This document shows positions 1 through 64,000 of a stretch of DNA of 64,000 nt, piece after piece (position 1 is the stretch's first letter; each line of letters opens with the position of its first letter). This DNA comes from Rubellicoccus peritrichatus (GTDB taxonomy: Bacteria; Verrucomicrobiota; Verrucomicrobiia; Opitutales; Cerasicoccaceae). The position numbers and the translations under genes were made by a program. The stretch covers positions 5,327,001-5,391,000 of the forward strand of contig NZ_CP136920.1 in NCBI RefSeq assembly GCF_033100135.1, given 5' to 3'. The notes under the pieces are model-generated. The model was not told where the DNA came from and did not search any database. It saw only the letters and a program-made list of their open reading frames with translations.

Positions 1-1
1 T

Positions 2-2095
2 ATGGCGATTGGTAATATTGAGCATGCAGGCAGCGAATGGGGTGAAACGGATTATCAGGTTGGTGGAAATTCAGCGCATGATGTCCATAGATCAGTATTG
101 ATTAGCTTCCAGTACGCTTACGATTGCTGGATTGATAATGTCCGGAGCATAAGATACAACAGGACTATCACGGACGCAAGCCATGCCGATTACTATGATC
201 CTCGTAATGACCCAAATTCCACACACACTAATATGCTTTCCTGTGGGATTCGCTTGCATCGGTGTTTCAATATAAGTCTCGTCGACAGCAAAATGGAACG
301 ACCACAGTACGGAGGAGGTGGCGGGAATGGCTATATGATCCATCTCTCCCAATCCAATGACTGCCTAGTATCTAATTGCGACACAAACTACTCACGGCAT
401 GGTCTAACATTAACAGGTGCAGGCACTTCGGGAAATGTTTTCCACAGGTTCACTGATCAATTCACCGGTAAAGCAGTTGGAGACGGCACAGGCACTAATG
501 GATATTATAATACTAATGGCGAAGCTTGCGATACACACAACCATTTTACTCATTCAAATCTCTGGGATGGATGTCACGCCAATGATAGCCAATTCGAGGC
601 TTTTCATCGCCAAAAATGGGGAAACGAACCCTACCCCGGACTTTCCTCTGCCCATGGAGTTTTCTGGAACACATCAGGTGAAGGAACCCTCTACAGCGAT
701 CTTATCGTTTCCGATCAAGGAAGATATGGCTATATTATCGGAACAAGCGGTAATGTAAGTGCAGTTAATACCAACCAGATTTCAGGTATAAATACGGGAG
801 CGGCGGACCATAAGGAAGCGATTGGCAATGGCGACAATCTTATCCCTCAATCACTTTGGTTGGATCAAAAAGAAAAACGCCTTAGTGCCAGATTCTGGCT
901 GAGTAAAGACATTGGAAGTCCAAGCCCAATGGGGTCTAATACCACAAATGTAAGTGCAAAAAGTAATACAGTTATAGGTGCAGAAAATTCTTCACCTGTA
1001 AATACCGCCGATGCGCTGCATTTTGCTTATCGCAAGCTTGAGGGTGATGGCGAAATCTGTGTTTATCTAAACTCAGTTAGCTGTTCAAACATGTCCGGAA
1101 TAGCCGGTATCATGATGCGCGAGACCCTTGATGCAGGCTCCAAACAAGCATTTGTGGGAGTACGGCCAGATGGTAAAATCGAGTATGAACGCCGATACTC
1201 GACTAACCAAAGTGTTTCAAAAACGATACATCCTTTAACAATATCTACGCCATGCTGGCTACGCCTGACTCGAAAGGGTAATGTCTTTATTGGCGAGTAT
1301 TCCACTGATGGTAATAGTTGGATAGATATCTTCGCCTACGGTAAGGATCCCGCGACGCAGGATACAACAGTGAACATTGGGATGAATCAGGACCCGATCT
1401 ACGTAGGGCTTGCCACGACTAGTAGACAACATGGAACAAAGTGTACGGGAGTATTTGAGGAAGTCTACGTGAGTGAGCATTTGTGGGCGCTAACCTCTAT
1501 CAGCGATAATACTACTGGTAGTGCAGAAATTGATGGCATTGGAGATGTCCAATTCAGCAATACGCAAGGTTTGCATATCTACGACTACGAAGACGATTTT
1601 CAATTCGTCTACACCGAACTGGAAGGCGATACGAGAATAACTGCCAAGGTCTCGGCTTTAACTGATACAAGTGATCCTGGAGACAGCGCACACGGTTGGG
1701 CTTCTGCTGGGGTTATGATCCGCGAAGATTTCGAACCAGATGCACGAAATGTGTATGCCAAAGTAACACTGGATCGAGGCATTGCTGCGACACGCCGAGA
1801 ACAGGCCGAAGGGGACTCTTTCACGACACACCGTTTGGATGATGCCGTAGATCCAGAAGCTGTTGCCCCTTACTGGGTGCGTATCGAACGCATCGGCGAC
1901 ACATACACATCATACTATTCTAAAAAAGGGCATCTCTGGGTGGACATGGGCTCCATCAATTTTAGCACTAACCCATCAATACCAGGAGACACTCTGCAAA
2001 CATCAGCACTATTCGGTATCGCAGTGACAAGCCGCGACAGTTCTGGAAAAGTAGATGCCTCTATTACTAACCTTATAGTCGAGCCCATAGACTAG
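2..2095 (+). CDS. Secreted beta-helix protein with two C-terminal beta-sandwich domains (5' partial)
   Basis: The frame is open from the window edge to a TAG at 2093-2095. No signal peptide is visible, so the true start is almost certainly upstream and the ATG at 2 is probably internal. Residues about 1-300 are rich in Asn, Gly, His and short beta strands, as in right-handed parallel beta-helix (pectate-lyase-like) proteins; several short turns recur, such as NISLVDS and CLVSNCDT. Residues about 300-490 and 495-697 look like two copies of one beta-sandwich module: both carry an AG(I/V)M(I/M)RE motif, then a stretch on exposure or aging of a sugar-like surface, then a Y(S/Y)(T/S)..G..W motif, as in DUF1349/LamG-like domains. 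The role is probably binding or cleavage of an extracellular polysaccharide. The class is a family-level inference; the substrate is unknown. Confidence 0.7.
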   Translation: MAIGNIEHAGSEWGETDYQVGGNSAHDVHRSVLISFQYAYDCWIDNVRSIRYNRTITDASHADYYDPRNDPNSTHTNMLSCGIRLHRCFNISLVDSKMERPQYGGGGGNGYMIHLSQSNDCLVSNCDTNYSRHGLTLTGAGTSGNVFHRFTDQFTGKAVGDGTGTNGYYNTNGEACDTHNHFTHSNLWDGCHANDSQFEAFHRQKWGNEPYPGLSSAHGVFWNTSGEGTLYSDLIVSDQGRYGYIIGTSGNVSAVNTNQISGINTGAADHKEAIGNGDNLIPQSLWLDQKEKRLSARFWLSKDIGSPSPMGSNTTNVSAKSNTVIGAENSSPVNTADALHFAYRKLEGDGEICVYLNSVSCSNMSGIAGIMMRETLDAGSKQAFVGVRPDGKIEYERRYSTNQSVSKTIHPLTISTPCWLRLTRKGNVFIGEYSTDGNSWIDIFAYGKDPATQDTTVNIGMNQDPIYVGLATTSRQHGTKCTGVFEEVYVSEHLWALTSISDNTTGSAEIDGIGDVQFSNTQGLHIYDYEDDFQFVYTELEGDTRITAKVSALTDTSDPGDSAHGWASAGVMIREDFEPDARNVYAKVTLDRGIAATRREQAEGDSFTTHRLDDAVDPEAVAPYWVRIERIGDTYTSYYSKKGHLWVDMGSINFSTNPSIPGDTLQTSALFGIAVTSRDSSGKVDASITNLIVEPID

Positions 2096-2123
2096 CAGTC
2101 ACTTACATAAAGTGATACTTCCA

Positions 2124-3095
2124 CTACGATACCTTCAAAACACGACTGGGTTTCACCTTGCTTCGATAGCCTGGAGTAGCATCTGCATTGCTTCTAATAC
2201 GGTATAAACGAATAATCTCGTCCACAACTTTACTCCATGGAATACAAACACCCTCAACATTCAACGCACTTAATGATCTTTCATCTCCCGTACTGGTGAT
2301 GGGAAATTTGCTCCCAAATTCCTCCTGCAATGCCTTAGCACCTTCATCACCGATTGCAAAACAACCATCGAGTTTTTTATTATGCAATGATCTGGCCGAT
2401 TCTTTTGCTTCATTGTATCCCCAGTCCTTTTGATAAAGAATCTCTGCATCAGGAAAAACTTCCTGAAAGCCTTTCAATGCTCTTGTCGTAGCAAAGGTAG
2501 ACTTTCGACCAGCTAACATGGCAACATGCTTTGCACCTTTCTTCATTAACAGATGGCCGCATTTTTGCCCCATGGAGTAATGGTCAATAGCAACACGATC
2601 TGTAAAGACGGAATTAACTCCGGACTCAAGTTCTTCATCTACAATAAGACTGTATTGCAAGTGTGAGGAAAGATCTCGAAGGTCATAGCGCTGTCCCCAA
2701 ATAATACTGTATTGCCCTTTATAATATGACTTAAAGGCACTGCCTCTAACATGCCTGTAGGGGATGCCCTCTTTCGCGAGGCGCTCCTGGAGACAGTGCA
2801 AAAGTAATCCACCAAAGTTATCCTCACGAATGTGAGAATTGAATGAAAGAATAACCCCCTGAGGCGGTTGTTCTAAACCAGCAACATAAGTACCCGACGA
2901 AGGAATGCGATGCAAATACCCCTCCCTGGTAAGCTCATCAATCAGCCGATTGGCTGTCTGATAACAAATACCATAACGTTGTGCCAGTGCACGGTTGGAA
3001 CTAAATTTATACCCCGGACGGTGGTAGCCAGTTTGCAAACGTTCCACCAACTTCAATTTTACACGTTTCACGTGCTCAGTCCGAGGCCTAACCAT
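2124..3095 (-). CDS. GntR-type winged-helix regulator with LacI-like sensor domain
   Basis: This is a transcription factor of 323 residues. Residues 1-70 form a GntR winged helix: FSSNRALAQRYGICYQTANR is the recognition helix region, followed by the wing motif GYLHRIPSSGTYV. Residues about 75-310 match the periplasmic-binding-protein fold of LacI/GalR sensors, with HLLMKKGAKHVAMLAG, TRALKGFQEVFP and DGCFAIGDEG as recognisable blocks. In this architecture the sensor binds a sugar or sugar acid and changes DNA affinity. The gene stands alone, convergent with the beta-helix gene. It lies among polysaccharide-related genes and could control them, but no copy of the local 19-nt element is present in its own upstream region. 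Start is ATG at 3095. Family call is firm; ligand and targets are unknown. Confidence 0.85.
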   Translation of the reverse strand: MVRPRTEHVKRVKLKLVERLQTGYHRPGYKFSSNRALAQRYGICYQTANRLIDELTREGYLHRIPSSGTYVAGLEQPPQGVILSFNSHIREDNFGGLLLHCLQERLAKEGIPYRHVRGSAFKSYYKGQYSIIWGQRYDLRDLSSHLQYSLIVDEELESGVNSVFTDRVAIDHYSMGQKCGHLLMKKGAKHVAMLAGRKSTFATTRALKGFQEVFPDAEILYQKDWGYNEAKESARSLHNKKLDGCFAIGDEGAKALQEEFGSKFPITSTGDERSLSALNVEGVCIPWSKVVDEIIRLYRIRSNADATPGYRSKVKPSRVLKVS

Positions 3096-3183
3096 TTTTA
3101 CTTAAATTAACGTCACCAAAAAAGCAACTACTACAAGTACAGAAAAAGCACCCTTTTGTCAAGGACAAGAAGGCACATCGAGA

Positions 3184-3226
3184 AGTTCCTACATGCCTTG
3201 AGCATCCTCAAGTGCATGTAGGAACT
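3184..3226 (-). terminator. Long hairpin downstream of the PEP-CTERM gene
   Basis: A 19-bp arm at 3184-3202 pairs with 3207-3226 with one bulged base, around a 4-nt loop. It lies just past the stop of the PEP-CTERM gene at 3233, so it would sit in that mRNA's 3' end. No clear T-run follows on the minus strand, so it may protect the RNA end or act with Rho rather than as a classic intrinsic terminator. Confidence 0.45.
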
Positions 3227-3232
3227 CGAAAA

Positions 3233-4045
3233 TCAAGCAGCAAGTTTTCTTCGACGAACCAAACCGCATACTGCGAGAGCCAGCAGTCCAGCGACACTTC
3301 CGTAAAATGACGGCTCTGGAACCGCTGCGATATCCAGGTCATTACGAACAACAAAATTATCAAAGGTGAAGATAGCATTATCCGGCTTGTCAAATGCGAA
3401 TGCAAAAGCGGATACCTCAGTAAGCTCAGAGGTTGTCTGAGTGTTTAGCTGATTATCAACAATAACCGTTTGATCGACCCAAATAGCATAATTATCACCA
3501 TCAAGCGTATAGCTTCCACCGTCAGGTCCGGTATAAGTAAGGCCATCTATCGTCGACTTGTTTTCGTATATCGAAAATATATGAGCCACATCAGTAGTAA
3601 CAGTTCCGCCAGCAAAAGTATAGGTGTCACCTTGACCAATAAATTCGGCTTGAGTGATACGATTAGCAGCATGGCTACCAAAAGGAAGATCATTGGCTCC
3701 AATATATAAGTAGCTGGCATTATGAGTGAAGTTATCCGTCGTAACATTAAGCGAATATGACATACTCAGGATTGACGTAGGCGTAAAATTCCGGGCATTC
3801 ATAATATCAAGTCCCTGGTTAAATACAGCAGAAGTCCGGTCCAGAACGAGTTTCCCATCTACAATATTAAGTGTATCCGGAGAGACGGCAACGAGCTCAT
3901 TGAACTGGTTAGTACCAGTTCCGATATAGTCTGCAACGACATTGCTGGAACTAAAATCCTGTTCAAAAATTACGTCACCCGACAGAACTGCCGGCGCGAG
4001 TAAAGTGAGGAACGCTGGTAAGTGTTTTTTTATATAGTTTTTCAT
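3233..4045 (-). CDS. PEP-CTERM sorting domain protein
   Basis: This is an exported protein of 270 residues. An N-terminal signal peptide (MKNYIKKHLPAFLTLLAPAVLSG) is followed by a beta-rich body with a FEQDFSSSN start, as in concanavalin-like jelly-roll domains. The last 27 residues are a PEP-CTERM tag: VPEPS, a hydrophobic helix, then the basic end RRRKLAA. In the known pathway an exosortase cleaves near the PEP motif and the protein goes to the cell surface or extracellular matrix. No exosortase is encoded in this window. The gene is flanked by a regulator and by the Verru_Chthon-type pair, but spacing of about 150 bp upstream argues for its own promoter. Body function is unknown. Confidence 0.85.
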   Translation of the reverse strand: MKNYIKKHLPAFLTLLAPAVLSGDVIFEQDFSSSNVVADYIGTGTNQFNELVAVSPDTLNIVDGKLVLDRTSAVFNQGLDIMNARNFTPTSILSMSYSLNVTTDNFTHNASYLYIGANDLPFGSHAANRITQAEFIGQGDTYTFAGGTVTTDVAHIFSIYENKSTIDGLTYTGPDGGSYTLDGDNYAIWVDQTVIVDNQLNTQTTSELTEVSAFAFAFDKPDNAIFTFDNFVVRNDLDIAAVPEPSFYGSVAGLLALAVCGLVRRRKLAA

Positions 4046-4197
4046 GTCTATTGATTATTGAGTTTGATACGTGTGTGGGGATTGTTCTCATTAAGAACAA
4101 AATCATATTCCCGTAGAACAACATCCACTTTGCTCGTTAAGATGTCGGCCTAAAGCACTTGAGCCTCGGTGTAATGCGCTCTTAGATTATTGGCATT

Positions 4198-4887
4198 TCA
4201 TAAGGACATTCTCTCATAATCTGAGAGGATTCTGAATTTCATTGGACCAACATCGCGCGTCTCAGATTCTGATATCAATATTAAATATCGATACTTCTGC
4301 AAATGGCTCCACATGTTGGAATAGAGCGGGTGAATGCCATCCGGCGATCGAACAACAAAACCAACTGGAAATTCGGTGTCAGTAGTGAAAGGATCTTTGA
4401 GCAAAACGGTTTCCTGCGGAGCCAGATCAAAATGATCATCCCCAAATTTTGCCAATAGCTTCTTGTCAGTGAAATTGTAAAAGCGATAGCTACTAACTGG
4501 ATAAGCTTCAAAACTATCTTCGATTGCAACGATGGTATAACTTTCCCCTTCTTTAACAAATAAAAGAAGTGGCTGAGCCAGCAATGGGTTGAGGTATACC
4601 TGGGCGATCTCCTTAAACTCTTGTTGCCCTTCTCCCTCTTTCTTTTGAAAGAATACAACTGGGTTGGGTCCAATGTAGTTGATTAATGCCGATCTCCTCT
4701 GACTATGGATACGCATTTTTTCCATGCCTTCGTTGGTTCGAACAAAAACCTCACCTCGAATGGGACGATCCCAGCTGATACAGCTGAAAGAGGTGCTGAT
4801 CTGTTCCTCCGCACCAGCTAGCTTAAGCTGAAGCAATGGAATCATAACACACCAAAGAATGCATCTACCGTAGAAACTAAACATCAT
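4198..4887 (-). CDS. Small exported companion of the giant prepilin-like protein
   Basis: About 229 residues. I place the start at the ATG pair at 4887/4884, which overlaps the last codons of the upstream giant gene by 8-11 bp; a longer frame reaches 4986 but its extra residues only mirror the other gene. The N-terminus is a signal peptide ending near KLAGAEE. The mature part is mostly beta, with the block FYNFTDKKLLAKFGDDHFDL followed by an APQETV.L segment. Similar short proteins next to Verru_Chthon A-like genes carry a comparable block, by my recall. The overlap indicates translational coupling, so the two products probably act together at the envelope. No catalytic motif is visible. Confidence 0.7.
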   Translation of the reverse strand: MMFSFYGRCILWCVMIPLLQLKLAGAEEQISTSFSCISWDRPIRGEVFVRTNEGMEKMRIHSQRRSALINYIGPNPVVFFQKKEGEGQQEFKEIAQVYLNPLLAQPLLLFVKEGESYTIVAIEDSFEAYPVSSYRFYNFTDKKLLAKFGDDHFDLAPQETVLLKDPFTTDTEFPVGFVVRSPDGIHPLYSNMWSHLQKYRYLILISESETRDVGPMKFRILSDYERMSL

Positions 4888-7800
4888 CTTTATTGAGCCA
4901 ACGAAACTGAACAATTTTAAAACCACGACCAAATGTATCATTAAGACCATTGGGCGTAATGGCACTGACATCATCCCATGGTTCATTTTCAGCAGAATCT
5001 ACATAATCGGGCAGTCGCTGAACCAATGCCTCACACCAGGCACGCCCCTCGACTTGATCATTAAAACCAGCAACTTCCCCATAAGCTCGAATCACAAAGG
5101 TATCCGATCTGACGGATATGTAAGGTGCCAAAGGAGTCAGCAAATCGGCTTGTGTCAGCCAACCTGGAATTCCAGTAGCGGAATTACCCACCGCATTTTC
5201 TTCATAAAGATCGCTCACTAGCCCCCAATCATCACCGAAGTTATCACCATTTTGGCTGATATCATCATTAATATCAGCAACATCAATTGCCCTCGCCAAA
5301 ACACCCTGCAGCTGTTGATTGTTATCTGTTGAACCCGGTCGGCGATTAATAAAATCAGACAGACTCAAGAATGGTCCGCGTGTTTTGACCTCTTGAACAA
5401 TGGCACCAGCAAGTGCATCGATCTCAGCATCAGAAAGCTGGATGGGTGCATTCCAGTCATCCTTAGCATTGCTATCGGTTCCGATGTCAGCATTCGGCAA
5501 AGCAACCCGAGAAAACATAGCCCCATCTGCAGTCCCTGACGCAAAAGAACCATCGCCTTCGTAATAGTCAAAAGTATGCCCAAAGTTTGATGCAATGAAA
5601 GCCTTCCATGCTGTAACCGATGTTGAGTTCACATTGAATCCACCTTCCGGCGCCCAGTAAGCTGCTGTCTTCAGATAACCGTCAGCCTGACTCAATTCTG
5701 CTTGGGCGTCAGCATAATTCCCTTCTCCTATGTAAGCAAAACGCCGGTTGGACAGATTCGGATTTCCGTCACGAAAATGAGTTGGATCAAAAACTGAACT
5801 AATCTGCCCGCTTAAATCAAGATTACCGGACTCGGGAGATAAACTTGAGAAAAAGTAAGAATCATAGAGTGCCTCATTACTGAGATAAGAGATGTCATAG
5901 AGCGTCGGTCTCAAGTTATTGTTTTGATATCCATTTGTCAGCTGTTCGTTCAAGTCCAACTCATTAGAAGCGAAGTATGGAGGTGCCTGGCTATTACCAA
6001 TTGCATTCCTCGGCAAATAGGCAGATCGTGATATATTCGCATGCTGTAATGAGCCAAGGCTCCAAAGTGGAGCTGTTGGGATTTCCTGGAGAACACTTTG
6101 TTGCGAACCGTTACTGACAGAGTACCCATAGCCAAAGTATGTTTTGTCACCTCCCGAATAACTTTCAGGGCGCAAAGCATTATAAGAACCTGCACCATGC
6201 ATATCATGAACCTCAACAGTGTAACGCTCGGCTGTGGTCTCTGCACTGTGCTTCGCCAACCCCAAATATGCGAATGGATTTGTTCGCCCAAGCATTTCAC
6301 TAGGCACACCGGCATCGGTATTAGCCGGGTTCAGCCGAACCTCAATCGCCATAAACGGAAAACCATTTCCAATACCGATATCGTGAGGATATAATGTATA
6401 CCCTCCAACCGAATCAAAAGCATCGTGAATCGATGAGTCTGATCCTTTAGTATAGGCGCCACCAATTGAGCGTAAGATATGATCTTCAGAAAGAAAATCA
6501 CCGCCTTCTGCGATACTATCGGTATCGGTCATTAAGAAGTCCTGCCAATCCTGACTAATGATAGTTGCATCGTCATCCAGTCTGGATTCACGATACCGGT
6601 TATCGCTAACCCAATAGACATCATTGAGCGTGATGGCATACTGCGAGGGGATATTATCAACTACTGGCGACGGGACATTGTTTTGCGACTCACCTGCACC
6701 ACCATTTCTTGCTCGAGTAAAAGTTCGGGTTCTGGCCAAAGACGATGCTCGATAAAGCACAATGCCACCACTGGTATCCCAACCTGGTTCCAGAAATAGC
6801 GGCTGATCTCCCACTTCAATCTCCTCATTGTGGTAGGTTTCTGCTGCACTGAATATTCTTTGTTCACCGGGCTCCAGCACAATGGAATCACTTCCATCGG
6901 GTGGATTACCAATGATGAATCTGAAGGTTCCCGATGCCCTGCCTGCATTGTAGGGCATTGCTGTCGACATTATATTACCAATAGCCGCATTATAGCCCAT
7001 GTGGCTCGGATTACTCGGTGAGATTGGTTCATCCCAGGACAAATCAATACCAAACTGTGGTTGTCCAATCTGCACTTTATAGGCATTAAATGAGATCCGA
7101 GTGTTATAAGGATTCCAGACAACAGCAATTGGCTGAACCTTGACTGCGGTAATAGAACCCGGACCGTCATTCTTCACCTGCCATTGATAAGGGTTTTGCA
7201 AGCCATTATTGAAAACGCCAACCAGAGGGTTACCATCTGCATCACGATCGATACGATAAACGCCATCAGGCGGAGTAACGTTAACAAAGCTGTAAACCAT
7301 GAACATACGAACCACAACAGGTGCGACTTCATGAGCGGTCAGACGTGGAATGTTTGCGTATTCAGGACTCTGATTAATTTCATTAGCCTGAATTGGAAGA
7401 ACCTCAACATTGACGAAATTGTTTCGCGAATCGATGCTCTTCGATGAATCCTTACTATCCATGATATTGGTGTAAGTGAGTCGCATACCATGCAAAGTAG
7501 GGTTGCCATGTTCATCACTATAACGGTCACTTGCCGCAATGTAATTATAATCAACCGTATTAGGTCTGTATGAACGAGAGGCAATAACAGGATTTGAATC
7601 TTCTTCTTCGATATCTTTATAGAGACGGTAATAGTCTCTTAAGAAATGCCAGGTTGGACCGCGAACAAATGCGTCGTTGCTGATATCAAGTATAGGATAC
7701 TTAAACAGATAGCTGACCGGGCCCTTAATATACTCATCAAAGTAGGCACTGCCATCTGTTTCCGGATTATCCAAACGGAGTGAATCAGGATTCCCTCCAA

Positions 7801-8866
7801 ATGGTGAACTGTTAAAATCAGCATCGTCACTCTCAAAAAGGAAACTCAAATCCTTTTTCAATCCTCCGTTGCGAACATCAACTTGAAGCATAGTACTGCT
7901 CAAACCAATATCGTGGAAATAACCAGGCAGCACATCCCCCCAGTCGGCACCTGCTGAATTCTCAATATGGCCGGCATCGGAAAAATACAAAACACGGTCA
8001 AATGCCTGTGCCTGCCCCGAACTTGTATCTTCGAGATTGTAATCGCCCAAACCGGATATCGAAGCAATACCGACACCATCTGGCGCCATAAGATTATTCC
8101 TTGTGCCTGTGGATGCCGCATCCAGGTAGCGATCATCAACAAGGTTTATCGGGGCTTTTTGTCCCTCATCCGAAATCCAGTAAGCATATTTATCGGAAGT
8201 GACTGCATTGTCTTTCTCGATATCAACCTTTGGGGCAAAAACAAAATCATTAACATCCACTGAAGCCCCGGGATTGGTTCCACCTAATGAATTCATTCCG
8301 GCAAGCAAAGCCACATCCGGGTCGACAGGGAAAAAATCAGCATCAAGCGTCGTATTGATTTGGGGAATACTTCCCGCATAAGTGCTGTCATCATACTTTG
8401 ATACCAGCCAGCCCATGTGTTCAGCGTTTGGATTTCGAACCCACGTCTTGTCAAAGTAGTTTGAATCACCTGGATCAAATGCTTTTTCAGATGTATTCCA
8501 AACCCCAACCCAGTGACGGCGAGGGTCATCATCGGCAGCACCCAAGGCACTCGTTGATGGATCACCATCCGACTTCAATAACCATGATGAAGCACTGGCC
8601 CGCTGGTCCGGCCCCATTTGCTTTTGAAGATTTCCCAGGGCAACATTCAACCCGACAAGCGCATTTAACTTCGCTTGAGTGTGTGCTTTTTGCGCTGTGA
8701 CGGTGGAGGTCTGCACCAATGTTGATATAGATAAGCTGTAGAGGATCAAAACAATGAAACCCAACATTCCAATCGCTACAATGAGGGCAAAACCATTCCG
8801 CCTCTGCAATCTCTGCGCACTCCGGCCTGATAGTTCTGCACGGCCAAATTTGCTTCTATTCGACAT
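4877..8866 (-). CDS. Verru_Chthon cassette protein A-like giant prepilin-like protein
   Basis: This protein has about 1329 residues with a type IV prepilin-like N-terminus: a short basic leader (QRLQRRNG), then FALIVAIGMLGFIVLILYSL as a membrane helix, then a hydrophilic amphipathic helix rich in Ala, Gln and Leu. The G-F junction resembles a prepilin peptidase site. The rest is a very long low-complexity beta-rich exported region rich in Asp, Asn, Ser and Tyr, as in the Verru_Chthon cassette A family (from memory of TIGR02600). The usual cassette partners B, C and D are not in this window. Start: an upstream TTG at 8881 would add five residues, but I prefer the ATG at 8866. A 19-nt repeat element lies 115 nt upstream. 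The function of the family is unknown. Confidence 0.7.
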   Translation of the reverse strand: MSNRSKFGRAELSGRSAQRLQRRNGFALIVAIGMLGFIVLILYSLSISTLVQTSTVTAQKAHTQAKLNALVGLNVALGNLQKQMGPDQRASASSWLLKSDGDPSTSALGAADDDPRRHWVGVWNTSEKAFDPGDSNYFDKTWVRNPNAEHMGWLVSKYDDSTYAGSIPQINTTLDADFFPVDPDVALLAGMNSLGGTNPGASVDVNDFVFAPKVDIEKDNAVTSDKYAYWISDEGQKAPINLVDDRYLDAASTGTRNNLMAPDGVGIASISGLGDYNLEDTSSGQAQAFDRVLYFSDAGHIENSAGADWGDVLPGYFHDIGLSSTMLQVDVRNGGLKKDLSFLFESDDADFNSSPFGGNPDSLRLDNPETDGSAYFDEYIKGPVSYLFKYPILDISNDAFVRGPTWHFLRDYYRLYKDIEEEDSNPVIASRSYRPNTVDYNYIAASDRYSDEHGNPTLHGMRLTYTNIMDSKDSSKSIDSRNNFVNVEVLPIQANEINQSPEYANIPRLTAHEVAPVVVRMFMVYSFVNVTPPDGVYRIDRDADGNPLVGVFNNGLQNPYQWQVKNDGPGSITAVKVQPIAVVWNPYNTRISFNAYKVQIGQPQFGIDLSWDEPISPSNPSHMGYNAAIGNIMSTAMPYNAGRASGTFRFIIGNPPDGSDSIVLEPGEQRIFSAAETYHNEEIEVGDQPLFLEPGWDTSGGIVLYRASSLARTRTFTRARNGGAGESQNNVPSPVVDNIPSQYAITLNDVYWVSDNRYRESRLDDDATIISQDWQDFLMTDTDSIAEGGDFLSEDHILRSIGGAYTKGSDSSIHDAFDSVGGYTLYPHDIGIGNGFPFMAIEVRLNPANTDAGVPSEMLGRTNPFAYLGLAKHSAETTAERYTVEVHDMHGAGSYNALRPESYSGGDKTYFGYGYSVSNGSQQSVLQEIPTAPLWSLGSLQHANISRSAYLPRNAIGNSQAPPYFASNELDLNEQLTNGYQNNNLRPTLYDISYLSNEALYDSYFFSSLSPESGNLDLSGQISSVFDPTHFRDGNPNLSNRRFAYIGEGNYADAQAELSQADGYLKTAAYWAPEGGFNVNSTSVTAWKAFIASNFGHTFDYYEGDGSFASGTADGAMFSRVALPNADIGTDSNAKDDWNAPIQLSDAEIDALAGAIVQEVKTRGPFLSLSDFINRRPGSTDNNQQLQGVLARAIDVADINDDISQNGDNFGDDWGLVSDLYEENAVGNSATGIPGWLTQADLLTPLAPYISVRSDTFVIRAYGEVAGFNDQVEGRAWCEALVQRLPDYVDSAENEPWDDVSAITPNGLNDTFGRGFKIVQFRWLNKDDV

Positions 8867-8981
8867 AAAAATTAAACTCAACGAGGGCAGGCAACTGGGG
8901 TGACACCTGCTATTCCATTTATATAAGAGAAAATAAACTTTTTGAATATTCCCATCAACCCTTATTCAGAGCGCTCAAGAC

Positions 8982-9000
8982 AAACCGATATGATAACCCT
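8982..9000. promoter_or_regulatory. 19-nt upstream element, copy 1
   Basis: The sequence reads AAACCGATATGATAACCCT. It lies 115 nt upstream of the giant prepilin-like gene. Copies 2 and 3 lie upstream of two other leftward genes, all in the same orientation. Two AACC boxes are 12 nt apart, about one helical turn, so a protein could contact both on one face. Confidence 0.5.
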
Positions 9001-9048
9001 CGAGGCAGATCTAGAAGTTCACAAGTATCAGAATAGCAAAGCTTTATC

Positions 9049-9813
9049 CTAGTTTGAGTGTATCCAGTCGAGAAAGCTGCTCAGGCTTGGCTTAACCGAT
9101 TCAGTTGGGTAATACTCTAAGCCAATGTAGCCGTTGTACTGTTGCCTTTCCAACTCACGAATCAAAAAAGGATAATTGATCTCTCCCTTCACTGGTTCGT
9201 TTCGCCCGGGGTTGCCGGCGGCATGAAAATGGCCAATCTTGTCCAGGTTGTTGAAGATTCTCTGAGAAAGGCGCCCTTGCGTAACTTGCTGATGATAGAC
9301 ATCAAACAGTACCTTAATGTGGGGACTATTCAGTTCCTCAACAATGGAAAATGCCTCATCCGCACAGGAAAGGAAATAACCCGGGCCCGGCGAATCAACA
9401 GGATTGAGCGGTTCAACCAATAAAACAAAATTTGCCCTCTCCAGCAAAGGAACGCATTTGGCCAATCCATCAATCAAGTGCTGACGCATTTCAAAGCGAC
9501 TCATACTCGGCATCTCCATGCCGACCTGTGTAATCAGTTGGGAACACCCTAAACGTTTCCCCATCCGAATAGACTTCCTCAATCCGATAACGTAATCATC
9601 ATGCTGATCTGGATCAGTCAAACTGGTGAAGAGAGTACAAAAAGCACTGACAGGCATACCAGTCGATTCCCGCGCCTCGAGAACTTGCTGTGCCTTAATC
9701 TCATCCCATTTCCAAAACTCAAAACCATCGAAGCCGAGTTCCTGACAAGTTAGGACACTCTCAATTATGGACATTTCAGGGAAGACGGTATTCAAACAAA
9801 CGCTAATTTTCAT
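9049..9813 (-). CDS. Hydroxypyruvate-isomerase-like TIM-barrel sugar isomerase
   Basis: A cytoplasmic protein of 254 residues, AP-endonuclease-2-type xylose-isomerase-like fold. It starts MKISVCLNTVF and has VEPLNPVDSPGPGYF, then DVYHQQ, then IGHFHAAGNPGRNEP, GEINYPFLI and GYIGLEYYP. These blocks follow hydroxypyruvate isomerases (Hyi): two acidic metal ligands, a DxYH motif, and a HxHxA..PGRxEP motif. The reaction would interconvert hydroxypyruvate and tartronate semialdehyde or isomerise a related sugar acid. A 19-nt element lies 88 nt upstream. It sits between the giant prepilin-like gene and a secreted glycoside hydrolase, so it may handle a sugar released by the latter. Exact substrate is not shown by sequence. 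Confidence 0.8.
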   Translation of the reverse strand: MKISVCLNTVFPEMSIIESVLTCQELGFDGFEFWKWDEIKAQQVLEARESTGMPVSAFCTLFTSLTDPDQHDDYVIGLRKSIRMGKRLGCSQLITQVGMEMPSMSRFEMRQHLIDGLAKCVPLLERANFVLLVEPLNPVDSPGPGYFLSCADEAFSIVEELNSPHIKVLFDVYHQQVTQGRLSQRIFNNLDKIGHFHAAGNPGRNEPVKGEINYPFLIRELERQQYNGYIGLEYYPTESVKPSLSSFLDWIHSN

Positions 9814-9901
9814 GGATACAATAAAATCATCACTAAATTATTTATTACATTCATAGACCTCTTATCCATCGCCGCCAACTGTGATTATGCAACTCAGCCA
9901 G

Positions 9902-9920
9902 AAACCGCTATGATAACCTT
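9902..9920. promoter_or_regulatory. 19-nt upstream element, copy 2
   Basis: The sequence is AAACCGCTATGATAACCTT, two changes from copy 1. It lies 88 nt upstream of the TIM-barrel isomerase gene, in the same orientation as the other copies. Confidence 0.5.
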
Positions 9921-10068
9921 ATAACACGATTCACTGAAATGACAGTGCCCCTAAGGAAGTGTCATCAGGATTCGCGCTCTGGAATTATCTTTCCAAAGAC
10001 GATTGATTCGCTCCTGGCAACAGGCAGGTAGCTGTGACATACAGATACTCAGCAGCGAACGTTCCAGA

Positions 10069-13000
10069 CTAATCAATAACCGGAACAACGTTAATCCATC
10101 TTAACTCGACCTTACCTGTGGCCTTCACCAAAACCGGACCACCACTCGTAGTGAATGTAGCTTTGTCCGCAATGCGATTATTAATCTCCAATGGGATCTG
10201 GACGGCCTCGCCACCTTGAGGTTCGATAATCAAATCCTCAGGTCTCTCGTTACCGCGTAGCGAAGCACCATTGAATTGGATTTGATAAGTTCCGGGCTCT
10301 ACCTCAAACTGAAAAACTGTATCCGGTGCAAACAGAACATGGTGCTTCGTGGCGACATGCTTTCTACTCACATAATGTTTAAACTCATTGCGTTGCGCCG
10401 GAACCTGAAAGCCATAACCCCGATCCTCATCATACATCATATCATTGGCAACTGGCTTCATACTGCGAATCTTCCCAAAGTTATAATAGGTAACCGTCGA
10501 AGGATCCCCAAAGTCATATAGGTATGTATTTGCCTTGGCCATCAACTCGCGCTTCTCAGTATCTGCTGCCTTGATAGCCGCTGCTTCATGCATCACTTCA
10601 TTCATTTGGGCGGCGCCATTATCCAAATTAATATAGAGCGGATAATCTGTCAGGGTAAGGTCATTGGTTGAATCCACATCGAACTGATAACCGAATGCAT
10701 CGGTCACCTTTGCTTTGCCAAAATCGACACCCAGCTTGACCGTTCCCTCGAGCGTCCAGGCAGTAATAAGGACGCCACCATCCTCACGCTTCCAGGCATA
10801 AATATAAACAAAAGGGTCTTCACTTTCAAGCATTCCCAAAGGTTCTGCGTCATAGATCTGCCTCGTCATAGTAGCGAGGGTAAACCATGAGGCCTTGCGT
10901 GAGCCGTCATTACGATGAATCCCTGCCGATGCATGCTTTGTTGGCGTTGATCCTGACTCCCGGTAAACAAAGACTTTATCAACCCCGTTTTGAAGAGCCA
11001 GCATGATAATTCTCACAAGCTTGGCCGCCTGCTTTCTCTCAGTTGATGCAATAGGGCCTCCGGTATCGTAACCGGTTTCCGTTAGCCAAACCTCGGCACT
11101 GGGGCGATACTGATCTCTCCATGCTGATAACTGACGCATCAATTCAGGAAACCCGGCACTCAATGCCTCACCGGAGTTAAAGTCATCTCCCGCAGTCTCC
11201 GGATCCTCCGGGCCACTGTAGTAATGCACGTTGAATATATCACAAAAATCGATTGGTCGTTTCCCGTCTGGATATTGATATTCATACAAAACGTGCATCA
11301 TCTCGGATGTGGCCCCAGCCATCCCGGGAGAAGATATAATCGCCTCCGGATATGCATCAACGACCCCGTCATATCCCTTGCGAAACAATGGCCAGAACTC
11401 GTCGAGAGTTCCACGCCATGGTCCCCAGGTAGGGACCTTGTCACCAACCTTAGGATTCAGGTTGGGCTCATTCCAGATTTCATAATGATCGATGTAGCCC
11501 AGGCCACTGACCTTATCCTCGGTGAGGAGGCGTTCTTCCGGAACTTTGTCTTTGCCGTAACGTGCAGTCAACTGAAACATGTATTCCTCGTAGCCATCAT
11601 AATCCCTGGGAGGATAGCCTCCGATGTCCCTAACTTCTTTAACCGATTCAGGGGCGTTACTGGCATGAACAGGTGTGACGATGGTTAATGGGATAATACC
11701 GAACCCGGCATCATGATAATCTTTGAAGATGGCATCAAAATCGACCTGCCATGGTTTTACAGAACCATCAAAAGCAAACCGACCTGGCTCAGGATTGCAA
11801 AAAGCCCATTTGGAATTTTCAAAACGAATCCAGCCAATCCCAACTTTTTTCAAACTGTCGATATATTTGGTCGAAGCGGAGTTCATCCCAATACGGGACT
11901 TCTCTTTTGTAATTTCAAAAACCGGGTCTGGCTCAACATAGATATGGCGAAACTTCATGATCTCTTGAGCTCCGTCATCAATCAACACGGATAACAGATA
12001 GCTGCCTGACTGCATGGCAGCACTGACTGGAATAGAAACAAGAGTCGAACTCAAGGACTCAACCGATACCGTCTCTCTGGTTTCAGCAAGGAGCTCGCCC
12101 ACTTCAGGAATCGTATAAGTATCGTTCTCCGGTCCGTCAAAAATGATAATACGTGATGGAGCTGCCATCAAATTTCTGGGTGTATCCGTATGATAGTGGA
12201 ACTTGATAAACTTTGCCTCGAAAGGCTCAAACTCCGGAAACCAATTGAAGCTCCACTTCCGGTACATATCCACATCCTGAAGTCCCTCAACAGGACTAAA
12301 ACTCTCTCCATCCAAAGAAGCAAGCACATCGACTTTCCAAACCTTATCAGCCTGCCCACTACGCCATTTCATCGCAGTAACATTACGAACTGAGTCCAGT
12401 TCAACAGTTTGGTCAAACTCAGTCCAGTAGTCTTTCTTGTAGGGCGTAACGGCAGACGTCAGCTCAGTCCCATCAACAAGTGTGTCTGTCGCAATGATTT
12501 TGCCATCCGCATAGGTTTTGGAATGTGCTTTTAGAGCGTGATCAAACCCATGCTCATGATGAGGTTCTAAGACATCAACATTAGCAGAGTCGACCTGCAG
12601 TGTGCTGTATATCGAGTAATCCGTATCTCTGTCATTGTAGTTCTTGATAACCAAATCCAGATTCAGCTTATCTCCGAGCTCAAGTTCGATTGGAGAAACG
12701 ACATCCACATCCAACACTGGCGATCCTTTGGCAGTATCAGAGACCTCGATTTTTTTGACCAGCCGCATGTCATCGACGACAATAGAACTTTCGCCAACAT
12801 CCTTAGCCCACCAAATGATATCAGCGCTCTTGAGGGGAAAATCCAGAAGCTTGTTATGATCTTTTTGAGCGTAGGCTTGTTCAAAGTTTTCGTCATTGAT
12901 GTCAAACGTCAGCTTCTGCCAGCCGGGAAATATTTCCTCGGTAAGGGCCAGCATCGATTCGCCTTTTGCATCATAAACCTGAAGCCCGACTGACTTCACA

Positions 13001-13311
13001 TTGGCATTATCCTCAAGGTAAAGCCAATAGCTGATCTTTGAAGCATTACCGGGATTACAACCCACGCCAAAATGTCCCTTCGCCACTTGATGTTTAGCAA
13101 GACCTGAAAACCGAAGAGCGGTCGATCCCAGTTTGGGCTTCACATCGCTGGCCTTAGTCACGGTCTCATCAGCCATATTATAACCACCTGGCCGAATACT
13201 TGAGGCAGAATTCATTGGGTTCGCAATTTCAGACATCTCAACAATATCTGAATAACCATAAGTGCATAGCGATAAGCATGCTAATGCCAATATTTTCAAG
13301 TTTGCTTTCAT
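10069..13311 (-). CDS. Large secreted clan-A glycoside hydrolase (GH39-like) with carbohydrate-binding domains
   Basis: This protein has 1080 residues and a signal peptide (KILALACLSLCTYG). Residues about 30-180 resemble a carbohydrate-binding jelly roll. Residues about 290-400 resemble an F5/8 type C (discoidin) domain (KVDVLASLDGESFSPV). Residues about 475-830 form a TIM barrel with a clan-A signature: EIWNEPN near 611-617 (acid/base Glu) and EVWLTETGYD near 743 (nucleophile Glu). Residues about 930-1078 resemble a malectin-like end domain (YDFGDPSTV..YYNFG). The fit is to GH39-like or related retaining enzymes acting on an exported polysaccharide; the substrate cannot be read. It is a single leftward gene with a 19-nt element 354 nt upstream. 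Stop is at 10069; the start ATG is at 13311. Confidence 0.8.
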   Translation of the reverse strand: MKANLKILALACLSLCTYGYSDIVEMSEIANPMNSASSIRPGGYNMADETVTKASDVKPKLGSTALRFSGLAKHQVAKGHFGVGCNPGNASKISYWLYLEDNANVKSVGLQVYDAKGESMLALTEEIFPGWQKLTFDINDENFEQAYAQKDHNKLLDFPLKSADIIWWAKDVGESSIVVDDMRLVKKIEVSDTAKGSPVLDVDVVSPIELELGDKLNLDLVIKNYNDRDTDYSIYSTLQVDSANVDVLEPHHEHGFDHALKAHSKTYADGKIIATDTLVDGTELTSAVTPYKKDYWTEFDQTVELDSVRNVTAMKWRSGQADKVWKVDVLASLDGESFSPVEGLQDVDMYRKWSFNWFPEFEPFEAKFIKFHYHTDTPRNLMAAPSRIIIFDGPENDTYTIPEVGELLAETRETVSVESLSSTLVSIPVSAAMQSGSYLLSVLIDDGAQEIMKFRHIYVEPDPVFEITKEKSRIGMNSASTKYIDSLKKVGIGWIRFENSKWAFCNPEPGRFAFDGSVKPWQVDFDAIFKDYHDAGFGIIPLTIVTPVHASNAPESVKEVRDIGGYPPRDYDGYEEYMFQLTARYGKDKVPEERLLTEDKVSGLGYIDHYEIWNEPNLNPKVGDKVPTWGPWRGTLDEFWPLFRKGYDGVVDAYPEAIISSPGMAGATSEMMHVLYEYQYPDGKRPIDFCDIFNVHYYSGPEDPETAGDDFNSGEALSAGFPELMRQLSAWRDQYRPSAEVWLTETGYDTGGPIASTERKQAAKLVRIIMLALQNGVDKVFVYRESGSTPTKHASAGIHRNDGSRKASWFTLATMTRQIYDAEPLGMLESEDPFVYIYAWKREDGGVLITAWTLEGTVKLGVDFGKAKVTDAFGYQFDVDSTNDLTLTDYPLYINLDNGAAQMNEVMHEAAAIKAADTEKRELMAKANTYLYDFGDPSTVTYYNFGKIRSMKPVANDMMYDEDRGYGFQVPAQRNEFKHYVSRKHVATKHHVLFAPDTVFQFEVEPGTYQIQFNGASLRGNERPEDLIIEPQGGEAVQIPLEINNRIADKATFTTSGGPVLVKATGKVELRWINVVPVID

Positions 13312-13455
13312 AAAAATAATCTAAAAACAGAAAGTAATAATCCTTAACCTTAGCACATCAAAAAGCGATTCGATGAGCACGATGAATTACAGTGAATACA
13401 ATTTAAGACATATAGAATATCAGCTCTTTTACTATCAATACAAAAGAGGCAGATC

Positions 13456-13473
13456 CTTGATTCACGAATCAAG
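13456..13473. promoter_or_regulatory. 8-bp inverted repeat upstream of the hydrolase gene
   Basis: CTTGATTC and GAATCAAG face each other around two bases, 144 nt upstream of the GH start. The symmetry suits a dimeric regulator of the GntR or LacI type. No second copy was seen in the window. Confidence 0.35.
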
Positions 13474-13665
13474 CCAACTACTTAAAAAAACAAACTAACC
13501 GACACTCTTCATCAACCATACAAAACGATAATTCGATCATCATATCCCCTCTTAATCCCTTTTAATAAAAAGGATTCAGGATCAACAATGTTTTCATGAC
13601 TAGAATCAAAAATCAGGAAATGTCATATATAAAAAGACTAAATAACCTGATCGACCAGCCTTAGG

Positions 13666-13684
13666 AAACCGATATGGTAACCCT
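13666..13684. promoter_or_regulatory. 19-nt upstream element, copy 3
   Basis: The sequence is AAACCGATATGGTAACCCT, one change from copy 1. It lies 354 nt upstream of the secreted hydrolase gene, within the gene-free stretch, in the same orientation as copies 1 and 2. Confidence 0.5.
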
Positions 13685-14013
13685 GAAACCCATGCACATT
13701 TCCAATGCACCGAATCGGTTGATTGCCAGATCGGTGTCTCCAAACTGAATTAATAATACACTTTTTGTGTATGCTCTTCATGTGTATGGCATTGATCACA
13801 GTCTCAACAGATTAATGTGTTAAAAATTATCACTTAAGAAGACCAATCCATACAATTCTAAAAACACAGTGACTTTCGCAGCTATTATTGCCAACGCCAG
13901 TGGACAAATTATAAATCATGGTCTTTGCAACATCTGACACGATGTTACACATGTGCAATTTTATTCACTAAAAAAGATTGCACACTTCCAAGCACAGTGA
14001 ATGATGCCGTCCT

Positions 14014-15573
14014 ATGCTTGCAGTCGTCTCATCAGGTGCGCTTATTGGCGTGGATGCCCATGCTGTCCAGGTCGAGGTCAATACCGGCGAAGCCGGAGAG
14101 GCCAAGGTCTTTGTCGTTGGTTTGCCAGACGCAGCTGTGAAGGAATCGACAGATCGCGTTCAAGCTGCCATGACGAACAGTGGTTTCAGGCCACCCCAAA
14201 CACGCTCCACCGTCAACTTAGCTCCAGGGAACATTCGCAAGGAAGGTCCAATCTACGATCTGCCAATCGCACTGGGTATGCTCGCCTCCACCCGACAGAT
14301 CGGAGATGAATTCATCCATGAGACCTTCCGAAAGTATCTTATCGCTGGAGAGCTGAGTCTTTCTGGTGCAACGCGACCTGTCCGTGGTGGACTCGCCATG
14401 GCTATCCTAGCACACAAGCTCGGACTTGATGGCGTAATTCTGCCTAATGCCTCAGCAGAAGAAGCAGCCTTAGTGCAAGGTATCAAAGTCTATGGGGTCA
14501 AATCACTCGATGAAGCCGCTCGCTTTTTGACAGGTGAGATTGAACTTACCCCAATGCCATCTGAGCAAAGTCCTTTTCGTACTCCACCCGACGAAGAGCA
14601 TCGACTGGATTTTGCCGAAGTCAAAGGCCAACACGCCGTTCGGCGTGCTGTGGAGATCGCAGTCGCCGGAGGACATAACCTTCTGATGATCGGACCACCG
14701 GGCTCAGGCAAAAGTATGATTTCCAAGCGTATCCCCACCATCATGCCAGATCCCAGCCTTGATGAGTTTTTGGAAATCCTCGCGGTCCATTCCGCAGCGG
14801 GCACCAGCATGAACGGCGAAAATCGCTGCTTTCAGCGCCCCTTTCGTTCGCCGCACCATACCATAAGCGATGTGGGACTCATCGGCGGTGGTGCACATCC
14901 AGGACCAGGAGAGATTTCACTCGCTCATCATGGGGTTCTATTTCTCGACGAGCTTCCCGAATTCAGACGTTCAACACTTGAGGTCATGCGGCAGCCATTG
15001 GAAGACGGCAACGTGACGATCTCTCGCTCCGCAGCAAAAGTCACCCTCCCCGCGTCCATCATGCTAGTCGCTGCCATGAACCCGACCCCAAGCGGCTATA
15101 CCGATAAGGATGGCCGCCGAGACGGTGCGACGCCTGCCCAAATCCAACGCTATCGATCACGTATCTCCGGACCATTACTGGATCGCATTGATATCCATAT
15201 CGAAGCTCCTGCTCTGACCTTTGACGAACTCCGCTCACAGGAGCCAGGTGAATCTTCCGAATCCATTCGCCAGCGCGTGGTTTCTGCCCGAAACCTACAG
15301 ACATCACGTTTCACTAGTAACCGCAATGGAGTCAGTCCATGCAATGCACGTATGAGCCACGGACAAATCCGCAAACACTGTGCAATTGAAAAAGAGCAAG
15401 GCGACTTACTGCAACAGGCGATGGAAGAACTCCAACTCTCAGCTCGCGCCTATGACAGAATTCTAAAGGTCGCACGCACCATTGCTGATCTGGCGAACGA
15501 AGAACGAATACAGACTCCTCACCTACTGGAGGCCATCCAATACCGCAGTCTCGATCGACAGGTTTTTTATTGA
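14014..15573 (+). CDS. comM: ComM/YifB-family AAA+ ATPase (Mg-chelatase-like)
   Basis: A cytoplasmic ATPase of 519 residues. The N-terminal 180 residues are the YifB/ChlI-N domain ([26 protein letters not shown]). A Walker A GPPGSGKS is at about 227-234 and a Walker [10 protein letters not shown] follows. The C-terminal Mg-chelatase domain ends with the usual [17 protein letters not shown] block. ComM is known as a hexameric helicase that promotes branch migration during natural transformation; here the role is inferred by family. Length is typical (about 500-510). The gene stands alone between a long spacer and the tRNA, with no visible com neighbours. Confidence 0.93.
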
Positions 15574-15675
15574 TTAAAAGCTTCAAACTACGGGGTTAAT
15601 GATTTTCTTAAAAATAAATCTTAAAAGCCCTTGACGAACCCTCACTCACTCGACACCTTCCTCGGTTTCCAATGA

Positions 15676-15752
<77 letters not shown>

Positions 15753-15765
15753 ATTTCCGATCAGT

Positions 15766-15805
15766 AAATCCCGCAATTCCAACGAGTTGCGGGATTTCTG
15801 TTTTT
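15766..15805 (+). terminator. Intrinsic terminator after the initiator tRNA
   Basis: A perfect 11-bp stem (15766-15776 with 15787-15797), a 10-nt loop, then CTG and a TTTTT run. It closes the tRNA transcript and may also serve the convergent aminotransferase gene from the other side. Confidence 0.85.
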
Positions 15806-15905
15806 GCAGGGAATGAAGCCGAAGGTAACGGGACGCAACTCCTACGTTATTAAACTTAAAATCGAGCCTCATTCCATAACCACAGCGCGAGCAATAACAA
15901 CGTCC

Positions 15906-17174
15906 TTACGCAATGTGCTTTCTGGCGGCGTCGGCGAAACGTGCGACTGCGGTCGATATCTGGTCCTGGGCGATGGCACCGAAGCTCAGGCGAACGAAGG
16001 ATTTTGGGGTGCCGCCCGCCATACATAGATTGCCCGGGACGTAGAGCACTTTGCCATGGAGACACTCGTCGCAAAAAGTCGATTCCATGGAGGCATCCAA
16101 TGAGTCAGGTCCCTTGAGCCAGTAGTATAATCCGCCAGAAGGAACAGACCAGCTCCAGCCAAGCTCACGCAAGTCACTCTTCTCCAAGGCCTCACACATA
16201 ACCTCAGACTTTTCACGATAATGGCGGTGTAATCGCTTTAGGTGAGTATCAAAAGCCCCCGAGCTCAATGCATACTCGATGATGGCCTGATTGAAGTTGG
16301 GTGTACCAAAATCCTGGCATCCTTTAAGTCCAAGAAGCTTTTCCCGCCAGCGATGATCTTGGCAAATCGCAAAGCCAATCTTCAAACCGGTTGCAAATGG
16401 TTTGGTAAAGGTGCCGGTGTAAAGCCTGGGAAAATCAGCGAACTCAGGCATCGCCATGACACTTAAGGCTTCGGCAGGTTTTTGAAAATACAACTCTCGG
16501 TAGGCACCGTCTTCAATAACAGGAGGATACCAGTCAATTAAGCTCATCTCGCGAGCAAGTGCCTTTTTCTCCAACACGGTCAAACTGGAAGAAGTTGGGT
16601 TCGCAAAATAGCTGTTTAGATAGACCGCTTTAACTCGCTTACGTGAAATCTGCTGAAAAAAGTCAGGCAATGCTTCCAGGTCGACCCTGCCATCACCACT
16701 GCCAGGTAGAGGAATTGCTTCAACTCCAAAGGCAGCCAACATCTCCAGAAATACAAAATAGGTGGGCTTTTCGACGATGATAGCATCACCTGGTTCGCAC
16801 AACGAAAGCATCGCAAGGTAAAGCGCCTGTTGTGAGCCGTTGCTGATAAAAACCGAATCGGGTCGTATTAACCCAGGTTGCTCATCGAGTGCGGAAACAC
16901 GCTCAGCCGTGATCTCACGCAGCTTCATGCGACCCGCATTGGAGCCATACTGCAGATGTTCATCACCATTGTCACTGTTGGCGAGAGCCTCTACCGCCTG
17001 TGAAACAAAAGAAGAGGGCAATGCTGTATTGTCAGTAAAACCAGCGGCCAGCGACAAGAGGCCAGGCTCAGCCAAAGCACGGTGCATCAGATCCGTAATA
17101 ATGGGAGGGCCTGCCAGCTTGCCTAGAGCAGACCAGTTCGGAGCGCTTGCCATTGATGATGAAATATTGGACAT
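15906..17174 (-). CDS. PLP-dependent fold-I aminotransferase (MocR/LysN-like)
   Basis: A protein of 422 residues, class I/II aminotransferase of the kynurenine/2-aminoadipate/valine-pyruvate type. Visible blocks are FISNGSQQALYLA, EKPTYFVFLE, VIEDGAYRELYF (Asp binding the pyridine nitrogen) and LYTGTFTKPFATGLKIGF with the Schiff-base Lys near 258. A SFVRLSFG block near the C-terminus binds the substrate carboxylate. It lacks the N-terminal GntR domain of MocR regulators, so it is an enzyme. The start is ATG at 17174; a divergent hydrolase starts only about 20 bp away, so the two share a promoter region. Substrate is not determined. Confidence 0.88.
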   Translation of the reverse strand: MSNISSSMASAPNWSALGKLAGPPIITDLMHRALAEPGLLSLAAGFTDNTALPSSFVSQAVEALANSDNGDEHLQYGSNAGRMKLREITAERVSALDEQPGLIRPDSVFISNGSQQALYLAMLSLCEPGDAIIVEKPTYFVFLEMLAAFGVEAIPLPGSGDGRVDLEALPDFFQQISRKRVKAVYLNSYFANPTSSSLTVLEKKALAREMSLIDWYPPVIEDGAYRELYFQKPAEALSVMAMPEFADFPRLYTGTFTKPFATGLKIGFAICQDHRWREKLLGLKGCQDFGTPNFNQAIIEYALSSGAFDTHLKRLHRHYREKSEVMCEALEKSDLRELGWSWSVPSGGLYYWLKGPDSLDASMESTFCDECLHGKVLYVPGNLCMAGGTPKSFVRLSFGAIAQDQISTAVARFADAARKHIA

Positions 17175-17195
17175 TTATATGATATTCTTACTTTG

Positions 17196-18068
17196 ATGGC
17201 CTTCAAGCAACGAAGATTCTGGACAATTCTGCACCGTGTGCTCTTTTTCCCGATTGTCCCGGTCAAAAAACGTAAGTCACGCTGGACCCAAATGCTTCTT
17301 CATATTCTCACATTTCTGGTTGTCCTCTATCTGGCGCTTTGTGTTTTCGCACTGCTTTTTGCCAACCGTATGATTTTTCCAGCGCCAAAGGCATCTTACT
17401 CAGACGATAAATCCATCATTCGGCTACCGATCAAGGATGGCAGTGAAATTGCAGCCATCTATCTGGAAAACCCTGACGCTGAATACACAATTCTCTACAG
17501 TCATGGGAATGCCGAAGACCTTGGACATATCCTCCCCCACCTCAAGGAATTACACAAACGGGGCTTTGCCGTCATGGCCTACGATTATCCTGGTTATGGC
17601 CTTAGTGATGGTCGTGTGGGCGAGCAAGGCTCCTATGAGGCCGCAGCGGCAGCCTTTTCCTATCTTGTTATTTTGAGAGATGTCGATCCTGAGAAAATCA
17701 TCCTCTACGGGCGTTCACTGGGCAGTGGGCCTTCCTTCGAGATCGCGAGTAAGCGAGCCGTTGCCGGTCTGATCATTGACGGTGGTTTTGCCAGCACCTT
17801 TCGGGTCATGACCAGAAAGAAGATCGTGCCATGGGACATTTTTGACAACCTTGGCAAAGTTGATGACATCTCCAGCCCGGTTCTTTTGATTCATGGAACT
17901 CAGGACCGAACCGTACCCTTTTCTCATGCTCAAACAATGAAAGAGGCGCTCGAAGTTCCAGTCACAACCTTGTTTGTGGAAGGTGCTGGCCACAACAATT
18001 TGATTGAGTCGGCCCACGACGACTATTGGGATGCCATCATTAACTTTCGTGAATCACTCAAGGAATGA
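17196..18068 (+). CDS. Membrane-anchored alpha/beta hydrolase (ABHD13/17-like)
   Basis: 290 residues. An N-terminal membrane helix lies at about 30-55 (LHILTFLVVLYLALCVFALL), followed by an alpha/beta hydrolase domain. The oxyanion motif is HGNAEDLGH, the nucleophile elbow GRSLGSG puts Ser at 174, Asp is near 237 (HGTQDRTVP) and His near 266 (GAGHNN), so the triad is complete. This set fits the Bem46/ABHD13-17 branch of serine hydrolases. I use the ATG at 17196, one codon inside a TTG at 17193. The stop overlaps the next gene by 4 bp (ATGA), so both are cotranscribed. Confidence 0.85.
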   Translation: MAFKQRRFWTILHRVLFFPIVPVKKRKSRWTQMLLHILTFLVVLYLALCVFALLFANRMIFPAPKASYSDDKSIIRLPIKDGSEIAAIYLENPDAEYTILYSHGNAEDLGHILPHLKELHKRGFAVMAYDYPGYGLSDGRVGEQGSYEAAAAAFSYLVILRDVDPEKIILYGRSLGSGPSFEIASKRAVAGLIIDGGFASTFRVMTRKKIVPWDIFDNLGKVDDISSPVLLIHGTQDRTVPFSHAQTMKEALEVPVTTLFVEGAGHNNLIESAHDDYWDAIINFRESLKE

Positions 18069-18622
18069 AAAAAACAGCACTGATCATCCTGCACAATGGC
18101 GTCGAAGAGATAGAAATCGTTACTCCGATCGATATCCTTCGTCGAGGCGGTATTGAAGTGACAGTGGCATCTCAGACCGAAGAGCTGCTTGCTGAAGGCA
18201 GAAATGGAATCACGATCAAAGCAGATCGCTCGCTCGCATCGATTGAAGACGAGACATTTGACGCCGTCGTTTTACCTGGAGGCCCTGGTATTCCTCAAAA
18301 CGTGAGACCGGACAACCGAATTAAACATATCTTGCAGCGTCACCATGAGGCCGGATCGTTGGTTGCCGCAATCTGCGCCGCTCCTGTCATTGTCAACGAT
18401 GCGGGCATTCTCGAGGGGAAAAACTTCACCTCACATTTCTCCGTTGAAGATGAATTGACGACGGTGGATCCAACTAAAGCCGTTATCGAAGATGGTAATC
18501 TAATCACCTCGCGAGGGGCTGGAACAGCAACAGCGTTCTCCCTCGCCATACTTGCAAAACTCACTGATCAGGCCACGGCAGAAGCAGTCGCCGATAGCAT
18601 CTGTTTAATGCAGGCTCAGTGA
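18065..18622 (+). CDS. DJ-1/PfpI-family protein
   Basis: 185 residues, flavodoxin-like class-I glutamine-amidotransferase fold of the DJ-1/YajL group. The nucleophile elbow AAICAAPVI puts the conserved Cys at 104, with a Glu in the early block NGVEEIEIVTP matching the Glu that polarises that Cys. VVLPGGPG and TSRGAGTATAFSLAI are typical. Known members act as protein and glyoxal repair factors or chaperones, cytoplasmic. The start overlaps the upstream hydrolase stop (ATGA), so translation is coupled. Confidence 0.92.
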   Translation: MKKTALIILHNGVEEIEIVTPIDILRRGGIEVTVASQTEELLAEGRNGITIKADRSLASIEDETFDAVVLPGGPGIPQNVRPDNRIKHILQRHHEAGSLVAAICAAPVIVNDAGILEGKNFTSHFSVEDELTTVDPTKAVIEDGNLITSRGAGTATAFSLAILAKLTDQATAEAVADSICLMQAQ

Positions 18623-18645
18623 TAGCCCCAAAGCCCTACTAATTC

Positions 18646-20121
18646 GTGTTTGAGGAAGAATATCCCAGCCCAGGACTCCATAGTCAATCAGAACAGTATG
18701 TTCTCCTGCAACTAACAGCCATGGGCTTGTGCGCCTCATGGGCACTAGGCGGGATGTTGGGTTGGGTTTCCGGTTACCTTGCCTGCCTGGGTGCACTGAC
18801 TCCAATCATCATTGAGGGCCACAGGCGCCATGGGTTGTTCAACATAAAGAGACCGAGGCGTATGGTAGCCTTAGCTCTGACTCCGGTCTGGGTCGCCATT
18901 ATTGTTTTTTTGACAGGCTTGTTCTTTATCTCGATTCACGAAATAACTATTGGAGATATAGAACTGCTCACGCTTGTTCAAACACCATGGTGGGCACCTT
19001 CCAATGTAGCCTCACAAAGCGGCTGGCTAACCATGCTGTATCAAGTCGCGATCTACACCTCCGCAGTAGGGCTAATATTCGTGGCACTTACAACAACACT
19101 GGTCAGGCGTTTGCTCATCATCCTGACAACCAGTGCTTCACTCATAGCCTTGATTGGATTCATTCAACTTTATAGTGGCACTAATAAGCTGCTCTGGAGC
19201 CTGAGCACCTACTCTGAATTCTTTGCTATCTTCCCTCATTCAGAGCAATATGCAGGCTTTGCGCTACTCTGGTCATTGGCGTTTTTGGGATTACTCCTTC
19301 ATCTTCGCCGGCAAAAGAAAACCGATGGCCTTGTAGAAAAATGGGGACTGATCATGTTTGTCGGCTGGGGCATTCTGACTGTCTCAGTATTTGTTTCCGG
19401 CACCCTTTTGCACTGGGGCTTACTTGTTGCAGGTATCGGTTGGTGCATCACCACTGAAGGTGCTTTTGCCACCAATAATGGAGCAAAGAAAAGTGGGGCA
19501 TTTGCCGCCATCCTTGGCATATTAATCGCGATCACCGGAATCGTCTTCATCGCTGCCAATGTAGCTGGGAGTGAGAACGTCAATGGGTTGACTTCAGAGC
19601 GGCAGAGCATCATTTGGCAGGATTCATGGAAACTCTTTCTCGAAAAGCCAATATTTGGCTGGGGCGTAGGATCATTCCTTACTATCATTGCATTCAAACA
19701 GGAAGTTGATTTCGGGCAAAACCTGCTAACTCCTCATTCAGACCTGCTCCATCTGATGGTCGAGCAAGGTGTCATTGGAGTCGTGATTTGGTTAGCTCCA
19801 CCCGTCATCCTACTAATTATCTTTCTTAAAAAGGAAACAAAACGGCTCCTATCCGCACACCTTTGGACTGCGGCAATTATGATTGGAGTTCTGGCCCTCT
19901 TTTCTTTTCCTCTTCAAAATCCTGCCACTGCATGGTCACTCTGGTTCATTATTGGGGCAGCTCATGTCTGGACGAAAGTTCAAAGAAAAGACCCAGCCAT
20001 CGCACTTAAGTCTGACGTTGTATTTGATGAATCTGAAATGCGCAGTGTTCCAAAGCTGGACAAACCGCTCGGGAAAACACGTTCACGTATCGAAGAGCGC
20101 CGTAAATACTGGAATGACTAA
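18646..20121 (+). CDS. O-antigen ligase-like polytopic membrane protein
   Basis: 491 residues with about ten hydrophobic helices and a large loop between about 300 and 360. Within it WQDSWKLFLEKPIFGWGVGS and TPHSDLLHLMVEQG match the Wzy_C/WaaL signature (G-x-G and H-S-D-x-L). Such proteins join O-antigen or other glycans to lipid carriers in the inner membrane, acting on the periplasmic side. The start is GTG at 18646; the next ATG (18721) would remove the first helix. It is followed in 33 bp by the squalene/phytoene synthase gene, on the same strand. Confidence 0.78.
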   Translation: MFEEEYPSPGLHSQSEQYVLLQLTAMGLCASWALGGMLGWVSGYLACLGALTPIIIEGHRRHGLFNIKRPRRMVALALTPVWVAIIVFLTGLFFISIHEITIGDIELLTLVQTPWWAPSNVASQSGWLTMLYQVAIYTSAVGLIFVALTTTLVRRLLIILTTSASLIALIGFIQLYSGTNKLLWSLSTYSEFFAIFPHSEQYAGFALLWSLAFLGLLLHLRRQKKTDGLVEKWGLIMFVGWGILTVSVFVSGTLLHWGLLVAGIGWCITTEGAFATNNGAKKSGAFAAILGILIAITGIVFIAANVAGSENVNGLTSERQSIIWQDSWKLFLEKPIFGWGVGSFLTIIAFKQEVDFGQNLLTPHSDLLHLMVEQGVIGVVIWLAPPVILLIIFLKKETKRLLSAHLWTAAIMIGVLALFSFPLQNPATAWSLWFIIGAAHVWTKVQRKDPAIALKSDVVFDESEMRSVPKLDKPLGKTRSRIEERRKYWND

Positions 20122-20154
20122 TGGAGTGTGCCAGGAAATCGATAAGAGGAAAGC

Positions 20155-21072
20155 GTGACTCCTAATCTCGAAAAGAAACTGCCGGCCGAATGGGTCGTAC
20201 CAAAGCCCGAATCAGGTTGGCACACGCAAGCCGCACTGGCTGATGACTGGGCTGCCTGCAAGGAAGTGACCCGCGAACATGCCACCAGTTTCTTCTTTGC
20301 ATCCTTTCCCCTACCCGAGGCAAAAAAGCGTGCCGCCTATGCCATCTACGCGCTATGCCGCTGGTGCGACGATATCATAGACGAAGGAGAAGGTAATGAT
20401 AATCCTCCGGAAAAATCACGATTGCTTAAGGAACTGGATGCGATAGAAGCCGGTAAAAGCAGCCTTCCCTTTGCCCGCGCTGTCAACGAAGTGAATCACC
20501 AATACGCCATCCCCAGAGTATTCTGGGAAGACCTGATTGAAGGCGTTTGCATGGATCGTCAGTCAGTCATCATTCATCGCTACGAAGAGCTCGAAGTTTA
20601 TTGTTACCATGTGGCATCCGTCGTTGGATTGATCATGAGCAAAGTTTTCGGCTTAAGTGATCCGGCTGGGGTTCCGCATGCAGTGGATATGGGCATTGCC
20701 ATGCAGTTAACCAATATCCTGCGCGATGTTCTGGAAGACTTTTTAAAAGGCCGTATCTATCTGCCCCTTGATGAGATGAGGGAATACAACACAGGCCCGG
20801 AAGCCATTGCAGCCAAGCGAATCAATAATCAGGAATGGGACGCATTCATGCAGATGCAGGTTGATCGCGCAAACAAACACTATCGATCTGCAGAGATCGG
20901 ATTAAGCTACCTGGCCAACGACGGCTCACGTTTCACCACCAAACTCATGAGCCGCGTCTACGGAGGCATTCTGGGTGAGATCGAAAAGAACAAACTGAAT
21001 GTCTTCGCAGGCCGACTCTACGTTCCAACCTGGAAAAAGGTATTGATCGCACTGAATGCAGTCATGCGCTAG
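20155..21072 (+). CDS. Squalene/phytoene synthase-family protein
   Basis: 305 residues, head-to-head prenyl synthase of the HpnC/HpnD/CrtB type. The first Asp-rich motif is DDIIDE at residues 72-77 and the second is NILRDVLEDFLKGRIYLP near 187-204. Both bind Mg-diphosphate. The reaction joins two farnesyl or geranylgeranyl diphosphates at the membrane surface; which one is not readable. No desaturase or hopanoid genes sit nearby, which leaves hopanoid and carotenoid roles open. A Dxs gene that feeds this pathway is about 15 kb away. The start is GTG at 20155 with an upstream AAGAGGAAAG-like Shine-Dalgarno. Confidence 0.9.
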   Translation: MTPNLEKKLPAEWVVPKPESGWHTQAALADDWAACKEVTREHATSFFFASFPLPEAKKRAAYAIYALCRWCDDIIDEGEGNDNPPEKSRLLKELDAIEAGKSSLPFARAVNEVNHQYAIPRVFWEDLIEGVCMDRQSVIIHRYEELEVYCYHVASVVGLIMSKVFGLSDPAGVPHAVDMGIAMQLTNILRDVLEDFLKGRIYLPLDEMREYNTGPEAIAAKRINNQEWDAFMQMQVDRANKHYRSAEIGLSYLANDGSRFTTKLMSRVYGGILGEIEKNKLNVFAGRLYVPTWKKVLIALNAVMR

Positions 21073-21123
21073 CCAATTACTTGAATGGGAAAAAGGCTTA
21101 GCCATAAAGTCACAGAGAAACCA

Positions 21124-22572
21124 ATGTCTAATGGATTTGGCAAAACCAGGGTTCTTAGTGTTGGTATCACGGATTATTTGCCTAACTCAGGTTTTCCCAA
21201 GCTCAATAAATGCGCAAATAACGCATTGCAGATTCGTTTGGCGCTTCAGGAAACTGCGCAGTTAAATGCGGACTCGGAATTCACTAATCACCTTACTACT
21301 GAAACAACGGCAACGTCACCAAGCAGGGGAATGATCATTAGCAAAATGATGGACCTGGCTGCTGGTTCGAGCACCGATGATCAAATCCTCTTTTACTTCA
21401 GTGGCCATGCACACCACATAAGTGGCATCGACGATATATTCCTGGTTCCGCAGGATGCGTTTACAGACTCAGACCCCACCGCTTTACTTTCGTTAAATCA
21501 AGTAACCGACATTCTACAGTCATCCCAAGCCAAACAGATCATCATTGTGTTGGATTTATGCTTCAGCGGCCCAATATTGTCCGGTAGGCAAACGACATCC
21601 GATCCCGACAAGCTATTGGGTCGGTTCATAAAACAGACAAAAGGGATAACCTTTTTATCTTCAAGTGAATCAATTCTGCAATCGTATGAGCTGTCGCCCC
21701 ATCCTCAGCTCACGCTATTTACAGCCGAATTGATCCAGGCCCTCCGGGGTGAGCCCACAGCACTCGAGCAGAATATACTCACCACGCACTCTTTCTTTAA
21801 GTATCTCTCCACTCAGATTGAGCAAAAGGCTAAGGAACTCGATCTTCCACAAGCTCCGATTCTGCATCACACCAACAATGAAACTTTGTTGCTCGGAGAT
21901 TTTACTGCATTTCTGATTCCTACTCATTCCGTAAACTTCGAAGGACAACCAGTCAAAAGCCTGATCCTGAAAGACTCAAAAAGGGAATCAACCAGCAGCA
22001 TACTGACAAATTGGAAAGATCGCCGATTGACCATCGAACAATTGGAGTATGCGGCGAACAGAGCGTTGACCGAATACCTGCAGGAAGAACTCGACAGCCT
22101 CCGGTCAGGGCTTCGAAAAGAACTCAACTTCTCTGCCTCTGAGTTAGATAACGAAGGCAAACAACTCATTTTCCCCGGAGGCAGTCTTACTTACACTTTC
22201 AAAGGCCAAACCAAAGACCTCGGCTTGTTAATCCGAGAGCTTTCATTGACTCCGGACTGGTTCGACAAACCAGATCAACTCAAACGCTTGATCGAAACGT
22301 TTGAACTCAGTTCCGAAGCATTCGTCTGGGAACTCGGCCTTATACTCGAGCCACTAAAGCAAATCGCATCCCTGGAGGCAAAAGGTTGGCATCCACTTTC
22401 CGAGAGTATTTCGATGACAAAATTCGAAAAAGAAGGGGTCATTATGACAATCGAACCTGAACGCATCACCTTTGAAGGGCTCAATATTCTGAGTATGCTT
22501 GAGGCAGATGGTCAAAACAGCTCTGCTGCCGAATGCGTTGGGGACACGCTTCAACTTTTGCCAACAAGCTAA
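21124..22572 (+). CDS. Stand-alone caspase-like (orthocaspase) protein
   Basis: 482 residues from the ATG at 21124; an in-frame ATG at 21085 would add 13. Residues about 8-255 are a caspase/C14 fold: VLSVGITDY strand, FYFSGHAH with His at 95, and IIIVLDLCFSG with Cys at 146, so the dyad is intact. No signal peptide or membrane helix. Residues about 260-482 are a second domain that I do not recognise, with many acidic and Leu-rich helices. Prokaryotic caspase-like proteins process proteins or act in cell-death and stress schemes; here partner and target are unknown. It is downstream of the prenyl synthase gene but its function does not follow from that. Confidence 0.75.
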   Translation: MSNGFGKTRVLSVGITDYLPNSGFPKLNKCANNALQIRLALQETAQLNADSEFTNHLTTETTATSPSRGMIISKMMDLAAGSSTDDQILFYFSGHAHHISGIDDIFLVPQDAFTDSDPTALLSLNQVTDILQSSQAKQIIIVLDLCFSGPILSGRQTTSDPDKLLGRFIKQTKGITFLSSSESILQSYELSPHPQLTLFTAELIQALRGEPTALEQNILTTHSFFKYLSTQIEQKAKELDLPQAPILHHTNNETLLLGDFTAFLIPTHSVNFEGQPVKSLILKDSKRESTSSILTNWKDRRLTIEQLEYAANRALTEYLQEELDSLRSGLRKELNFSASELDNEGKQLIFPGGSLTYTFKGQTKDLGLLIRELSLTPDWFDKPDQLKRLIETFELSSEAFVWELGLILEPLKQIASLEAKGWHPLSESISMTKFEKEGVIMTIEPERITFEGLNILSMLEADGQNSSAAECVGDTLQLLPTS

Positions 22573-22600
22573 ACAGGAAAAAGATCAACAAATCCCTCGG

Positions 22601-22840
22601 CTATTCTGATGCTCCAGAATAAGTCGGATCCGTATTGTAGTCCATTGGCTCGTAGAGATCGCCATCGGTCTGCTCCTCCTGCATCTCCTTGTTTTCAGCC
22701 CGAACATTATCAATCAGAGTGTCTATTTTCTGTGACTCCGTCTGAGGTTTATTGCCTGTTTGGCAACCGGATGATGAAAATACGATTGCCAAAGTGATAA
22801 AAAGCAATGGAACTGTTTTAGATAGTTGATGTATATTCAT
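22601..22840 (-). CDS. Small lipoprotein
   Basis: 79 residues. A basic start, a hydrophobic core and a lipobox SSSGC with the lipid Cys at 26. The mature part is short, acidic and Gln/Glu-rich (ENKEMQEEQTDGD), with no known domain. A membrane-anchored envelope protein is likely. Convergent with the caspase-like gene. Confidence 0.7.
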   Translation of the reverse strand: MNIHQLSKTVPLLFITLAIVFSSSGCQTGNKPQTESQKIDTLIDNVRAENKEMQEEQTDGDLYEPMDYNTDPTYSGASE

Positions 22841-22911
22841 TTAAGAAAAAAAATGTAACTTCGACTTGAAAAGATGAAACTATTCGTAAGTTAAGGTTTT
22901 ACTATAATATT

Positions 22912-23160
22912 ATGAAAGCACTAAAGATCATCCTCGCCGCCGCCGCTATTCCCGTAATTTTCGCTGCTTCAGCCCAAGCTTGTGGCTGCAAAGGTGGAGA
23001 TAAAGACGGCAAAAAAGAAGCTTCGGTTATCCTCAACGGCTCCGGCTGTGGTGGTGGTAGCTGCGACAAGGACGGCAAGAAGGAAGCCTCCGTTATTCTT
23101 CACGGCTCTGGCTGTGGTGGCGGTAGCTGCGGCGATAAAGACGGTAAGAAAGAAGCATAA
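22912..23160 (+). CDS. Small secreted Cys/Gly tandem-repeat protein
   Basis: 82 residues. Residues 1-22 are a signal peptide (IILAAAAIPVIFAASAQA). The mature part starts CGCKGG and then repeats a 22-23-residue unit: DKDGKKEASVIL, (N/H)GSG, CGGGSC. Two full copies and a third DKDGKKEA end are seen. At DNA level the copies differ at many third positions, so the repeat is conserved for protein reasons. Six Cys in two CGGGSC and one CGC motifs suggest metal or disulfide use; DKDGKKE resembles a short acidic turn but not a full EF-hand. A terminator follows. I do not recognise a family. Possible roles are metal sequestration or a secreted structural peptide. Confidence 0.8.
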   Translation: MKALKIILAAAAIPVIFAASAQACGCKGGDKDGKKEASVILNGSGCGGGSCDKDGKKEASVILHGSGCGGGSCGDKDGKKEA

Positions 23161-23184
23161 GCTTTTTCGACCTAAATGCCTGCA

Positions 23185-23213
23185 AACCAGTTCCTTATGG
23201 AGCTGGTTTTTTT
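23185..23213 (+). terminator. Intrinsic terminator after the Cys/Gly protein
   Basis: AACCAGTTCC and GGAGCTGGTT pair with one G-T wobble around a TTAT loop and run into seven T residues. It ends transcription of the small secreted protein and lies against the stop of the convergent gene. Confidence 0.85.
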
Positions 23214-24078
23214 ATTGTACGACAATATCGAAGGGAAAAAATCGCTCTTCTCCGGAAATCTTGACCTGTGCCCAGAGACGGTACTTTCCAGCTTTTGCTG
23301 TATTGAAAGCAAAGGAAAGCTCGGGTTGCTCCGCTTTTTCGGCCCCAGTATATTTCGGATGCAGGTGGGCAAAGCCTGAAAGCGCCTCATCGAAGGCAAC
23401 CATATGGCCCAGCGCCCCCATGACGGGCTCCAGCTCCACAGCCTGACCAAACTTAATCGCAAAACTATTCTCAACTGCAGTTGATAGCTGCGCTGGAGTC
23501 GATTCCATATCCAGCTCAATCGCGACAGGTTCTGATCCACCGGAACGTGAAATTACTCCATCCTCAGCTGGAATTACCCTAAATTCAAAATCTCCAATCA
23601 CCTTTTGTTGGGTCCGGGATGGAACAAATTCAGCAAAAACGCGATAGCGCCCCGCCTTCTGTGGGGTAAAACTAAAACCCCATTGCCCAGATGGGCCTAG
23701 CGGCTCGGGATGAACGTGATGGTAGTCATCAAGCGATTCATCCACAACCAGCACATGTAACCGCTTTGTATGGGTAATTGCCAGCTCATAGGGGTGTAGA
23801 ATCTTACCTTCACTGGTTTCAAGCGTCAGGGCAAAGAAAGCTTCCTGTCCGGAAATGACAGGCTCCTCAAAGCTCATATCCATTTTTACCGGGAAACTCA
23901 AACGATCCAGATCAATAAAGGTGGGATTATCATCACCACAGAATTCAATCCCATCAACTGAAACAGATGGAGACTGATAATGCAGGAATGTGCATTCCGT
24001 ATCCGGCATGCTCCTCAAGCCGACAAAAAGCAAGGCTGCTATACCTGTGATCAGGCCTATTTGGAGTTTAGTCGTCAT
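23212..24078 (-). CDS. Exported protein with two HxHP motifs
   Basis: 288 residues. An N-terminal hydrophobic segment (IGLITGIAALLFVGLRS) acts as anchor or signal. The mature body shows YHHVHPEPLG near 120 and FAHLHPKYTG near 237, each after a beta-rich segment with FALTLET or SFAIKFG; both fit a duplicated beta-sandwich domain. His-rich HxHP motifs of this type occur in proteins that neighbour copper or metal genes, by recall. Met and Cys residues (FCGDD) occur near the N-terminus. A periplasmic metal-binding role is inferred. The ATG overlaps the stop of the upstream aminotransferase by 4 bp, so they are cotranscribed. Confidence 0.65.
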   Translation of the reverse strand: MTTKLQIGLITGIAALLFVGLRSMPDTECTFLHYQSPSVSVDGIEFCGDDNPTFIDLDRLSFPVKMDMSFEEPVISGQEAFFALTLETSEGKILHPYELAITHTKRLHVLVVDESLDDYHHVHPEPLGPSGQWGFSFTPQKAGRYRVFAEFVPSRTQQKVIGDFEFRVIPAEDGVISRSGGSEPVAIELDMESTPAQLSTAVENSFAIKFGQAVELEPVMGALGHMVAFDEALSGFAHLHPKYTGAEKAEQPELSFAFNTAKAGKYRLWAQVKISGEERFFPFDIVVQ

Positions 24079-25382
24079 CTGGGCAGTTCATTCATTGTAA
24101 CAAAAGCCTGATCGGCGATTTCAAGCGCCTGATCAATATCTTTCTCAGAATGGGTGGCCGAAAGGAACCAATTATGATGTGGATGGAAAAAAGCGGCTAG
24201 GCCATTCCGCCCCTCCATCGCAATGGCACAAAACTGCTGCCAGTCGCGAAAGTTAGTTTCATCGGCAAAACGATAGAAAGGCGTAGCTGGCGGACCTGAT
24301 GCGACAATCGGACGTCCATACTTCTCCCCGAGCGCAACAAGACCGTCCTTGAGCCGAAGCCCGAGTGCGTTCAGCTTTGCAGGGACATCATCGCGCTCCA
24401 GAATCTCAAGCGTCTTCAATGAAGCCGCCATCGGAGCAGCGCTATTCCAAAAGCTACCCGTCAAAAAGACGCGACTGGCTGGAACTCGAAGCTCCTTACT
24501 GCCCAATGCAGCAGAGATTGGGTAACCATTCCCCAGCGCTTTGGAGAAACAAATGATATCGGGTTTTATTCCAAAGACGCGGTGGCTGCCTCCCAGATGC
24601 AAACGGAAACCCGCACGTATATCGTCAAGAATCAGAACAATTCCCTCGTCGTGACAAGTCCGCTCGATGACCTGTAAAAAGTCATTATCCGGCATCTCAC
24701 AATCGCCAAAGCTGGGATGATGGAATGGCGTCACAACAACGCCAGCCACCTTGCCCACATGACGGCGAATCAGCTGGTTAAAACTCTCCAGATCGTTCCA
24801 TTTGAAGGTATGTATCTGACTACGATCCTCTTCGATCAAGCCACCAGGCGTATGCGAACACCAGGGATCAATGCCATGATAGGCACCGGCCACACGAAGG
24901 ATTTTCTTCTTTCGGGTCTGCTCACGGGCGACCCGAATGGCCCAAGAAGTCATGTCACCACCGTTTTTACCAAAGACGCACCAGGCTGAAAAATCGACCA
25001 TATCAACCAGTCGCTCGGCCAGTTCCACCATCCTGGCCGACGGATGATTCATGGTATCTCCATCCTTGCGCTGACGCGCAGCAGCCTCTTCAACTTCGGG
25101 ATGCCCATAGCCCAGGACGATTGGCCCGTAGCCGCACATGAAGTCAATGTATTCGCGACCATCGACATCCCAATAGCGGCTACCACTCGCCCGCTCGGCG
25201 TAATAAGGACTGGCTCCAGGAAGAGCAGCAGCCGGACTTTGATGCCCATAAATCCCACAGGGAATGACTTCTGCGGCACGACGAAACAACTCCATGGACT
25301 TACCAAAGGGTGGAGCCGGTGAATCAGCACGGTGTTCATTCCGTGATTCTCGTTGTGTTTCGTCTTCTGTGGTCAGCTTCAT
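24075..25382 (-). CDS. Class-III PLP enzyme, glutamate-1-semialdehyde aminomutase-like
   Basis: 435 residues, subgroup II aminotransferase fold. FMCGYGPIVLGYGHPEV at the start of the domain, VILDDIRAGFRLHLGG with the PLP Asp, and CFSKALGNGYPISAALG with Lys near 281 make the class certain. The blocks resemble HemL-type aminomutases. The conserved HemL context (heme genes) is absent and the Tyr/Thr set is changed, so it may act on another amino acid or sugar. It is followed by the HxHP gene with ATGA overlap. Length is usual for the class. Confidence 0.82.
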   Translation of the reverse strand: MKLTTEDETQRESRNEHRADSPAPPFGKSMELFRRAAEVIPCGIYGHQSPAAALPGASPYYAERASGSRYWDVDGREYIDFMCGYGPIVLGYGHPEVEEAAARQRKDGDTMNHPSARMVELAERLVDMVDFSAWCVFGKNGGDMTSWAIRVAREQTRKKKILRVAGAYHGIDPWCSHTPGGLIEEDRSQIHTFKWNDLESFNQLIRRHVGKVAGVVVTPFHHPSFGDCEMPDNDFLQVIERTCHDEGIVLILDDIRAGFRLHLGGSHRVFGIKPDIICFSKALGNGYPISAALGSKELRVPASRVFLTGSFWNSAAPMAASLKTLEILERDDVPAKLNALGLRLKDGLVALGEKYGRPIVASGPPATPFYRFADETNFRDWQQFCAIAMEGRNGLAAFFHPHHNWFLSATHSEKDIDQALEIADQAFVTMNELPR

Positions 25383-25535
25383 GTATCCGTCAGCTAGAGA
25401 ATGGCTAAATTGCCAAATGATTCAATCGCTACCTTCATTATTCTAGCGAAGAAACGTGAAGAATGCTTAAAAGAATTATTCCCACAAGCTTTGTGATCTT
25501 TGGGCGAGCTTCGTGTTCTTTGTGACCCAATTTAG

Positions 25536-26324
25536 TTATACACCTTTGGGCAAATAGAGCTCAATTCGCTCAAGCAACAAATTGACCTGCTCGGCGAGTG
25601 GGGAAAAGCCTGCGATCTCCAATGTTCCCAAGCCAAGCTCAACCTGAGCATCAATCTGGTCATTGAGTGCTCGTATCGCAACTTCCGGATTGAGAAAGCA
25701 AATACAAACATCCGAAGGACGCGGTGGCTCTCCCCTGCCCCAATCCAGTTTGCGCGAAACGAGGTTCAACCAGGTAGGAACACCATCGCGGCCTAATTGA
25801 AACTGAGCCAGTCCCTGTGGTCCGTTTTTAAAAAGCTCTCGGCCCTTCTTCTCATGTTCACAAAGCTGACAAAGTGCTCGCAGAACGATGCCGAAATAGG
25901 TTTTCACAAAAGCCTCGCGAAAATCTTTATCTTTGAGTGCTTCCGGACTTGGTTTCAGGAAATCCTCCAGAATCCCTGCAATCTCCTGAAAGATCTTCAC
26001 TTTACCGATCTTGCTGAAACCGCGTGTCGGCATGGGAGGAATCGACTTGCGCCCCTCGAAAGTCGCATTGGCCTGGGCATCGGAGTGAAAGAACAACTCT
26101 ACATCAGCCCGCTCAGTTGCTTTGCCCCAAACAAAGCGACAGTGATTTTCGTAAAGGAAATAGGCCGCGCGCAGACCGGAGCGTGTCTTGAAGGCAATCG
26201 AAAAGGGCTCGCTACCCAAAACAGAGCATGCTTCCGGAGATGCCTTGAGCAAGTCATCCATCGCAGGTAAAACCGCGAATAGATATAAGCGGGCTCGAAG
26301 GTGTTCGATTGCGGCAGGCGTCAT
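25536..26324 (-). CDS. Putative SCP2-like sterol-carrier-fold protein
   Basis: 262 residues with no signal peptide. Two halves each look like an SCP2 fold: residues about 30-140 (GLRAAYFLYENHCRFVWG, ADVELFFHSDAQ) and about 170-262 (SDVCICFLNPEVAIRALNDQ). SCP2 proteins bind lipid or fatty acyl groups in a hydrophobic pocket. The motif fit is moderate. It stands between a GSA-aminomutase-like gene and fabD, both leftward, but the spacing of 60-150 bp does not prove an operon. Function remains open. Confidence 0.5.
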   Translation of the reverse strand: MTPAAIEHLRARLYLFAVLPAMDDLLKASPEACSVLGSEPFSIAFKTRSGLRAAYFLYENHCRFVWGKATERADVELFFHSDAQANATFEGRKSIPPMPTRGFSKIGKVKIFQEIAGILEDFLKPSPEALKDKDFREAFVKTYFGIVLRALCQLCEHEKKGRELFKNGPQGLAQFQLGRDGVPTWLNLVSRKLDWGRGEPPRPSDVCICFLNPEVAIRALNDQIDAQVELGLGTLEIAGFSPLAEQVNLLLERIELYLPKGV

Positions 26325-26388
26325 TGTAGCTGCTGGTTTGGAGATCGCATCCTATCTCCAAAGGGCGAGTTGACTGACAAAAGTAACT

Positions 26389-27288
26389 CTACAGATTCTC
26401 CCATTCACCCTTGGTAATAACAGGCACTTCCTTGTCGATGCGCTTTGCCAAACCAGCCAGGGTATTGCCCGGACCGCATTCATAGAAACTCTGAACACCC
26501 ATCGCCATCATGCTGCGGAAGCAACTCTCCCAAAGCACTGGTGATGTGATCTGCGACACAAGTGCGGCTTTGATGCCATTTGGCTCACTGATCGTATCAC
26601 CGGTTGTGTTGGTTAACACCGGCATGTCTGGTGTTTTAAAGTTAAAACCCTCAATGAATTGCTGGAAAGCTTCTCGAGCCGGTTGCATCAGGCGACTGTG
26701 ATAAGCACCGGCAACCTTGAGCGGAACGGCCATCTTGAACCCTGCGGCTTTAGCATCAGCAACCGCAGCAGCAATGCCTTCCTTGGGACCGGAAATCACG
26801 GTCTGCCCCGGGCAATTCAAGTTGCCCAGATCGACATCGTGCTTTTTCGCCAGTTCACGGGCAGCATCCACGCTACCTCCGATAAGGCTTGCCATGGCAC
26901 CTTCTGTCGCATCGCAGGCTTCCTGCATGAGACGACCACGCTCGGCCACCAGCTGCAAGCCAGTGGCAAAATCATAGGTGCCAGCAATCGCGTGGGCAGT
27001 TAGCTCTCCGAGTGAGAGTCCAGCTGCTGCACTGATTTGAGGGAGTTTCCCCTGCTCTTTCAATGCCTCAACCGCAGCGCAACCATGAACATAAAGAGCC
27101 GGCTGGCAAACCCGGGTCTCAGTAAGTTTCTCCTCCGGGCCATCGAAACATAACTCGGTCAGAGACCAGCCTAGGATCTCATTCGCTTCATCAAATCTAG
27201 CCTTGGCCGCAGCCGAGTTTTCATAAAGGGACGCACCCATGCCAACAGCCTGTGCGCCTTGTCCAGAAAATATAAGTCCGATTGACAT
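26389..27288 (-). CDS. fabD: Malonyl-CoA-ACP transacylase FabD
   Basis: 299 residues. LIFSGQGAQAVGMG begins the domain, GLSLGE has the active Ser at 92, the catalytic His is in AGAYHSRLM and GPGNTLAGL ends the domain. It moves malonyl from CoA to ACP at the start of fatty-acid synthesis in the cytoplasm. A longer frame to 27369 exists, but the ATG at 27288 (MSIGLIFSG) matches the family start. No other fab gene is adjacent. Confidence 0.95.
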   Translation of the reverse strand: MSIGLIFSGQGAQAVGMGASLYENSAAAKARFDEANEILGWSLTELCFDGPEEKLTETRVCQPALYVHGCAAVEALKEQGKLPQISAAAGLSLGELTAHAIAGTYDFATGLQLVAERGRLMQEACDATEGAMASLIGGSVDAARELAKKHDVDLGNLNCPGQTVISGPKEGIAAAVADAKAAGFKMAVPLKVAGAYHSRLMQPAREAFQQFIEGFNFKTPDMPVLTNTTGDTISEPNGIKAALVSQITSPVLWESCFRSMMAMGVQSFYECGPGNTLAGLAKRIDKEVPVITKGEWENL

Positions 27289-27417
27289 CCGACCAAAGTG
27301 ATAGAGGAAGGACGGTGGAGACAAGACCTTATACGAAATTGCAACGCGAATTACTCGCCAAGCTAACAATAGAAGGCATTACAGCCGCTCATGACAAAGA
27401 AGGTCGGGAGGTCAGGC

Positions 27418-28965
27418 CTAATGGCGGAAGTGACGCTTACCGGTGAAGACCATAGCCATGTCGCGTTCGTCTGCAGCAGCAATGACATCTTCGTCCTTCA
27501 CGGATCCACCTGGCTGAATCGCGGCAGTGGCACCTGCTTCAGCAGCGGCAATCAGACCGTCAGGGAATGGGAAAAAGGCATCACTCGCCACAATACTGCC
27601 ATCGAGAGGAAGTCCTGCCTCGCCGGCTTTCCAGACTGCAATGCGAGAAGAGTCCACCCGGCTCATTTGTCCGGCTCCAATGCCCAGAGTCCGGTCGGCT
27701 GTCGCGTAAACAATGGCGTTGGATTTGACATGTTTGACCACTTTCCAGCCAAACATCATGGCGCTCCATTCCTGTTCGGTTGGTTGGCGTTTGGTCACAA
27801 CTTTAAAATCCCCAGGGCGAACTGGATAACGATCACGGTCCTGCATCAGAACACCACCGATGACGCTCTTGACCTCCTGAAGCTCATCTGCTCGCAGATA
27901 ATCCTTGGCGATCATGAGACGGAGATTTTTCTTCTTCGCAAAGACAGCCATAGCCGCCTCGGTAAATTGTGGTGCGATGATGACTTCACAGAAAATCTTC
28001 GAAATGATCTCTGCCAGATCCGCATCCAGCGTCTGATTCATGACGATGATTCCACCGAAAGGCGCCTGCTTATCCGTTTCGAAAGCCTGCTCCCAGGCCG
28101 TTACGAGATTCAGCTCGGAAGCGACCCCACAAGGATTGGTGTGCTTGAGAATGCCAACTGTCGGCTTTTCAAATTCACCAATGAGATAAGTCGCGGCGGT
28201 AATATCGATGATATTGTTGTAGGAAAGCTCTTTGCCCTGCAATTGCTCAAAGCACTCATGAAAACGCCCGTAAAGCGCAGCCTTCTGGTGAGGGTTCTCG
28301 CCGTAGCGCAGCTTCTGTCCCAGAGGAAGCGCAACCCGAATCTGCGAAGGCATCCCAAGGGCACCATCCAGGCTTTGTTTTTCCTCAAGGTAGGTGGCAA
28401 TCGTGCCATCATACTCGCTGGTGCGGTAGTAGACCTTGATGGCCAGCTCCTTACGTAATTCGGAAAGCGTATCTCCGCCCTCGTCCATCGCAGTCAAGAC
28501 GCGGTCATAGTCTACCGGATCGCAAACCACGGTCACAGCGGCATGGTTCTTCGCAGCGCTGCGAAGCATCGACGGACCACCGATATCAATGTTTTCAATG
28601 GCGTCCTCCAAGGTGCAATCGCGGTTGGCAATGGTCTGCTCAAACGGGTAGAGGTTCACCACGACGAGATCGATCAGACCAATCCCATGCTCCGTGGCCT
28701 GCGCCAAATGATCTTCACTGTCACGGCGGCAAAGCAATCCGCCATGAATCATTGGATGAAGCGTCTTGATCCGCCCTTCCATCATTTCAGGGAAACCCGT
28801 ATGCTCACTGACATCCGTGACCTCCAGCCCGGACTCACGCAGGAGCTTTGCGGTACCGCCGGTTGAAAGCAGCTTGTAGCCATGCTTTTCCACGAGAGTC
28901 TTCGCGAAATCCGCGAGACCACTTTTATCACTAACCGAAAGAAGGGCGAGCTTTTCAGATGCCAT
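27418..28965 (-). CDS. purH: Bifunctional AICAR transformylase/IMP cyclohydrolase PurH
   Basis: 515 residues. The N-terminal IMP cyclohydrolase domain has [38 protein letters not shown] and [10 protein letters not shown]. The C-terminal transformylase has [19 protein letters not shown], and near the end the typical [10 protein letters not shown] and [11 protein letters not shown] segments. It makes the last two steps of IMP synthesis in the cytoplasm. The length is usual. It is upstream of fabD on the same strand with about 130 bp between. Confidence 0.97.
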
Positions 28966-29090
28966 GCCCGCCGATTAGATGGACCAAAGAGCGAAGCGCA
29001 AGTGGAAAGGAACCAGATGACGCAGATGCATAGGGTAATATCTTTTTACTGGAAACAGGAAGGCAAGCCGCCTATCAATCTATTCCTAAT

Positions 29091-29582
29091 ATGAAATCGC
29101 CTTTCCTCACTATTTTCCTGACCGCAATCATCACGGCAATTCTGACATCTGCTTTTTGGATCGCAGGAATTACCGTTGGCTACGTTTACTATACAAGCAA
29201 CTACTTCATAGGAGACACCCCGGATTTCGCCGTTTCGGTTGATTCACCTGAACAAGTCAGGATTGGCGAGGAATTTGACCTGGTTGTAAAAGTTTCCAAT
29301 CCCTCTGAAGAGGATTTGAAGCTAGGCAGTATTGATATCTACGACTCACTTCTTGATGGGTTCAAAGTGCTGGAAGTCATTCCCAAACCCAACGAAGAGG
29401 ACAGCATTTTTGAATTCCGTTCATTCTATTTTTCAGAAGAGCTGAAACCTCAGGACAGTGTCACCATAACATTCAAGCTCAAGGGCGCAAAAGCCGGAGT
29501 GTGGACAGGAGACATTGATTCTTGCACGCCATGGGAGCAATTTGTCACATCCGTTCAAACAATCGTCGTGTCGGCAGAATAG
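29091..29582 (+). CDS. Membrane-anchored protein with DUF11/CARDB-like beta domain
   Basis: 163 residues. An N-terminal helix (FLTIFLTAIITAILTSAFWI) anchors the protein. The rest is one Ig-like beta domain (FAVSVDSPEQVRIGEEFDL, VKVSNPSEEDLKLG, DSVTITFKLKGAKAG), a pattern shared by CARDB and DUF11 modules. No catalytic residues. It precedes the HEAT-like gene by 30 bp and probably forms one unit with the next two genes. Confidence 0.65.
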   Translation: MKSPFLTIFLTAIITAILTSAFWIAGITVGYVYYTSNYFIGDTPDFAVSVDSPEQVRIGEEFDLVVKVSNPSEEDLKLGSIDIYDSLLDGFKVLEVIPKPNEEDSIFEFRSFYFSEELKPQDSVTITFKLKGAKAGVWTGDIDSCTPWEQFVTSVQTIVVSAE

Positions 29583-29611
29583 GCCGTGTCATCATTAACC
29601 AATGCCTCCCA

Positions 29612-30142
29612 ATGGACATCGCTCAGGAGATAGAGAAATGGGACGGCAAGTCGGCCGATGACATTGGGCAAGTTTATGAAGATTATGGTCACCAGCCAGA
29701 CTTCACGGACTTACTGATCGAGTCGATGCAGCACACTTCCCTGCAAAAAGGAAGCACGTGGTTGCTTAAGAAGCACCTTGAGTCAGGTGAGCAATTAAGC
29801 GACAAACAGGTCAGTAGAATATTTAAATTGCTGCCCAGACTGGAGCATTGGGAAACCAAGTTACACATCCTGCAAATCATGCCATATGTGTTGATCAGAC
29901 CTGCTTACAAGTGTGGCGTAGAGTCTTTCCTCAGAGAGTGCCTGAAGGACAAAAACAAATTCGTCAGAGCATGGGCTTATAATGGCTTCAACGAACTGGC
30001 CTCTCAATATGAGGAATACTTGGCGGAAGCGAAGCAATTGCTGGAAACCGCATTGCGCGAAGAAGCTCCCTCGGTAAAAGCTCGCATCCGCAATATTCTA
30101 AAATCAAAAAGATATTCATCTCCACGTTCCAGAATCAGTTAA
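29612..30142 (+). CDS. HEAT-like helical repeat protein
   Basis: 176 residues from the ATG at 29612; a longer frame to 29522 overlaps the upstream gene and its extra residues are not meaningful. The protein is almost all helical, with LLKKHLESGEQLSDKQ, RLEHWETKLHILQIM and CLKDKNKFVRAWAYNGFNEL, as in HEAT or armadillo-type repeats. Such proteins usually bind other proteins. Lies within the 29.1-30.6 kb unit. Specific function unknown. Confidence 0.6.
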   Translation: MDIAQEIEKWDGKSADDIGQVYEDYGHQPDFTDLLIESMQHTSLQKGSTWLLKKHLESGEQLSDKQVSRIFKLLPRLEHWETKLHILQIMPYVLIRPAYKCGVESFLRECLKDKNKFVRAWAYNGFNELASQYEEYLAEAKQLLETALREEAPSVKARIRNILKSKRYSSPRSRIS

Positions 30143-30154
30143 AGAAGGAAAAGC

Positions 30155-30574
30155 ATGTATAGTATCAAACCAGGACGAGCCCCATCAGCACTAGGCGCGG
30201 TAATGGGCGTCGTCGTGGTCATCTTTGGTATCGGCTGGACTATCATTGCTGTACAGATGAGCCACGTTATTCCAGTAATAGGTTTCATCCTTCCACTATT
30301 CGGAGTAGTCTTTGTGATCGCTGGAATTATTGTTGTTATCTACAATTTGCGGAATGCAACGGCGAAAAATCGTTTTTCGGCCATGGACATCACTTCAGGC
30401 AGAGAAGAGCTCGATCCACTAAACCAAATGTTTGGTATAAAGAGGGCTTCATCTCAAGAAGGGGAAGAAGACGCAGAATCTCGGCTAAAGGAGCTGGATC
30501 AACTTCGTGCAAAAAACATAATTTCCGAAAACGAGTACAAAAAGCAGCGGGAGCAGATTATATCTGACATTTAA
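30155..30574 (+). CDS. Small membrane protein with C-terminal SHOCT motif
   Basis: 139 residues. Two hydrophobic helices at about 12-34 and 40-62. The last 30 residues (SRLKELDQLRAKNIISENEY, then KKQREQIISDI) match the SHOCT oligomerisation motif. The middle is charged and soluble. A good Shine-Dalgarno (AGAAGGA) precedes the ATG at 30155. This is probably the third gene of the unit with the Ig-like and HEAT-like genes. Confidence 0.72.
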   Translation: MYSIKPGRAPSALGAVMGVVVVIFGIGWTIIAVQMSHVIPVIGFILPLFGVVFVIAGIIVVIYNLRNATAKNRFSAMDITSGREELDPLNQMFGIKRASSQEGEEDAESRLKELDQLRAKNIISENEYKKQREQIISDI

Positions 30575-30589
30575 GCAGACAACAGCTAC

Positions 30590-31765
30590 TTAGGCCGAAC
30601 AGGAAATCAATTCTCCCCCAATCGCATCGACACGCAAACGCCCTTCGTCAGTGCAGCGGTAGACGTTGGCAGATCTTTTCAGTAAGCCCTCGTTGTCAAA
30701 GCGGCACAATATCTCACCTATTTCCTCAATAACTCCGACAGCTTCGGGCCAGCGCTTCTTAATGGCATCCAGGTCGATACCATCATTCATCCGTAAGCCA
30801 AAGATGACAGCATCCGTAGCCAACAGCTCGGGAGAGAGTTCGGTTACATCAACCGCATGCTCTGTAAATGCTCCATCTGCCGTTGCACGTTTTTGAATCG
30901 CCTCTTGCCACTCCTTCAAATCGGCAGGATTTGACCAACGCCATCCCGCATACTGACTCGCTGCAGAAGGACCGAGGCCAATCCATTGCCCCATCTGCCA
31001 GGTGCTGATGTTATGCTGACACTCAAAACCTGGCTTTGAAAAATTGGAAACTTCATACTGGGCGTATCCGTTGTCTGGAAGAAAATCCCAAGTTTGGCGA
31101 TAGAGTTCAGTCTCAACACCAATATCGCGCCGCAATTTGCCTTCGTTCAACTTGACCCAGAGTGCGGTATCCTCCTCGAAAGTCAGACAGTAAGTGGAGA
31201 TATGCTCGGGATCTAAACGCAAGGCCTCCCGCATATCGGCCTCCCAAACTGCTGGAGTCTGTCCGGGATAAGCGAACATGAGGTCAATATTGATGTTGTC
31301 AAAACCAGCAGAGCGGAGCGAATCGTAAGCCTCGTAAACAAGCTTTGGGCTCTGCTGTCGTCCCAAAGCCACTAGAGTTTGCGGATCAAAACTTTGCACC
31401 CCCATCGAGACACGGGTTACTCCAAGATCGCGAAGTACTTTTAACTTATCACCACGCACGGTTGAGGGAGCCAGCTCGACTGAGATCTCACTTGGATCAA
31501 AACGAAAATGCTTATGAAGCGCCGTAAATATTTTCTCAAAATCACGTCCCATCAACAGGCCTGGCGTGCCCCCGCCAAAGAAAACGGTCTCGATTGGTTC
31601 ATCAGTTCCAACCGTCCTCATCTCAGTTTCCAGCGCATCCAGGTATTGATCGATTTGCTGCCTTTGAGGCGCTTCCTGATAAAATGTACAAAAATCGCAC
31701 GTGGTCGCGCAGAACGGAACATGGAGGTAAAGGCCCAGAGAGCCCACTTTTTCTTGCAGAGTCAT
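30590..31765 (-). CDS. hemW: HemW-like radical SAM protein
   Basis: 391 residues. LYLHVPFCATTCDFCTFYQ has the CxxxCxxC cluster for a 4Fe-4S, then TVFFGGGTPGLL (SAM-binding GGE-like block), SMGVQSFDPQTL, NIDLMFAYPGQT and YCLTFEEDTA, ending with a HemN_C-type winged domain. HemW is a heme chaperone in bacteria; the true oxidase HemN carries additional features not seen here. It diverges from a lipoprotein gene with only 32 bp between starts, so the promoters overlap. Confidence 0.88.
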   Translation of the reverse strand: MTLQEKVGSLGLYLHVPFCATTCDFCTFYQEAPQRQQIDQYLDALETEMRTVGTDEPIETVFFGGGTPGLLMGRDFEKIFTALHKHFRFDPSEISVELAPSTVRGDKLKVLRDLGVTRVSMGVQSFDPQTLVALGRQQSPKLVYEAYDSLRSAGFDNINIDLMFAYPGQTPAVWEADMREALRLDPEHISTYCLTFEEDTALWVKLNEGKLRRDIGVETELYRQTWDFLPDNGYAQYEVSNFSKPGFECQHNISTWQMGQWIGLGPSAASQYAGWRWSNPADLKEWQEAIQKRATADGAFTEHAVDVTELSPELLATDAVIFGLRMNDGIDLDAIKKRWPEAVGVIEEIGEILCRFDNEGLLKRSANVYRCTDEGRLRVDAIGGELISCSA

Positions 31766-31797
31766 GGAAAGTCATGTTGTTAATGGCGGTTTACGAA

Positions 31798-32853
31798 ATG
31801 AATTTGAAGCTTTTCCTCAAGGTATCTACTGCCATCTCCACATTGATGGTCGTTGGCTGCACGCCGACTATCACCAATATCACGAATGAACGCATTCCGC
31901 AGAACGCGTCGGGCATCTACACCGTGAGCATGGCAGTCACCAATGACAATGGTGCGGTGATTGAGGACAGCTATGCACCGGAAGTGGTTATCAATGGTGG
32001 ACGTTTCCCGATGAGCGCCAGCGATTTGGGGCCCAATATTTTTGATTACGATTATATCATGCCTGAAGGCGGCTCTGAGGCGAAATATTACTTCATCCTC
32101 AACTACGACGTTGATTACAACATGCCCAGCCCACGGCAAATCACCAGTGACATCTACGCCTTTGTGTTGACCAACCGTTATGTGATCACGATGGAGTCGC
32201 AACGCGGCCCTGTCGGATCATCCATCCCGGTCGTCGGTCGCGGATTCAGCAAATATGATAGAATCATGATTGGCGGGATTGAGGCCGAAACCAAATTCGC
32301 ATCTCCTCAATCAATCAATTTTATCGTCCCACCACTTCCTTCCAATGACTCCTACTCTGTTGATCTGATCAGCGGCGATGTGAACATCCCAATCGGCTAC
32401 TTTCACGTCGATGGCTCCAAGATCAAAGTTTACCCGCAAACCCTTGAGCTCAACAGCGGCGAAAAGGCCGTTTTGGTTTTTGGAATCGAATTTGACGCCC
32501 CGGCAGGCGGATTGCCAATCAATGTCACCACGGACAAGCCGGAGTGCATCATCATGCCGGAAGTAGTTATTCCAGCCGGAGCCCGTACGGTGAGCATCCC
32601 CGTCCAGGGAGGCATCAGCGGATCCGGCATTCTCGTTGCCAGTGCATCCGGCTTCAATGAAACTACAATTGCTCTAACCGTCACCGGTGACATCGTTCAA
32701 TCTGCCCAAGCTGGTGCTTTCGGTCCTCAGTCCGGTAACGACACAATGACTGAAGTTGAAGTGACAGATGAATCCTTCAATGCGGTTCCCGCAGATGACG
32801 GTGAAGACATCCTCATCTTCGAGGAAACCGACATCATTGAAGTCAGCGAATGA
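31798..32853 (+). CDS. IPT/TIG-like exported lipoprotein
   Basis: 351 residues from the ATG at 31798. A lipobox VVGC puts the lipid Cys at 21. The body is beta-rich: residues about 30-130 look like one domain, and about 130-300 contain two Ig/TIG-like modules (GPVGSSIPVVGRGFSKYDRI, then VYPQTLELNSGEKAVLVFGI). The last 30 residues are acidic (DDGEDILIFEETDIIEVSE). Surface-located lipoprotein, no catalytic motif visible. Its promoter region is shared with the divergent hemW-like gene. Confidence 0.65.
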   Translation: MNLKLFLKVSTAISTLMVVGCTPTITNITNERIPQNASGIYTVSMAVTNDNGAVIEDSYAPEVVINGGRFPMSASDLGPNIFDYDYIMPEGGSEAKYYFILNYDVDYNMPSPRQITSDIYAFVLTNRYVITMESQRGPVGSSIPVVGRGFSKYDRIMIGGIEAETKFASPQSINFIVPPLPSNDSYSVDLISGDVNIPIGYFHVDGSKIKVYPQTLELNSGEKAVLVFGIEFDAPAGGLPINVTTDKPECIIMPEVVIPAGARTVSIPVQGGISGSGILVASASGFNETTIALTVTGDIVQSAQAGAFGPQSGNDTMTEVEVTDESFNAVPADDGEDILIFEETDIIEVSE

Positions 32854-32866
32854 TCCGCTGCGGACG

Positions 32867-33298
32867 CTAAGAATCCGCAGATTTTAAAGATTCACACAAA
32901 TTTTTCTGAGTGAGTATGAATCTCTTATAATCAAGAGATGGCACTCCGAAATTGAAAAGTAATCCTCTTTGGAAACTGGATGCTTTCAAATAATTTAATA
33001 TCTGTGCCTGCTCATTTGAAGTTAGTTTAGTCAGTGCCTTTAATTCGACAATTATCGACTCAAAGCAAATAAAGTCTGCTCGATAACTGGCTTTCAATTT
33101 TTCTCCTCTGTAAATCACTGCGATTTCCGCTTCACGGCGATATGGAATCCCAAGAGCGATGAATTCTGTTTCGAGAGCTTCTTGGTAGACATTCTCCAAG
33201 AAACCATGGCCTAGTTCACGATGGACAGTCATAGCTGCACCAATAATAGCATAAGTTTCTGGATCTCTAACCTTAGAATCTGTGTTCATTTGTGACAT
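32867..33298 (-). CDS. GxxExxY protein (PD-(D/E)XK-like)
   Basis: 143 residues. The name motif is GFLENVY within HRELGHGFLENVYQEALETE, and YRADFICFESIIVELKA carries the Asp and the ExK of a PD-(D/E)XK-like nuclease core. The family is small, common in Verrucomicrobiota, Planctomycetes and cyanobacteria, and of unknown role. Coding sequence near its start (ATGTCACAAATGAACACAG) and flanking DNA resemble the repeat phrases found in other spacers of this window. Start either ATG at 33298 or 33289. Confidence 0.85.
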   Translation of the reverse strand: MSQMNTDSKVRDPETYAIIGAAMTVHRELGHGFLENVYQEALETEFIALGIPYRREAEIAVIYRGEKLKASYRADFICFESIIVELKALTKLTSNEQAQILNYLKASSFQRGLLFNFGVPSLDYKRFILTQKNLCESLKSADS

Positions 33299-33324
33299 CT
33301 GTGGATTAATCTTCGTCTCAAATG

Positions 33325-34236
33325 CTAATCCGGGAAATCCAGGTCGATATAGAGCATCCGGTGGTCGCTGGCTACTTTTGACTCCGGTAGAAGATCCACA
33401 ATGGTCCCGCTGGCACCTCTTACTAATGATTCCATCAAAGGAGAAACCAGGATAAAATCGACACGTTGATAGATATCTTTTCGCCGATAGTGAAACGTCC
33501 AGTTCTCCCCTCTGGAATCATAGCAAGGTACCATTTCAGTCAGCTTCGTGTCGCTGACCTTGAGAAAACGTTTCACTGTCGATGAATCTTTGGCATCGTT
33601 AAAATCTCCTGCTACGATGTAACGACTATCGACCTCACCTGGCGGATGAAGCGTGCGAATCAGGTCACGGGCGGCCTGAGCTTCTCCTACCCTCCGCTTT
33701 TGTGATTCAGGATCATCCTTACGATCCGTCCAGCGGCTTTTGAGATGAACGTTGAAAAGCGACCAGCGTATGTTGTTTGTTTCAAAAACAATTTCCTGAA
33801 TCCCGCGCTTGATTGGGATCTGCTCTTCGAAGTAACGAAAAAGGACCTGATCATGCGACTTGATACGGACAGGAGAAACTTTTGAAAATATAGCCAAATG
33901 CCGATCCTCATCCGGCCCCTTCAATAGTTCAGCAAAAGGATAATCAAGCCCTTCAGCTTTGAGATCGGACTGAAATTCACTAAGAAACTCAGCACCACCC
34001 ATTTCCTGAATTGCAAGCACATCTGGAGATACACGTCGAATGATCTCCCGCAAGGCCTGCTTCTCCTCTTCAGGCTTGGGATAATCCTGACGCCAGCGCC
34101 CTTCCACCCAACGATCCGTGTTCAGGTAGTTACGCACATTGAACGACGCCACTCGAATCGTTTCGCCATGGATTGAGGGAAGTGAGAAGGCAGTAGTAAG
34201 AAGACAGAAGATCAGGACTTTAAACTCATATTTCAT
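33325..34236 (-). CDS. Endonuclease/exonuclease/phosphatase-family exported protein
   Basis: 303 residues. A signal peptide (KVLIFCLLTTAFSLPSIHG) is followed by the EEP fold: VASFNVRNYL, VLAIQEMGG (metal Glu), VAGDFNDAKDSS (Asp/Asn pair) and SDHRMLYIDLDF (Asp-His). This is a metal-dependent phosphodiesterase or nuclease acting outside the cytoplasm. The unit is leftward, with the M48 protease gene upstream of it. Substrate unknown. Confidence 0.85.
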   Translation of the reverse strand: MKYEFKVLIFCLLTTAFSLPSIHGETIRVASFNVRNYLNTDRWVEGRWRQDYPKPEEEKQALREIIRRVSPDVLAIQEMGGAEFLSEFQSDLKAEGLDYPFAELLKGPDEDRHLAIFSKVSPVRIKSHDQVLFRYFEEQIPIKRGIQEIVFETNNIRWSLFNVHLKSRWTDRKDDPESQKRRVGEAQAARDLIRTLHPPGEVDSRYIVAGDFNDAKDSSTVKRFLKVSDTKLTEMVPCYDSRGENWTFHYRRKDIYQRVDFILVSPLMESLVRGASGTIVDLLPESKVASDHRMLYIDLDFPD

Positions 34237-34285
34237 TGATCCGACTTCTCACTTTTGCCTTCACGCTTCTAACTTCCCACACCAT

Positions 34286-35530
34286 TCAAGCCTTCAATGA
34301 AGCCTCACGCTCAGCCAATGTCGGGTGCGAATAATGAAAGGCACTGTAAGCGGGATGTGGAGTCAGATTGCTGAGATTTTTTTCGTACATCTTGTGCAAA
34401 CTGGTGATCAATGGTTGGGGATCATTGCCCATTGCCTTCCGAGCAAAGGCATCAGCCTCGTATTCATGCTTACGGGAAAGTCCATTTAACAATGGCCCCA
34501 GCCAGAAGGTGAATAAACCACTGACAATTGCGAAAAGCAATAAGGCCGGAACCATGCCGTCATTGACCGTGAATCCGAATGCCTCAAAAAACCAGGGCTG
34601 TCCGGCCAACCAGCCAATGGCCCCAAATCCGATCAAACTGGAAACTGCCGACATGACCAGCATTTTAGGGATATGACCACGCTTGTAGTGCCCAATCTCG
34701 TGCGCCAGAACTGCTTCAAGTTCACGTGCCTCCAATTGTTCGATCAAGGTGTCAAAAAGCACAATCCGCCTGAACTTTCCAAATCCAGTAAAGAACGCAT
34801 TGGAATGAGATGAACGCTTACTTCCATCCATAACGTGAATGGTGCTGGCGGTAAAACCAGTCCGTTCACCCAAAGCAAGCAACTGGTCTCGCAAATTCCC
34901 CTCGGGCAATGGTTCAAGTTTGTTGAAAAGTGGCAGAATCAAGCGCGGATACAACAACAACATCAACAACTGAAAGCCAAAGAAGGCGAAGAATCCCCAT
35001 AACCACCATGTCTGCGGCAAGGCTTGGAAAAACCACAACAATAAGCAAAGCAGCGGGTAACCCAGAATCAACGACAAGACCAAGCCCTTGATCTTATCCG
35101 TAATCCACAGCTTTGGTGTCGTTTTATTAAACCCAAATCTCGCTTCGATTTTAAAAGTGGACCACAGCTCCATCGGAATCGAAGGCAATGACAAGGCGAT
35201 TCCAATCGCAAAAAGCACTAACGCCTGCCCCCAGACGGACATCCCCAAGACATCGGTTAAAGCGTAGAAAAGCCAGGGAAGCACACCACTGAGTAGAATA
35301 ATCACTAGCCAAATGGCGTCGTAGACGGTTTCAAGCATGCCAAACCCGTTCTTAACCAGAGTGTAATCAACAGACTTTTGATAAGTCTCATCGTCCATCG
35401 TATCCCGGTATGCTTCGGGAATCTCCTTCGCGTGGGCTTGCACTTCGCGCCGATTCAACACGTCGAGAACCAGCTCAGCCACAGTCTTAAGCAGCAATAA
35501 AATGAGAACTAAGGTAAGAAAACCAGTCAT
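34286..35530 (-). CDS. M48-family membrane metallopeptidase (CAAX protease 1/Ste24-like)
   Basis: 414 residues from ATG at 35530 (a GTG at 35536 is also in frame). Several hydrophobic helices come first and then the zinc motif HEIGH at 277-281 in [13 protein letters not shown], with the third ligand Glu in the later [12 protein letters not shown] block. Ste24-type proteins cut peptides in or near the membrane; in bacteria they belong to membrane stress quality control. The length fits. Confidence 0.92.
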
Positions 35531-35807
35531 TGTCACAAAGCGTCTAACGCGGAGTATCGCCCAGCGACAACAAAGAATTTCCTAAATACTAAATGCTGAA
35601 TGCTAAACGCTCAATACAGAGCACCGAATTCCATGCGATTAGAGTTAAACAGAGCCAATAGAGCGTTTATGACTAAACATTCAGCGCTCAAAATTTAGCG
35701 CTTAACACTCATTTAACTCCAAATTATAGGGTATGAATTGATTTGACGAAATGAAGGCAGATTGACACTTTGCCGGGTTTAATAGCCCAAAGCTATGAAA
35801 AGCCCTA

Positions 35808-36050
35808 ATGGCTGACGAAGAACCAACTGCGGAAGAAACGACCTTCGAGGATGCGATTGAGCAGCTTGAAGGCCTTGTCGACTCCATGGAAAGCGGCGAT
35901 GTCCCTTTGACTGATCTGGTCGATAAATTCGAACAAGGGACGAAGCTACTTCGTCACTGCCAGCAAAAACTTGGTGAAGCCGAGCAACGGGTTGAAATTT
36001 TACGGAAAAATGAAGACAGTCTGGCATTAGAGCCGCTAACTGAAGATTAA
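35808..36050 (+). CDS. xseB: Exodeoxyribonuclease VII small subunit XseB
   Basis: 80 residues. TTFEDAIEQLEGLVDSMESG, then VPLTDLVDKFEQGTKLLRHC and QQKLGEAEQRVEIL, is the XseB helical hairpin. It binds XseA (not in this window) and the complex degrades single-stranded DNA. It lies 14 bp before dxs, a common pair in bacteria, so they form an operon. Confidence 0.95.
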   Translation: MADEEPTAEETTFEDAIEQLEGLVDSMESGDVPLTDLVDKFEQGTKLLRHCQQKLGEAEQRVEILRKNEDSLALEPLTED

Positions 36051-36064
36051 CCAATTTACTGAGT

Positions 36065-38011
36065 ATGCAAATACTGCCCAACATCAAAGGCCCGGACGAC
36101 GTTAAGGCGCTCGCACCGGAACAACTCCCGATTCTTGCGGAAGAAATCCGTGAAGAAATAATCCACGTCACCTCGGAGAATGGTGGCCATATCGGCCCCA
36201 ATCTGGGTGTCGTTGAGCTGACGATTGCACTGCATCGCCATTTCAGCACACCAAAGGACCGTTTTGTCTTTGATGTTTCACACCAGGGCTATGTGCACAA
36301 GCTCCTGACGGGTCGTTATGGGGAAAAGTTTCGCAAGATTCGCTCCACGGGAGGCCTCTCAGGCTTCCTCAACCGCGAAGAGTCCGAGCATGACTGCTAC
36401 GGAGCCGGCCACGCTGGCACAGCTCTGTCTGCCGCCCTCGGCATGGCAACAGCACGCGATTTAAACGGCACTGACGAGCATGTGGTCGCTTTGGTTGGTG
36501 ACGCAGCACTGACCTGCGGTATTACCATGGAGGCGTTGAACAACATCCGCTCCTCCACCAAGCGTCTTGTTGTCATCCTCAATGACAACAAATGGTCAAT
36601 CGCACCAAACGTTGGAGCCATCAGCAACTATTTGAACGAGCTGATCACCAATCCCGTATATAATCGCCTGCATCAGGACTTCGAAGAATTCCTTGAAGGC
36701 GTGCCCGGTGGTGATCGCCTAAAGAAGTTCGGTTCCAAGGTGAAACAGGAGACTAAGGACTTTTTCAGTGGAGACTACGAATCTTCACTCTTCGAAAAGT
36801 ATGGATTGCGCTACATCGGTCCGATTGACGGCCATGATCAAAAGCTGCTCGATCAATACATGGAGTTTGCCAAGAAGTCCGAAGATCCCGTCATTCTCCA
36901 CGTTTTGACGACCAAAGGTAAGGGCTTCGAAGCCGCTTTGGGCGATCCTGAGAAATTCCACGGCACGAGTCCTTTCTGCAAAACTTCCGGAAAGAGCAAA
37001 TCCGGTAAGCCAGGCCCATCAAACTATCAGGATGTCATGGGCCGCGCTCTGGTTGACTTCTGCAAGAAGGACAAGCGCATCGTCGGTATTACAGGAGCAA
37101 TGCCTTCAGGCACTGGCCTCAAATATCTTCGCGACGAACTGCCTGAGCAATATTTCGATGTCGGTATCGCAGAAGAGCACGCTGTGCTTTTCGCCGCAGG
37201 TTTGGCCACAAGCGGAATCAAGCCAGTCGTTACGATCTATTCGACCTTCCTGCAGCGTGCCTATGACTGCATTATTCATGACGTTTCTCTTCAGGATCTC
37301 GACGTCATGTTCTGCATGGACCGCGCCGGTCTCTCTCCCAATGACGGAGCGACCCACCACGGTCTTTTCGATATTTCTTATCTACGCTGTGTTCCACGCG
37401 CCGTTATCATGCAGCCGAAGGACGAGGACGAACTCGTCGACATGATGAAGACCGGCCTAGAGCACAAGGGACAAAGCTTTATCCGCTATCCTCGCGGAGC
37501 TTCGGTTGGTGTTCAGATGAAAGATGATGCCGAGGCCATCGAAATCGGCAAAGCTGAGCCACTCCGTGATGGCGACGATATCATCATTTGGGCGCTGGGC
37601 CCCATGGTTCAGGATGCTTTCAAGCTGGCCAACAAGATTGGGGCTGAGCAGGGACTGCACGTTGGTGTTGTCAATGCTCGCTTCGCAAAGCCAATTGACA
37701 GCAAGTTACTGATTGAGAATGCGAAAAAGGCACGTCTCATCGTAACAATGGAAGACCATGTTGTCACTGGCGGTTTTGGCACAGGCTGCCTGGAAGTCCT
37801 TCAGGAAAACAATGTCCAGACTCCGGTAGTTCGCCTCGGCTGGCCCGACCGCTTCGTCGATCACGGTTCCAGCGGAACTGAACTACGCGCCGCAAACGGC
37901 CTCAGCCCACAGGACATGGAGAAAAACATTCTCGATGCTTATCGTGATGCAGAGCCCAAAGCAATTGCTGCAGATACCACGCCCGTACTTGGCTACCCAA
38001 GCGGTAAATAG
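36065..38011 (+). CDS. dxs: 1-deoxy-D-xylulose-5-phosphate synthase Dxs
   Basis: 648 residues, slightly longer than usual (about 620). The thiamine-diphosphate enzyme joins pyruvate and glyceraldehyde-3-P, the first step of the MEP isoprenoid pathway. Visible blocks: GGHIGPNLGVVEL (usual GHxxxxLG), FDVSHQGYVHKLLTGR, GDAALTCGITMEALNN with NDN for the TPP-Mg site, IAEEHAV (catalytic Glu) and STFLQRAYD. The H-Q and H-K residues of the active site are kept, while WDVGHQAYPHK is changed to FDVSHQGYVHK. Downstream a terminator separates it from radC. Supplies substrate for the prenyl synthase at 20 kb. Confidence 0.95.
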   Translation: MQILPNIKGPDDVKALAPEQLPILAEEIREEIIHVTSENGGHIGPNLGVVELTIALHRHFSTPKDRFVFDVSHQGYVHKLLTGRYGEKFRKIRSTGGLSGFLNREESEHDCYGAGHAGTALSAALGMATARDLNGTDEHVVALVGDAALTCGITMEALNNIRSSTKRLVVILNDNKWSIAPNVGAISNYLNELITNPVYNRLHQDFEEFLEGVPGGDRLKKFGSKVKQETKDFFSGDYESSLFEKYGLRYIGPIDGHDQKLLDQYMEFAKKSEDPVILHVLTTKGKGFEAALGDPEKFHGTSPFCKTSGKSKSGKPGPSNYQDVMGRALVDFCKKDKRIVGITGAMPSGTGLKYLRDELPEQYFDVGIAEEHAVLFAAGLATSGIKPVVTIYSTFLQRAYDCIIHDVSLQDLDVMFCMDRAGLSPNDGATHHGLFDISYLRCVPRAVIMQPKDEDELVDMMKTGLEHKGQSFIRYPRGASVGVQMKDDAEAIEIGKAEPLRDGDDIIIWALGPMVQDAFKLANKIGAEQGLHVGVVNARFAKPIDSKLLIENAKKARLIVTMEDHVVTGGFGTGCLEVLQENNVQTPVVRLGWPDRFVDHGSSGTELRAANGLSPQDMEKNILDAYRDAEPKAIAADTTPVLGYPSGK

Positions 38012-38033
38012 ACGCAGAATATATTTCAAGCAT

Positions 38034-38062
38034 AAGGCAGGGAAAACATCCCTGCCTTTTTT
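38034..38062. terminator. Bidirectional intrinsic terminator
   Basis: A perfect 10-bp stem AAGGCAGGGA/TCCCTGCCTT with a 5-nt AAACA loop, then TTTT on the plus strand. It lies between convergent dxs and the RadC-family gene and can serve both. Confidence 0.9.
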
Positions 38063-38084
38063 GCGTAAGCATATCTTGGACTTC

Positions 38085-38840
38085 CTACAACAGACCTTCG
38101 TCGAGGAACGACATGGCGCTGTCCGGTGTCACAATAACGTGATCAAGCAAAGTGAGCTGTATGGCTTGCGCTGCTTCCACCAAAGACTGTGTCAGACGCT
38201 TGTCTTCCGGCGAAGCTTTCAGACGGCCAGTCGGATGGTTGTGCGCCACAACAATAAAGACAGCGTTTTTCTGCAAGGCCGCACGCATGACTTTTCCCGG
38301 GTAGACGCGCGTACGATCGGCGACACCCTCTTCCAGACGCTCAATCCCGTCATGGATCAAACGGTATGACTTATCAAGGTAGGCAACCTCAAAGACCTCG
38401 TGTCGCAAAGCCCCGAGACGGATTCGAAAGAGATTAATCAGAGCTTCGGTGCTATCGAACAGCTCATTCTCCCCTGCTGATTCCTGCAGATAAAGCGTGG
38501 CTGCTTCCCGGATAATCTGCAAGGCAATCGGCGTGACAGAGCCAATTCCGGAGACTTCGCGAAGACCATCCGCCGGCGCATCCAGGATACGACGCAAGGA
38601 ACCATACTTGGCCAACAATGCCTTGGCCGGCTGTTTAACATCTGTGCGCGGGATGCAGAGCGTCAATAGCAGCTCAACGATCTCATGCTCGGAAAAGCCC
38701 AAAAACTTGGATTTTTCAAAACGCGCCCTGAGGCGGCTTCGATGGCCTGCCCCAGAGTTTGCATTAGCTGCGTCAAAACCTGCTGATGCTTCACCAGCGC
38801 GGCTGGACTTACTGGAAGATTGCCGCTTCGGAGGGCTCAC
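38085..38840 (-). CDS. radC: RadC/JAB-domain protein
   Basis: 251 residues. An N-terminal UPF0758/helix-hairpin-helix part (LREVSGIGSVTPIALQIIRE) leads to a JAMM domain: HNHPTGRLKASPED near 205-218 keeps HxH and the distal Asp. A low-complexity Ser/Ala N-terminus of about 35 residues precedes. The start is GTG at 38840, two bases after the stop of the proline-rich gene, so translation is coupled. Despite its name, RadC has no proven repair role. Confidence 0.9.
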   Translation of the reverse strand: MSPPKRQSSSKSSRAGEASAGFDAANANSGAGHRSRLRARFEKSKFLGFSEHEIVELLLTLCIPRTDVKQPAKALLAKYGSLRRILDAPADGLREVSGIGSVTPIALQIIREAATLYLQESAGENELFDSTEALINLFRIRLGALRHEVFEVAYLDKSYRLIHDGIERLEEGVADRTRVYPGKVMRAALQKNAVFIVVAHNHPTGRLKASPEDKRLTQSLVEAAQAIQLTLLDHVIVTPDSAMSFLDEGLL

Positions 38841-38842
38841 AT

Positions 38843-39472
38843 TCAGGAGTCGTCACCTGTCTGCTCAGTTTCCTGCTCAGGGGCCGGAGGTGGCGGAGGC
38901 GTTGTCGATGGTGGCTTACCAGGCGAAGCCGGCATGGCTCCGGCGGCAGGAGGCTTCATTGGCACACGGAAAGAGGCAGGTGGCGGCGGTGGTGGTGTCT
39001 TTGGAGGCGTTGGTGCCTTCAAGCCCAGCTTGTCGCGCTCTTCTTTTGGAATACCAAAAGGAGGTGCAAAGCTCCATGCGGAAGCCCCTGGCGTGTAGAC
39101 ATCATCACCTTCTCCCTTATTCAAAAACGCATAAGTCTGACGGCCATTACGGAGCAGTGCCGGGCTGCTGGGGCCAAGCATGCGCTTGCCATCGTCCGAA
39201 TACTTGGGCTTCGGATCATAAGTGTATTGAATTTTAATCGTATCCCCTTCTTTCAAGCCACTCGGACTTTTGAAGGCCTTGAGCACTTCCGCCGTTGCAT
39301 TGACATCCTGTCCTTCGGCAGGTGGCTCAAGCTTGGTCGTCTCAACGAGGGAAACCTTTATTTCCAACCATTCCTGAGCTTCAGCCTGGGAAGTCGGACT
39401 TGTCATGGCAAATGCTGGCATTGCGGCGACACCGGCAATTACAGCTGTGAGAATTAGACGGGATTTGGTCAT
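38843..39472 (-). CDS. Secreted proline-rich protein
   Basis: 209 residues from ATG at 39472; a longer frame to 39601 overlaps the divergent gene and is unlikely. Signal peptide ends AMPAFA. Residues about 25-115 form a small beta domain (EWLEIKVSLVETTKLEPP, DTIKIQYTYDPKPKY). Residues about 130-209 are low-complexity Pro/Ala/Lys-rich (PPKTPPPPPPASF). Such tails span peptidoglycan or are surface-exposed. Two bases from the RadC gene, so one transcript. Function unknown. Confidence 0.75.
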   Translation of the reverse strand: MTKSRLILTAVIAGVAAMPAFAMTSPTSQAEAQEWLEIKVSLVETTKLEPPAEGQDVNATAEVLKAFKSPSGLKEGDTIKIQYTYDPKPKYSDDGKRMLGPSSPALLRNGRQTYAFLNKGEGDDVYTPGASAWSFAPPFGIPKEERDKLGLKAPTPPKTPPPPPPASFRVPMKPPAAGAMPASPGKPPSTTPPPPPAPEQETEQTGDDS

Positions 39473-39586
39473 GATATTTGAGCAATGATAAAAAAGATGC
39501 ATTTGTAAAAAAGGATGTGGGCGCTGGTCGCAAGGAAAACCGACCTTGAGCTTGCCTTTAGGACACGAATGCTTAAGCTCAGTTTC

Positions 39587-40405
39587 ATGAAAGCATCGCA
39601 TGCCATCGTTATGATGCTCCTGGCCACCTGCCTGTCTTCGGCAGCAACTCCTCTGGTGGAAACCGGGGCAAACAAGAGCGAGATTTACAAGCAGATGGGT
39701 CCGCCCGATGGAATTCTGGAACTTCCATCCAAGACTGTGCTTATGTACCAGAATGCTGAATTGACCTTGGTTGATGGTATTTTGACCGCTTCAACCTGGA
39801 AAACCGATGAGGAAGTAGCTCTGGAAACGGCACATCAGGAAAAAGTTAAGGCCGACTGGGACAGGTATCAGGAAACACTGGCTGCAGAAAGACATGAAAC
39901 AGGCTTGGCCATACTGAAACGCAAAAAGAATGATCCCGCCTTTCTTAAGCTTCCTGGACGCGATCAGGCCCGTTTCTGGCGGGATTTCACTCGCGATTAT
40001 CCTTCAGTCGATGCTTCGGAGCAATTTGAAGCAGCTATCGTTGTTGCTCAGGCAGAGGCAAACCTAGCCCAGGAGCAGGCTGCCCTCTATGCTGAGTCAC
40101 AGGCCCAACAGCAGAAGCCATTTACCACGACTACGAGTTTGATCGATACGGTCGATGTGGGTGGCTATGCTTATAACGGTGGATATTTTTATCCTCCCTA
40201 CTCACCAACTGTGGTTGCAATTTCCCCATCGAACACGGTCGTAGTTGGTGGAGGCAACTATTGCCCGCCAGTCAAAACACGGCCGATTCTCAATGTCGGT
40301 TACAAATCGAATAACTTTGGCGTCAGTTTCAGCAGCGGTGGAGGCACCTATGGGAGGCCATGCATCTACCCACAACCTCGCCCGGTTGTGATTGTGAATC
40401 CGTAA
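39587..40405 (+). CDS. Exported protein with coiled Ala/Gln-rich region
   Basis: 272 residues from the ATG at 39587 (MKASHAIVMM). Signal peptide to about residue 20. Residues about 20-60 resemble a SmpA/OmlA- or Lpp-like fold (NKSEIYKQMGPPDGI, a G-P/D turn). Residues 70-170 are charged helices (EAAIVVAQAEANLAQEQAAL), and the end is Gly/Tyr/Pro-rich, loop-rich (VGGGNYCPPV, SSGGGTYGRPC), with two Cys. An outer-membrane-associated structural role is possible. It diverges from the proline-rich protein gene. Confidence 0.6.
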   Translation: MKASHAIVMMLLATCLSSAATPLVETGANKSEIYKQMGPPDGILELPSKTVLMYQNAELTLVDGILTASTWKTDEEVALETAHQEKVKADWDRYQETLAAERHETGLAILKRKKNDPAFLKLPGRDQARFWRDFTRDYPSVDASEQFEAAIVVAQAEANLAQEQAALYAESQAQQQKPFTTTTSLIDTVDVGGYAYNGGYFYPPYSPTVVAISPSNTVVVGGGNYCPPVKTRPILNVGYKSNNFGVSFSSGGGTYGRPCIYPQPRPVVIVNP

Positions 40406-40501
40406 AATAATACCACTTTTCATTCATTTTCAGGATGAACAACGGCAAAGATATGCGCTTCACTTCACGGTAAAGAGTCTGCTACTATTGAATAAAACTT
40501 A

Positions 40502-40519
40502 GGCGAGTTCCATCTCGCC
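40502..40519 (+). promoter_or_regulatory. Leader hairpin before the YihY gene
   Basis: GGCGAG and CTCGCC pair around a 6-nt loop, 13 nt before the ATG at 40533. It covers the region where a Shine-Dalgarno would lie and might limit initiation, or it may be a chance stem. Confidence 0.3.
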
Positions 40520-40532
40520 CGAGAATCAATTC

Positions 40533-42047
40533 ATGGGGGACGCAACACAATCGGCCAAAAAAAGCCTCATCACTCAGGCACGTGATGCAGCCAGCGCAAT
40601 CCCGCATCTGATCGGCAAGGAAATCTGGCATACAAAGAATCTGGAAGAGCGCGGCTTGAAAGCCTCGGTCTTTGGATTGCTTCGCATTGTGACGATTACC
40701 TACGAAGGCATTAACAAGAATCGCATTCCCAGCCAGGCCGCCGCCCTCTCCTACTACACGCTGATCGCCCTGGGTCCGCTGATCGCAATCATCATTATGG
40801 TTTCCGGATTCGTGGTGAAAGAGAATCAGGAGCAAGTGACCACAGATGCATTAACCAAACTCGTCTACTTTATTGCTCCATCCGCGGAACAAGCTTCGAA
40901 CATGGAGCTGGATGACTTTTTTGATGATCTGGATAGTTCCAGCACATTGAATACTGTGCCTGGAGATCCTGAGGTGGAAAAAGTAGATCCGCAAATCGTA
41001 GAGTTTATCCAGGGGGTCGTTGATAATACCCGCTCTGGTGCGGTCGGCGTGATCGGGACATTAATCCTGATCGTTATTTGTATCCAGCTGCTTTCCACCA
41101 TTGAAAAAACATTCAACACCATCTGGGGAGTTCGTCTCTCACGAAGCCTGGCCCAACAGGTCATCTTTTATTGGACCTTTATCAGCCTCGGTGCAGTCGT
41201 CAGTTTTACTGCATTGACCCTGGGAGTGGGCACCACGATCGCAAAAGGCGTTGAGCAGCTGCCTTTCTTCGGTGAAATGTTCCGTGACTGGTTCATCGCA
41301 CTTGCGCCAGTCTTTGTGTTTTTGCTTATCATCCTGCTGCTCACTTTTTTCAATCGCTTTATCCCCAACACCCGGGTCCGCTGGGTTCCGGCCGCACTGG
41401 GTGCCGTGATTGTGGCAATACTTTTAGGGCTTAATAAATCCCTCAGCTTTCTTTACATCGGTTTCGTAATCCGGCAGCAAAGCCTGTTCGGTGCAGTCGG
41501 CATTCTGCCTATCCTGCTCTTCGGACTTTTCGTTTTCTGGGTTGTCCTGCTGCTCGGCGGACAACTGACCTATGCGATTCAAAACGTAAACACACTGACC
41601 AATCAACGTGCCTGGGAGAACGTCAGTATTCGCACCCGGGAAGCCCTCAGCCTGACCGCTCTGTTGCTAATATCACGTCGTTTTCAACACTGTGGCAGCC
41701 CCTACTCCGCTGATGAGCTTTCAGGAAAGATCCGGGTCCCGGGCAACATTCTCAATGAAACCCTGACCCGCCTCTGCGACCTCGGTTACCTTATCCCAGT
41801 GGAAGCAAGAAACGCTTCCAAAGAAGACGATTCGCGTTACCAACCATGTATTCCCCTGGAAGCAATAACGCTGGCGGAATTCAAGAATCGCCTCGAAACA
41901 TTTGGCAATAACGATGGTGGTGAATTAATACAATCCATTGATCCAATTCTCCCATATTACAATCAGCATCTCTTGAACTACGAAGATGACACTGACGCCA
42001 ATATCCCGTTGAGTGAATTGCTCAAACAAGTGGAAAAGAAGCAGTGA
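40533..42047 (+). CDS. YihY/BrkB-family inner membrane protein
   Basis: 504 residues with six to seven membrane helices. PSQAAALSYYTLIALGPLIA is the family's signature of the first helix. Residues about 195-345 hold the rest of the helices. The last 130 residues are soluble with a winged-helix-like block (YSADELSGKIRVPGNILNE, LTRLCDLGYLIPVE). Members are envelope proteins of unclear function; the RNase BN label is disproven. Stands alone. Confidence 0.9.
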   Translation: MGDATQSAKKSLITQARDAASAIPHLIGKEIWHTKNLEERGLKASVFGLLRIVTITYEGINKNRIPSQAAALSYYTLIALGPLIAIIIMVSGFVVKENQEQVTTDALTKLVYFIAPSAEQASNMELDDFFDDLDSSSTLNTVPGDPEVEKVDPQIVEFIQGVVDNTRSGAVGVIGTLILIVICIQLLSTIEKTFNTIWGVRLSRSLAQQVIFYWTFISLGAVVSFTALTLGVGTTIAKGVEQLPFFGEMFRDWFIALAPVFVFLLIILLLTFFNRFIPNTRVRWVPAALGAVIVAILLGLNKSLSFLYIGFVIRQQSLFGAVGILPILLFGLFVFWVVLLLGGQLTYAIQNVNTLTNQRAWENVSIRTREALSLTALLLISRRFQHCGSPYSADELSGKIRVPGNILNETLTRLCDLGYLIPVEARNASKEDDSRYQPCIPLEAITLAEFKNRLETFGNNDGGELIQSIDPILPYYNQHLLNYEDDTDANIPLSELLKQVEKKQ

Positions 42048-42211
42048 ATTAAACAATTCGTAAGGCTCCCATTCTCTAAAATCCGTTTCAACCAGTCGAA
42101 TAGGGACGGCATTCAGTCGACTCTCCCAGCCCCCAAAAGATATAACCATACCCAACGCCTGAGGTAGAAGCATGACGAACCTCTGGCAATAATTACTGGC
42201 AAGAGGTAAAC

Positions 42212-43174
42212 ATGGAGTTGCAAAATTACGAAATGAAACGAGCGAGCCTTGTTTCTGCATTTAAACAACAACTGGAGAACACACCGGAGATAGCTCAACA
42301 GGAGCTTAACCTATCATGGAGCAACTGGGGTTTCGGAATGGAGCCATTGGAAACCACAGCTCAACGACTCGAGAAAAACAACATCCACTGGATTGAATTA
42401 CACGGTAACCAATATGGTGATAACCTGGGTTATCAAGCCAAGGACGTTCTAAGGACACTAGGGCGTCATAACATTAAAGTTGCCGGTCTTTGCGGTATGT
42501 TTGGATCTGAGAACGACCTCTCAAGCAACTCAGGTATTTCCAGACAGAATGCCATCGATTACATCAGACGGCAGTTGGAGTTAGGTTACGAAGTAGGCGC
42601 ATCTTACATGCTTGTCGTTCCTGGCGCAGTTGGGCGCGCTCAAGCTTACGACGACAACGAATTCGAACGTTCGGTGGAAACCCTGCGTATTGTCGCAGAT
42701 GACTTCATCAAGGCTAACATACGCGCAGCAATAGAGCCCATTCGCTCAGCCGAAGTTTCATTCATTCATACCATTGCCGACGCCAAGCGATACATCGCTG
42801 CCTTGGACCACCCGGGCGTGCAGCATATCAATGCCGACATCTACCATATGCAGTCGGAAGAATCCAACATCCCCGAAGCAATTCTCGATGCCGGAGACAT
42901 GCTCATCAATCTCCACTTGGCAGATTCCAATCGCTGCGCACTGGGAGAAGGCTCTATCGATCTCGATGCGATCCTCATGGCCTTGTATGTATTGCAATAC
43001 TGCGACAGCCACCGCTTTGCCACCCCTGAGCCTCTCGGGCCCGGAGGTGACCCTTATCCGGCAATGTTCGGCAAACCTAATGCGGAGTTACTGGATAAAC
43101 TCGTCGCTCAAACAGCCAGCTACTGGCGGAAGCGGGAGAATCACATCAAAGCGCTAAGTCCTGTATTGAGCTAA
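42212..43174 (+). CDS. Sugar-phosphate isomerase/epimerase (D-tagatose 3-epimerase-like TIM barrel)
   Basis: 320 residues. WGFGMEPLETTAQRLEKNNI starts the barrel. IEPIRSAEVSF has the metal Glu, NADIYHMQ the Asp/His pair, and LHLADSNRCALGEGSIDLD the family block. A good ribosome site AAGAGGT sits before the ATG. It would isomerise a keto-sugar. Close to an aldo/keto reductase gene about 400 bp downstream; the two may serve one sugar-breakdown path. Confidence 0.85.
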   Translation: MELQNYEMKRASLVSAFKQQLENTPEIAQQELNLSWSNWGFGMEPLETTAQRLEKNNIHWIELHGNQYGDNLGYQAKDVLRTLGRHNIKVAGLCGMFGSENDLSSNSGISRQNAIDYIRRQLELGYEVGASYMLVVPGAVGRAQAYDDNEFERSVETLRIVADDFIKANIRAAIEPIRSAEVSFIHTIADAKRYIAALDHPGVQHINADIYHMQSEESNIPEAILDAGDMLINLHLADSNRCALGEGSIDLDAILMALYVLQYCDSHRFATPEPLGPGGDPYPAMFGKPNAELLDKLVAQTASYWRKRENHIKALSPVLS

Positions 43175-43313
43175 AGAAATAAGGGGAAAGAAGACATTCT
43201 GCCCACTACTCCTTTGTTGTGGAGAACGACCTTGTCGGCATGTAGTAGAATGCATGCCAAAGAATGTATCGATCTTTCTGCTGGTTTGGTGTAGCAAATA
43301 ATTCACTCGAACC

Positions 43314-43550
43314 ATGACAGAAGAAATCGAACGAAACCTGGGGGAGCAACCCATCGCTGCAATCATTGCAGAGCATGAACTCAAATCGAGTGACCTTGTT
43401 GCTGCGTCGGCGGAACACATTACCCACAAAATGGTGTCTCGAGCATGCAAAGGCAGAAGGTTAACCAAAAATGTCCAAGCTAAAATTCGTAATGCTCTGA
43501 ATAATGCGACCAGCAAAGAGTACGCGATCAAGGAATTGTTTACCTACTGA
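43314..43550 (+). CDS. Small HTH-like protein
   Basis: 78 residues. A likely helix-turn-helix: PIAAIIAEHELKSSDLVAAS, then HITHKMVSRACKGRRLTKNV and QAKIRNALNNATSKEY. The order of a short helix, a turn and a basic recognition helix (RACKGRRLTK) resembles XRE-type domains. It lies alone between the epimerase and the aldo/keto reductase. An overlapping leftward frame exists but is not better. It may act as a small DNA-binding protein; not proven. Confidence 0.6.
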   Translation: MTEEIERNLGEQPIAAIIAEHELKSSDLVAASAEHITHKMVSRACKGRRLTKNVQAKIRNALNNATSKEYAIKELFTY

Positions 43551-43587
43551 GTTTCCTTAATAGTATTTTTGCAACTAACCCCAAAAT

Positions 43588-44571
43588 ATGAAAAACAGAC
43601 TTTTAGGAAAAGACGGATACGAAATCAGTGAGATTGGCTTGGGCTGCTGGCAGCTCGGAGGCAGCTGGGGTCCCACGCTTGATAAGGACACCGCCTTCTC
43701 CATCATGTTGGCTGCAGTTGACAATGGAGTTACTTTTTTTGATACAGCCAATGTCTATGGCTCCGGGCGCAGTGAAGAGTTGATTGGTGAATTCATGCGT
43801 AAGCAGAACCTTTCTCTCACTGTCGCCACAAAGCTAGGACGCACCCCCGATGCCTACCCGGACAAATACTCTGAAGCAGTGCTGCGCCGATCGGTGGAGG
43901 GCTCACTCAAGAGACTTGGAGTCGAAGCACTCGACTTGATTCAACTCCATTGCGTGCCAATGGAAGTACTCCAAAGAGGAGAAATCTTTGACTGGCTCCG
44001 GCTTCTCAAACAGGAAGGCTTGATTAAGCACTTTGGTGCCAGTGTCGAAACGGTTGAAGAAGGGTTGCTTTGCACAAAGCAGGAAGGGCTGCTATCCCTA
44101 CAGGTCATCTTCAATGTCTACCGTCAGAAGCTGGTCGACGAACTACTTCCCCAGGCCAAAGAAAAAGGGGTGGGCATCATTGTCCGGCTACCACTTGCCA
44201 GTGGATTACTCAGTGGGAAATTCACAAAAGAAACGATATTTCCTGAAGACGATCACAGGAATTTCAACCAGAATGGCGAAGCCTTTAATGTGGGCGAAAC
44301 TTTCGCCGGAATTCCATTTGAAACAGGGGTTGACCTGACAGATCAGCTCAAAGCATTTGTGCCTGAAGGGATGTCACTGGCTCAAATGAGTCAACGCTGG
44401 ATTCTGGACCACGAGGCGGTATCTACCATCATTCCAGGCGCCAGCTCTGCTTCACAGGCAGAGAGAAATGCAGGCATTTCCAATCTCAATCCATTATCAC
44501 CTGAACTCCATAAAGCGCTTTCTGAGTTTTACACTGCCAACGTGCAAAAGCACATTCGCGGGCCATATTGA
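43588..44571 (+). CDS. Aldo/keto reductase
   Basis: 327 residues, TIM barrel. FFDTANVYGSGRSEELIGE carries the catalytic Asp/Tyr, VATKLGR the Lys, DLIQLHCVP the His, and IIPGASSASQAERNAG near the C-terminus binds NADP. The substrate class is open: sugar or aldehyde. It follows the epimerase and HTH gene in the same direction. Confidence 0.92.
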   Translation: MKNRLLGKDGYEISEIGLGCWQLGGSWGPTLDKDTAFSIMLAAVDNGVTFFDTANVYGSGRSEELIGEFMRKQNLSLTVATKLGRTPDAYPDKYSEAVLRRSVEGSLKRLGVEALDLIQLHCVPMEVLQRGEIFDWLRLLKQEGLIKHFGASVETVEEGLLCTKQEGLLSLQVIFNVYRQKLVDELLPQAKEKGVGIIVRLPLASGLLSGKFTKETIFPEDDHRNFNQNGEAFNVGETFAGIPFETGVDLTDQLKAFVPEGMSLAQMSQRWILDHEAVSTIIPGASSASQAERNAGISNLNPLSPELHKALSEFYTANVQKHIRGPY

Positions 44572-44616
44572 ATCTGACAATTGGAATAAACGTCCAGGCT
44601 ACGCTTCTAATCAAAG

Positions 44617-45465
44617 ATGAGGAAATTCCTGTTTTCACGACGGACATTATGTTGCCTGCTGCTTCTGTCTGCAATCGTAGCTTCCACCCTGACATGGGCG
44701 CGCTGGCGACCTGCGCAAAGATTTGAATTTCAGGAGCTGAAGGCCAATGAACTCCGCCTAGTGACATGGAACGTCGGCTACTTTGCCGCGACGCATAATA
44801 AAAACCTGCGGGATGTTGATATCGCGGAAATCGTTGATGTTCTTGATGGGATATCCCCGGATGCCGTCGTCCTGCAGGAGCTTAGTTCTGTTCAGCAAGC
44901 TGAGACAATTGCTGAAGGCCTCGGGGCGGATTGGCACGCTCATACCGTGGAAACCGGACACCAAGGCCAAGTCCTTGCCGTCTTATCCGATCTGCCATAT
45001 GAGAAGGTTTATTCCGAAGAAGCAGGCGGACGCAACATGGTCGGCGTCACTCTCGGAGAGAATCCTGAACAGCAAATGTTCATCCTTGGTGTTCACTCAC
45101 CGCACCCTGCCCGAGGCATGTCGGATACGGTTGATAACATTCGAGGTGCGGTTGCCATGACGGCGAATAGAGATGAACCCATTCGCATCATCGCAGGCGA
45201 TATGAACTACAATTTTGATGTCGATGATACCGATGGGCCACTCTATCAGGAGATCATGGATGTCCTCTCGGACAGTACCGAGGCGCTTGGCGAAACTTAT
45301 TACGCTCATACCAGAATCGACCATGTTTTCCACTTCCCTGAAACCCTGGATGTGGTCGAAGAAGTGTCCGGTATGGTCGATCTTCCCCTACGCTTCGCCA
45401 ACGTCCCAGGTTTCAGAGATCATCGACCCATCGTCGTCACTTATGATATGACCGAAATGCTGTAA
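44617..45465 (+). CDS. Endonuclease/exonuclease/phosphatase-family membrane protein
   Basis: 282 residues. An N-terminal hydrophobic segment (LLLLSAIVASTLTWARW) serves as signal-anchor. The EEP motifs are LVTWNVGYFA, VVLQELSS, IAGDMNYNFD, TRIDHVF and DHRPIVVTYD: metal Glu, Asp/Asn and Asp/His are present. A second EEP protein occurs at 33 kb but shares only the motifs. Its stop is 8 bp from the convergent carB stop. Confidence 0.85.
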   Translation: MRKFLFSRRTLCCLLLLSAIVASTLTWARWRPAQRFEFQELKANELRLVTWNVGYFAATHNKNLRDVDIAEIVDVLDGISPDAVVLQELSSVQQAETIAEGLGADWHAHTVETGHQGQVLAVLSDLPYEKVYSEEAGGRNMVGVTLGENPEQQMFILGVHSPHPARGMSDTVDNIRGAVAMTANRDEPIRIIAGDMNYNFDVDDTDGPLYQEIMDVLSDSTEALGETYYAHTRIDHVFHFPETLDVVEEVSGMVDLPLRFANVPGFRDHRPIVVTYDMTEML

Positions 45466-45473
45466 GCGTAAGC

Positions 45474-48400
45474 TTACACCTTCAGCTCGTTGGCAAACTC
45501 CTGCAGAGAACGCACTTCGAGTGGCTTCTCCTTAATCGCCTTGATACCATTCAATGCGGCTTCGGCCCCGGTGATCGTAGTCATGATGCAAACGCGGCGC
45601 ATGACAGCTTCGGAGCGAATGGCATTCTCGTCCTGACGTGGGATTTGCCCACTCGGCGTGTTAATGATCAAGGAAACCTCGTTGTTCTTGAGCATATCGA
45701 GCACATTCGGACGCGCACCCTCGCTGAGTTTGAAGAGGCGCTGGACGGAAACACCATTTTCTTCCAGTGTCTGGGCCGTTCCTTCGGTCGAATGGATTTC
45801 GAAACCGAGTTTGATAAGCTGACGGGCAATATCCACCGCGCGGTCTTTGTCTGCCGGTTTGACAGAAAGGAATACCTTGCCACCTTCAGGCAATGGAGGT
45901 TGTGCCGCCATCTGCGCTTTAGCCAGGGCAATACCAAGATCATGATCGATGCCCATGACTTCACCCGTGCTTCGCATCTCCGGTGAAAGCGTAACGGCAG
46001 CCCCCGGGAAGCGAACGAATGGGAAAACACTCTCTTTAACCGCCCAAAAGTGCGGTGTGATTTCTTCTGTAAAGCCAATGTCCTTTAGTTTTTCACCAGC
46101 CATGACACGTGCAGCATACTTGGCCAGTGGCACTCCAATTGCCTTGGAAACAAAGGGCACCGTCCGCGAAGCACGCGGATTCACTTCGAGAATATAAAGG
46201 TCATCGCCCTTGATTGCAAATTGGATATTCATCAACCCGACAACCTCCAGTTCGCGAGCAAGGTCATGAGTCGCCTTACGCACCTTATCGAGCATTTCTT
46301 TGCCTAAAGTATGTGGTGGCAGGACCATGGCGGCATCACCACTGTGAACACCTGCATGCTCGATGTGCTCAAGCATTCCACCGATCACGGTCGTCTCACC
46401 ATCACTAATGGCATCGACATCCAGCTCGTAGGCTTCCTCCAAAAACTTGTCGATCAGGACGGGTTTTCCAGGAGCAGCATCGAAAGCTTCACGGATGACA
46501 TGTTTCATTTCATCCATTGCGTAGACGATAAACATCCCGCGGCCACCAAGAACAAAACTCGGCCGAAGCAGAATCGGGAACCCGATTTCACCGGCCAACT
46601 CATAGGCTTGCTCCGGAGTCATTGCCGTCGCGTTTTGCGGCTGCTTCAAACCAGTGCGATCAAGGATCTCCTTGAACTGCTGACGGTCCTCGGCCACATC
46701 GATATTCTCCGGAGTGGTTCCGATGATGTTAACACCGTTGTCCTTCAGTTCGCTGGCAAGATTCAGCGGCGTCTGCCCACCAAACTGGACAATGGCCCCG
46801 GTACAACCCTGCTGGTTGTAGATCTCCAGAACATCTTCAAGCGTTAATGGCTCAAAGAAGAGACGGTCCGAAGTGTCATAGTCGGTTGAAACCGTCTCGG
46901 GGTTGGAATTAACCATCACTGTCTCGTAGCCCTGCTCACGTAAGGCAAACGAAGCATGGACACAGCAATAGTCGAACTCAATCCCCTGCCCGATCCGGTT
47001 GGGACCGCCACCGAGAATCATGATCTTCTTTTTGTCATCCGTTGCGATCTCGTTCTCTTGACCATAGCTTGAATAATAGTATGGCGTGTAAGCTTCAAAC
47101 TCGGCTGCGCAGGTATCGACGAGGCGGAAATTGGTCGCGATGCCGTTTTCTTCGCGCATCTTCTTGATATTGCGAATCTTGGTTCCAAGGATATCAGACA
47201 GCTGGAGGTCCGTGTAACCCGCACTCTTGGCCTCGCGGAGAATTTCAGGCGTCAGGCCTTTCATCTTACCAGCACGCAGCGATTGCTCCATGTCGATGAT
47301 CTCCTTCACCTGATGGAGGAACCATTTGTCGATATGGTTGATCTGATGGATCTCTTCAATGCTGAAACCAGCAAGGAAAGCGTAACGGAGATAGAAAACA
47401 CGCTCCAGCGTCGGAGTTGCCAGCCCGGCACGAATAGCCGTTTCGTCGGTCAAGTCCGTGTCGCCATATTTGCCGCCGCCACCATAGCCGCGTGCACCAA
47501 TCTCCAAAGAGCGAATGGCCTTCTGGAAAGACTCCTTGAAAGTCCGCCCAATCGCCATGGCCTCACCGACACTCTTCATCGAAGAGGTCAAAGTCTTGTC
47601 CGTGCCGACAAACTTCTCAAAAGCGAAACGCGGCATCTTGGTCACGACATAATCAATCGTGGGCTCGAAGGAAGCCGGAGTCTCGCGGGTGATATCGTTG
47701 CGCAACTCATCAAGACTGTAACCGACCGCAAGCTTGGCTGCGATCTTGGCAATCGGGAATCCTGTTGCCTTCGAGGCAAGTGCGGAGGACCGCGATACCC
47801 GTGGATTCATCTCGATCACGATCATTCGGCCGTTGGCAGGGTTGACCGCAAACTGGATGTTCGAACCACCCGTCTCAACACCAATCGCCCGAATGACGGC
47901 AAAAGATGCGTCACGCATCAGCTGGTATTCCTTATCGGTCAAGGTCATCGCAGGGGCGATGGTGATGGAATCACCGGTGTGAACACCCATCGGGTCAAAA
48001 TTCTCAATCGAGCAAATGACGACACACTGGTCCTTGTGGTCGCGCATGACCTCCATCTCGTATTCCTTCCAGCCATTGAGGTATTCCTCAACGAGGATCT
48101 CGTTAACCGGAGACATATCGAGACCGTGCTTTGAAATCTCGTCAAACTCTTCGCGATTGTAGGCAATTCCGCCGCCGCTGCCACCGAGCGTGTAGCTTGG
48201 GCGGATAATGAGCGGGAAAGTCCCAATACGATCAGCCGCTTCACGGGCAGCTTCCAGAGTCTTGGCGGTTTCACTAAGTGGGATATCGAGGCCGATATCG
48301 ATCATGATCTGACGGAACTTCTCACGGTCTTCGCCCTTCTCAATTGCCTCTCTTTTGGCACCAATAAGTTCTACGCCATACTTCTCCAAAATGCCCAATT

Positions 48401-48710
48401 CGGCGAGTTTCAGGGAAAGATTCAGTCCGGTTTGGCCTCCAAGAGTAGGCAGAAGTGCCTGTGGTTTCTCGCGGGCAATGATCTTTTCCAGAATCTCCGG
48501 TGTGAGCGGCTCGATGTAGGTCACATCGGCGAAATCCGGGTCGGTCATGATAGTGGCCGGGTTGGAATTCACCAACACCACTTTGTAACCCTCTTCTCTC
48601 AGAGCCTTGCAGGCCTGGGTTCCGGAATAGTCAAATTCGCAGGCTTGCCCAATAACAATGGGGCCGGAGCCGATGATCAGGATGGTTTCAATATCAGTGC
48701 GCTTGGGCAT
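45474..48710 (-). CDS. carB: Carbamoyl-phosphate synthase large subunit CarB
   Basis: 1078 residues, usual for CarB. Two tandem ATP-grasp halves (start of the first with [20 protein letters not shown]; the second with [20 protein letters not shown]), an oligomerisation block in between, and a C-terminal MGS allosteric domain ending [19 protein letters not shown]. It makes carbamoyl phosphate for arginine and pyrimidine synthesis. carA is not adjacent. Confidence 0.97.
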
Positions 48711-48856
48711 ATCTTGGACGGAATTTGGACAAAAGTTCGCGAAATTCTGGCCCTGCCCGCGTCCGGCGCAACCTTTTTAGTCGATTACTCCAAATCTGCC
48801 CATTGGTGGTTTTTTATTGCACATCATTCTTAAACTTTAATGATTAAAATCCATCC

Positions 48857-49489
48857 ATGAAACTCAAATTACTCTACTCACTACTTACTACACTGCTATC
48901 CTCAACAGCCGCCACTTTCGGTGCTCTGAGCGTTAGCTTCTCTTTCAGCCCCACCCTTCAGAGTGGTCTTGATCCTCAAGATCTGGCAAATGCCACCTGG
49001 AGTTTTACATACAACAGCTCTCAAACAAACTACGGGAATTTTGGTGGTTTCCCTGGAATTGTAACTGACAGCGCAGAGTTAACCATCACTGGATCAGTCA
49101 GCGTGGATGGCACTTATGCGATTATGGATGCCACAACAAACAACTTTCTGCTCATTCCAGATACCGGATTGGCCAATACAGCGTCAGTTGGAATCAATAC
49201 AAATGTCTCCGAATCCGAGTTTAGCTTTTCAGGCGTCACGGTCGAATTTTTCGGCCCAACTGGAACTCAAGTCGCCATTCCCGCGGTCAATGATCCAGTC
49301 TCTCCTTCCGACTTCAACGGCATAAGCCTTGCCAATGATGGTCAGTTCCGCGTCACCGTTGGCGGAGATTCTGGTGAGTTTACTTTCACTAACGCCACAA
49401 CCTCGGCCATCCCTGAGCCCGGCACATACGTTCTGATTGCAGGTCTTACTTCATTATTCCTAGCTTTCTACATACGCCGAAAGCAGTAA
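48857..49489 (+). CDS. PEP-CTERM sorting domain protein
   Basis: 210 residues. Signal peptide with TTLLSSTAATFGA. A beta-rich body with SFSFSPTLQSG, a TVTVGGDSG-like segment and a Cys-free core. C-terminal tag AIPEPGTYVLIAGLTSLFL followed by AFYIRRKQ. Exosortase-dependent surface export is inferred. It is convergent with a second PEP-CTERM gene, with a shared hairpin between. Confidence 0.82.
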   Translation: MKLKLLYSLLTTLLSSTAATFGALSVSFSFSPTLQSGLDPQDLANATWSFTYNSSQTNYGNFGGFPGIVTDSAELTITGSVSVDGTYAIMDATTNNFLLIPDTGLANTASVGINTNVSESEFSFSGVTVEFFGPTGTQVAIPAVNDPVSPSDFNGISLANDGQFRVTVGGDSGEFTFTNATTSAIPEPGTYVLIAGLTSLFLAFYIRRKQ

Positions 49490-49521
49490 TCTGCCTTCTT
49501 CAAATAATTTCCAGGCAACAA

Positions 49522-49551
49522 AAAGCCGCACTCTTTCTGAAACTGCGGTTT
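49522..49551 (-). terminator. Hairpin terminator between the two PEP-CTERM genes
   Basis: AAAGCCGCA pairs with TGCGGTTT with one wobble, around a 13-nt loop. On the minus strand the stem is followed by TTTTTG, so it mainly ends the leftward PEP-CTERM gene; the plus-strand tail is weaker. Confidence 0.75.
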
Positions 49552-49576
49552 AGAAAAGTTTTGGATTAGCGTTTAA

Positions 49577-50086
49577 TCAGGCAAACTTGCTTGCCTTAGC
49601 TTTGCGCCTACGGTGCAAACCAGCCGCACCTAGTGCAATAACTCCAAGCCCTGTGGCAACTGCAGCAGGCTCTGGCACAGCTGCGAAACTGAAATTACCC
49701 GAAATGGTTAGCGTATCTGTCAGAACATTCGTGTAAGAATAGTTGATTGGACGACCACCTGTCTGCACTGCAGTGAATGTCCCCGATTGTGAGCCACTGG
49801 CAATAAGCGCTGGGTCTTCACTTGGAGTCTGGAAATACTCCACAGGTATTAGGTCCGGCTGGAAATTAATTTGGACAATCGCCTGCATGAGAGGACCCGT
49901 TCCATCGAATTCGATGGCATTTAATTCGACCATTACGGGGCCAAAATTGGTTTCCTCTGTCGTCAGATCCAGCTGAAAATCGCCCTCGAGTAAATCGGCA
50001 GTGTTCGTGGTGAAATTGATAACGCCATGAGCCGTTACAGAAAGCAAAGTCGCAAGTGCTATAGTAGTGAGTTGCCGTAGTTTCAT
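49577..50086 (-). CDS. PEP-CTERM sorting domain protein
   Basis: 169 residues. Signal peptide (TTIALATLLSVTAHG), a beta-sandwich body (LDLTTEETNFGPVMVELNAI, NYSYTNVLTDTLTISGNF) and a tag AVPEPAAVATGLGVIALGAAG plus LHRRRKAKASKFA. Body shows no similarity I can see to the convergent PEP-CTERM protein except for the tag. Function unknown. Confidence 0.82.
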   Translation of the reverse strand: MKLRQLTTIALATLLSVTAHGVINFTTNTADLLEGDFQLDLTTEETNFGPVMVELNAIEFDGTGPLMQAIVQINFQPDLIPVEYFQTPSEDPALIASGSQSGTFTAVQTGGRPINYSYTNVLTDTLTISGNFSFAAVPEPAAVATGLGVIALGAAGLHRRRKAKASKFA

Positions 50087-50243
50087 ATTAAGAAAAGTTT
50101 TTTTAAGTTAGTAGAAATGTATGGATAATTAGTTTCACTCATATGTCAAGTTGAGACCATCAATCCAGCTGAACCCTTACAATGCTCCCAATTCCTGCTC
50201 CAGTGAAATTGACACAGCGAAGAACTGCAGCATTGTGAAAATC

Positions 50244-50726
50244 ATGCACAAATCTCGCTACTTCTTAATCTCATTACTCATCGCAAGCGCATTGACTGGA
50301 TGCCGCACTGAACAAGCGGAAGGCGACACTGCCCATCGCCCCATGAACGTAACGGAAAAACCTGAATCAACCGGTGTCGCAACGGCCAGACCAAACATCC
50401 CGGTAGACGCCACTGTCCTAACGCAAGCCGACAACAAGGGCAGCGTGGCAATCGAGCAAAACTCCAACCTCGTAATCAAACTGCCGGGCAACCCCACCAC
50501 CGGCTATAGCTGGGCGGTAACGAATTACGACTCGGATGTCCTCGAACTCGGCAGGCACGAATACTATGCTGGTGCCACTGGTCGAGTCGGCAGTGGAGGC
50601 ACCTTTGTTTTTTATTTCAATGCCATAGGTTCAGGTGAAACTACGGTTAAGCTCAAGTATAGTCGGCCCTGGGAGAAAGACAGTGGTGGCGACACTTTCT
50701 CGAACGAAGTCAGAGTGATCAAGTAG
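50244..50726 (+). CDS. Chagasin-family (I42) cysteine-protease inhibitor lipoprotein
   Basis: 160 residues from ATG at 50244; a longer frame to 50151 lacks a signal. Lipobox ASALTGC with Cys at 20. The inhibitor domain spans about 65-160: NPTTGYSW loop, GSGGTFVF loop and SRPWEKD loop are the three binding loops of chagasin. Known members block papain-like enzymes. A periplasm- or surface-facing inhibitor is likely. A cluster of palindromes follows directly. Confidence 0.9.
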   Translation: MHKSRYFLISLLIASALTGCRTEQAEGDTAHRPMNVTEKPESTGVATARPNIPVDATVLTQADNKGSVAIEQNSNLVIKLPGNPTTGYSWAVTNYDSDVLELGRHEYYAGATGRVGSGGTFVFYFNAIGSGETTVKLKYSRPWEKDSGGDTFSNEVRVIK

Positions 50727-50731
50727 CTCAA

Positions 50732-50843
50732 AGCAGGTTGCAGTCAGCCGCTTACTCTGACAGAGTAAGCCTGCTTAGTCTGGCTGACCAAGGGGCTTCC
50801 CCAGGCAGACCAAGCATGCTTGGTCTGACGCACTCAGCATGCG
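50732..50843. repeat. Cluster of nested and perfect palindromes
   Basis: Directly after the chagasin-like gene. CTTACTCTG-A-CAGAGTAAG at 50751-50769 is a 9-bp perfect inverted repeat. AGCAGG (50732) pairs with CCTGCT (50770) and GTCAGCC (50743) with GGCTGAC (50782); these two pairs cross, so RNA could form a pseudoknot. GGGG-CTT-CCCC is at 50792-50802 and a 22-nt perfect palindrome is at 50806-50827 (CAGACCAAGCATGCTTGGTC ending TG). No T-run ends it. No similar cluster was seen elsewhere in this window. It may be a REP-like element, a transcript end or a control site for the fucosidase-like gene. Confidence 0.65.
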
Positions 50844-50943
50844 GACATTTTGGCACACTCGTAGACAGTCCAAATGCTTCACGACTCCACGATTCTTTAC
50901 ACAAGATGATGGGCCCAAGACATTAGCTTTTGAACCCTCAATA

Positions 50944-52416
50944 ATGCCCACTTTTAAAATGAATAAAAAACCATCTATATACGAGCCAACATGGTCTTCA
51001 TTGCGTCAACATAGGACGCCACAGTGGATGGATAATAGCAAATTCGGGATATATACTCACTGGACTCTGAGAACAATTCAGTTACAGCACGATCTCAAAT
51101 ATTACCGCGAGGGTATCCCTTTATTCACAGCTGAAGCATTTAATCCCGTAGAGTGGGCCGAGCTTTTTCAGCGGTCAGGCGCACAATTTGCCGGACCTGT
51201 GGCCTGGCATGGTACCAACTTTGTTCATTGGGACAGCCAGCATACCAAATGGAATGCGGCGCAGATGGGGCCAAAAATGGACATCGTTGGCCAACTGGAA
51301 AAAGAAATAAAAAAGCGCGGAATGAAGTTCCTGGCTTCGTTTCATATGGGAGGTGCCTGGTTTGATCTGCCCCGCTGGGAAGGTCACGAAGAGTATTTGA
51401 ACGAAGAATATTTCGGCCTATACGGCCCAGCTCATGATACTGATGTGACCGGGCCGATGCATTATCAAGTGAGTTATGAAAAACAGCAAAAAATGAGTGA
51501 CGCCTATGCTGAGCAATGGCTGAGACTAATGAAGGAAGCTGTCGATAACTACAGCCCCGATATTGTCTGGCTTGATTGCGGCTTTGGCGGTTCACTTCGA
51601 GCCGAACTGATGGGGTTTTATCGTAATGGAAAGCTGACGGAACAAGAAGAAATTTATGTCAGCGGTTACCGTTCCAAATACCAGCGCGAGTTTCTGGCTC
51701 ATTATTTTAATTTAGCTGAGCATTCAGAAAAGGAAGTGGAGTTGGTCTATAAGACTCATGACATTCCACCCGGAATTGGCATGTGGAATATGGAGAATGG
51801 TAACATTGATGGGCTTTCCTATCAGCCATGGATGTCCGATGTAAACATAATCGACAAGGGCAAGGATGCTGAAAAATATGATTGGTTTTATCGAGAAGGT
51901 GCCATCCTCAAGGGAGCCGACTACCTCATTCCGCTACTAATAGATATTGTTAGTAAAAATGGAAGAATGCTACTCAATGTCCCACCTCGAGCTGACGGTT
52001 CCTTTCCAGAAGCAGCGGTCAAAACACTGGAAGCAATCGGTGACTGGCTTGAGGTCAACAATGAGGCGATTTACGATACCATACCGTGGGTTATCTATGG
52101 TGAAGGCCCAACCGAAATCAAGGAGGGGCATTACAGCGACGAAGGTTCAAGCAGTCTTTTTGGCGCGGAAGACATTCGTTTCACTGTTAAAGGCAATGAT
52201 ATATATGCCATTGTTTTGGGATGGCCGGGCGAGCAGCTAAAAATTCGCTCTTTGGGGAGTCGTGGGAAATTATACGATGGGGAAGTAAAAGCAGTTGAGC
52301 TTTTAGGAAACCCAGGAGACTTAAACTTCAAACAAGAGCCTTATTGCTTAACGGTAGAGCTTCCCGACAAGCAGCCATGCGACTACGCTTATGTCTTCAA
52401 GTGCATCGTTGATTGA
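50944..52416 (+). CDS. Divergent GH29-like alpha-L-fucosidase
   Basis: 490 residues from the ATG at 50944 (ATG at 50959 also possible); no signal peptide, so cytoplasmic. GH29 blocks: WMDNSKFGIYTHW, WDSQHTKWNAAQMGPKMDIV, SPDIVWLDCGFGG with nucleophile Asp at 211, and LIPLLIDIVSKNGRMLLNVP. The usual KHHDGF fucose-binding block is changed to AWHGTNF, so the sugar preference may differ. A small C-terminal beta domain follows the barrel. It is alone, after the palindrome cluster. Confidence 0.85.
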   Translation: MPTFKMNKKPSIYEPTWSSLRQHRTPQWMDNSKFGIYTHWTLRTIQLQHDLKYYREGIPLFTAEAFNPVEWAELFQRSGAQFAGPVAWHGTNFVHWDSQHTKWNAAQMGPKMDIVGQLEKEIKKRGMKFLASFHMGGAWFDLPRWEGHEEYLNEEYFGLYGPAHDTDVTGPMHYQVSYEKQQKMSDAYAEQWLRLMKEAVDNYSPDIVWLDCGFGGSLRAELMGFYRNGKLTEQEEIYVSGYRSKYQREFLAHYFNLAEHSEKEVELVYKTHDIPPGIGMWNMENGNIDGLSYQPWMSDVNIIDKGKDAEKYDWFYREGAILKGADYLIPLLIDIVSKNGRMLLNVPPRADGSFPEAAVKTLEAIGDWLEVNNEAIYDTIPWVIYGEGPTEIKEGHYSDEGSSSLFGAEDIRFTVKGNDIYAIVLGWPGEQLKIRSLGSRGKLYDGEVKAVELLGNPGDLNFKQEPYCLTVELPDKQPCDYAYVFKCIVD

Positions 52417-52550
52417 TCCAATCAATGTGTGTGATTCCGCCAATTCATTGAAACCAAAGAGCTGACAAGGAATCGTCTGAGGCGTCTCAGCTTCTAGTGT
52501 GGTATCAGGTAGTTTCATTCATAAATAAATTGAACAGAAAAAGAAAAATT

Positions 52551-52632
52551 AGCCGCGGATGAAACGCGGATTGACACGGATTCATTTCAAAAAACGCTAT
52601 TTTTTACTCTGTGTTCTCTGTGACTCTGTGGC
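52551..52632. repeat. Repeat-phrase spacer DNA
   Basis: The 290-bp spacer after the fucosidase holds two common low-complexity phrases: a GCGGATGAAACGCGGATTGA-type phrase from 52554 and CTCTGTGTTCTCTGTGACTC (then TGTGGC) at 52607-52632. The second is a near match of one arm of the inverted repeat upstream of groES. No gene is visible in the spacer. Confidence 0.6.
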
Positions 52633-52707
52633 TAATGAATTATGTGCTAAACTTACCAGACAGGACACTAGGTCGTGAACTTACCCCACCTTAACCTTCG
52701 GCTGCAA

Positions 52708-52899
52708 TTATTTCGATTTGTTCGTGGCGTCGATAATACGCTTCATTGCAGGGGACTCATTACGCTTTTTAACCTCTTTCAGGATTTTGCCCAGAAAGTC
52801 TGACGATGGAGCGGGGGCTGGCGAATTAACCTTCTCCACCGCTTTTCCTTCGGCAAAAGGAAAAGCCATTTGGTCGTCATATTCGTCGTCCTTACTCAC
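52708..52899 (-). CDS. Small acidic/basic protein of unknown function
   Basis: 63 residues from a GTG at 52899. An acidic N-terminus (SKDDEYDDQMAF), a Pro-rich middle (SPAPAPSS) and a Lys-rich helix end (KILKEVKKRNESPAMKRIID). No known motif. The bases fit a coding frame but the start is weak; it may be a small DNA- or RNA-associated protein or not real. Confidence 0.4.
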   Translation of the reverse strand: MSKDDEYDDQMAFPFAEGKAVEKVNSPAPAPSSDFLGKILKEVKKRNESPAMKRIIDATNKSK

Positions 52900-53139
52900 G
52901 TTGAAGCCAATTTGTTACCTATTTGTAGCCCTAAGTCAATGAGGAGCGTGAGCAGCAAGAAGGCTGCAGTGATGCAAAGTTCAAAGGTTCTTGTGTTTCA
53001 CAGTTCAAGTCTTCACTCAGCGCTAAGCATTTAGAATTCAGCGTTTCCATGAACTTGCTTCTTCTCACTTTGCCTCATCTGAAAGAAAATGCCTTGTCGT
53101 TGGTCAATAAGCGTTTATGCCTAAACCCCTCACCTCCAC

Positions 53140-54723
53140 ATGATCGAAATAATTGGATACCTGCTTGCGGGTCTCGGCCTTTTCTTTGTGGGTATCCATC
53201 TGGTAGATCGGCACCTGCAGCGAATGACCGGGCGGCGTTTGCGTTCCCTATTCATCAAGTTGACCGAGACCTGGTGGAAGGCGGCATGGTGGGGATTCTG
53301 TGTCGGAGCAATCACGCAGACGGCAGCGGCCATTACTTTTGTCTGTATCAGCATGGTTAACAGTGGGCTGCTCAAGCTCCGCCGGGCCATCACTGTATTG
53401 AACTGGTCCAATCCCGGCACTTGCCTCTTGATCTTCTTTCTGAGTCTGCCGCTGGATCTTTTTGTCGCCTATATCGTCGGTGCTGCCGGCCTGCTCTACT
53501 CCTTTCAGTCCTCAAAACATGGTCGTGATCTCGTCGGCTTTGTCTTCGGGATGGGGCTGCTCTTCTACGGTCTCTTCATCATGGAGGACTATGGTGAGCA
53601 ACTGAAGGACTTTCTCTGGTTTCAAGAGGCGATCGCATCGGCAACTTCCAGCTTCATCCTGACCTTTATTGTGGCCGCCTTGCTGACGATGCTGGCACAG
53701 AGCGGCAATGCGGTTGTCCTTGTCATTCTGGTTCTGACCGCCTCCGGGCTGCTTGGAATCGAAGAGGCCGTGATGGCAGTCTACGGAGCAAACCTGGGAG
53801 CCAGCCTCATCACGCATGTGCTCACCTTCAGGCTCAAAGGAACGCCAAAGCAACTGGCCATGTTCCAGGTTTATTTCGGGTGGATCGGCACCATGATCAT
53901 GGTTCCTCTCTTTTACTTGGAGCATTGGACGGGCTTGCCCTTGGTCGTATCTCTGCTGGAGCACTTGCCCTTTCACGCCGCGACCGAGATCGCCGTCGTC
54001 AATCTGCTCTGGTGTCTCATTACCACACTTGCCATTGCCCCAATGGAAGGCTGCTTTGCCGATCGACTGAAACGCTGGTATCCACCACGTGAGGATGAGG
54101 ACGCCCGCAGGCCCCGTTTTCTTTATCCACGTTGCGAAGAACAACCTGATGCCTGCCTTGATTTGATTTTTGAAGAGCAGCGACGACTTGCCCGCAGGCT
54201 TGTCATGTATCTAGAATTTGACCCTCAATCACAGAATTACCGAGATCGGGTTTTTCGATTTGATGAAGACAATCGGGCACTGGCCGAAGAAATCAGCCAT
54301 TACCTTCAGCTCATGGTCAACCGTGACCTGCGTGGGGAAACTGCCCGGCGTTTGCGCTCCTTGCTGGAGCGGATGGAAATCATAGGTACTTTGGGAGCGG
54401 AGTTGCACCGCACCTTACCTCGCGCACGTGAGCAACTGGTAGGCGATGACTCCCTCGCCCACCGCCTCCTAGAGGGTTTCGATGCTGCCATCCGCACCGT
54501 TCTTGATAGCCTGGAAACCGGCGATGAAGACGATCTCGCGCTCGCTCATGCCATCACCGAAGACGGCAGTGAAACCTTATCCCGCCTACGCGAAAGTTTC
54601 ATCCAAAGTGCTGGTGAATATTCCTCCAGCGAACAAGCAGGCCTCATGCGCCTCGTCGCCAGCATCGAACGACTCATCTGGCTGCTGAACAGCATGACAC
54701 GCAATCTGGAATCGTCACGGTAG
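53140..54723 (+). CDS. Na/Pi cotransporter-family protein with PhoU-like tail
   Basis: 527 residues. Eight or so helices at about 1-310 form two inverted repeats. The conserved QSSS motifs are altered: TQTAAAIT in the first repeat and AQSGNAVV in the second. Residues about 345-527 are a helical PhoU-like domain with EEISHYLQLMVNRDLRG and ARRLRSLLERMEIIGTLGAE. The protein may move phosphate or another anion, or serve as a sensor. It lies alone. Confidence 0.85.
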   Translation: MIEIIGYLLAGLGLFFVGIHLVDRHLQRMTGRRLRSLFIKLTETWWKAAWWGFCVGAITQTAAAITFVCISMVNSGLLKLRRAITVLNWSNPGTCLLIFFLSLPLDLFVAYIVGAAGLLYSFQSSKHGRDLVGFVFGMGLLFYGLFIMEDYGEQLKDFLWFQEAIASATSSFILTFIVAALLTMLAQSGNAVVLVILVLTASGLLGIEEAVMAVYGANLGASLITHVLTFRLKGTPKQLAMFQVYFGWIGTMIMVPLFYLEHWTGLPLVVSLLEHLPFHAATEIAVVNLLWCLITTLAIAPMEGCFADRLKRWYPPREDEDARRPRFLYPRCEEQPDACLDLIFEEQRRLARRLVMYLEFDPQSQNYRDRVFRFDEDNRALAEEISHYLQLMVNRDLRGETARRLRSLLERMEIIGTLGAELHRTLPRAREQLVGDDSLAHRLLEGFDAAIRTVLDSLETGDEDDLALAHAITEDGSETLSRLRESFIQSAGEYSSSEQAGLMRLVASIERLIWLLNSMTRNLESSR

Positions 54724-54874
54724 GAAGTTTTTAGAGATGCATTTATAGCATCAAAATGTATTAAAAGCCACGAAACAGTCTAGAGGGGAATATTGCTTCA
54801 TTTACTTCCGTGAATCATTATGCCTTTATACGATCCATCATGTCGCAAGCCGACGTAGTGACTTTTAACGAATC

Positions 54875-56138
54875 ATGGGAACATTCATCATTACAGTCAA
54901 CATCGTGCTTCTCATCGTTTTCGTACTATTCGCTTTGAACGGAGCGTTTTTGTCATTCATCACTCTGGTGAATTACCGAAGAAAAAACACCCCCCTGAGT
55001 GTATACTCCGATGATAAGCTACCGAAAGTTACCGTTCAAATAGCCGTCTATAATGAAGTCTATGTGATTCGGCGCGCCATTGATTCCGTCTGTCAACTGG
55101 ACTATCCGAGAGATAAACTGGAAGTACAGGTAGTTGATGATTCGACCGATGAAACCGTAAATGACATCAACAAATGCATATCCTACTGGCAGAAACAAGG
55201 CATCGACATCAAGATGTTTCACCGAACTAATCGGCAGGAATTCAAAGCCGGTGCCCTCCGCGAGGCTCTAGCTCAGGCAAAAGGGGATTTCATCTCGGTT
55301 TTTGACGCTGATTTCGTTCCGTCAAAAGATTTTTTACGTAATCACATCCACTACTTCACCGACCCAAATGTCGGGTTTGTGCAATCCATTTGGAAACATC
55401 TGAATGAACATCAGTCCTTGCTCCACCGCCTTCAAGCTCTGTATCTGGACGGTTATCTGGGAGTTGAGTATTTCGCCCGTTACAAATTAAAATGCTTCTT
55501 CGCCTTTACCGGAACCGCAGGGACCTGGAGAAGGAAAGCACTGGAAGATTCAGGTAACTGGCAGGGCGACACCTTAATGGAATGTCTTGATATGTCTTAT
55601 ATACATCTTGATGGCGCTTCTTATTCTTCTTAGTTTCCCAGCCTCACAGCTCGGCTATACCATCCCAGTATCGGCCCAAGGGCTTATCATTGATGATATT
55701 CTCTTTCTCTCCCTGGTAATTCTCTTCCCGATGCCCTATGCTACCGTCGCGATTATCCGCTCCAGAAATCCACTAAAAAACCTAATCAACATTCCCGCTC
55801 TGATGGCACTCATGATCGGAATCAGCATAAATCAATCATTTGCTGTCATCGAAGCTCTTCTGGGTCATAAATCATCTTTTGTCCGAACTCCAAAATACGG
55901 AAATGATAAGGACTCCAACGAATTAACCAAGCGGATGATAAAATACAAATCGCCCTTTAGCATCAAAACGATCATCGAACTTGTTCTGTGTATTTATGTC
56001 GGTCTTGCCGCTTTCTTTTTCTTTCGAAATGGCCACTCGATCAGTGGCATGTCCATGCTTCTGGCAACTGCAGGTTTAGGATATATTGGAGTTAACTCAC
56101 TCATTGAGTATATCCGTCTCGCCAAAGCACGCGCTTAA
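54875..56138 (+). pseudogene. GT2 glycosyltransferase broken by internal deletion
   Basis: Two frames with one gene's content. Frame A (54875-55633) encodes a membrane helix and a GT2 domain: VTVQIAVYNE, VVDDSTDET (UDP-binding Asp), FDADFVPSKDF (DXD). It then reads GDTLMECLDMSY instead of the usual GDTLTEDLDLSY, so the catalytic Asp of the TED motif is Cys, and stops at 55633. Frame B, from about 55608, encodes the C-terminal helices with GISINQSFAVIEALLGHKSS and FVRTPKYG, as in cellulose-synthase-like GT2 enzymes. About 65-75 residues with the QxxRW motif are missing in between. The break falls at TTGATGG (55608-55614). The gene looks dead. Confidence 0.82.
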
Positions 56139-56389
56139 TACGGAGTCAGGTCTCCTTTAAAAAAACGCTTTCCCCCTAAGTGATTTTCAGTTTCTCGATT
56201 CCCGTAATGTCGGAAAACGTCGAAGTAAACTGGAAACTTCAAATCTAAGTAAGATGGCACCTCGGCGTTAATGGGCTCAGAAAAAGCCCTCATCTTAATC
56301 TATTCTTAATCTCGATTATGATATGATACGCATAACTCATTAACCGAAGCTCATCACAATCAACAACAACGTTTCTATTCTCTCATAAA

Positions 56390-57142
56390 ATGACAAACAA
56401 AACCAAAAGATTCATCCCAGCTTTAACCGCGAGCCTATTAGTCTTAGCGATAGCAAATTCAAGCTATGGTCAGATCAAAATCATCATCAATGAAACAAAC
56501 GATACGGTCGCTTTTGGTGGCAGCGATAGCGGCACGCCCGAACGAATTGTGGCTCCATTCATAAACACCTATGAATATGTGGCTGGTTGGGAAACCGGTA
56601 GCCTTGAGAGCACTGCCGAGGTCCTTGAAAGCAATATATTGGTTGACGGGCCAACCGTCACGTTCGAAGCATTTGCCTATCCTTCGAACGGGTCTCAGTT
56701 CCAGTTTCGCCTTCATTTTCAAAATACAAATTCAACCACTATTCAAGGCACGAACACCGCATACACTCAATCGGACCTTTTACTCAGTGAGAGCGAATGG
56801 AATACTCTTTTCGGGCTAAGCAACGGCCGGAAACTGGCAGTCACCGATGGCTCCGGCTTCAGCCCTATGGTCGTCGTTAGGGAGTCGAGTGAAACTTATG
56901 AGTATTACTATCACGAAGAAAGCGACACCGAATGGATCTATGATTATATTATACAATCCTGGGCCTACGCCGAATTCTTTCCCTGGATAAACTGTCAGGG
57001 CGAATGGATGTATATCGCTGAGTTCCCCTGGGTCTTTTTTGTAGAAGGCGGCTGGGCTTACTTACTGGCTTCAGAAAACGGTGCCTGGATCTACTTTGTT
57101 GAAACAGACACATGGAAGTTTGTTTCAGCTGATGCTGAATAA
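56390..57142 (+). CDS. Secreted protein with Trp-rich C-terminal repeats
   Basis: 250 residues. Signal peptide (TASLLVLAIANSSYG). Residues 30-170 form a beta domain with a Val/Thr-rich core. Residues about 172-246 are unusual: short W-Y/F repeats such as WIYDYIIQSWAYAEFFPWIN and WMYIAEFPWVFF, then GGWAYLL and GAWIYFVE. Comparable tails end many exported proteins of Puniceicoccales and mark cell-wall or glycan binding, by recall of choline-binding-like repeats. A terminator follows at 57192. Confidence 0.72.
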   Translation: MTNKTKRFIPALTASLLVLAIANSSYGQIKIIINETNDTVAFGGSDSGTPERIVAPFINTYEYVAGWETGSLESTAEVLESNILVDGPTVTFEAFAYPSNGSQFQFRLHFQNTNSTTIQGTNTAYTQSDLLLSESEWNTLFGLSNGRKLAVTDGSGFSPMVVVRESSETYEYYYHEESDTEWIYDYIIQSWAYAEFFPWINCQGEWMYIAEFPWVFFVEGGWAYLLASENGAWIYFVETDTWKFVSADAE

Positions 57143-57191
57143 AACGTTGTATCTACTGATGCTATATTAATCTGCGATATTCAGGCAAATG

Positions 57192-57225
57192 AACGTCTCG
57201 GTGAAAGCCGGGGCGTTTTGCTTTT
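57192..57225 (+). terminator. Intrinsic terminator after the Trp-rich protein
   Basis: AACGTCTCGG pairs with CCGGGGCGTT (two wobble pairs) around TGAAAG, then TTTGCTTTT. It closes the secreted protein gene. Confidence 0.85.
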
Positions 57226-57296
57226 AAATCGGTAGCATCTATACCAAATCTTTCTGCTGGTAGACAACGATCTGAGCAGTGAGTGTGGATTATATG

Positions 57297-57332
57297 AGAA
57301 AACGCCCCCGCGGATTAAACCACGGAGGCGTT
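57297..57332 (-). terminator. Intrinsic terminator of the groES-groEL transcript
   Basis: On the minus strand, AACGCCTCCGTGG pairs with CCGCGGGGGCGTT with small mismatches around TTTAAT and runs into TTTTCTC. It lies about 85 bp after the groEL stop. Confidence 0.75.
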
Positions 57333-57417
57333 GAAAGTAAGTGACTTCTGGTAAGAGAAGGACTGCTTGGCTGTATCAGCGAATGGTAATTGAATAGATT
57401 CAGAGAGAATCTATTAA

Positions 57418-59088
<1,671 letters not shown>

Positions 59089-59132
59089 TTATTTCGTTCT
59101 AAGTTAAACGGATTAATGTGGGTTCAGTGAAG

Positions 59133-59438
59133 TTATCCAACGATGCCGAGGATGTCGTCTTCACGGATAAGTGAGTAGACTTGATCATCGAACTTGACTT
59201 CGGTACCACCATATTTGGAAACGATAACCTTGTCGCCGATCTTCACGTTGAAGCTCTGTGTGCTGCCATCGTCATTCTTGGCACCAGTGCCGAGTGCAAC
59301 GACTTCAGCCTCCTGAGGCTTTTCTTTAGCTGAATCAGGAATAATGATTCCGCCTTTGATTTGTTCGTCCTCTTCAACCGTTTTTACCAAAACGCGGTCG
59401 CCGAGGGGTTTGATTTTAGGTGCTACTGCTGTTGCCAT
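59133..59438 (-). CDS. groES: Co-chaperonin GroES
   Basis: 101 residues. [20 protein letters not shown] begins the domain; the mobile loop is [13 protein letters not shown], and [17 protein letters not shown] and [13 protein letters not shown] end it. It caps GroEL. The promoter must lie in the 127 bp between dnaK and this gene or further up through dnaK; the CIRCE operator (TTAGCACTC box) is not present. Confidence 0.98.
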
Positions 59439-59491
59439 ACCTAGTTATTTTTCTTTGTTTATGGGTTAGGTTTAAAAATATTAAAATTAGT

Positions 59492-59556
59492 CACAGAGTC
59501 ACAGAGAGCACAGAGCAAATTTAAGTATCAAACTCTGTGCTCTCTGTGACTCTGTG
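59492..59556. repeat. Perfect 24-bp inverted repeat between dnaK and groES
   Basis: The arms at 59492-59515 and 59533-59556 match perfectly (CACAGAGTCACAGAGAGCAC plus AGAG) around a 17-nt spacer. In RNA this is a strong stem of 24 bp. It lies 53 nt before the groES start and 9 nt past the dnaK stop; a related phrase occurs at 52607. Confidence 0.9.
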
Positions 59557-59565
59557 GCAAAAACG

Positions 59566-61524
59566 TTACTTCTTCTCGTCGTCGACTACTTCAAAGTCGG
59601 CATCGACCACATCGTCATCCTGCTTCGGCTGTTCGGGAGCTGGACCAGCACCAGCGGCGCCAGCCATATCAGGCCCCGGACCAGCGGCACCTTCCGGGCC
59701 TCCCTGCTGGCTGTAAAGATCCTGAGCGATTGCTGAGAAAGCTTCGTTGATCTTGTTGGCGGCTGCTTCGAGCTCTTCCTTAGAAGCATCCTGATTTTCG
59801 AGAACTTTCTTGCCATCAGCAACAGCGGCTTCGACAGGTGCCTTTTTGTCAGCATCCAGCTTGTCACCGACTTCGCCGAGTGACTTTTCGGTCTGGAAAA
59901 CCAAATTGTCCAACTGATTGCGTGCTTCGACCGACTCCTTGCGGGCCTTGTCTTCAGCTTCGTGCATTTCAGCTTCCTTCTTGGCCTTTTCGATCTCGTC
60001 TTCCGACAGACCTGAGCTGTTAGTGATGGAAATATGCTGTTCCTTGCCGGTGCCCTTGTCCTTGGCGGACACGTTAAGGATACCATTGGCGTCGATGTCG
60101 AAGGTTACTTCGATCTGTGGCATACCACGTGGTGCCGGTGGAATCCCGTCGAGGCGGAAGTTGCCGAGCATCTTGTTCTGGTCAGCCATGGGGCGTTCGC
60201 CCTGAAGCACCTTGATATCAACAGCTGTCTGCTGGTCAGCGTAAGTTGAGAAAGTCTGTGACTTCTTGCTTGGGATCGTCGTGTTACGCTCGATCATGGC
60301 AGTGGCAACGCCACCTGCGGTTTCGATCGCAAGCGTCAACGGTGTAACGTCGAGCAAAAGAACATCGCGGACATCACCTTGAAGCACCCCACCCTGAATT
60401 GCAGCGCCAATGGCAACCACTTCGTCAGGGTTCACGCCCTTGTGTGGATCTTTACCTGCGAGTTTCTTCGCCGTTTCAACGATCAAAGGCATACGGGTCA
60501 TACCACCAACGAGCACAAGGTCGTCGATTTCGCTGGCGGAAACACCGGCATCCTTCATACATGCCTGAACCGGGCCTTCGGTGCGACGAGCGAGATCGCC
60601 AGTCAATTGCTCCAGCTTTGAACGGGTAAGCTCAACATTAAGGTGCTTTGGACCTGTTTCGTCTGCTGTAATAAAAGGCAGATTGATGTCCGTGGACTGC
60701 GCACTCGAAAGCGCAATCTTAGCTTTTTCAGCTTCTTCCTTCAGACGCTGCTTCGCCATTGGATCAGCCAAAAGGTCAACCTGGGTAGAGTTCTGTGATT
60801 GGAACTCTTCGTTGAGCCATGTAATCAAGAGTGAGTCAAAGTTGTCACCACCGAGGTGTGTGTCACCATTGGTTGCTTTCACTTCAAAAACGCCATCACC
60901 GATTTCAAGAATGGAGATGTCAAAAGTGCCACCACCGAGGTCATAAACTGCGATCGTTTCGTCAGCCTTCTTATCCAGACCGTAAGCGAGTGATGCAGCG
61001 GTTGGCTCGTTGATGATACGAAGCACTTCCAAACCAGCAATCTTGCCAGCGTCCTTAGTGGCCTGACGCTGGGCGTCGTTGAAGTAAGCTGGCACAGTTA
61101 CAACTGCCTGCTCAACACTTTCGCCAAGATAGGCTTCCGCATCCGCCTTGAGCTTCTGCAAAATCATCGCAGAGATCTGCTCAGGCGCAAACTGCTCCTG
61201 CTTGCCGTTGACGGTAGCTTCAATTGCAGCGTCACCGTTTTTGCCTTCGACAACCTTATAAGGAAGCTGCTTGGCTTCTTCAGTCGATTCGCTGAACTTG
61301 CGGCCAATCAAACGCTTGGCCGAGAAAATGGTATTCTGTGGATTGGTAACAGCCTGGCGCTTGGCCGACTGACCAACAAGGCGTTCTCCGTTCTTTGCAA
61401 ATGCAACAACAGACGGCGTTGTGCGCTGCCCTTCGCTATTTGGGATCACGGTAGGCTCGCCGCCTTCCATGACGGACATACATGAATTGGTGGTACCGAG
61501 GTCGATTCCTAAAACTTTTGCCAT
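59566..61524 (-). CDS. dnaK: Chaperone DnaK (Hsp70)
   Basis: 652 residues from ATG at 61524 (a longer frame to 61542 adds six nonhomologous residues). [52 protein letters not shown] and [10 protein letters not shown] form the ATPase; the substrate domain follows and the tail [14 protein letters not shown] is typical. ATP-driven folding with DnaJ and GrpE, neither in this window. Same strand as groES-groEL. Confidence 0.98.
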
Positions 61525-61810
61525 GCCAGCTACAATGCACATCTTGCGCCAAGTCGATATTCAATTCATAAGTCACTACTAATCAATTATTTAAATTAAA
61601 TCCACAAAGATTTTTTGGTCATTCAATCGCTCCAAGCTGACTCATAATGTCACACCTGTCACACTCTATGCACAGCCCCTGAGTCACACGTCACACTGAA
61701 TTGAGAGAGGATTTTAACTGAATTCGGTTATTAGTGCTCTAGGTTCTACCAATCACCAGGATCGCAAAGTACTTGCGTTTGATCCAATCCCACGACCTGA
61801 TCGAAGCAAA

Positions 61811-62644
61811 ATGTCACCAGAAGCGCTCAAAGTCGTAGGAGTTGTCATCATATTTGTTGTCGCCTTGTTGGGTGGATGGCTCCCTGCGCTTTTCCGCAAA
61901 TCAACAAAAGCAGCCACATTTTTCTCTCTGGGAAATGCCTTTGCAGGAGGCGTTTTTCTGGGAGCAGGCATGCTGCACATGCTTCCACACGCGGCAGAAA
62001 CTTTTAATCACATGGCTGACGCCCATGCAGGACACCATGTGCATGCAACCCCTTGGGCATTCATTTTAGCCAGCGCAGGAATCCTTCTGATTCTATTGAT
62101 AGAAAAAGTAATCCCGACGCGACGTGATTTTGACGAGACTTTCATGATCGATGAAGTCGTTGGTGAAAGTTGCCATAAGCATGCTCATGGCAACCATCTG
62201 CACGGAGCAACTTATCCTACGATTCTTCTCGCCGCCCTTTCCGTCCATGCACTCTTCGCTGGCATTGCCATGGGAGCAGAATCCGGTGTTAAAGAGATTG
62301 CTGCAATCCTCCTCGCGATTCTCGCACACAAGCTGGTGGAAAGTTTTGCCCTGGGAGTGACACTGGCTGGCAGTGAGTATCGCAGGAAAACCATCATACG
62401 ACTGATCATTATTTTCGCCTTAATGACACCTATCGGAGTCCTTTTAGGCGCAAGTATCATGAATATGGTTGATGGGCATTCCCGAGAGCTGGCTGGTGCG
62501 ATCTTCAACTCAATTGCCGCTGGCACTTTTATTTATATCGCAACAATGGACATATTAAATGAGGAATTTCACAGACCACAAATGCGCTGGCAGAAGTTCA
62601 CTCTTGTCCTCGTCGGGTTTATTGCGATGTCACTGATCCACTAA
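61811..62644 (+). CDS. ZIP-family metal transporter
   Basis: 277 residues with eight helices. A His-rich loop ([11 protein letters not shown] and [12 protein letters not shown]) lies between helices 2-4. The metal site residues are in [14 protein letters not shown] and [15 protein letters not shown] proteins bring Zn or related metals into the cytoplasm. Its stop overlaps the stop of the convergent kinase gene, so termination is read through both strands there. ATG at 61811. Confidence 0.9.
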
Positions 62645-63390
62645 CGAGCACTCTTTGCCGCATAAGCGGCGCCGATGATTCCTGCTGCATTCTCCAGAGT
62701 CGCCGTCCGCACCTCGCAAGGAGACTGCAGTTTATCCATAAACTTATCATGCTTCTTGGCAATACCGCCACCGATCAGGAAAAGCTCGGGGCGGGTCAAT
62801 GAATGGACGTATTTCAAGTATTTACTGAAATGCTTGGCCCAGGTGCCCCAACTCATATCCTCCGCACGGCGCGATGAATCGGCGGCGATTTCCTCAGCAT
62901 CCACAAATTTGCCTTTATGCTTCAGCTTTAAATGGCCCAATTCAAGGTTGGGAACGAGCTGGGATTCATGAAACATAGCAGTTCCAAGGCCGGTGCCGAC
63001 AGTTATTAAAACAGCCACCCCATTGAACCCTTTTCCGGAACCATAATGCATTTCCGCCAGACCGGCTGCATCTGCATCATTCAAAATGCGCGTAGGCTTG
63101 CCTGTTTTTGCAGTAATCGCTCCCCCAAGATCAAAACCTAGCATCGAATCATCCAGATTAGCCGCAGTAAAAATCGTGTTCTGGTGAATAACCCCCGGAA
63201 AACCGCAACCTACCTTCCCCTTCCATTTAAATGCGTCGATAATCTCATAAATAGTCTCAATGACAGCCTCAGGCGTAGCTGGCTTCGGTGTTGGTATCCT
63301 GAGGCGTTCTTCGGCAAATTCACCCGTGGCCAGATCTACTGGACAACCTTTAATACCTGAACCACCAATATCAATGCCTAGAATTTTCAC
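62641..63390 (-). CDS. ppgK: Polyphosphate glucokinase-like ROK kinase
   Basis: 249 residues. [40 protein letters not shown] and [12 protein letters not shown] make the ATP/polyphosphate site and the sugar site. The end block [15 protein letters not shown] and the lack of the ROK zinc Cys cluster fit the PpgK branch, which uses polyphosphate or ATP to phosphorylate glucose. I take GTG at 63390; a TTG at 63396 adds two residues. The stop overlaps that of the ZIP gene by 3-4 bp. Confidence 0.88.
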
Positions 63391-63613
63391 TATCAAATGA
63401 TAAAAAAGTAACGTAATACAGTTTTATGATATACTGACACGGAATCCAAAAGGTGCCAACCCGAAACCGACGCCCAGCATGCTTTTTCATCAAAAAAAGC
63501 CCAATTGGGCATACATTCTGGGTGCAAACAATTTGCTTGAATCAATTCCATAGGAAAGATATGTTCCTCCTAAATTTCATAAACAATTCACCAATATATA
63601 AAACCTGCTCACG

Positions 63614-64000
63614 ATGAATATTATTCGTAAGATTCTGTCTACCCTCGCTGTTACAGTGCTTTTTACGGCTGTTGCTCAAGCCCAAATTAGTGAGGGAACT
63701 GTCAAAGTCTTCACTGTTAAGGGAAACGTCTCTCTCATTGACATTGAAACAAAAAAAGCGGAGCCACTACGTCGTGGAATGGAGTTCTCTGCAGGCAAAA
63801 TGGTGAGCACGGGAGAAAATTCCACTGCGCTTTTACTCTTCTCAAACGGAGCAGCTGTCAACGTCAGCGAGAAATCAACGGTAAGTGTTGATCAATTCAT
63901 TCAAGCTAAGTTTGACCCGCAACTTGGTTCCTATCTTCGTCTGACAGAAGACCCAAGCCAGTCCAAGACCGAGCTTTACGTTGAGGAAGGCACGATTGCT
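63614..64000 (+). CDS. FecR-domain exported protein (3' partial)
   Basis: The ATG at 63614 opens a frame of 129 codons that runs off the window. The signal peptide ends TAVAQA and the FecR domain begins: VKVFTVKGNVSLIDIETKK, then PLRRGMEFSAGKMVSTGENS, STALLLFSNGAAVNVSEKST. FecR here does not act as an anti-sigma factor partner as far as visible; in Verrucomicrobiota exported FecR proteins commonly are long and repeated. Full length unknown. Confidence 0.88.
   Translation, partial: MNIIRKILSTLAVTVLFTAVAQAQISEGTVKVFTVKGNVSLIDIETKKAEPLRRGMEFSAGKMVSTGENSTALLLFSNGAAVNVSEKSTVSVDQFIQAKFDPQLGSYLRLTEDPSQSKTELYVEEGTIA

Follow-up and report, generated by a model that had tools for sequence, protein, structure and literature searches.

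A 19-nt element repeated in a Cerasicoccaceae polysaccharide locus as the probable operator arm of a GntR/LacI-type regulator

The best explanation for the 19-nt element repeated upstream of three genes in this locus, to which we give a probability of roughly 0.85, is that it represents the stronger arm of an operator for the regulator encoded at 2124-3095, which would bind the complete dyad, sense a sugar and activate the three genes. Sequence comparisons strongly support both the putative operator and its pairing with this regulator. The window, i.e. the whole 64-kb stretch analysed, corresponds to G000:C1:5327001-5391000, and genome G000 was scanned by pattern. The relevant genes are as follows.

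2124-3095, minus strand: predicted cognate regulator, with a GntR winged helix of the HutC type joined to a sugar-binding domain of the LacI/RbsR type
3233-4045, minus strand: PEP-CTERM protein, encoded between the genes for the small protein and the regulator, without a site of its own
4198-4986, minus strand: small protein, overlapping the giant gene and coming after it in most paralogous cassettes
4877-8881, minus strand: predicted target, giant pseudopilin-like protein of 1334 aa with a hydrophobic N-terminus and a weak GspK match (E 0.012)
9049-9813, minus strand: predicted target, TIM-barrel sugar isomerase/epimerase-like protein (Pfam AP_endonuc_2, 3.9e-35)
10069-13311, minus strand: predicted target, secreted hydrolase-like protein of 1080 aa with a TIM-barrel glycosidase-like region by inspection

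As described in the earlier note, the element is present as an exact copy at 8982-9000, with two changes at 9902-9920 and with one change at 13666-13684. The three copies share one orientation, and no copies are expected in shuffled window sequence (0 in 100 shuffles). There is one copy in each of three consecutive gaps 5' of the leftward hydrolase, TIM-barrel and giant genes. Because the sites sit in the gaps before start codons at 13311, 9813 and 8881 (first TTG of the giant gene; its ATG is at 8866), the distances of 354, 88 and 115 nt quoted for these genes hold. The window scan confirmed the absence of a fourth copy, and the three copies are the only matches with up to two mismatches in the whole 5.8-Mb genome. 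At three mismatches, five matches were found elsewhere in the genome, four of which are copies of one phage repeat. When the bases at two variable positions were freed, the three window sites were still the only exact genome matches, and looser matches did not exceed background. The copies are not generic promoter sequence. Two-mismatch matches of two relatives (L009 and L010), outside the family, were also recorded.

As a side observation, the genome harbours outside the window, at G000:C1:about 4498000-4621000 (L277-L280), a 35,720-base unit in head-to-tail repeats, 100% identical over the 24 kb compared (matches at 4505592, 4541312, 4577032 and 4612770). This unit carries portal, terminase, primase, helicase and tape-measure genes and is either a tandem prophage or the assembly of a phage concatemer.

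Of the 19-mer, the regions upstream of paralogous cassettes have only the right part in common, which reads TCATAYCRGTT on the gene strand; the consensus of the element across regulator loci is ATTATCATATCAGTTT. The conserved unit, CATAYCRSTTT with an upstream RTTA, forms one arm of a 38-bp inverted repeat, the second box (AASYGATnnnTTAAT) being an inverted copy of the first (RTTA-N4-ATCRSTT). Read on the gene strand, the element RTTAYCATAYCRSTTT is repeated inverted and in weaker form 23 bp further on; a -35-like TTG comes next, then a -10-like hexamer. No palindrome was found inside the 24-mer alone; the dyad emerged only when the downstream sequence was aligned, using 21 target sites and 29 regulator-adjacent sites (~50 in total). 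A dyad centre 14.5 nt from the start of the core was clearly the best of those tested, with 49% complementarity versus a mean of 27%. The second arm is strong in regulator-adjacent sites and weak in target sites, including those of the window and of other Cerasicoccaceae. Compared with the GntR-wide form N-GT-Nx-AC-N, the GT is present in the predicted operator and its partner reads A(G/C) at a spacing of 10. The predicted sites and promoters of the window are listed below.

8930-8958, minus strand: predicted promoter 1, -35 TTGATG (8958-8953), 17-nt spacer, -10 TATTTT (8935-8930), with the TTG at the conserved offset
8960-8977, minus strand: candidate operator site 1, degenerate right arm TGAGCGCTCTGAATAAGG, with the dyad centre taken from the alignment of 50 sites
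8978-9001, minus strand: candidate operator site 1, left arm (GTTATCATATCGGTTTGT on the gene strand, 8997-8980), upstream of the giant gene; 26.2 bits
9850-9878, minus strand: predicted promoter 2, -35 TTGGCG (9878-9873), 17-nt spacer, -10 TATGAA (9855-9850)
9898-9921, minus strand: candidate operator site 2, left arm (GTTATCATAGCGGTTTCT, 9917-9900), right arm at 9897-9880, upstream of the TIM-barrel gene; 17.5 bits
13662-13685, minus strand: candidate operator site 3, left arm (GTTACCATATCGGTTTCC, 13681-13664), right arm at 13661-13644, upstream of the secreted hydrolase gene; 18.8 bits

These scores come from a matrix of 30 sites. When other loci alone were used for the matrix, site 1 ranked first in the 64-kb window, at 20.0 bits. 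Site 3 is the weakest promoter match because its -35 position reads TTTAGT, without TTG. Across loci, a TTG is found directly past the dyad at the same offset (one of two adjacent positions) in 19 of the 21 target sites, against a shuffle maximum of 7. A -10-like hexamer at a spacer of 16-18 nt is also commoner than in shuffles (p < 0.001); as the sites had been preselected for TTG, this test supports a promoter there without measuring how many sites have one.

Relatives of the regulator were found in Cerasicoccaceae, other Opitutales, Planctomycetes and Acidobacteria MAGs. The named family loci include those of Cerasicoccus maritimus, C. arenae and C. frondis; the genome of the window belongs to the same family and to another genus. 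In 739 kb of fetched sequence, exact TCATAYCRGTT has 10 distinct matches, all 10 of them intergenic, directed toward the next gene and located in loci of regulator relatives. In other families of the order, the regulator loci carry the same motif, usually at the start of the regulator gene. For a held-out test, we ran a regulator-family profile against a separate collection of named genomes, which yielded 36 loci, including some from Phycisphaerales, a Luteitalea MAG and an Abditibacterium MAG. The motif is present on the same strand within ~30 nt of the regulator start codon in 21 of the 23 held-out loci (those outside the matrix), the weakest sites scoring 11-13 bits; L230 and L239 lack a clear site in this position. 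These counts are not independent events, since some test loci share ancestry with matrix loci; the most independent are the Planctomycete and Luteitalea loci. The motif does not reflect a coding constraint, because sites in different loci lie in all possible frames relative to the start codon. For 14 other GntR regulators of the order, no match above 10.9 bits was found in 3 kb.

A composite pattern (the core, 24-26 nt and TTG) was scanned in six genomes and gave 29 matches. All 13 in regulator-associated contig regions are intergenic, whereas only 2 of the 16 elsewhere are, the other 14 lying inside genes (Fisher p = 1.8e-6). In G005, where no regulator of the family was detected at the search threshold used, the four composite matches are all inside genes. 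Intergenic composite sites were also seen at L282:8923 (G000:C1:3072.9 kb), before a rhamnosidase-like gene, and at L283:9847 (G007), before a PA14-domain gene, with no family regulator detected nearby; they are possible extra, distant targets of the regulator family.

A dispersed regulon was rejected. With two mismatches allowed, the core has 31 matches versus 83 for the reversed control, and the 11-mer occurs at a chance rate genome-wide. The genome-wide Verru_Chthon/PEP-CTERM regulon envisaged earlier was not seen, the core being at chance rate outside regulator loci. Conservation in related genomes, a check suggested by the earlier note, bears out its more local proposals: the same core accompanies the regulator family across phyla, which supports the regulator at 2124-3095 as the candidate binding factor and a local regulon in which a shared operator would join the pilin-like giant gene to sugar-breakdown genes. 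The proposed binding mode fared differently: related sites do not preserve the pair of AACC boxes, of which the left one (on the gene strand, GGTT) occurs at the window locus only, and the reading of the boxes as a direct-repeat binding unit was rejected.

The N-terminus of the regulator matches Pfam GntR (PF00392, E 2.8e-7) and the DNA-binding domain of AraR (4egy, 1.1e-6). Its C-terminus matches Peripla_BP_4 (PF13407) at E 1.4e-6, which is below the model's own cut-off in the window protein and above it in the relative of L196. Profile matches include YvoA/NagR, AraR and LacI-family structures, the last at 2e-16. Pfam detected no UTRA effector domain, a periplasmic-binding domain being found instead, and no LacI helix-turn-helix, GntR standing in its place. 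The recognition helix SYQTAHRL is almost invariant among the relatives; that of the window regulator, CYQTANRL, is slightly off the family. A paralogue at L093:9637-10674 (G000:C1:3830637) has SYLTAHRL and has thus lost the near-invariant Gln. Its locus has no strong site, a single case consistent with the helix change. For a close relative of the regulator in L088, the only site is a weaker one 22 kb away.

The promoter of the window regulator lacks a copy of the element, as had been reported, with no site 5' of 2124-3095. Adjoining the regulator, at 2-2095, a large protein is encoded (1039 aa when extended to the left, L106:6976-10095). It weakly matches models for hyaluronate lyase and rhamnogalacturonidase, and its upstream side yielded no operator.

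Among the predicted targets, the TIM-barrel protein is hydroxypyruvate isomerase-like, below equivalog cut-offs, and the hydrolase has no GH Pfam match. The giant protein fits no named NCBIfam or Pfam family. Even at E values up to 10, it gave only weak GspK and GspM matches and none to Verru_Chthon (the inclusion of this model in the library is assumed), and the Verru_Chthon naming was dropped. Most genomes of its family, the Cerasicoccaceae, contain 17-22 places that match it, and its paralogues are usually followed by the small overlapping gene. The giant, small, hydrolase and regulator genes recur together as a cassette, both in this genome and in Cerasicoccus, and relatives of the regulator share loci with relatives of the hydrolase in the family and order searched. 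Hydrolase paralogues without a nearby regulator (L100-L105) have no strong intergenic site pointing at a gene. The target genes of Cerasicoccaceae cassettes include GH92, GH94 and rhamnosidase-like enzymes, which suggests that the regulator paralogues are tuned to different glycans.

The position of the site differs between lineages. In relatives outside Cerasicoccaceae, it lies mostly at the regulator's own start codon, between the regulator and a divergent gene, an arrangement from which we propose autorepression together with activation of the divergent operon. Since these operons often encode a sugar (short-chain) dehydrogenase, a ROK sugar kinase, a SIS sugar isomerase and similar proteins, we take a sugar or sugar derivative to be the likely ligand. 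In the regulator loci L192, L193 and L194 from other Opitutales families, a second site was observed before an operon coding in order for a methionine-synthase-like (MetE C-terminal-like) protein, then lactonase-like, SIS and GFO/IDH/MocA proteins; these may form an unusual sugar pathway. In Cerasicoccaceae, the own-start site is mostly absent, and sites are found instead before giant pseudopilin-like, secreted hydrolase and glycosidase genes, always oriented toward the gene. The site would have moved to genes of the glycan locus, with loss of the autoregulatory copy. The regulator would bind the dyad as a dimer, its LacI-type domain would sense a sugar or oligosaccharide from the glycan and, bound just upstream of the -35 box, it would recruit RNA polymerase to all three genes, those for the hydrolase, the TIM-barrel protein and the giant pseudopilin-like protein.

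The same operator and regulator might instead work by repression, as for AraR and NagR, with the regulator on the promoters without sugar and released by it. This is a credible second choice, as the cited GntR/LacI and HutC regulators are repressors, like the described AraR and most GntR relatives. Furthermore, at the regulator's own gene the site overlaps the stretch immediately 5' of the start codon and fits autorepression. However, the target dyads end shortly before the -35 box, at a distance that hardly varies and in a single orientation always toward the gene, neither of which a repressor needs. This arrangement favours activation of the target genes, as judged from the layout of the sites.

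It is improbable that the element belongs to another transcription factor or to an alternative sigma factor, with the regulator a mere neighbour. Some paralogous loci do hold classical LacI regulators as well, and the composite sites of L282 and L283 have no GntR/LacI relative detected nearby, but the regulator is the only gene constantly found beside the site across phyla, and the -35 and -10 boxes resemble ordinary sigma-70 boxes. That the three copies, all within 4.7 kb, are leftovers of duplicated DNA or of a mobile repeat without regulatory role is hardly tenable, as their flanks share no repeat, the core is kept between regulators of ~30% identity from different phyla, where neutral DNA is saturated, and the held-out conservation already contradicts it.

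The regulator belongs to the known AraR type of GntR/LacI proteins; we found no description of this family or of its operator in the literature searched, and a survey of GntR motifs does not mention Verrucomicrobia (PMC4494728). AraR of Bacillus subtilis has the same domain order, a GntR winged helix followed by a LacI-type domain; it also regulates a sugar locus, from palindromic operators at several local promoters, including those of glycan-degrading genes (PMC4218819). In contrast, the predicted operator here, RTTAYCATAYCRSTTT-N-AASYGAT-N3-TTAAT, has arms much further apart than the AraR operator ATTTGTACGTACAAAT, which the consensus of 30 sites does not match. The site here also abuts the -35 box, which suggests activation, and the winged helix is closer to HutC/YvoA. 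The HutC subfamily (NagR/YvoA, DasR) indeed provides the best structural match for the DNA-binding domain, but the present regulator has no UTRA domain and its operator is not the GT-N4-AC of the HutC consensus (PMC4494728). With the LacI family (RbsR, PurR) it shares the ligand domain, the LacI helix-turn-helix being replaced by the GntR winged helix.

Regulation in Verrucomicrobiota and Planctomycetota has hardly been mapped, and a readable operator that tracks one regulator family across phyla offers a direct route to target prediction. Tying giant pseudopilin-like proteins to particular polysaccharide loci also makes their role testable. In a related Verrucomicrobiota isolate, an expansion of pseudopilins has been linked to alginate use, with Cerasicoccaceae reported as donors of some genes (PMC13274419).

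The cassettes can also be compared with the SusCD loci of Bacteroidota. Those loci have dedicated HTCS or ECF regulators. As in SusCD loci, each glycan locus here combines one regulator, a surface protein and hydrolases, but in place of SusC/D and their regulators there are a giant pseudopilin-like protein and a one-component regulator. We tentatively envisage this GntR/LacI-type family as ligand-dependent activators acting through the 38-bp dyad immediately upstream of -35, with each Cerasicoccaceae copy driving its own giant pseudopilin-like protein and matching hydrolases; such cassettes might then be a Verrucomicrobial counterpart of SusCD-type systems, where the glycan would induce the very surface filament that helps to use it.
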